IMG/VR virus record: IMGVR_UViG_3300031565_000366
Span: 1-24,104 of that record
Source of the DNA: a virus
DNA length: 24,104 nt
Direction: 5' to 3' (one strand)
The notes below the pieces were generated by a model that was not told the DNA's origin, made no database searches, and worked only from the letters and a program-made list of their open reading frames with translations. Position 1 is the first letter of the stretch. Each line of letters begins with the position of its first letter. Shown one piece after another: positions 1 to 24,104 of this stretch. Position numbers and translations under genes: made by a program.

Positions 1-150
1 GCTCCTCCGGGTACGTTTGCTGTTGGCGACCATGCTTGCGTTGCGTTTACTGTCACGACACAGGGGGTGCGATCAGGTCCAAGTAACACTGTAAATTTTA
101 CTGTCGCGCCGGGAGTTCCGTCGCCGCCAATCAACTTTGTAGTCCAGTAG
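1..150 (+). CDS. C-terminal end of a beta-rich (Fn3/Ig-like) protein, 5' truncated
   Basis: Frame 1 is open from the first base to a TAG stop at 148-150, giving 49 residues. The remnant has alternating small and hydrophobic residues and a segment reading GPSNTVNFTV near its end, followed by a Pro-rich tail. That pattern is typical of the last strand of fibronectin type III or Ig-like domains in phage virion proteins. Only the tail of the gene is present, so its real size and function cannot be given. It lies 50 bases upstream of the terminase on the same strand and could be another virion or fibre protein. The reading frame is clear; the domain name is an inference from composition. Confidence 0.55.
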   Translation, partial: APPGTFAVGDHACVAFTVTTQGVRSGPSNTVNFTVAPGVPSPPINFVVQ

Positions 151-200
151 TCCCACCCAGACGCGGCGGCGGCTGTGCACTCCTTAGGTGAACGGAATAA

Positions 201-1628
201 ATGGCGAATCTTGATTTTACCCCAACAGCAACCTGTCGTGAGTTCATGGTCTCGGAGTCGAGGGTCCGGTTCTTGGTCGGTGCAGTTGGCTCGTCTAAAA
301 CGACAACGTGCCTATATGAAATCCTCCGGCGAGCTGCGCAACAAGAACCAGCTCAGGATGGGACTCGCTATACACGCTTTGCGATTATACGTAACACTCT
401 CGCTGCTATTAAGTCGACAGTGCTCAAAGATATTCAGCAGATCTTTGGGCCGATCATTGATTACCGCGTATCAGAAAGTACTGTCTACATAAGGCAAGGG
501 GACATCCATTGTGAAATCCTTCTTATTCCGCTTGACACTCCTGATGACCAGAAGCGCCTCTTGTCTTCGCAGCTCACGGGCGCTTACTTTAACGAATTTG
601 TCGAAGTTGACCCTGTCTTTATTTCTGGAGCTCTGGGTCGATGTGGTCGTTACCCTTCGCAGCTACGCGGACGGCCGAACTGGTACGGTGTCTTTGCAGA
701 TTCAAACCCGGGGACCGAGGACTCGCCCTACTACGAACTTCTTAAGGTCGATCTACCCGAGTCTTATGCATACTTTGAGCAACCCTCGCCCTTGCTTCGT
801 GACGACAACGGGAATGTAACGGAGAACCCACTTGCCGAAAACATTACTTACCTCCCCGGCGGATTTGAATATTACTGGACACTCCTTAACGGCGCTTCAC
901 CCGAGTGGTCTGAGCGATTTGTATTCGGACAGTGGGGGGAATCTTTACAGGGCCAAGCAGTATTCAAAAACACCTTTACAGATTCTTTTCACGTGGCCGA
1001 GGGTCCGCTTACTCCCTCTGCTGGCCACGCGCTCATTATTGGGATGGACTTTGCGCGTGCGCCTGCGGCCGTTATCATGCAAGTCGACCATCTCGGCCGT
1101 TTGTTGGTTTTGCAAGAAGCCTATGAAGAAAACATGGGTGTGGAAAAGTTTGTTCGTGACTGTCTCATGCCCATCGTGTTCAGCCCACGCTTTCAGGGGA
1201 AACCCATGTACATCGTCGGAGACCCCTCAGGCACTACGAAAAGTCAGATCGGGGAACGATCAGTCTTCACGATGCTCAAGGCGTTAGGTTTTGAAGCGAT
1301 TCCTGCTCAGACAAATCATATTAAACCGCGCTTGGATGCGGTTGAAAAATGGCTACTTATGCAGAGAGAGGGAAAGGCTGCTATCTTATTTGATCCAGAA
1401 GGCTGCCCAAACCTCATTCTCGCGCTTAAACACAAGTACCGTTACCGTGCGCGTAAGGATGGAGAACTTGAAGCCAAACCACACAAGGTCAGACCGTGGG
1501 CAGACTTAGCAGATGCCTTGCAGTACGGATGTCTCGGGACGGCACAAAACTTGATGGGGCGAGTTATGCGCAGGATGCAACGTTCGCAAGAGAAGAAGCC
1601 CCCAATGCCTACAGGAGCATGGACATGA
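201..1628 (+). CDS. terL: Terminase large subunit (packaging ATPase and nuclease)
   Basis: This 475-residue protein is the motor that pumps phage DNA through the portal and cuts the concatemer. The N-terminal ATPase half carries a Walker A-like loop GAVGSSKTT at residues 27-35, a Walker B-like strand TGAYFNEF at 126-133, and a following ADSNPG motif at 166-171. The C-terminal RNase H-like nuclease half has acidic residues in the expected order: D283 in IIGMDF, D341 in YIVGDP, and D435/D438 in PWADLADAL. The length is normal for the family. The ATG is preceded by AGGTG about 11 bases upstream. The stop overlaps the next gene as ATGA. The P-loop reads SSK where many terminases have SGK. No small-subunit gene is visible in the window. 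Confidence 0.93.
   Translation: MANLDFTPTATCREFMVSESRVRFLVGAVGSSKTTTCLYEILRRAAQQEPAQDGTRYTRFAIIRNTLAAIKSTVLKDIQQIFGPIIDYRVSESTVYIRQGDIHCEILLIPLDTPDDQKRLLSSQLTGAYFNEFVEVDPVFISGALGRCGRYPSQLRGRPNWYGVFADSNPGTEDSPYYELLKVDLPESYAYFEQPSPLLRDDNGNVTENPLAENITYLPGGFEYYWTLLNGASPEWSERFVFGQWGESLQGQAVFKNTFTDSFHVAEGPLTPSAGHALIIGMDFARAPAAVIMQVDHLGRLLVLQEAYEENMGVEKFVRDCLMPIVFSPRFQGKPMYIVGDPSGTTKSQIGERSVFTMLKALGFEAIPAQTNHIKPRLDAVEKWLLMQREGKAAILFDPEGCPNLILALKHKYRYRARKDGELEAKPHKVRPWADLADALQYGCLGTAQNLMGRVMRRMQRSQEKKPPMPTGAWT
1613..1617 (+). promoter_or_regulatory. Ribosome binding site deciding the DUF5675 start
   Basis: AGGAG lies 7 bases before the ATG at 1625 and only 1 base before an in-frame ATG at 1619. This makes 1625 the better start, even though the frame is open back to 1496. 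Confidence 0.7.
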
Positions 1629-2071
1629 ATTTGACGCTAGAAAGGTTTGCTTATCTGGGCGACTGTACGCGAGGAGTATTGTATGTTGGGAATAACACTT
1701 TCCAAACCATCGAAAGACCTTGGGTCAAGAATCCAGATGGTAAGGGCGGGCTACCGTTTGAAAGCTGTGTTCCGGATGGTACGTATCATTTGCGGCCGTT
1801 TACCCGTCCTTCTGGGAAGAAGGCTTTTATTTTATCGAATCCAGATAACGGGGTTTTCGAGCAGAAGGAAGATATTGAAGGACCCGCCGGCCGGTACTTG
1901 ATCCTCATCCACGCCGGCAACACAACCGCTGACGTAGTCGGCTGTATAGCTCCCGGCTTGACCGGCGGAGACAGAGCAGTTGGTAGCTCGCGAAACGCGA
2001 TGTTGAAGCTGCATGAGCTTTTGGATGGCGGCGAACACGAGTTGAGAATTGCGCCAAAGGGCGCTACTTAA
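1625..2071 (+). CDS. DUF5675-like protein, candidate muralytic enzyme
   Basis: This 148-residue protein starts MNLTLERFAY, followed by an ERPW motif at 30-33, a CVPDGTY segment at 48-54 and ILIHAGN at 93-99. GCIAPG at 106-111 and a Ser-Ser-Arg-Asn-Ala stretch at 121-125 follow. This order matches the DUF5675 family, known from phage and bacterial genomes and without a firmly assigned reaction. The H96/C107 pair is reminiscent of the His...Gly-Cys arrangement of L,D-transpeptidase-type enzymes, but that link is only suggestive. It overlaps terL by four bases. No other lysozyme, amidase or peptidase is visible in the window while a holin/spanin cassette is, so a role in wall degradation is a reasonable inference. 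The open frame extends upstream to 1496 inside terL, but the ribosome binding site supports 1625. Its last 8 bases overlap the convergent gene on the minus strand. Confidence 0.75.
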   Translation: MNLTLERFAYLGDCTRGVLYVGNNTFQTIERPWVKNPDGKGGLPFESCVPDGTYHLRPFTRPSGKKAFILSNPDNGVFEQKEDIEGPAGRYLILIHAGNTTADVVGCIAPGLTGGDRAVGSSRNAMLKLHELLDGGEHELRIAPKGAT

Positions 2072-2600
2072 GCGAGAGGAATTTCGACACTGTTAACAGC
2101 TTGCTGGAAAGCCAGCCGCCAACAGTAGTGGCTTTCCACGTGGCAACGGCCATACTCCATACCGCGTCGGAGATGTTGTCAAGGTCAACCTGAGTTAGAC
2201 CCCCACCAGTTTCTGATACATACACACCAGCAGCAGAGGTGTTGTTGACGAAATTGACCAACGGGTTGGCGGCAAAAATATCAATACCATCTGCCAGCGA
2301 CACTGTATTTCCATCGCCTACGGTAAGTGTTCCTGATACAGAGAAGCTGTTTATTTTCCAGCCATCCAGAAGAATCACGTTCAAGAAGGTTTCTGCCGAT
2401 GCTGTCAGGGTCACTGGATTACCTGTAGTCATAATTGGGCGACGGTACATACCCTGCGTACCGTCCTGTGCGTCATGGATGGCAGACTTTAGATCGGCAG
2501 CCGAAACTTCAAGCACCCCGGACTCTATGGTTATTTCTTCGGCAATCCAGTCAAAGCTGTAGTCTGTTGTGCCGATGGTAGTAACAAATTCGACTGCCAT
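2064..2600 (-). CDS. Small fibre-associated virion protein (178 aa)
   Basis: This is the last gene of the minus-strand operon, beginning 1 base after the stop of the 637-residue fibre gene. The ATG at 2600-2598 has only a weak ribosome binding site, so translation may depend on the upstream gene. The N-terminal half is beta-rich. A central segment (VSGTLTVGDGNTVSLADG) looks like a repeat-type fibre strand. The C-terminal part has LDNISDAVWSMAVATW, similar to the DAVW-type segment seen near the ends of many phage fibre and virion proteins. Nothing indicates an enzyme. A role as fibre tip, fibre cap or minor virion protein is inferred from context only. Its stop (2064) lies within the convergent DUF5675 gene. 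Confidence 0.6.
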   Translation of the reverse strand: MAVEFVTTIGTTDYSFDWIAEEITIESGVLEVSAADLKSAIHDAQDGTQGMYRRPIMTTGNPVTLTASAETFLNVILLDGWKINSFSVSGTLTVGDGNTVSLADGIDIFAANPLVNFVNNTSAAGVYVSETGGGLTQVDLDNISDAVWSMAVATWKATTVGGWLSSKLLTVSKFLSLK

Positions 2601-2601
2601 G

Positions 2602-4515
2602 TTATTGGTCCAACAGTAGGGCGACGGTTGCAGTAAAACCAGCGGTATTGCTGATTGTACCCGTTATTGTTGTTGCTTGATAATAAGGTGCTCCAGATGA
2701 GTCGCGGATCGTACCCTTGAATGGTTGACTGCTTCCGAATGTGCGGGTATCCGACACGATGCCTGAGCCGTTCGTTGTGGTGTGGATAATCACACCAGAG
2801 GCAACAGGCGAGCCTGTGGCTGGCGAAACCGTTCCTGAGTCAACAGCATACGTGTAGCTATTAACGCCAGTGACAGTGATGACAGCGACCTTGTTGTACC
2901 CGTTCTGTGTCGCGCCGCGAATCACTACCTGTGTACCGTTAGGAATGCCGTGCGCGGTATGAGAAACGGTAGCCGTACCCGCTGTCTGCGTGATAGAAAC
3001 CGACTCCTCGAACGGAAGCGGCCCAGCCCCACTGGATGTCTCCAAAAACACCCGGGAACCAACGAGCGGAGTCCCGCTGGTGTCGGTTACTGTGATCTCC
3101 GTGGTAACAGGGTCTTGCACCACCGTCACAGTTACGCCGGCAGAGTCATCTACTGTGAACCCTGAACCGTCTACGGTGCAGCCAACGAGGTTCAGGTTGA
3201 GTGAGCCGCTAGTTGCTAAGAACTTGAACGTAGCGCCATTCGCATCATTGCCACCGTTGAAACCGGAAAAGTCACAGTTCCTGATCGTGATATTACCAGT
3301 AACTGAGGTGCCAAACTCTATAGCAGAATGTGCGTTGGTCCCTTTGGTGAATGTGCAACCATCGAGGTTGCCATCTGGATCAGAGGCTGAGTTCCAAAGC
3401 ACCGCACCAGAGCCGGCAGCAACAATAGAATCTAAGACATTGATGTTCAAGAATGTCGCGTCGGTAGCGGTTATCTGACCGGAGTTCTTAACGGTTCCGC
3501 CAGTCCATGCTACAGCCGAGTCAAGAGTGACCAGTCTTGCTCTGTCGGCAGATAAGTTGGTGGCAGTCACTGAGGTTACGGTGGATAAATCAAGATCAAA
3601 GAACTCAGGTGACGCGGCGGCCAATGAGCCGTTGGTCAGAGTAACAGTGGTTGTGCCGGTACCCTCATCGAGAAATAACCCATAAAACCCAGCAGCAGTT
3701 GCGGCAGTTGTGCCATCAGACAGAACCTGTCCCTGCCACGTGATATTAAAGCCTGAGTCAGAGAAGGTGACGTTACCGGCCGCACCAGAAGGCTGTCCAA
3801 TGCGAATCTTGCACAACGGGAAAAGCGTTCCCGACTTGGTTTCCAGTGCACCAAATCGATTGGTATTCTCATAGGTTGAGAACTCGGAGAACACCGCATC
3901 GGTCCCGGTAATACGATAACCAACGCCGATTGATCCAGTTTGCACATAGGCGTTATCGGATGCACCCATAACCGTGTTGGTAATCTTCCACCGCACCCCG
4001 ATGCCATCGACGCCAGAGAGTTGTGCGGGGTTGCCTGTGGTTGTCCATGAACCCGAGCCGGCAGTGACAACATCGAAGTCCTGTGTCGGGGAGATGACGT
4101 AGTATTCCCAACCACCCTGAGAGTTAGGTTGTGGGCCAACGTACCATGTACCGAATGAATCAGTCGCCAGATCATCCGCAGCGATGATGCCGTAGCCACC
4201 ATTGACTTGTGTATCTCGTGTACCGGCCGCGTTGATGATCATGAAGATGTGGTTTTCGCGATCAGTGCCAGTGGCTGAGAAATCCCACGGCTCGCCAACA
4301 ACACCAGCACCTAAGCCGTAGCCGGTTTGAGTTGCGTTGGATACCTTGTCTGAAATGGATGTCGTGCCAGTCAGAAAGTTATCGGTGTTGGTTGCTACAG
4401 ATAAGGATGATACCCAGCCGGTAACAGTGCTGCCGTCGAAAACTTTCGATACAGTTGCTCCGGGGTTGCCTCCATCACCGGAAACAGATTCGATAAATAC
4501 TACTGTACCTGCCAC
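2602..4515 (-). CDS. Modular tail fibre/spike-like protein (637 aa)
   Basis: This long, Gly/Thr/Ser-rich, almost Lys-free protein is typical of phage fibres. Residues about 60-240 form a beta-sandwich-like part with many aromatic strands (GTWYVGPQP, GGWEYYVIS). Residues about 290-460 carry short repeated strands with N/D turns (LDGCTFT, IRNCDFSGF, LVGCTVDG), which suggest a right-handed beta-helix. Residues 462-495 look like an Ig or carboxypeptidase-regulatory-type sandwich (TDTSGTPLVGSRVFLE). Residues 505-577 match the FCCH-like module common in phage proteins (VSHTAHGIPNGTQVVIRGA). The start is GTG at 4515-4513, supported by GGGAG 8 bases upstream, and it overlaps the preceding gene by 16 bases. 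Catalytic residues of a depolymerase could not be identified by eye. The likely role is receptor binding. Confidence 0.75.
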   Translation of the reverse strand: MAGTVVFIESVSGDGGNPGATVSKVFDGSTVTGWVSSLSVATNTDNFLTGTTSISDKVSNATQTGYGLGAGVVGEPWDFSATGTDRENHIFMIINAAGTRDTQVNGGYGIIAADDLATDSFGTWYVGPQPNSQGGWEYYVISPTQDFDVVTAGSGSWTTTGNPAQLSGVDGIGVRWKITNTVMGASDNAYVQTGSIGVGYRITGTDAVFSEFSTYENTNRFGALETKSGTLFPLCKIRIGQPSGAAGNVTFSDSGFNITWQGQVLSDGTTAATAAGFYGLFLDEGTGTTTVTLTNGSLAAASPEFFDLDLSTVTSVTATNLSADRARLVTLDSAVAWTGGTVKNSGQITATDATFLNINVLDSIVAAGSGAVLWNSASDPDGNLDGCTFTKGTNAHSAIEFGTSVTGNITIRNCDFSGFNGGNDANGATFKFLATSGSLNLNLVGCTVDGSGFTVDDSAGVTVTVVQDPVTTEITVTDTSGTPLVGSRVFLETSSGAGPLPFEESVSITQTAGTATVSHTAHGIPNGTQVVIRGATQNGYNKVAVITVTGVNSYTYAVDSGTVSPATGSPVASGVIIHTTTNGSGIVSDTRTFGSSQPFKGTIRDSSGAPYYQATTITGTISNTAGFTATVALLLDQ

Positions 4516-4901
4516 TTAGATAGCTCCCACAATACAATCGGCACTGCATCACGACTGCTCAATTCACCACCCGGGATTTTCACCCAAGCATCGAAAGTAC
4601 CTTCAAGAGCCCCCATTGCTGGTCCAAAAACTAGCCACCCAACAGACGGCAAATCTGCTTTGCGTAAATCTTCTCCCTTACTTGGCGAGAAGGCGACAAA
4701 CGGCCCTTCCTGAGAATCCATGAACTCTTTCAAACTACCGTATCGGGTGAACCCGAATTCTCGGCGCACACCGTCTACAGTCCCATCTACAAAAGCAGTC
4801 TCTGTGACACCCATTGCCGTCGCAACTAAAGCTAATGACTCTAGCTGCGACGGCAAGATGCCGATTACATCATACTGCTCAACATGCACCAGCAACCTCA
4901 T
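4500..4901 (-). CDS. Small protein with SPOUT (SpoU/TrmH)-like motif order, 133 aa
   Basis: The start overlaps the stop of the preceding gene as TAATG, so it is probably translationally coupled. The sequence is unlike its fibre neighbours: mixed alpha/beta with balanced charge. An N-terminal strand (MRLLVHVEQYDVIG) is followed by a helix and the strand TAMGVTETAFVDG at 28-40. Next come a SLKEFM helix at 56-61, a strand GPFVAFSPS at 66-74, LVFGPAMGA at 90-98, VKIPGG at 107-112 and SSRDAVPIVLWEL at 115-127. This order recalls SPOUT-class RNA 2'-O-methyltransferases such as TrmL/TrmH, where a LVFGPE..G motif precedes an IP...S..A...YE motif. The catalytic Asn/Arg of motif 1 and the Glu of motif 2 are not seen, so it may be a divergent or inactive fold. 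The gene itself is well supported; the fold assignment is tentative. Confidence 0.6.
   Translation of the reverse strand: MRLLVHVEQYDVIGILPSQLESLALVATAMGVTETAFVDGTVDGVRREFGFTRYGSLKEFMDSQEGPFVAFSPSKGEDLRKADLPSVGWLVFGPAMGALEGTFDAWVKIPGGELSSRDAVPIVLWELSKWQVQ
4524..4528 (-). promoter_or_regulatory. Ribosome binding site supporting a GTG start
   Basis: GGGAG on the minus strand lies 8 bases before the GTG at 4515-4513, inside the end of the upstream gene. No ATG lies close by in that frame, so the GTG start is accepted. Confidence 0.65.
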
Positions 4902-6661
4902 TACAGGTCGAGGACACGAGATACTGCCTGTGAGCCTCCGGTAGAGCCAAGAATTGCAACTGTCTCGAACGGCACAATCGGGTTCACCGCTGGGGTTCCG
5001 GTGTATCCATTACGCACTCTGACCACAAGGTTGCGCGGGGAGTCATAAACCACCGTTACAGCCTCAGTTGCAGTAACTGCTTGCTCGTCCAACCACGTTG
5101 GGAAGAAGAAGTTACCCGTTGTCACCGAGTCGTTGTCACCTGAACCGCTGAAGTCATAGGAGGGAATCGTGTACGTCGACCCGGTGTAACTGGTGTAAGG
5201 AATCTTGACGTAGCGTCCCTCATCATTCTGAACACGAATGCTGCCAGTTGCAGGGGTGTCTGTTGGGATGGCCGTAGTCACCACGATGCTCGTTACCGTT
5301 GCACCACTAAGCGTACCGTTGATCGTATCGAACTCAAGATCAAGCGCACCAGTAGCCTCAGGGCCGACAAGAACGTAATCTTCTTGGCCGCCGGTAATAT
5401 CCAGACCCGTAACACTGAACACGACGTTGTTGGGCGGGCTGAGTGGGTTGCCATCGAGTGAGGTTACGCTGTCGTTGACCGCGAGGTCAGCCGGCAAGAT
5501 ACCCAAACCGTATGCACCAATGATCGCAGAACCCGTTGAAGCTCCGATAAACGGCAGAGAAATCAACTCGGGCGTTACTGTACCAATAGTCCAGCCTGTT
5601 GCTGTACCTGCTCCTGCACTAATAAGTGTTCCAGTAGGAGCTACACCTGTGAGGAGTTGTAACCAAACAGTAGTGGGAGAACCCAGGCTATCAGTAGCGA
5701 GCAACTGTCCAGTACCGCCGGTCCATGAGACTGCTTCAGGCTCAACAAACGCTCCTGCGCCACCTGAGACTGCAACTGCATGAGTAATGCCTCGGAAGAT
5801 ATCACCGGGAAGACCGTAAAGACTCTGGTCTGCATCGCGAGCCGGCGTATCAACGCCGATACCTGCGACTCGGGTTGTAATCCACTTTGCGCGCTCGTAA
5901 AACTGGTTCTTGGTAAACGCCGCTACCGTCCAGTTCGAGTAGTAGAACTCGTTGGTCGTGTCAGCATTAGCGTCAAGACCTACATAGCCTTCGCTGGAAT
6001 TGACAATCGTGTCCCACGTAGCAATGGTTGCATCGGCGGTAGCGTTGTTCAAATCACTGTTCGCGGTCAGGGCCAGTACGTTGTTACCTCGCGCCGTGCC
6101 ACCACCAATTAAGAACTCGGTGTAGACCGTACCAAGCTCTCGCTGCGTACCGATCAAACGTCGGCCATCGATGTCAGCACCGGCAGTGCGAACCTTAACC
6201 AAGAACCTGTGCGACGTAGAAGACGCGGCATCTTCAACAGCCGTAATCATCTTTGGCTGGTTCCAGAAGTCATTGACGATTCTTGCACCGTTCTGGATGA
6301 CCTGAATGTTGGTTGCGTTACCAAACACCTGAATACCGTCGTAGATATCTGCGCCACCGTTGTAGGTGATCGACGTATCGTAGATGTGTTCCTGCGGCCC
6401 TTCAGCAGTTGCCGAGGTCAGGATATACCCGTTCAACAACGTGATGTTGGTGTCCGCGCCCAATCGCTGCGACGGCACCAGATCGATGATCGCGATCTGA
6501 TCGTCACCCGTATCGGATGCCGCATCAGCAAGATCCATCAATGCTCTGTGGAGCTCAATACCCGTGACATACGTTGGGGCAGTGCCCGCGTGTAGGTCAC
6601 CTATATACTCAATCTCCTTAGATGATCGAGTGATTTTCCAGTCTGCTGCTACCCACGCCAT
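4901..6661 (-). CDS. Large virion structural/fibre-like protein (586 aa)
   Basis: The start ATG at 6661-6659 is preceded by a good GAGGA site about 7 bases away. The first 130 residues are mixed alpha/beta (WKITRSSKEIEYIGD, then DGIQVFGNATNIQVIQNGARI at 108-128). Residues 150-300 contain several short beta elements and an aromatic cluster around 235-265 (NEFYYSNWTVAAFTKNQFYE). The C-terminal 120 residues have repeated Gly/Asp turns and end in a VLGSTGG-type segment. The protein resembles large structural proteins of uncultured marine-type podoviruses, but I cannot place it in a named family. It lies first among the large fibre-like genes of the inverted operon, so a proximal attachment part is possible. 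That role is inference. Confidence 0.65.
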   Translation of the reverse strand: MAWVAADWKITRSSKEIEYIGDLHAGTAPTYVTGIELHRALMDLADAASDTGDDQIAIIDLVPSQRLGADTNITLLNGYILTSATAEGPQEHIYDTSITYNGGADIYDGIQVFGNATNIQVIQNGARIVNDFWNQPKMITAVEDAASSTSHRFLVKVRTAGADIDGRRLIGTQRELGTVYTEFLIGGGTARGNNVLALTANSDLNNATADATIATWDTIVNSSEGYVGLDANADTTNEFYYSNWTVAAFTKNQFYERAKWITTRVAGIGVDTPARDADQSLYGLPGDIFRGITHAVAVSGGAGAFVEPEAVSWTGGTGQLLATDSLGSPTTVWLQLLTGVAPTGTLISAGAGTATGWTIGTVTPELISLPFIGASTGSAIIGAYGLGILPADLAVNDSVTSLDGNPLSPPNNVVFSVTGLDITGGQEDYVLVGPEATGALDLEFDTINGTLSGATVTSIVVTTAIPTDTPATGSIRVQNDEGRYVKIPYTSYTGSTYTIPSYDFSGSGDNDSVTTGNFFFPTWLDEQAVTATEAVTVVYDSPRNLVVRVRNGYTGTPAVNPIVPFETVAILGSTGGSQAVSRVLDL

Positions 6662-6671
6662 CGAAGTATCC

Positions 6672-7130
6672 TCATGTGTATGTTAAAGAAAGGCGGTTGT
6701 CCCAAATGTTGTCTCGGTTGCTGTTTCCATCAGCCCATGTAGTTACAGCGTCAGTGTTTCCGTTTCCATCTACTGTAAATACAATCTTCTTGATGCTCCA
6801 AGATGCGGAGCTGTTTGCCGTGCCCGGGAGAGCGTCACCGATATAAAGCGTATCGCCGTCGTCTTCTTCATCTACACGTGATGCATTTTTCAATTTGTCC
6901 ACTCCAAAATCTGTTCGTATCCATGACCCCGGAGTCGAGTCATCAGGTTCTATGATATCAACTCCATCGTCTGATCTCACGTCTGTGTCATCAAATAGGA
7001 ACCAGCCTTCTTCGTTACCAACAAGAACTGAGGCGAGGTCGTTGTGAATAGGGGCTTCCAACTCCCGTAATTCTGCGTAGGTCCTTGCTCGTAGCGTTGC
7101 GGAGCGTTGTACACGTTGAATGCCCGCCAT
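6672..7130 (-). CDS. Small virion/fibre-like protein (152 aa)
   Basis: The start ATG overlaps the stop of the ParB-like gene (TAATG) and has AAGG 7 bases upstream. An early helix (SATLRARTYAELREL) is followed by GWFLFDDTDVRSDDGVDIIE and then PGSWIRT at about 68-74. This combination of a short aromatic strand, an acidic DDG turn and a GSW.R motif is common in the N-terminal part of phage tail and pectate-lyase-like proteins, where it marks a virion-attachment module. The C-terminus (ADGNSNRDNIWDNRLSLTY) is beta-like. The gene ends 10 bases before the 586-residue protein begins. No enzymatic motif is visible. A role as a small fibre or fibre-attachment protein is an inference. Confidence 0.6.
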   Translation of the reverse strand: MAGIQRVQRSATLRARTYAELRELEAPIHNDLASVLVGNEEGWFLFDDTDVRSDDGVDIIEPDDSTPGSWIRTDFGVDKLKNASRVDEEDDGDTLYIGDALPGTANSSASWSIKKIVFTVDGNGNTDAVTTWADGNSNRDNIWDNRLSLTYT

Positions 7131-7591
7131 TACGCAACCTTAAGTATTGTCGGGTCATTTGTTTTCTCTGCGATGAACTTGAGTATGAATTGCGCCCAAG
7201 CACTTTTCTTCCATAGCTCATCACCGGGATGGAGCTCCTTCATTCTTGAAAGGAACACGTCGTCTGTTAGTCGTTCAGCAGTGCCGTCTTCATACATAGG
7301 TTCAGTACACCTGTGTATTGCCACTACTTTAATTGTTTCGTACCCAAGGAGCAGTGCTGCTTCTACTCGGTTGTTGCCCATGGCAATTCTGTATTTTGGA
7401 CCGGAGTCAACTTCTACGACAATTGGATTGATTAACCCGTTCGTTTCGATGTCGTCTTTCAGTGATAGGAAAGCTTCTTTAGTCATACCGCCAGTCTTCA
7501 TTCCGTCGAAGTACAAGTGAGGCTTGTCTATCAAGGTGAGCCTTCCTATGGGGAACTCTTTGAGGTACCAAGCCTTATACCGGCAATTCAT
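7130..7591 (-). CDS. ParB-like (ParB/Srx fold) protein, 153 aa
   Basis: This is the first gene of the minus-strand operon. The N-terminal two-thirds show the ParB/sulfiredoxin-fold pattern. A helix FLSLKDDIETNGLINPIVVE at about 42-61 is followed by a short strand KYRIAMGNNRVEAALLLGYE (GNNRVEAA in place of the usual GxRRxxAA or GNHRLEAA) and then the strand TIKVVAI. ParB-fold proteins can be CTP/DNA-binding factors, nucleases or kinases; phage members are often solitary, without a ParA partner, as here. The C-terminal third (about residues 95-153) is alpha-helical and lacks a recognisable helix-turn-helix. An AAGGA site lies 9 bases before the ATG. Its position beside the divergent promoter makes a regulatory role possible, but this is not demonstrated. 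Confidence 0.75.
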   Translation of the reverse strand: MNCRYKAWYLKEFPIGRLTLIDKPHLYFDGMKTGGMTKEAFLSLKDDIETNGLINPIVVEVDSGPKYRIAMGNNRVEAALLLGYETIKVVAIHRCTEPMYEDGTAERLTDDVFLSRMKELHPGDELWKKSAWAQFILKFIAEKTNDPTILKVA

Positions 7592-7615
7592 CTCCCCAGT
7601 TCCTTGTGATTACTG

Positions 7616-7644
7616 TTGACACGAGCTTGTTTATAAACGATATT
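7616..7644 (+). promoter_or_regulatory. Sigma-70-like promoter for the rightward portal operon
   Basis: A perfect -35 hexamer TTGACA at 7616-7621 is followed after a 17-base spacer by GATATT at 7639-7644 (4 of 6 matches to TATAAT). Transcription would start near 7651, about 25 bases before the portal start. It lies in one of the few non-coding gaps of the window and points at the structural operon. Confidence 0.6.
7629..7638. repeat. 10-bp perfect palindrome GTTTATAAAC between the divergent promoters
   Basis: GTTTATAAAC is self-complementary and covers the leftward -10 element while lying in the spacer of the rightward promoter. It could be an operator half-site pair, but a 10-bp AT-rich palindrome may also arise by chance. 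Confidence 0.4.
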
Positions 7645-7658
7645 CCGGATACTAGCAA
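7630..7658 (-). promoter_or_regulatory. Sigma-70-like promoter for the leftward fibre operon
   Basis: On the minus strand, TTGCTA (7658-7653) and TATAAA (7635-7630) are separated by exactly 17 bases. They match the -35 in 4 of 6 positions and the -10 in 5 of 6. Transcription would begin near 7623 and run into the ParB-like gene at 7591. This promoter overlaps the rightward one over 7630-7644. Confidence 0.55.
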
Positions 7659-7675
7659 CTAATTGCGGGCAGCAC

Positions 7676-9736
7676 ATGGCGGGTATTCTACAGGTCGTTT
7701 CCCCCCAGCAGGTTTCCGAGCACGAGGCAGAAGTACTTGCCAAGCGGACCCCTCCTGAACCGGCCATGGAAATGGAGGGACTCGTATCGATCATTCGCCG
7801 CGAGTTTCACGATGCCCGCAATGCCCGCTACACCAATGGTATATCTAAAAGACTCATTGAAGCCCAACGTACCTACCGTGGCGAGTATGACCCCCAGAAG
7901 CTGAGAGATATTAAAGCCTTCGGCGGGTCAGAAGTTTATTCCCGGGTCACCCCCACCAAGTGCCGAGGCGCAACCAGTGTCCTCAGGGACTTGTACCTCA
8001 GTGGAACTGAGCCACCGTGGGACCTATCACCAACCCCCGTACCGACTCTGCCCGAAGACATCACCGCCGCTGTGAACGGGCTGGTCCAGTCGGAAGTGCA
8101 GTCCATGGAACAACAGGGGATGCAGATTACTGAGGCTATGGTTCGCGATCGTCTGAGCCAGTTGTATGAAGCTGCCCACATGGCCGCTGTTAAGAATTCT
8201 GTCGAAGAAGCCAAAGAATCCAGTCGTCAGCTCAATGATGTGTTGATTGAGGGCCGTTTTTACCAAGCGCTCAAAGAATTCCTTATCGACCTGCCGATTT
8301 TCCCTATCGCGTGCATCAAGGGCCCCACTGTCCGTCAGAAGACGAAAGTCCGCTGGAAGGATGGTAAGCCATCTCGGGAGACTTCCCCCAAGCTTTTCTG
8401 GGACCGGATCAGCCCTTTGGACTTGTATTTCACCCCCGATGCTTCGCATCTGGATGAGTCCTATGTCATTGAACACGTTAGGTATTCTCGGCAGGACCTG
8501 TACAATCTCATCGGAGTCCCGGGTTACAAGGAAGATGAAATTCGTTCTGTCCTTGCCGACTTTAAGGACAAGACCCAGTCGAGGTCGTGGCGAGATTGGT
8601 TTGACGAGGAAAGGGAATCCCTTGAGGACCGAGATCATTGGGAGTCCGCCCGTGGCCAGCTCATTGACGCTTTAGAGTGGCATGGCTGCATACAAGGACA
8701 GATGCTGCTGGACCATGGGTTCTCGGAAGATGATATTGATGACCCCGAAAAAGAATATATGGTTGATGCGTGGATAGTTGACCGCTACTGCATCAAGGCG
8801 CAGATCGCGCCAAGCCTGACGAACAGGCCGAACTACTTCATTTCCAGCTTCGAGAAAATTCCCGGCTCTATCTGGGGCTACGGCTTACCGGATATCCTTC
8901 AGGATATCACGTCCGTCTGTAACACGACCATGCGCAGTATTGTCAATAACCTGTCAATAGCTTCCGGGCCGCAGGTTGTTGTCAACCTCGACCGCTTGGC
9001 CCAGAGTGAGGATGCGAATACCTTATACCCGTGGAAACGCTGGCATGTGATTGATGACCCGCTGGGCAACAACGGGCCGGGGAACAAGCCGATCGATTTC
9101 TATCAGCCACAGAGCAACGTCGAGTCGTTGATGGCTGTGTACGAGAAATTCGCCAATATGGCTGACGAAGCATCTGCTCTCCCCAAGTACCTGACAGGAT
9201 CAGGAGCAACAGGAGGTGCCGGCCGCACAGCTTCTGGCCTTGCTATGCTCATGGATAACGCATCTAAAGTAATGCAGAACGTCGCCGCCAATGTGGATGA
9301 TGACGTCCTCACACCAGCGATTGAAGGGCTTTACGAGATGGTGATGATGAGTGACATCGGCCCGCAGCTGAAGGGCGATGAGACTATTGTTGTCAAGGGC
9401 GTGACAGTAGCCGTCCAGAAAGAAACAGATCGTATGCGCAAGCTTGAGTTCTTGCAGATGACCGCGAACCCGATGGATATGCAGATCATGGGTATCCCCG
9501 GCCGCGCAGCTGTGCTACAAGATGTAGCTGAAGAACTTGGTATGAAAGGGAAAAAGGTAGTACCATCGTCCGAAGAACTTCAGGAGAAGATGCAAGAGCA
9601 GGCGAAAGCCTCTCAAGCGGAAGCTGCTGCAAAGGCAGGTGGAGGCGCTCCCGGTGGAGCACCAAGCGCAGGTCGCGACCCCGCAATGGCTGCGAGGGAA
9701 GGACAGGAAAACGTAACCCGAGGAGTAACTCAATGA
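7676..9736 (+). CDS. Portal protein (686 aa)
   Basis: This protein would form the dodecameric channel at one head vertex, docking terminase outside and the connectors below. The N-terminal region (84-115) has the conserved-looking GGSEVYSRVTP and a LRDLYLSG segment. The 240-300 region is clip- or stem-like (FWDRISPLDLYFTPDA). Residues 397-440 (GSIWGYGLPDILQD, then NNLSIASGPQVVVN) and 510-545 (GRTASGLAMLMDNASKVM) match the portal core and its long helix. The C-terminal 80 residues are Gln/Ala/Gly-rich, like a barrel or disordered tail. The ATG at 7676 has no clear ribosome binding site; an in-frame ATG occurs at residue 31. The stop overlaps the next start as ATGA. Confidence 0.88.
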   Translation: MAGILQVVSPQQVSEHEAEVLAKRTPPEPAMEMEGLVSIIRREFHDARNARYTNGISKRLIEAQRTYRGEYDPQKLRDIKAFGGSEVYSRVTPTKCRGATSVLRDLYLSGTEPPWDLSPTPVPTLPEDITAAVNGLVQSEVQSMEQQGMQITEAMVRDRLSQLYEAAHMAAVKNSVEEAKESSRQLNDVLIEGRFYQALKEFLIDLPIFPIACIKGPTVRQKTKVRWKDGKPSRETSPKLFWDRISPLDLYFTPDASHLDESYVIEHVRYSRQDLYNLIGVPGYKEDEIRSVLADFKDKTQSRSWRDWFDEERESLEDRDHWESARGQLIDALEWHGCIQGQMLLDHGFSEDDIDDPEKEYMVDAWIVDRYCIKAQIAPSLTNRPNYFISSFEKIPGSIWGYGLPDILQDITSVCNTTMRSIVNNLSIASGPQVVVNLDRLAQSEDANTLYPWKRWHVIDDPLGNNGPGNKPIDFYQPQSNVESLMAVYEKFANMADEASALPKYLTGSGATGGAGRTASGLAMLMDNASKVMQNVAANVDDDVLTPAIEGLYEMVMMSDIGPQLKGDETIVVKGVTVAVQKETDRMRKLEFLQMTANPMDMQIMGIPGRAAVLQDVAEELGMKGKKVVPSSEELQEKMQEQAKASQAEAAAKAGGGAPGGAPSAGRDPAMAAREGQENVTRGVTQ

Positions 9737-9906
9737 AAGCAGTAAATTCGAGCCTCGCCAAAAGGTATGGCAAACCCCTGTCTGCCAGCGAAGGCGAGCA
9801 CACCAAGTCAAAGACAAAAGGTGGCGGCAAGAATGCGTCCATCATGTCGAACCCCAACACCAAGTCCGATCGCTGCGGTTATGGCGTCAACGGCGTGGGC
9901 AAGTAA
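9733..9906 (+). CDS. Small basic Gly/Ser/Lys-rich protein, 57 aa
   Basis: This short gene begins ATGA over the portal stop, with AGGAG 7 bases upstream at 9721-9725. The product starts MKAVNSSLAKRYGK and ends GYGVNGVGK. It is rich in Lys, Gly, Ser and Asn, has one Cys (residue 48) and no hydrophobic core, so it is likely disordered. I do not recognise a family. The position between portal and scaffold fits minor virion or assembly proteins of podoviruses. Confidence 0.65.
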   Translation: MKAVNSSLAKRYGKPLSASEGEHTKSKTKGGGKNASIMSNPNTKSDRCGYGVNGVGK

Positions 9907-9916
9907 GGAGAGCGGT

Positions 9917-10180
9917 ATGTATGAGACCTACCCGAAAAATGGGAAGACCGGTTCTCGGAAGGTATTTAGTGGCGAGCAGTCCAAAGACGGATGGGACGAC
10001 TCCAACACCGAGAAGCGTGACTACATGAAGTCCGGCACCAGTTCTGTTGTGTCGAAAGGCATGAGCTCTGAGAAGTTCAAGCAGGGCAAAGAAGCTCCGG
10101 GCAACACCAGCCGTCGTGAGTATCCGAAGTCTGGGCATAGCGCCAAGAAGTTCGGCAGCACTGTTTCTCAGGGGAGCTGA
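9917..10180 (+). CDS. Small basic disordered protein, 87 aa
   Basis: The start is the ATG at 9917, supported by AAGGAG at 9905-9910 with 6 bases of spacing; the frame is open further upstream but that part lies inside the previous gene. The protein begins MYETYPKNGKTGSRKVF and continues with Lys, Ser and Gly and many charged turns (DYMKSGTSS, REYPKSGHSAKKFG). No domain is recognised. Low hydrophobicity suggests a disordered protein. Its size, charge and place resemble its two small neighbours, so the three may act together in head assembly. Confidence 0.65.
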   Translation: MYETYPKNGKTGSRKVFSGEQSKDGWDDSNTEKRDYMKSGTSSVVSKGMSSEKFKQGKEAPGNTSRREYPKSGHSAKKFGSTVSQGS

Positions 10181-10181
10181 C

Positions 10182-10433
10182 ATGTTCACCACTTCACCGA
10201 AGAAGGGCAAGATGTCGAAACGTCCCGGCTCAGTACACCCAACGGGTGACCATAGCCCGTCGACCATGTACGGCGCAGCCGAGTTTGGTGGTGGCAAACC
10301 TGATAGCTCACGACGCTTTACGAATATCTATGGCAAGAACGCCAAGGCTCGTAGTGAAGTCGACCTTGAAAAAGGTGAGAACAGCCGTCGCACTGGCCGC
10401 ATGTTCAACTGGATGAAAGGGGATAGCTATTGA
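10182..10433 (+). CDS. Small basic disordered protein, 83 aa
   Basis: The ATG at 10182 has GGGGAG at 10171-10176, five bases upstream, and lies one base after the stop of the previous gene. The protein starts MFTTSPKKGKMSKRPGS. It is Lys/Arg/Gly/Ser-rich with scattered aromatics and ends RMFNWMKGDSY. No known domain is seen. The stop is embedded in the next start as TATTGA. Confidence 0.65.
   Translation: MFTTSPKKGKMSKRPGSVHPTGDHSPSTMYGAAEFGGGKPDSSRRFTNIYGKNAKARSEVDLEKGENSRRTGRMFNWMKGDSY
10417..10422 (+). promoter_or_regulatory. Ribosome binding site deciding a TTG start
   Basis: AAGGGG lies 7 bases before the TTG at 10430-10432. The first in-frame ATG is 11 codons later, so TTG is the favoured start for the 79-residue gene. 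Confidence 0.6.
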
Positions 10434-10669
10434 AGCTTAACCAAGAAACTGCTGAAGCGTTAATGCGTCTCGCCCATAGCAAAGACTTTCAGGTCTTCGC
10501 GAACTGGATGGACGAGGTTCACGCTATTTATGTCAATGGTGCTGTCATGGGCCATGATGATAAAAACAGTACCGACGTATTACGTGGTCGTGCACAGGGA
10601 CTCTCCATCATGAAACATGAGATGGAAAAAGCGCCCGACGTTGCCGGCCGAATTCATAAAATTAGCTAA
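10430..10669 (+). CDS. Small alpha-helical head-region protein, 79 aa (TTG start)
   Basis: The start is TTG at 10430, overlapping the preceding stop by three bases (TTG/TGA) and backed by AAGGGG. The product, MKLNQETAEALMRLAHSKDF followed by FANWMDEVHAIYVNG, is predicted to be mainly helical. A charged last third contains DVLRGRAQGLSIMKHEMEKAP, a pattern seen in small proteins near portal and scaffold genes of podoviruses. An enzymatic role is not suggested by any motif. Gene function is not assigned. Confidence 0.65.
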   Translation: MKLNQETAEALMRLAHSKDFQVFANWMDEVHAIYVNGAVMGHDDKNSTDVLRGRAQGLSIMKHEMEKAPDVAGRIHKIS

Positions 10670-10683
10670 GAGAGGAATACCCC

Positions 10684-11745
10684 ATGGGGCTCCCAAAACA
10701 GATTCGCAATCAGATCAAGCAAAACGAAGAAATTGAAACCGCTATGCGGACAGCCAAAGCCGATACACAACGCATCGAGGACGGCGCTGCACAGGATGAG
10801 ATTGACTCGCTGCTTGCAGAGGTAACTCAAGAGGAGAAGCCTAAAGCTGATGTGACTCTACTTCACCCCAAACCAGAAGGAGGTGATCCTGAGGTTTCGC
10901 CCGAGCCAGAAGCTAAGGCCGAGCGCACTGATTGGAAGCAGAAGTACTCTGTCCTGAAAGGCAAGTATGATGCAGAAGTACCTCGTTTATCACAGGACTT
11001 GCGTGATGCGAATTATCGTATCGACAAGCTTGAAGATAAAATAGCAGGTGCAGCAAGAGTTACAGCTCCTGCTCCGGAGAAACCACGAGCAGACTTTACG
11101 GCAGAGGAGATTGCCGACTATGGTGAAGACCTTCTGGACGTAATCGGCCGCAAAGCACGATCGATTGTTGAATCGGAATATCGGCCACAGATTGAGAAGT
11201 TGACTGGTGAGCTCGGAACCCTCAAGTCACAACTTGGGGAGACAGGGCAGCGAGTCGCAAAACAGGAAACAAATGAAGTATTCGCCCAGCTGGACCGTGA
11301 GGTACAAGACTGGCGTAAAGTAAATGTTGATCCATCGTTCCACGAGTGGCTGGATCAAGTAGACCCCTTCAGTGGGGAAACTCGCAAAGAACTAATGTTG
11401 AGAGCTTTCAACCGCAAAAACGCCCGTCAGGTAAAAGCTTTCTTCGACAGTTACGGAAAGGAAAACGCTACAGTAGTAGTCCCAAGTACAGCCGCTTCGC
11501 AACCCTCTGGGCAAGGGGGAACGAAATCCGAAGCGAGACTGAATTTGGATGATTACATAGCACCCGGTTCACCAAGAACTGGAGGCGACTCTGGCGCTCC
11601 TAAAGACAAACGTGTCTGGTCAAACTCTGAGATCGGTGCGTTCTACTCTGATATCCAGAAAGGACGTTACAAAAGCCGACCCGACGATAGAGCCAGAATT
11701 GAGGCAGATATTATTGCTGCCACCCGAGAAGGGCGCATTCGTTAA
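10684..11745 (+). CDS. Scaffolding protein (353 aa)
   Basis: This acidic, highly helical protein is the likely internal scaffold that guides coat assembly and then leaves. Residues 1-60 are charged helices. Residues 80-120 (WKQKYSVLKGKYDAEVPRLS and onward) and 165-205 look like coiled coils. Low-complexity Pro/Gly regions occur at 60-75 and 265-310. The C-terminal segment (VWSNSEIGAFYSDIQKGRYK, then ending EGRIR) is the positively charged tail that in scaffolds binds coat. The ATG has AGAGGA 7 bases upstream. It sits directly before the major capsid gene, as expected. The function is assigned from composition, position and length. Confidence 0.8.
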   Translation: MGLPKQIRNQIKQNEEIETAMRTAKADTQRIEDGAAQDEIDSLLAEVTQEEKPKADVTLLHPKPEGGDPEVSPEPEAKAERTDWKQKYSVLKGKYDAEVPRLSQDLRDANYRIDKLEDKIAGAARVTAPAPEKPRADFTAEEIADYGEDLLDVIGRKARSIVESEYRPQIEKLTGELGTLKSQLGETGQRVAKQETNEVFAQLDREVQDWRKVNVDPSFHEWLDQVDPFSGETRKELMLRAFNRKNARQVKAFFDSYGKENATVVVPSTAASQPSGQGGTKSEARLNLDDYIAPGSPRTGGDSGAPKDKRVWSNSEIGAFYSDIQKGRYKSRPDDRARIEADIIAATREGRIR

Positions 11746-11764
11746 TTTTTAGGAGTCATTTGTA

Positions 11765-12709
11765 ATGGCATATCCAGTTCCCGGTACTACTACCGGTTCA
11801 TGGACCGGCACGCTTCCAACACCAGCGTATTCCGGTACCTTCATTCCCGAACTTTGGTCTGGAAAGATCATTGAAAAGTTCTATGACGCAACTGTTTTGG
11901 CAGCAGTAGCTAATACGGACTATGAGGGCGAGATCACAGCATACGGCGACAAGGTTACGATCCGTACCAAGCCGTCGATCGCAATCAACGACTACACTGC
12001 TTACACGACTCTCACGACTGAGACGCCGTCTTCAGCAGTTGTCGAATTGCTTATCGACAAAGGTAAGTACTGGTCAACGGCGCTTGACGACGTTATGGAT
12101 ATTCAGTCTGACTTGGATCACTTCAGCCTCTGGGCCGACGATGCATCCGAACAGATGAAGATCGAAATCGATACGGACGTACTGGCTGCTATTCCAGCCG
12201 GCGTAGCAGCAACAAACCAAGGCGCAACTGCCGGTGCCCAGACGGGTACTTCGTTGAACCTCGGCGCTGCCGGTACTCCGTTTACGATTACTGCAGCCAA
12301 TGCGATCGGCAAGATCATTGAGTGCGGCCAGATCCTTGATGAGAACAACATTCCGGAAACGGGGCGTTGGGTTATCATCCCGGCATGGCTCGCTGCAATG
12401 ATTAAGCAGTCGGACATGAAAGACGCTTCCCTCACGGGTGATGGTGTTTCAATGCTCCGTAACGGTCGTCTTGGTATGATTGACAGGTTCACCCTGTATG
12501 CATCCAACCTCCTGCCTTACGGTGCGACGGACGATGCACACAGTATCCTGTTTGGTCATTCGCATGGTCTGACGTTTGCTTCACAGCTGACCAAGGTTGA
12601 GACGCTGCGTGCAGAAAGCACCTTCGGTACGATCCTGCGTGGTTTGCAGGTATTCGGCCATAAGGTTGTTGACGGCACCGCTCTCGGTATCCTTTACGCT
12701 ACGAAGTAA
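11765..12709 (+). CDS. Major capsid protein (HK97-like fold, 314 aa)
   Basis: The product builds the icosahedral shell. After a Gly/Thr-rich start, IPELWSGKIIEKFY at 27-40 is followed by VANTDYEGEI and GDKVTIRTKP. The conserved-looking LLIDKGKYWSTALDDV lies near 95-110. An ASEQMKIEIDTDVLA helix starts near 127, and a C-terminal domain ends in QVFGHKVVDGTALGILYATK. This arrangement matches coat proteins of podovirus and P22-like groups. An AGGAG site at 11751-11755 lies 9 bases before ATG. A strong intrinsic terminator follows 19 bases after the stop, as expected for the highest-expressed gene. Confidence 0.9.
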   Translation: MAYPVPGTTTGSWTGTLPTPAYSGTFIPELWSGKIIEKFYDATVLAAVANTDYEGEITAYGDKVTIRTKPSIAINDYTAYTTLTTETPSSAVVELLIDKGKYWSTALDDVMDIQSDLDHFSLWADDASEQMKIEIDTDVLAAIPAGVAATNQGATAGAQTGTSLNLGAAGTPFTITAANAIGKIIECGQILDENNIPETGRWVIIPAWLAAMIKQSDMKDASLTGDGVSMLRNGRLGMIDRFTLYASNLLPYGATDDAHSILFGHSHGLTFASQLTKVETLRAESTFGTILRGLQVFGHKVVDGTALGILYATK

Positions 12710-12728
12710 TTGTCAGTAGCCCTGACAT

Positions 12729-12756
12729 GGGAGGGGGGTTGTCCCCCTCCCTTTTT
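12729..12756 (+). terminator. Strong intrinsic terminator after the major capsid gene
   Basis: GGGAGGGGG (12729-12737) pairs perfectly with CCCCCTCCC (12743-12751) around a five-base loop GTTGT. The stem is followed at once by TTTTT (12752-12756). All nine stem pairs are intact and eight are G-C. Downstream structural genes would need readthrough or another promoter. Confidence 0.85.
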
Positions 12757-12770
12757 GACTGGAAGATACT

Positions 12771-13034
12771 ATGGCGCGTTATTTGAGATCATTGGCTACA
12801 GGAGTTGTCTTGCCCTACGTGGCGGCGACAGTGAAATCGGCTCAAGTTGTTGAGCTGACTGCTTCTGAAGTTGAGGCTTATGAAGCCTCTATCGGCAAGG
12901 GGCCGGCGAAAGCTGCTGCTCCGCCTCCGCCTCCTGTAGTTGAGGAGGTTGTTGAGCCTGAAATTGGCGAAACAATTATTGAGGACTTCGACCCCGAACT
13001 AGAAGGGGTTCTCGGAGCTCTTGAGGAAGACTGA
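12771..13034 (+). CDS. Small head-region protein with acidic Pro-rich tail, 87 aa
   Basis: Begins MARYLRSLATGVVLPYVAAT, a pattern of a short basic beta stretch and LPY found in small proteins after the coat gene in many phages. Residues 20-37 are a short beta/alpha segment (VVELTASEVEAYEA), followed by a run of Ala/Pro (AAAPPPPP) and an acidic tail. A decoration or head-completion role is possible but unproven. GGAAG about 5 bases before the ATG is a modest ribosome binding site. The stop overlaps the next start as TGATG. Confidence 0.6.
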   Translation: MARYLRSLATGVVLPYVAATVKSAQVVELTASEVEAYEASIGKGPAKAAAPPPPPVVEEVVEPEIGETIIEDFDPELEGVLGALEED

Positions 13035-13384
13035 TGCCGAAGTCCATCGATGATGCGCTTACCGATGCCAGAGTCATTTTGAATGACACTGCGGGTGACC
13101 GTTACACCGATGCTGATTTGATTTCAGATTTGAATAGTGCGATTTCAATGACGAAGATGCTCCGACCGGACGTCTTCCAATTGGGAGAAGTACTGCCGGA
13201 ATTCACAGTGGCGGACCTTGGACAAGTGCCCGCCACTGCATTCCCACTGCCATCAATTTTCTATCAGAGCTTTGTTTATTACTTAGCTGGCAATGCCGAG
13301 CTGCGTGATGACGAGTTTGCTGTCGATAACAGGGCAATGACTTTACTATCAGCGTATCGGAGAAATTTGACGGGTAATCTTTAG
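13034..13384 (+). CDS. Phage adaptor/head-completion protein (DUF6682-like), 116 aa
   Basis: The N-terminus (DDALTDARVILNDTAGDRYTD, then LISDLNSAI) matches the R...L.D..G.R..D..L...LN pattern of phage adaptor proteins annotated as DUF6682. A helical core and a final segment of RAMTLLSAYRRNL type follow. Such proteins sit in a ring beneath the portal and connect head to tail. It starts at TGATG over the preceding stop, with GAGGA 6 bases upstream. Length and position, directly before a second connector and after the coat, support the call. Confidence 0.68.
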   Translation: MPKSIDDALTDARVILNDTAGDRYTDADLISDLNSAISMTKMLRPDVFQLGEVLPEFTVADLGQVPATAFPLPSIFYQSFVYYLAGNAELRDDEFAVDNRAMTLLSAYRRNLTGNL

Positions 13385-13396
13385 CAGGAGTAAGAA

Positions 13397-14077
13397 ATGC
13401 CGCAGAGTGGCTTTGAAGATGGGTTCGCAGTAACCACTAGTGGCTCGCTTGATACTTGGGTTAAGGAAATCCATGCTAAAGTTCCGGGCGCTGTTGAAGG
13501 GTACATTTATGACCAATTGAAGCTGGTCATAAAGGATTTCTTTCAGCGCACGAAAACGTGGCGTTCGTTTATTGGTCCGTTGACTGCTTCCGCTAATGAC
13601 GGAACGATATGCCTCAATCCTGTTGATGCATATTCCAACGTTACTCTTGTCATGGCTGTTACCCGCAATGGTAGCCCTCTGTCTCTAACAGACATGCGGG
13701 GTTTGTCTCGTTTGATATCGAACGAGAACGACAACATCACACCATCCAGATTCTATTTGGAACCGTACCACACGATCAAATTGTGGCCGGTTCCTACTGT
13801 AGACATAGAAAATATCTATGTGACTGCTGCACTCACCCCTCGCTTACGTGCCGACAACCGTATTGCTGAGTGGATTGTTGATCAGCACTACGAAGCCATC
13901 AAGGCAGGTACGCTTGAGAGGCTCTATCAGGAACCCGACAAGTTCTATTCCAACTCAGCAAGCGCTGAATTCTGGGGTAAGCGTTACCGTGCCGAAATGG
14001 TTCGTTCTCGTACTGTCGCTTCACAGGGCTACGGGGAGTCGCCGCAGCCTTGGGGGTTCCCAAGTTGGAACATGTAA
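13397..14077 (+). CDS. Head-tail adaptor/tail-tube-like connector, 226 aa
   Basis: Residues 15-60 (DTWVKEIHAKVPGAVEGYIY, then LKLVIKDFFQRTKTWR) form the helical start with the DF..RT..WR motif that is common in podoviral tail adaptors (T7 gp11 or P22 gp4 roles). Beta segments follow, and a C-terminal helical segment (EWIVDQHYEAIKAGTLERLY). A tail of GFPSWNM ends the protein. AGGAG at 13386-13390 lies 6 bases before ATG. It is probably the second ring between portal and nozzle. The exact family is not certain. Confidence 0.68.
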   Translation: MPQSGFEDGFAVTTSGSLDTWVKEIHAKVPGAVEGYIYDQLKLVIKDFFQRTKTWRSFIGPLTASANDGTICLNPVDAYSNVTLVMAVTRNGSPLSLTDMRGLSRLISNENDNITPSRFYLEPYHTIKLWPVPTVDIENIYVTAALTPRLRADNRIAEWIVDQHYEAIKAGTLERLYQEPDKFYSNSASAEFWGKRYRAEMVRSRTVASQGYGESPQPWGFPSWNM

Positions 14078-14617
14078 ATGCCTACTCCTGCTTACATAGA
14101 TACGGGGCTGTACCTTCCGTTGGGAGGGGTCAATGGCTTTGAACTCAACGGCTATGCAGTCAACGGCGTCGGCTATGTCGAGTCTCCATTCGCAGGGAGT
14201 GCGTTTGATCTCGACCCCTACCGCTCCATTCTTAAAGGTGAGTCTCAACAGAATTCCTTGGCAGCCTTATATCCGTCGTTTCTTCCAACTGAACCTGATT
14301 TCTCTGTTCAGGTTTCTGCAGAGGAAGCGTCACTACTATGGGCTGCTCGTTGCGAGGCTGAGGTGGACCGTGAGAGAAACGTATCGGAACTTACAGCTCA
14401 GGAAGTATCGTTGGGGCTTGAAGTTTCAGACGTTTCTATGGTCCCTGCCGAATACCGCACAGCGTATGTGGTGGCGGATAACCCTGCCATACTCGGGGGT
14501 GTTGGGGCGGGTTCGAGCGTGGACGAACTACCGCCAAGTGAGGAGCCGGATACTGTCGATGTCTCGGTTGTCCCGAAAGAATACAGAAAAGTTACAGTCC
14601 CAAGGGGAGACTCATGA
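14078..14617 (+). CDS. Virion protein of unknown function with a duplicated VPxEYR motif, 179 aa
   Basis: The ATG directly follows the previous stop with only a weak ribosome binding site, so it is likely coupled. The N-terminal third is Gly-rich with repeated NG turns (GLYLPLGGVNGFELNGYAVNG). The middle, residues 78-115, is a charged helix. The C-terminal part holds DVSMVPAEYR (118-127) and DVSVVPKEYR (161-170), an internal repeat of ten residues separated by an acidic, Gly/Pro-rich linker. No catalytic motif is seen. A small tail or fibre-attachment role is inferred from its neighbours. A second open frame on the same strand (14133-14627) is considered a shadow. Confidence 0.65.
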   Translation: MPTPAYIDTGLYLPLGGVNGFELNGYAVNGVGYVESPFAGSAFDLDPYRSILKGESQQNSLAALYPSFLPTEPDFSVQVSAEEASLLWAARCEAEVDRERNVSELTAQEVSLGLEVSDVSMVPAEYRTAYVVADNPAILGGVGAGSSVDELPPSEEPDTVDVSVVPKEYRKVTVPRGDS

Positions 14618-14928
14618 CATTACTTGATCGGTTCCTTAAGCAACCGGCCGAAATTAAAAAGTACCAGATCGACTACTCAGAGTGGTTGGCAACGGGCGTG
14701 TCTGTTACCAGTGTGGTGACAGCAGTCACAATTCTAAACCCGGCTGATAGTGATGTGGGTGAACCAACCTTGACGATTGGTATGACCAACATCACCGATG
14801 GGTACCTGTATGACTACTACGTCAGCAGTGGGACCGACGGCAAAAGATACAAGGTGACTTTCCAAGCGAGCACGGACGACTCGCAGACTGTTGAAAGTGA
14901 GATTGAATTCAAAGTGAGCGACACATGA
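14614..14928 (+). CDS. Fibre-tail adaptor-like protein, 104 aa
   Basis: A start ATGA overlaps the preceding stop, with AAGGGGAGA at 14602-14609 upstream. An early segment (FLKQPAEIKKYQIDYSEWLA) is followed by GVSVTSVVTAV, and then by beta strands with GGT-like turn SSGTDGKRYKVTF at about 73-84. This order (K.PA....Y..DYS.WL, then a sandwich with G..Y.V.) recalls the fibre-tail adaptor family that joins fibres to the tail tube. The C-terminus ends ESEIEFKVSDT. It sits before two fibre-like genes, which fits. Confidence 0.6.
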   Translation: MTLLDRFLKQPAEIKKYQIDYSEWLATGVSVTSVVTAVTILNPADSDVGEPTLTIGMTNITDGYLYDYYVSSGTDGKRYKVTFQASTDDSQTVESEIEFKVSDT

Positions 14929-15995
14929 GTATCGAATTTGACAACAATGCTTCAGGCACGAACAGCGTGCAGTTGGAGATCATTGACACGACCGTCACTT
15001 TGCAAACAGGTGAGGGGGCATTATTCCCAACTGTTACTACAGCGAGCGGGGACTTCTTCTATGCCACTTTGGAAGACACCTCTGGCAATATTGAAATTGT
15101 CATGTGTACTGATAACACATCAGACGTACTGACAATTACCCGGGCCCAAGAGAACACTACCGCGAAACAGTTTTTGGTTGGCTCGAAGGTAGAGAACCGC
15201 ACGACCGCTGCTACCTTCGCTGAGTTTATTCAGCGTACTGGCGGCACAATGACCGGGACTCTGGACCTCAATGGTAATGACTTGCAAGATCCTGTCATCA
15301 CGTCAACAGGTGCAGGCACAATTGATGGTCTACCTTTGCGCGGCTCTGATAGCGGCACTGCCAACCAGTTACAGGTGCCAGCCGCAGGTGGTGCGCCAAC
15401 GATCGGTGTCAATGAGATTTGGCATCAGGGTAATGACGGCCCCGGCACTGGGCTCGATGCCGATACACTCGATGGTATTGAAGCCACTGGTTTCTTGCAG
15501 AACTCGACAGACCCTGCCGCCCCCATAGGAGACTGGACATTCACTGGGGATACCATCCTCGATGGCGACCACACCGAAGCGGATTTTGGCACAGGTGGCA
15601 AAGTTAAAGATGGGCTGAATACAACACGACCCATTGGCTTTAATGTCATGCCAGTTGTTGAACAGGACACTTCCGGAACCTTCGACATCACAACCAACGG
15701 TATGTTGATCCATAAGGACACAACTGGTGCGGCCGACTTCACTCTGCCGAACGATGCAGACATCCCTCAAGGCGCGACGTGGACAGTTGTTGCTGATGCA
15801 GTACTGGCTGGGCTGTTTCGTATTAAGGGAGACACCGGAGTGACCGTGCGTTGGTTCGATCAGATCAACGAGACTACGACCGATGTTGTCGCAGGCAATG
15901 GATTTACCTTGGCCAGCGGCGGAGTTTGTACCATCTACAAGTATTCTGACACTGTATACTTTTTGTGGGGAGGCGCGATAATCGAGTCTGTCTGA
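14925..15995 (+). CDS. Fibre protein with N-terminal virion-anchor module, 356 aa
   Basis: The start ATGA overlaps the previous stop. Residues 1-102 form the module also present in the next gene (FPTV near 34, FFYATLED near 44, DVLTITRAQENTTAK at 67-81). Residues 105-200 contain GGTMTGTLDLNGNDLQDPV, a linker typical of phage fibres, and DTLDGIEATGF. Residues 217-349 (starting TEADFGTGGKVKDGL) are a beta-rich module with a close copy in the fibre gene at 22603. It is probably a tail fibre or fibre-base protein. No enzymatic motif is seen. The modular structure points to recombination. Confidence 0.72.
   Translation: MSIEFDNNASGTNSVQLEIIDTTVTLQTGEGALFPTVTTASGDFFYATLEDTSGNIEIVMCTDNTSDVLTITRAQENTTAKQFLVGSKVENRTTAATFAEFIQRTGGTMTGTLDLNGNDLQDPVITSTGAGTIDGLPLRGSDSGTANQLQVPAAGGAPTIGVNEIWHQGNDGPGTGLDADTLDGIEATGFLQNSTDPAAPIGDWTFTGDTILDGDHTEADFGTGGKVKDGLNTTRPIGFNVMPVVEQDTSGTFDITTNGMLIHKDTTGAADFTLPNDADIPQGATWTVVADAVLAGLFRIKGDTGVTVRWFDQINETTTDVVAGNGFTLASGGVCTIYKYSDTVYFLWGGAIIESV
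15580..15972 (+). repeat. Fibre module, copy 1 of 2
   Basis: This encodes residues 217-349 of the 356-residue fibre protein. The beginning, DFGTGGKVKDGLNTTRPIGF, then NVMPVVEQD, matches the copy inside the later fibre gene with a similar order of strands, and the end YKYSDTVYFLWGG matches YKYADGEFWVWGD. DNA identity over the first 70 bases is visible by eye. Confidence 0.7.
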
Positions 15996-15996
15996 T

Positions 15997-16593
15997 ATGC
16001 CGCTGATAGTATTTGAAAATAATAGTAATGGGATTCTCGCTTCTGACATCGACGACGTCACAACAACGCTCACGATGGTGGCAGGACAAGGGAATAACTT
16101 TCCTACGATTGGCGTCGATGAAATATTTTTCATTACGCTTCACAATTACGCAGCTCAGTTGGTTGAGATTTGTCGTGTTACCAACCGTGTCGCGGATGTG
16201 TTTACGGTACTTCGCGGACAGGACGGCACGACAGCAAAAGCTTGGACGGCTTCCACTACTGTGGTTCAACTCCGAGTCACGAAAGAAACATTGGAAGCGT
16301 TTGTGCAGCAAGCAGCAGCCCTGACACCGGACTCATTAGTAACTGTAAACAGTCTGGGGCAGCTTACGGCATTAACGGATGGACTTCCTCAGACATGGGA
16401 GTACTTCACTTCCACTGAAGGGCAAGCTGCGTTTAATACGACAGCAGAGTTACCTGCCACAGATGCACGTGTGCAGGCGTTTATTAACGGGGTGCGCCAA
16501 TTTCCACCGGCTCACTTTTCTGTCACAGGGCTTCAGCAACTTACCTTCTCAGAAGGGCTGGCTGAAGGTGACTATGTAGCCATAGGGATATGA
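15997..16593 (+). CDS. Fibre-like protein sharing the N-terminal module, 198 aa
   Basis: This gene starts one base after the previous stop. Its first 100 residues align with those of the upstream 356-residue protein: FENNSNG versus FDNNASG, GVDEIFFITLHNY versus SGDFFYATLEDT, DVFTVLRGQDGTTAK versus DVLTITRAQENTTAK, and a similar ending in EAFVQ. The C-terminal half (WEYFTSTEGQAAFNTTAELP, VQAFINGVRQFPPAHFSVTG, LAEGDYVAIG) is a small sandwich frequent at the ends of phage fibres. The pair probably arose by duplication. A short fibre or fibre-base role is inferred. Confidence 0.68.
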   Translation: MPLIVFENNSNGILASDIDDVTTTLTMVAGQGNNFPTIGVDEIFFITLHNYAAQLVEICRVTNRVADVFTVLRGQDGTTAKAWTASTTVVQLRVTKETLEAFVQQAAALTPDSLVTVNSLGQLTALTDGLPQTWEYFTSTEGQAAFNTTAELPATDARVQAFINGVRQFPPAHFSVTGLQQLTFSEGLAEGDYVAIGI

Positions 16594-16594
16594 C

Positions 16595-16867
16595 ATGGAA
16601 ATGCTTAATGAATATTGGCCAATAGCACTGGGGCTTCTGCTCGGCGTGCTTGCTCACATCATCAAGAAAGTGATCGAGCAGCGTGAGTTGGACCACAGTT
16701 TCTCGCTGATGCGTTACCTCACTGAGAACCCATACAAAACTTTTATGGTGCTGGTGTACGCCATTGGTGGTGCGGCCGGTTTGCACATGGATGGATCACT
16801 TACGATCTATACTGCAATGGTCACTGGCGCAGCAGCTAACAGCTTCAGTGGTAAGGGGGCAGGATGA
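16595..16867 (+). CDS. Holin-like membrane protein, 90 aa
   Basis: Three hydrophobic stretches are visible: residues 8-24 (WPIALGLLLGVLAHIIK), 49-64 (TFMVLVYAIGGAAGLH) and 68-83 (SLTIYTAMVTGAAANS). Between the first two lies a charged loop (KKVIEQRELDHSFSLMRYLT). The size and the pattern TENPYKTFMVLVYAIGG followed by a Gly/Ala-rich helix resemble small holins beside spanin genes. It would form pores in the inner membrane at the set lysis time. An in-frame ATG lies two codons downstream of the chosen start. Its end overlaps the next gene by four bases. Identification is by topology and context. Confidence 0.65.
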   Translation: MEMLNEYWPIALGLLLGVLAHIIKKVIEQRELDHSFSLMRYLTENPYKTFMVLVYAIGGAAGLHMDGSLTIYTAMVTGAAANSFSGKGAG

Positions 16868-17157
16868 ATAAGTGGTTGCTTGCGATCGGATCATTTCTCG
16901 CTGTTGTGGGGTTCGCCCTTCTTGGCAGACCGGCGCGCAAGCTTAAGAAAGTAGAAGCACATCGCGACCAGCTTATGTTGGACAACACCAAGAAGGCGCA
17001 GGTAAAGGCGCAGAAGCTTGGTGAACAAGCAGACAAGTTGCAGGCCAAAGCGAAAGAAGCCGACGAGGTTGGTCGGGCCACAGTTGATAAGGTAGGTACT
17101 CAAGGTGAAACAGTTAGCAGTATTCTTGATTCTTGGCGTAAGCCTGACGGGGTGTAG
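16864..17157 (+). CDS. Inner-membrane spanin (Rz)-like protein, 97 aa
   Basis: It starts ATGA over the holin stop. Residues 4-21 (WLLAIGSFLAVVGFALLG) form a single N-terminal membrane segment. Residues 27-75 (rich in K, E, Q, D with heptad-like spacing, for example KAQVKAQKLGEQADKLQ) form a coiled coil. This is the layout of an i-spanin, which with an outer-membrane lipoprotein fuses the two membranes at lysis. The last 53 bases overlap the lipoprotein gene in another frame, the classic nested or overlapping arrangement. No sequence motif is unique to i-spanins, so this rests on architecture and neighbours. Confidence 0.68.
   Translation: MNKWLLAIGSFLAVVGFALLGRPARKLKKVEAHRDQLMLDNTKKAQVKAQKLGEQADKLQAKAKEADEVGRATVDKVGTQGETVSSILDSWRKPDGV
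17089..17097 (+). promoter_or_regulatory. Ribosome binding site for the overlapping lipoprotein gene (GTG start)
   Basis: AAGGTAGGT lies 7 bases before the GTG at 17105, inside the i-spanin coding region. It supports translation of the second frame from this GTG and yields a textbook lipobox signal peptide. Confidence 0.65.
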
Positions 17158-17533
17158 TTCTACACCGTTAGAGCTGCCGTCGTGTGAAGTCCCCGCTCCT
17201 ATGGGAGAGGTGGCTGCACTGCAAGCTGTGCCTGATATGCCTGTAGAGATCGCGAGCAATGAAGCTGGCGCGACTTTTGACTTGGAAGGACTACTACAAT
17301 TTCAACGCTTGCGCGAAGCCTCTCTTTCAAACAAAGAGGTAGGTGATCTGAATGCTGCAGCTTTACAAGCGCGCAACGAAGAAGTCAATGCGCTTATTGA
17401 ATGCGTTCGTTACCAGAACGTATGGATGGAAGTGAGAGAGGACATGCTTGAACAAGAAAGGAACGCGCACCAAATTGACAACTTATGGCACCGAGGAGTT
17501 ATTGCGCTTGGCGTAATAGCTGTGGCTCTATAG
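17105..17533 (+). CDS. Lipoprotein, o-spanin or u-spanin-like, 142 aa
   Basis: The GTG start gives a signal peptide of KQLAVFLILGVSLTGC type, with the lipobox LTGC at 14-17 (acylated Cys17). The mature part has a Pro/acidic stretch (PLELPSCEVPAP), a helical charged stretch from 60 to 128, and a final hydrophobic stretch at 131-142 (GVIALGVIAVAL). Nested out of frame at the end of the i-spanin-like gene, it fits an o-spanin. However, it is longer than Rz1-type proteins and has a C-terminal hydrophobic segment. A lipoprotein with a C-terminal membrane segment is the topology of unimolecular spanins (phage T1 gp11). The terminal segment is only 12 residues, so membrane insertion is uncertain. 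Confidence 0.65.
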   Translation: MKQLAVFLILGVSLTGCSSTPLELPSCEVPAPMGEVAALQAVPDMPVEIASNEAGATFDLEGLLQFQRLREASLSNKEVGDLNAAALQARNEEVNALIECVRYQNVWMEVREDMLEQERNAHQIDNLWHRGVIALGVIAVAL

Positions 17534-17712
17534 TGGACGAGAGAGTATCAAGTGCTTTTGAGCGACACACGCAAACAGCATTAGTAATGCTTTTGGTTGC
17601 GCTTCTACTGTGGGTAGGTAACACCACACAACAGACATCGATAGAAGTGGCTGAACTGAAAGTTGAAATCAGGTATTTGAAAAACGCAATAAACGATCTT
17701 AAACAGGAGTAA
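17533..17712 (+). CDS. Small membrane protein with coiled coil, 59 aa
   Basis: The GTG start overlaps the previous TAG stop by one base. The same frame is open upstream to an ATG at 17485, but that start lies inside the lipoprotein gene and adds a Cys/Arg-rich extension. The product has one membrane segment, residues 14-29 (QTALVMLLVALLLWVG), then a coiled-coil stretch (SIEVAELKVEIRYLKNAIND). It lies in the lysis cassette and may be an antiholin, an accessory holin or a pinholin-like helper. This is an inference. No clear ribosome binding site precedes GTG, so coupling is likely. Confidence 0.55.
   Translation: MDERVSSAFERHTQTALVMLLVALLLWVGNTTQQTSIEVAELKVEIRYLKNAINDLKQE
17705..17709 (+). promoter_or_regulatory. 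Ribosome binding site deciding the start at 17716
   Basis: AGGAG is 6 bases before ATG at 17716 and only 3 bases before an in-frame GTG at 17713. The ATG is therefore the preferred start. Confidence 0.65.
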
Positions 17713-17715
17713 GTG

Positions 17716-18075
17716 ATGAGCAGTGCAAGCCAAAGACATAAACTGGCAACCCGTGGATATGACTCATCGGGTAACGTCAAGGGCATCCTAAGGTGCTTCG
17801 ATAACTGGGGTACCGATTCGGACTTCGCCAAAGTTGTTGTTGAGGGCCGTTGGGATGGGGGCACTACTGGAACAGTTGTGACTGATATCGGCGGCGGCGA
17901 CGTTACTAGCAACTACACACCCGGAGGTGCTGAAGATGCAGTGGCAGCAGCAGCAGGGCTGGCTGCAGTTATCAACGGGCAAACCGATCACACAGCTACT
18001 TCTGTAGAAAACGTGGTGCTCATCACGAAGACTACAGCGGGTACTGTTGAGGTGGTCAGCTCAAGTATCGCGTAA
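17716..18075 (+). CDS. Small virion protein of unknown function, 119 aa
   Basis: Starts MSSASQRHKLATRGYDSSGNVKG in outline and contains beta strands (VVVEGRWDGGTTGTVV, then VENVVLITKTTAGTVEVVS) separated by an Ala-rich helix at about 72-86. This beta-sandwich-with-helix pattern and its position directly before the nozzle-like gene suggest a minor tail or head component. No family is recognised. The stop overlaps the next start as TAATG. Confidence 0.6.
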   Translation: MSSASQRHKLATRGYDSSGNVKGILRCFDNWGTDSDFAKVVVEGRWDGGTTGTVVTDIGGGDVTSNYTPGGAEDAVAAAAGLAAVINGQTDHTATSVENVVLITKTTAGTVEVVSSSIA

Positions 18076-19991
18076 TGCTAATCCACCTCAAGGGTTTTGC
18101 TGGACTGCGCCCAAAGATTTCTGACCGTGAGTTGCCTCCCAATAGCGCAACCATAGCGGAAAACACGCAGTTGTATTCTGCCGAGCTTCGTGGCTTGCGG
18201 CAGCCCTTGAACGTGGCTGACTTATCTGCAGAGGCATTTACTGTCGAACGTGCGTACCGTTTATATGATGGCTCAACTTCTATCGCTGATGCCGCAGGGA
18301 CATGGGTAGCATTCGATGACCAAGATGTTAACTTTGTTCGTGGCGCTCTGAAGAACGATCAGTACGATAGGTACTACGCATCGGGTGGGACACAAATACC
18401 CAAAGTGGCCACCGCCGCTGGCTGGGCTACGGGTACCCCCATTTACGACTTGGGCGTACCGTCCCCCACTACTGCGCCTACTGTTGCGCCGCCAGCATCT
18501 GGTGTAGTGGATGAGACAAGGGCATACGTTTACACCTTTGTGAATGAGTGGGGAGAGGAATCAGGACCTTCACCAGCATCGGCTCCAGCGACTGGCGATA
18601 TTACGGGAACGTGGGCTTTGTCCGCGATGCAGTTTACTTTTACTGGGGGCCTTACTCCGAACCCCTTGGATAAGATTCGTATCTACCGTACTGTCACAGG
18701 CAGGAGCTCTGTTGATTACCGTTTAGTTACCGAGATGTCTACGCCGGCAGCCACCTACAACGACGATGGCTCAGGAGCAACGGACACTGATGGATTCATT
18801 ACCACTGCAGATGGCGTATCTCTTAATGAGTCTTTACCTTCTCTTGGCTGGGAGCTTCCTCCTTCTGGTCTTCAGGGATTGGTTAACATGCCGAACGGGA
18901 TACTTGTTGGTTTTGTTGGCCGCGACTTATATTGCTCTGAACCTTATCGCCCTCATGCTTGGCCTACACAGTATCAGATCTCTGTAGACTCAGAGGTTAT
19001 CGGGCTTGGGGTATACCAGTCAGGCGTAGTCGTATGCACCACTGCTAACCCATACGTTGCTACCGGGGTCCACCCTTCCAGTGTCGCATTGACTCGTCTC
19101 GATGACGTCGAGCCGTGCCTGTCATTCCGTAGCATTGTTAACAGTCTCGCTGGCGTAATGTACTCGTCAATGAATGGCATCGTGATGGTCAATCAGTCTG
19201 GGGCATACAACATGACTGCCCCGCTAATGACTCGTAACGAGTGGCGGCAAGAGTACGGCCCTGCTACAGCTCGCTCGGCAGCAGACGGCTCTCGTGTGAT
19301 CACCTTCAACACCATAAGTGAGGGGTGGTTATTCCAGCCTGAGGAACCTCTGGGCCACATCGTAAACCTTAATGGTTTCTCTGATGTCACAGGCGTGCAG
19401 ACAGACCCGTTTACAGGCGAGGTGTACTTGATCTCTCGTGATGTTGTGTATTTGTGGAACCCGGAAACAACAACTCCGCAGTCTTATCAGTGGCGTTCTA
19501 AAGTTTTTGAGCTGCCCTACCCTGTGAACATGGGTGCATATCGGCTACAGTACCAAGACGTCATAACGGGTGGAGACTTCACTCCGGGGTATGACTACAC
19601 GAATTACAATGCTTCTCGTTTCACTGCCACTACGATTGAAACCGAATCGCCGGCACTGACTACGAACCCCCTTAATACCCTGAACTTGTATCCTATAAAT
19701 GGTACGCGAGTAGAGGCCGGTGTCACTGAGTCTCCTCCCGTTGTGCAGTTCAGGATGCCCATTGCTGGTAGCCCACTGGAGCCCTCCGAGGCTCTCACTG
19801 TCAGAGACAACATACGTATCCGTATCTGGGGAGATGACGTATTACGATACGACGCAGAGATCACGTCACAAGATATGGTCCGCTTGCCCAGTGGTTACAA
19901 AGCCGACAAGTGGCAGATCGAGTTTCAAAGCGCACAAAATATTTACTCATTCAAGATGGCAGGGACAGCTAAAGAATTGGCTAAGGCATAA
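18075..19991 (+). CDS. Tail nozzle-like protein, 638 aa
   Basis: This large, beta-rich protein begins LKGFAGLRPKISDRELPPNS and has the AxIAENTQLYSAELRGLRQP segment (27-43) characteristic of nozzle or stabilisation proteins (functional counterparts of T7 gp12 and P22 gp10). Residues about 145-260 form a sandwich with YVYTFVNEWGEESGPS and DKIRIYRT motifs. The middle and last parts show repeated blades such as MVNQSGAYNMTAP, GVQTDPFTGEVYLISRDVVY and YQWRSKVFELP. The C-terminus (RLPSGYKADKWQIEFQSAQN, then ending KELAKA) matches the closing region of this family. It would form the hollow tip of a short tail. The start is coupled by TAATG. Confidence 0.78.
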   Translation: MLIHLKGFAGLRPKISDRELPPNSATIAENTQLYSAELRGLRQPLNVADLSAEAFTVERAYRLYDGSTSIADAAGTWVAFDDQDVNFVRGALKNDQYDRYYASGGTQIPKVATAAGWATGTPIYDLGVPSPTTAPTVAPPASGVVDETRAYVYTFVNEWGEESGPSPASAPATGDITGTWALSAMQFTFTGGLTPNPLDKIRIYRTVTGRSSVDYRLVTEMSTPAATYNDDGSGATDTDGFITTADGVSLNESLPSLGWELPPSGLQGLVNMPNGILVGFVGRDLYCSEPYRPHAWPTQYQISVDSEVIGLGVYQSGVVVCTTANPYVATGVHPSSVALTRLDDVEPCLSFRSIVNSLAGVMYSSMNGIVMVNQSGAYNMTAPLMTRNEWRQEYGPATARSAADGSRVITFNTISEGWLFQPEEPLGHIVNLNGFSDVTGVQTDPFTGEVYLISRDVVYLWNPETTTPQSYQWRSKVFELPYPVNMGAYRLQYQDVITGGDFTPGYDYTNYNASRFTATTIETESPALTTNPLNTLNLYPINGTRVEAGVTESPPVVQFRMPIAGSPLEPSEALTVRDNIRIRIWGDDVLRYDAEITSQDMVRLPSGYKADKWQIEFQSAQNIYSFKMAGTAKELAKA

Positions 19992-21376
19992 TGGCGAATG
20001 TTCAAAGACCTATCTCTATCCCAGAGCCGATCAACCAAGTTGATTCTCTGTGGAGAACAGCCCAAGCGCTGAAAGAAGCGGTTGAGGTAATACAGGGTAT
20101 CCGTGGGAACCGTGAGTATGCCCTGCTATGTGATCTGCAAGATGCTACAACTATTATTAACAACATCACCGGCGGAACTGTTCCGGGGATAACAAGCCTC
20201 AACGCCCTCACTGATACAGACCTTACTGGACAAGCAACCGGTGACCTGTTGTACAACTTTGATGGGTCAAACTGGAGAGACACTGCCGGCCAGATTGTAT
20301 GGACAGGTTCTGCCTTACAACTTGCCAACGACCTTGCTATTAACTGGCTGAATAACGCAGCTGCGTCAGTAGAGCTACTCAAGTTTTCAGCACCTGTCGC
20401 TGGGGGCGATCCTTATTGGAGCGAGGTGCAACTACTGGCGAAGTTTGAGGGTATAGATGCGGCTACCGCATATACAGAGGTCTCTGCCAATGCCGCTGTT
20501 GCTTCCTTCTCTGACAACGCTCAACTTGATACCGCCCAGTCGAATTTTGGTTCTGCTTCTCTGCTATTGGATGGCACAACCGACACCGTAACTTTCCCCG
20601 ACATTGCTAATTATAACCTCGGTACCAGTGACTGGACTATTGAAGGGTTTGTTCGATTCAATACTTTGCCTCCGTTGGAAACATCGGCCGGCCCGGGGTA
20701 TGTGTTTTTCTCCATGTGGGGCGCATCGGCTGCTGATCAGGTAATTTCATACGCCGTTATACAAGATGCGTTTGGGTACCGTGTAAGACTAGCGGGTGAT
20801 GGTTTCGCTGAAGTGGGTACCATTAGCGGTGGCATATCCACTGGTACTTGGTACCACTGGGCAATGTCTCGTGCGAGCGGACAAATACGTGCGTACTTCA
20901 ACGGCAACTATGAGACCAGTGACTTCTCCGTCGCCTCTGCTGATATGGAGCAGTCTTCAGAAGGCATACGTATTGGCTCACTGGACGGCTCTAATGCTAA
21001 CCACGATGGTTGGATAGACGACGTACGTGTCACGATTGGTACTGCCCGATATACCGGCACAAGCCCGATCACAGTGCCGGTTGCAGACTTCGGTGAAACT
21101 GGTGTTGTTAATGAAATATTTGAAATCGGTGATCCCGGATATGTAACCAACATTGAAGGCAGTGCTATCCAGATCAATGGAGTACCGATTGAGCAGAATG
21201 CAACACATACCGGAGAGGTTACCGGTGCTACTGCACTAACAGTTAATGTGGTTGCAATTACAAACAAAACAGATGTAGTAGCGGAACCCGATGATGACGT
21301 TTTGCTACATGATGATAGCGATGGCGCTTTGAAGAAAACAAATTTAAGTTCGATAACTGACGGTGGATATTTCTAA
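19991..21376 (+). CDS. Fibre/adhesin with LamG-like (concanavalin A-type) domain, 461 aa
   Basis: The start overlaps the nozzle-like stop as TAATG. The N-terminus (VDSLWRTAQALKEAVEVIQG) is a helical anchor found in podoviral fibres. A linker (NALTDTDLTGQATGDLLYNF) follows. Residues about 147-365 have the pattern of a LamG-3-type jelly roll: KFEG, FGSASLLLDGTTDTVTFPD, WTIEGFVRF, GTWYHWAMSR, RAYFNGN and GWIDDVRVTIGTARYTG. This domain binds carbohydrate in many proteins, so the role is probably receptor binding. The C-terminus has the common fibre segment HTGEVTGATALTVN, then DDVLLHDDSDGALKKTNL, and ends in DGGYF. No catalytic site is seen. Confidence 0.8.
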   Translation: MANVQRPISIPEPINQVDSLWRTAQALKEAVEVIQGIRGNREYALLCDLQDATTIINNITGGTVPGITSLNALTDTDLTGQATGDLLYNFDGSNWRDTAGQIVWTGSALQLANDLAINWLNNAAASVELLKFSAPVAGGDPYWSEVQLLAKFEGIDAATAYTEVSANAAVASFSDNAQLDTAQSNFGSASLLLDGTTDTVTFPDIANYNLGTSDWTIEGFVRFNTLPPLETSAGPGYVFFSMWGASAADQVISYAVIQDAFGYRVRLAGDGFAEVGTISGGISTGTWYHWAMSRASGQIRAYFNGNYETSDFSVASADMEQSSEGIRIGSLDGSNANHDGWIDDVRVTIGTARYTGTSPITVPVADFGETGVVNEIFEIGDPGYVTNIEGSAIQINGVPIEQNATHTGEVTGATALTVNVVAITNKTDVVAEPDDDVLLHDDSDGALKKTNLSSITDGGYF

Positions 21377-22599
21377 TGGCTAACACAATTCGTATTAAAC
21401 GTTCTGTAGGAAACACAGCTCCTACCGGGCTTGCTCAAGGAGAGTTAGCTTATGTAGAAGCATCCGGTACCGGAGATGGCAGACTGTATATTGGTGCGGC
21501 AGGGGCCACTGTTGAAGTGGTGGGTGGGCAATACTTTATTGACCTACTCAACTCATACGACGCAGACCTACCAACTTTCTCTGTTGCTGCATCTTCTACA
21601 TTTTCCGGAACTTCCTCTGGCTCAAATACTGGTGACCAGACAATCACCCTGACAGGCGATGTCACCGGTACTGGTACTGGGTCATTCGCAGCGACGATTA
21701 CTAATGATGCTGTCACCTACGCGAAGATGCAAAACGTAGTTGCTGATGATGTATTCCTCGGCAACAACGCAGGTGCAGGCGGGGTCGTAGATGAGCTGAC
21801 TGGCACTGAAGCCACAGCAATGCTTAACCTGTTCGCGACAGCCTCTACGGTGCAGGGTCTCGTACCCGGCTCGAACAGCCTTGGCGCAACATACTTCCTC
21901 GATGGCTCAGGTGCATGGTCTGTTCCGGCAGGTGGTGGTGATGTAGTTGGTCCCGGCCCGACAGTTACTGATAACACGATCGCTCGTTTCGATGGCACAG
22001 GTGGTTTGACCATTCAGGCGACTGGCATCGTTATTGCTGACACGACAAACGATGTCACCGGCATGGGCACGCTGAATGGCAAGACAATCGCCAATCTCGT
22101 ATCCACCACTGATGCAGGGTCAGCAGCTTGGACGTGGATCATTGATGATGACACGATGGCTTCTGCTTCGGCTACGACTGTCGCAACATCTGAGTCGGTC
22201 AAGGCGTATGTCGATACGGCAGTTACCTCTGGGGTAACCTATCAGGGTGCGTTCGATCCGACCGCTGGTGCTGGTGCTGGTAGCCCGGACCTCGATACGA
22301 TCACCTCAACGACTGGTGACATGTACACTGTCACGGTTGCCGGTACTTACAACTGGACAACCGGCTCTGCCATCCTTGAGGTTGGCGATGTACTGATCGC
22401 TGAGTCAGACGGCGTACTGAACGATGCTGCTGATTGGACCATCGTGCAGCAGAACCTTAGTGCAGCAACCGCATCGACTCCGGGGTATGTCTCAATCGTC
22501 GCCCAATCGTTTGGCGGTACCAAAACCTTTGAGGACATCTCTGGTGATGATGCCAATGCAACGATAGATTCTTTTGTTATTGATGGTGGCACGTTCTAA
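21376..22599 (+). CDS. Tail fibre protein, MANTIRIKRS-type N-terminus, 407 aa
   Basis: Coupled to the previous gene by TAATG. The N-terminus (MANTIRIKRSVGNTAPTGLA, then QGELAYVEASGTGDGRLYIG) resembles the Mtd_N-type fold of phage fibre beginnings. Residues 75-120 contain GSNTGDQTITLTGDVTGTGT, a very widespread fibre segment. Residues 190-220 contain GDVVGPGPTVTDNTIARFDG. The last part (ESVKAYVDTAV, then SVTYQ-like strands, then GDVLIAESDGVL) is another reused fibre block. It ends in IDGGTF. It likely forms a trimeric fibre that recognises the host. All modules are from fibre families and no enzyme motif is seen. Confidence 0.78.
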   Translation: MANTIRIKRSVGNTAPTGLAQGELAYVEASGTGDGRLYIGAAGATVEVVGGQYFIDLLNSYDADLPTFSVAASSTFSGTSSGSNTGDQTITLTGDVTGTGTGSFAATITNDAVTYAKMQNVVADDVFLGNNAGAGGVVDELTGTEATAMLNLFATASTVQGLVPGSNSLGATYFLDGSGAWSVPAGGGDVVGPGPTVTDNTIARFDGTGGLTIQATGIVIADTTNDVTGMGTLNGKTIANLVSTTDAGSAAWTWIIDDDTMASASATTVATSESVKAYVDTAVTSGVTYQGAFDPTAGAGAGSPDLDTITSTTGDMYTVTVAGTYNWTTGSAILEVGDVLIAESDGVLNDAADWTIVQQNLSAATASTPGYVSIVAQSFGGTKTFEDISGDDANATIDSFVIDGGTF

Positions 22600-22602
22600 A
22601 TA

Positions 22603-24104
22603 ATGGCTAACACCATAATAATTAAGCGGAGCTCAACCGCTTCTGATATCCCAACAGCTGGTCAGTTAGTCGAGGGCGAGCTCGCTATCGCTACTAACCC
22701 AGCGGATAGAAAGCTGTACTCGAAAGATTCAGGCGGCACTGTATTTGAGATCGGTGGTGGGGCTGACCTGACAGCGGATGAGACCGTCTCAGGCACATGG
22801 ACTTTGGATGGTCCCGTTACCGCTGCCGACTTTGGTACGGGTGGCAAGGTTAAGGATGGCCTCGATAACGCACAGCCGATAGGCTTCAACGTTATGCCTG
22901 TGTATGAGATCGATGTTGATGATACGTTCGACCTTGCCCACAACGGGATGCTGTGGCATCGCGATGCTGGCACCGCTGTCAACTTCACTTGTGATAATGA
23001 TGCAAACATCCCCGTTGGTGCGACCTATGTTGTTCATAATGAAGGCACCGACTCGATCGAGATTACAGCAGGTACGGCCTCTGTACAGTTTATCCAAGCA
23101 GGCGCTGCCCCGGTAAGCGGTAGTGTGACTGTTGACCAAGGTGGTCTGGTCACTGTCTATAAGTACGCCGATGGTGAGTTCTGGGTGTGGGGCGACGTTT
23201 CTGCAGTGCCTCTTGCCAGTTTGGGTGACCTCAATGATGTGACACTAACAACGCCTGCTGATGCTTCGCTACTTATTTACGATACTGGTACCGCCCAGTG
23301 GCGTGATTTTGTTATGTCTGGTGACGCAACGATGACCGATGCAGGTGTGGTTACTGTCGCAAACAACAGCCACACGCATACCTTGTCGAACATTTCTGAT
23401 GTGACAGCAACTGCTACTGAAGTAAACCTGCTTGACCTTGCTGGCCTAACCGCCGGGTGGGTGCTGTCCGCCGACACCGCGTCAACGGCAAGTTGGAAGG
23501 CCCCTTCTGGTGGGTCCACGGTTGACGGGGACACGGACGGGCAAATGTTGTTCTGGGATGAAACAACAGATCAGCGGTATGAGCCAAGCACCAACATGCG
23601 CTATGGAGAGCCAGCGACGATCCCTACACTGAGTTTCTACAGCGCGGGTGGTGTGACGCTTGAGGGTTCGATTCGGGCCACTACTACCGCCCTGCAAATA
23701 CTGGATCAGTCCGGCACAATTGCTGTATCGATCAATACGGTTACTGATCTTATTAACAATCCTGTTCGAATAACGGGTGGCACGTTCGACATAGCTAATC
23801 TTGGTTACAGTCAATACGTTCGATTTGATTCGCAATCAACATCAGGCGTTACAATATTAACAGGTGCTAGTAAGACTGGTTTAGTTCTTTCTGGTCTTGA
23901 CTTAGGTTTTTATGGTCAAGCAGTTGCATCGAAGCCAGCAGTTATAGCGGGCGCAAGTTTGATTTGGGGTTGTACTGATGGAAATAGTGAAGCCCTTTAC
24001 AATCGTGGTCCGAATCTAACAGCACCTCTGGACAACGTACATACCGCAACGTGGCGATTCAATACGCCAACTGGTGCGGCTGATCCTGCTGCAACGTTGT
24101 TCCG
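22603..24104 (+). CDS. Tail fibre protein, 3' truncated by window end (at least 500 aa)
   Basis: The frame is open from ATG at 22603 to the window end; no stop is reached. The N-terminus (MANTIIIKRSSTASDIPTAG, then EGELAIATNPADRKLYSKD) is paralogous to the preceding fibre, with a similar start codon context. Residues 74-198 (AADFGTGGKVKDGL to WVWGDV) closely repeat the module at residues 217-349 of the protein at 14925. Then come LGDLNDVTLTTPADASLLIY, SGDATMTDAGVVTVA, LSNISDVTATATEVNLL, and a beta-helix-like region after residue 330 (ITGGTFDIANLGYS). This is a long modular fibre, and its receptor-binding tip lies beyond the window. Confidence 0.78.
   Translation, partial: MANTIIIKRSSTASDIPTAGQLVEGELAIATNPADRKLYSKDSGGTVFEIGGGADLTADETVSGTWTLDGPVTAADFGTGGKVKDGLDNAQPIGFNVMPVYEIDVDDTFDLAHNGMLWHRDAGTAVNFTCDNDANIPVGATYVVHNEGTDSIEITAGTASVQFIQAGAAPVSGSVTVDQGGLVTVYKYADGEFWVWGDVSAVPLASLGDLNDVTLTTPADASLLIYDTGTAQWRDFVMSGDATMTDAGVVTVANNSHTHTLSNISDVTATATEVNLLDLAGLTAGWVLSADTASTASWKAPSGGSTVDGDTDGQMLFWDETTDQRYEPSTNMRYGEPATIPTLSFYSAGGVTLEGSIRATTTALQILDQSGTIAVSINTVTDLINNPVRITGGTFDIANLGYSQYVRFDSQSTSGVTILTGASKTGLVLSGLDLGFYGQAVASKPAVIAGASLIWGCTDGNSEALYNRGPNLTAPLDNVHTATWRFNTPTGAADPAATLF
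22828..23196 (+). repeat. Fibre module, copy 2 of 2
   Basis: This encodes residues 74-198 or so of the last fibre gene. It begins DFGTGGKVKDGLDNAQPIGF, then NVMPVYEID, and ends near YKYADGEFWVWGD. The paired copy is at 15580-15972, about 7 kb upstream in a different gene. Confidence 0.7.

Follow-up and report, generated by a model that had tools for sequence, protein, structure and literature searches.

In phage lambda, the promoters PR and PRM lie on either side of the operators bound by the repressor and decide between lysis and lysogeny. The locus described here, from an uncultured marine phage, likewise places predicted divergent phage promoters within a compact control gap, but here virion genes are found in both transcription units, and none of the neighbouring genes is a recognised repressor gene. 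In the Bacillus subtilis conjugative plasmid pLS20, the divergent promoters Pc and Pr overlap, and the regulator RcoLS20 represses one of them, activates the other and loops the DNA (PMC4207663). Our locus resembles Pc/Pr in its divergent overlap, in an apparently unequal strength of the two promoters, in a weak start lying beside a strong -35 element and in an occupancy taken as exclusive (PMC4207663); it differs in that no regulator was identified, the hexamer pairs are interlocked and the predicted starts are ~28 bp apart. The two directions of the bidirectional promoters of Escherichia coli have a -10 element in common, the distance between their starts is mostly 18, 10 or 23 bp, and in the tested ones competition is absent at basal strength and appears only where one direction is strong or has been activated (PMC12825309). 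Divergent starts at one site and one polymerase orientation at a time, as in those promoters (PMC12825309), are predicted here too, and a symmetric A+T-rich -10 region is a feature of both, but the two -10 elements predicted here are separate, with 3 bp between them, and their start spacing matches none of the ~10, 18 or 23 bp of the E. coli type.

The whole stretch of DNA that we analysed (the window) is the 24,104-base record of this phage. Its largest gap, 84 bp at 7592-7675 (the runner-up has 61 bp, at 12710-12770), is also the sole gap with divergent genes on either side, in agreement with the initial annotation, which had called it the only sizeable control gap between the two units. In a 47-base stretch of this gap, between the putative tail-fibre genes and the head genes, two opposed -35/-10 pairs of accepted spacing are interlocked and have positions 7630-7644 in common (Table 1). 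The predicted starts are at ~7651 rightward and ~7623 leftward, and each -35 element falls in the start region of the opposing promoter. The hexamer pairs, the 17-bp spacers, the overlap and the palindrome had all been placed correctly to the base before our analysis.

Table 1. Positions in the window of the control elements and of the genes on either side
Feature	Position	Strand	Basis
Predicted rightward sigma70-type promoter, portal/head operon	7616..7644	+	Hexamer pair (TTGACA 7616-7621, GATATT 7639-7644, 17-bp spacer), rank, conservation
Candidate leftward promoter, ParB-like/fibre operon	7630..7658	-	Hexamer pair (TTGCTA 7658-7653, TATAAA 7635-7630, 17-bp spacer), rank, invariant TAGCAA island
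Palindrome GTTTATAAAC over the candidate leftward -10	7629..7638		Perfect, 10 bp
34-bp block	7611..7644		Longest exact word common to the window and relatives G003, G004 and G007; single in each contig
Leftward gene leader	7592..7611	-	Shine-Dalgarno-like AAGG; other bases variable
ParB_N-domain protein, 153 aa, first leftward gene in all relatives with the left flank	7130..7591	-	Pfam
Rest of the leftward unit: 152-aa protein and variable fibre-like proteins	2064..7130	-	Identity in relatives
Portal protein, first rightward structural gene	7676..9736	+	phrog_332 (2.6e-60); Pfam SU10_portal (7.9e-14)

Judged on consensus match alone, the motifs are weak evidence, of modest value. The window holds 9 promoter-like sites by consensus, fewer than the 15.1 in its shuffles, and its 14 perfect 10-bp palindromes give a ~5% chance of finding one in an 84-bp gap. 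The leftward promoter has 9 of the 12 consensus bases, its -10 being without the final T. We also ranked all candidate positions with a sigma70 weight matrix whose hexamer frequencies come from general knowledge; under these E. coli rules, which may not be the host's, the rightward site is 2nd and the leftward site 10th of the 48,156 positions in the window. The corresponding ranks in three long relatives are 2 of 126,376 (G004), 2 of 89,768 (G007) and 3 of 100,018 (G003) for the rightward site, and 25, 24 and 21 for the leftward one.

The relatives were collected through portal searches (portal proteins 78-89% identical), and a pattern search yielded 13 contigs, each carrying the element once. 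We aligned 10 distinct sequences (lineages), the window included. The two ends of G004 (IMGVR_UViG_3300009509_000021; 63,214 bp) carry the same 41 bp as an exact direct repeat, and this contig is probably a complete genome, while G003 and G007 are genome fragments. The second-longest exact word common to the window and these three has 18 bp and lies in coding DNA; when the three are compared without the window, it has 26 bp.

Across the 10 lineages, the invariant columns comprise 6/6 of the rightward -35, 15/17 of the spacer, 6/6 of the rightward -10, 2/8 of the following bases, 6/6 of the leftward -35 and 3/17 of the remainder up to the portal start; in the left leader, where AAGG is a putative ribosome-binding element, they number 3/20. 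TAGCAA, i.e. the leftward -35, is an invariant island between variable flanks (Fisher p = 6e-4), and it had been named as a -35 element before any alignment was made. The leftward promoter is a poor match to the consensus, yet its -35 forms this conserved island. The leftward -10 reads TATAAA in nine lineages and TATAAG in one (L009), where the palindrome becomes GCTTATAAAC and loses its symmetry while both -35 hexamers are retained. Three hexamers are thus unchanged in 10/10 lineages, and the leftward -10 and the palindrome in 9/10, so that both hexamer pairs appear to be kept by selection, and the alignment in relatives that the initial annotation suggested as a check comes out in its favour; the palindrome shares in the conservation of the block. 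In nine lineages, 31/33 core columns are invariant, whereas in the portal gene this is true of 5/125 columns at four-fold codon sites (Fisher p = 2.5e-25), with a mean divergence of 0.013 in the core and 0.56 (56%) at the four-fold sites. Because of this core conservation, the site is far beyond chance. The freezing of nearly all 17 spacer bases is not explained by two promoters; the leftward -10, discriminator and start, which would lie within the spacer, account for part of it.

We found no further copies of the element that could form a phage regulon (in each genome the best other sites differ at 9 or more of 29 positions, close to what shuffled sequences give), and none in the cellular genomes of GTDB. 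A looser pattern matched six extra viral contigs, which were judged to be chance since they carry no relatives of TerL, the ParB-like protein, the portal or MCP. Neither an Rfam family nor a tRNA was found, the consensus RNA fold of the gap has no compensatory pair, and short stems around TAGCAA are no better than shuffles in most lineages. A coding cause of the conservation was rejected as well: no open frame common to all relatives runs through the block, and the third-base pattern of variation typical of coding DNA is absent. By DNA the phage has no relatives in INPHARED; the closest known phages by protein are Rhizobium phage RHph_TM3_14A and others, with at most 45% identity.

The rightward unit runs from the portal through a protein in the scaffold position to the major head protein. 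Directly 3' of the latter gene lies a strong intrinsic-terminator-like hairpin (12729-12756; GGGAGGGGGGTTGTCCCCCTCCC followed by a T-run). The leftward unit encodes the ParB_N protein, the conserved 152-aa protein and long repetitive proteins, for which profile searches of the PHROGs and Pfam type gave no family match and whose repetitive composition and variability point to a fibre role. This unit meets, tail to tail, a DUF5675 gene located after the terminase gene. At 2064-2071 the end of the DUF5675 gene (+) overlaps that of the last fibre-like gene (-), so that a terminator would have no space between the convergent units. The gene order is the same in G003, G004 and G007, and a ParB-like neighbour diverges from the portal in every relative with the left flank. 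The fibre-like proteins of G004 are mostly 29-45% identical to those of the window (one short match reaches 61%), and the 152-aa protein is ~80% and the terminase 85-91% identical in relatives. The fibre-like genes (2064-7130, compared with G003, G004 and G007) diverge strongly beside these two conserved genes. Our data suggest that the fibre cassette is exchanged behind a constant front. The late region of G004 ends with a giant ORF of 2,428 aa (44537-51823) with no PHROGs match, and its counterparts have 2,430 aa in G007 and 2,834 aa in G003.

No match to the single-subunit RNA polymerase family PF00940 was found in G003, G004 or G007, while that of phage T7, our positive control, was detected; sigma factor region 2 was not found in these relatives either. 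The host RNA polymerase would be the simplest reader. An own polymerase with repeated promoters, as in T7-type phages, does not fit an element with one copy per genome. The reading that we favour, with moderate confidence, is that of an interleaved divergent sigma70-type pair read by the host polymerase, in which the head promoter is strong, the fibre promoter is weaker, and the two set a ratio and not a switch. The rightward promoter, which is strongly supported, would drive the portal/head operon and be the stronger of the two; the leftward one, moderately supported, would drive the ParB-like protein and the fibre cassette. As each -35 sits at the start region of the opposing promoter, a single polymerase would fill the whole interlocked site at any time, and the geometry, together with the tested overlapping promoters (PMC4207663, PMC12825309), suggests that both could hardly be occupied simultaneously. 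The expected outcome is a fixed ratio of head to fibre transcription, dominated by the head side because of the consensus -35 on the portal side and the poorer leftward promoter, and possibly shifted by some further factor. What we observe is the sequence of the site, its conservation, position and single copy, and its rank among promoter-like sites; from these we infer that both promoters fire, how strong each is, that they exclude each other, that the host polymerase is used and that stoichiometry may be affected.

The initial annotation had proposed a switch between fibres and head genes. Its overlapping divergent promoters are supported, but the switch is not: nothing in the data points to two states, fibres and head proteins are both parts of the virion, and the tested E. 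coli promoters do not compete at their basal strength (PMC12825309). The label would call for a regulator acting oppositely on the two promoters; none was identified, and the ParB-like protein has no recognised DNA-binding domain.

The portal side of the junction can be followed further. In a wider set of 58 more distant phages, most with a portal 45-58% identical, TTGACA occurs within 150 bp upstream of the portal in 26, against 9 of 464 control stretches, which are coding DNA of possibly different base composition, so that shuffles make a fairer comparison. The best score beats the phage's own shuffles (p<0.05) in 45% of the 58 for the rightward direction and in 7%, about the level of chance, for the leftward one, i.e. 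the leftward promoter has no general counterpart in this set. In the distant phages TTGACA and 17 bp frequently precede the portal gene, combined with, e.g., CATATT (L068) or GAAAAT (L015-L017). Often in these phages (L014-L017, L056 and others) the portal gene diverges from a ~160-aa gene followed by the terminase on the - strand, and not from a ParB-like/fibre cassette. As distant relatives often seem to have it too, the portal promoter at this junction would be old, and the leftward promoter and the frozen block would belong to the window's clade. The ParB-like/fibre cassette seems to have been placed at the portal junction within this clade.

This asymmetry bears on the rather unlikely alternative that the portal promoter alone is real, TAGCAA and the palindrome being an operator or the portal transcript start and the fibre operon being driven from elsewhere. 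It would agree with the family-wide support for the rightward promoter only and with the missing last T of the leftward -10. However, the conserved island coincides base for base with the predicted -35 hexamer, precisely 17 bp away from TATAAA. The ParB-like gene starts 38 bp past the leftward -10, and the leftward unit has no other gap longer than 10 bp, either inside it or in front. The frozen spacer raises another possibility, which we hold tentatively and which is compatible with the promoter pair: the block may chiefly serve to bind a regulator, coded by the phage or by the host, that covers both promoters and whose contacts freeze the spacer. Such contacts would fit the contrast between core and four-fold columns and a 34-bp word longer than any common coding word, but one copy per genome is unusual for a general late regulator, and none was identified among those non-structural genes, a part of the total, that were annotated.

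The ParB-like protein had been proposed to feed back on this site. As claimed, it is the first leftward product, and we find this in every relative with the left flank; KorB, a ParB-family member, is a transcriptional repressor and turns up in the weak fold matches (structure entries 8qa8 and 8qa9). But Pfam recognises ParB_N only and no helix-turn-helix (NCBIfam gives sub-threshold ParB-family matches), so the ParB_N plus helix-turn-helix make-up of ParB/KorB regulators is not found here. The structure model (mean pLDDT 92.7) finds its best matches in ParB, Noc, PadC, KorB and sulfiredoxin-type domains with low overall TM-scores, i.e. a ParB/Srx-type nucleotide-binding domain only, and the protein is merely 31-63% identical among relatives while the site is frozen. 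Feedback on both promoters is therefore possible but unsupported, and we consider it quite unlikely. A replication origin or a pac-type packaging site with incidental promoter-like hexamers is a similarly improbable reading of the block, less likely than a protein footprint. A single copy and extreme conservation would suit such a site, and the cumulative GC-skew minimum falls in its 1-kb bin in G003 and G007; in G004, however, the minimum is 13 kb off and fits gene orientation, and hexamers with 17-bp spacing recur here in distant phages without the block.

To return to the interleaved promoter pair, we speculate, with low confidence, that the 34-bp block is kept constant by a dedicated factor, from the phage or its host, which would read the interlocked promoter as a whole and set the head-to-fibre transcription ratio or its timing. 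If so, the fibre cassette would be freely exchangeable behind an unchanging control site. The phage in any case has, beside a freely varying fibre cassette, a compact control site that is more strictly conserved in its letters than any of the genes compared. Should both promoters be active and mutually exclusive, the locus would be a natural test of whether promoter competition sets the amounts of head and tail-fibre proteins relative to each other, and would provide a sequence signature for late control sites in a large group of uncultured phages.
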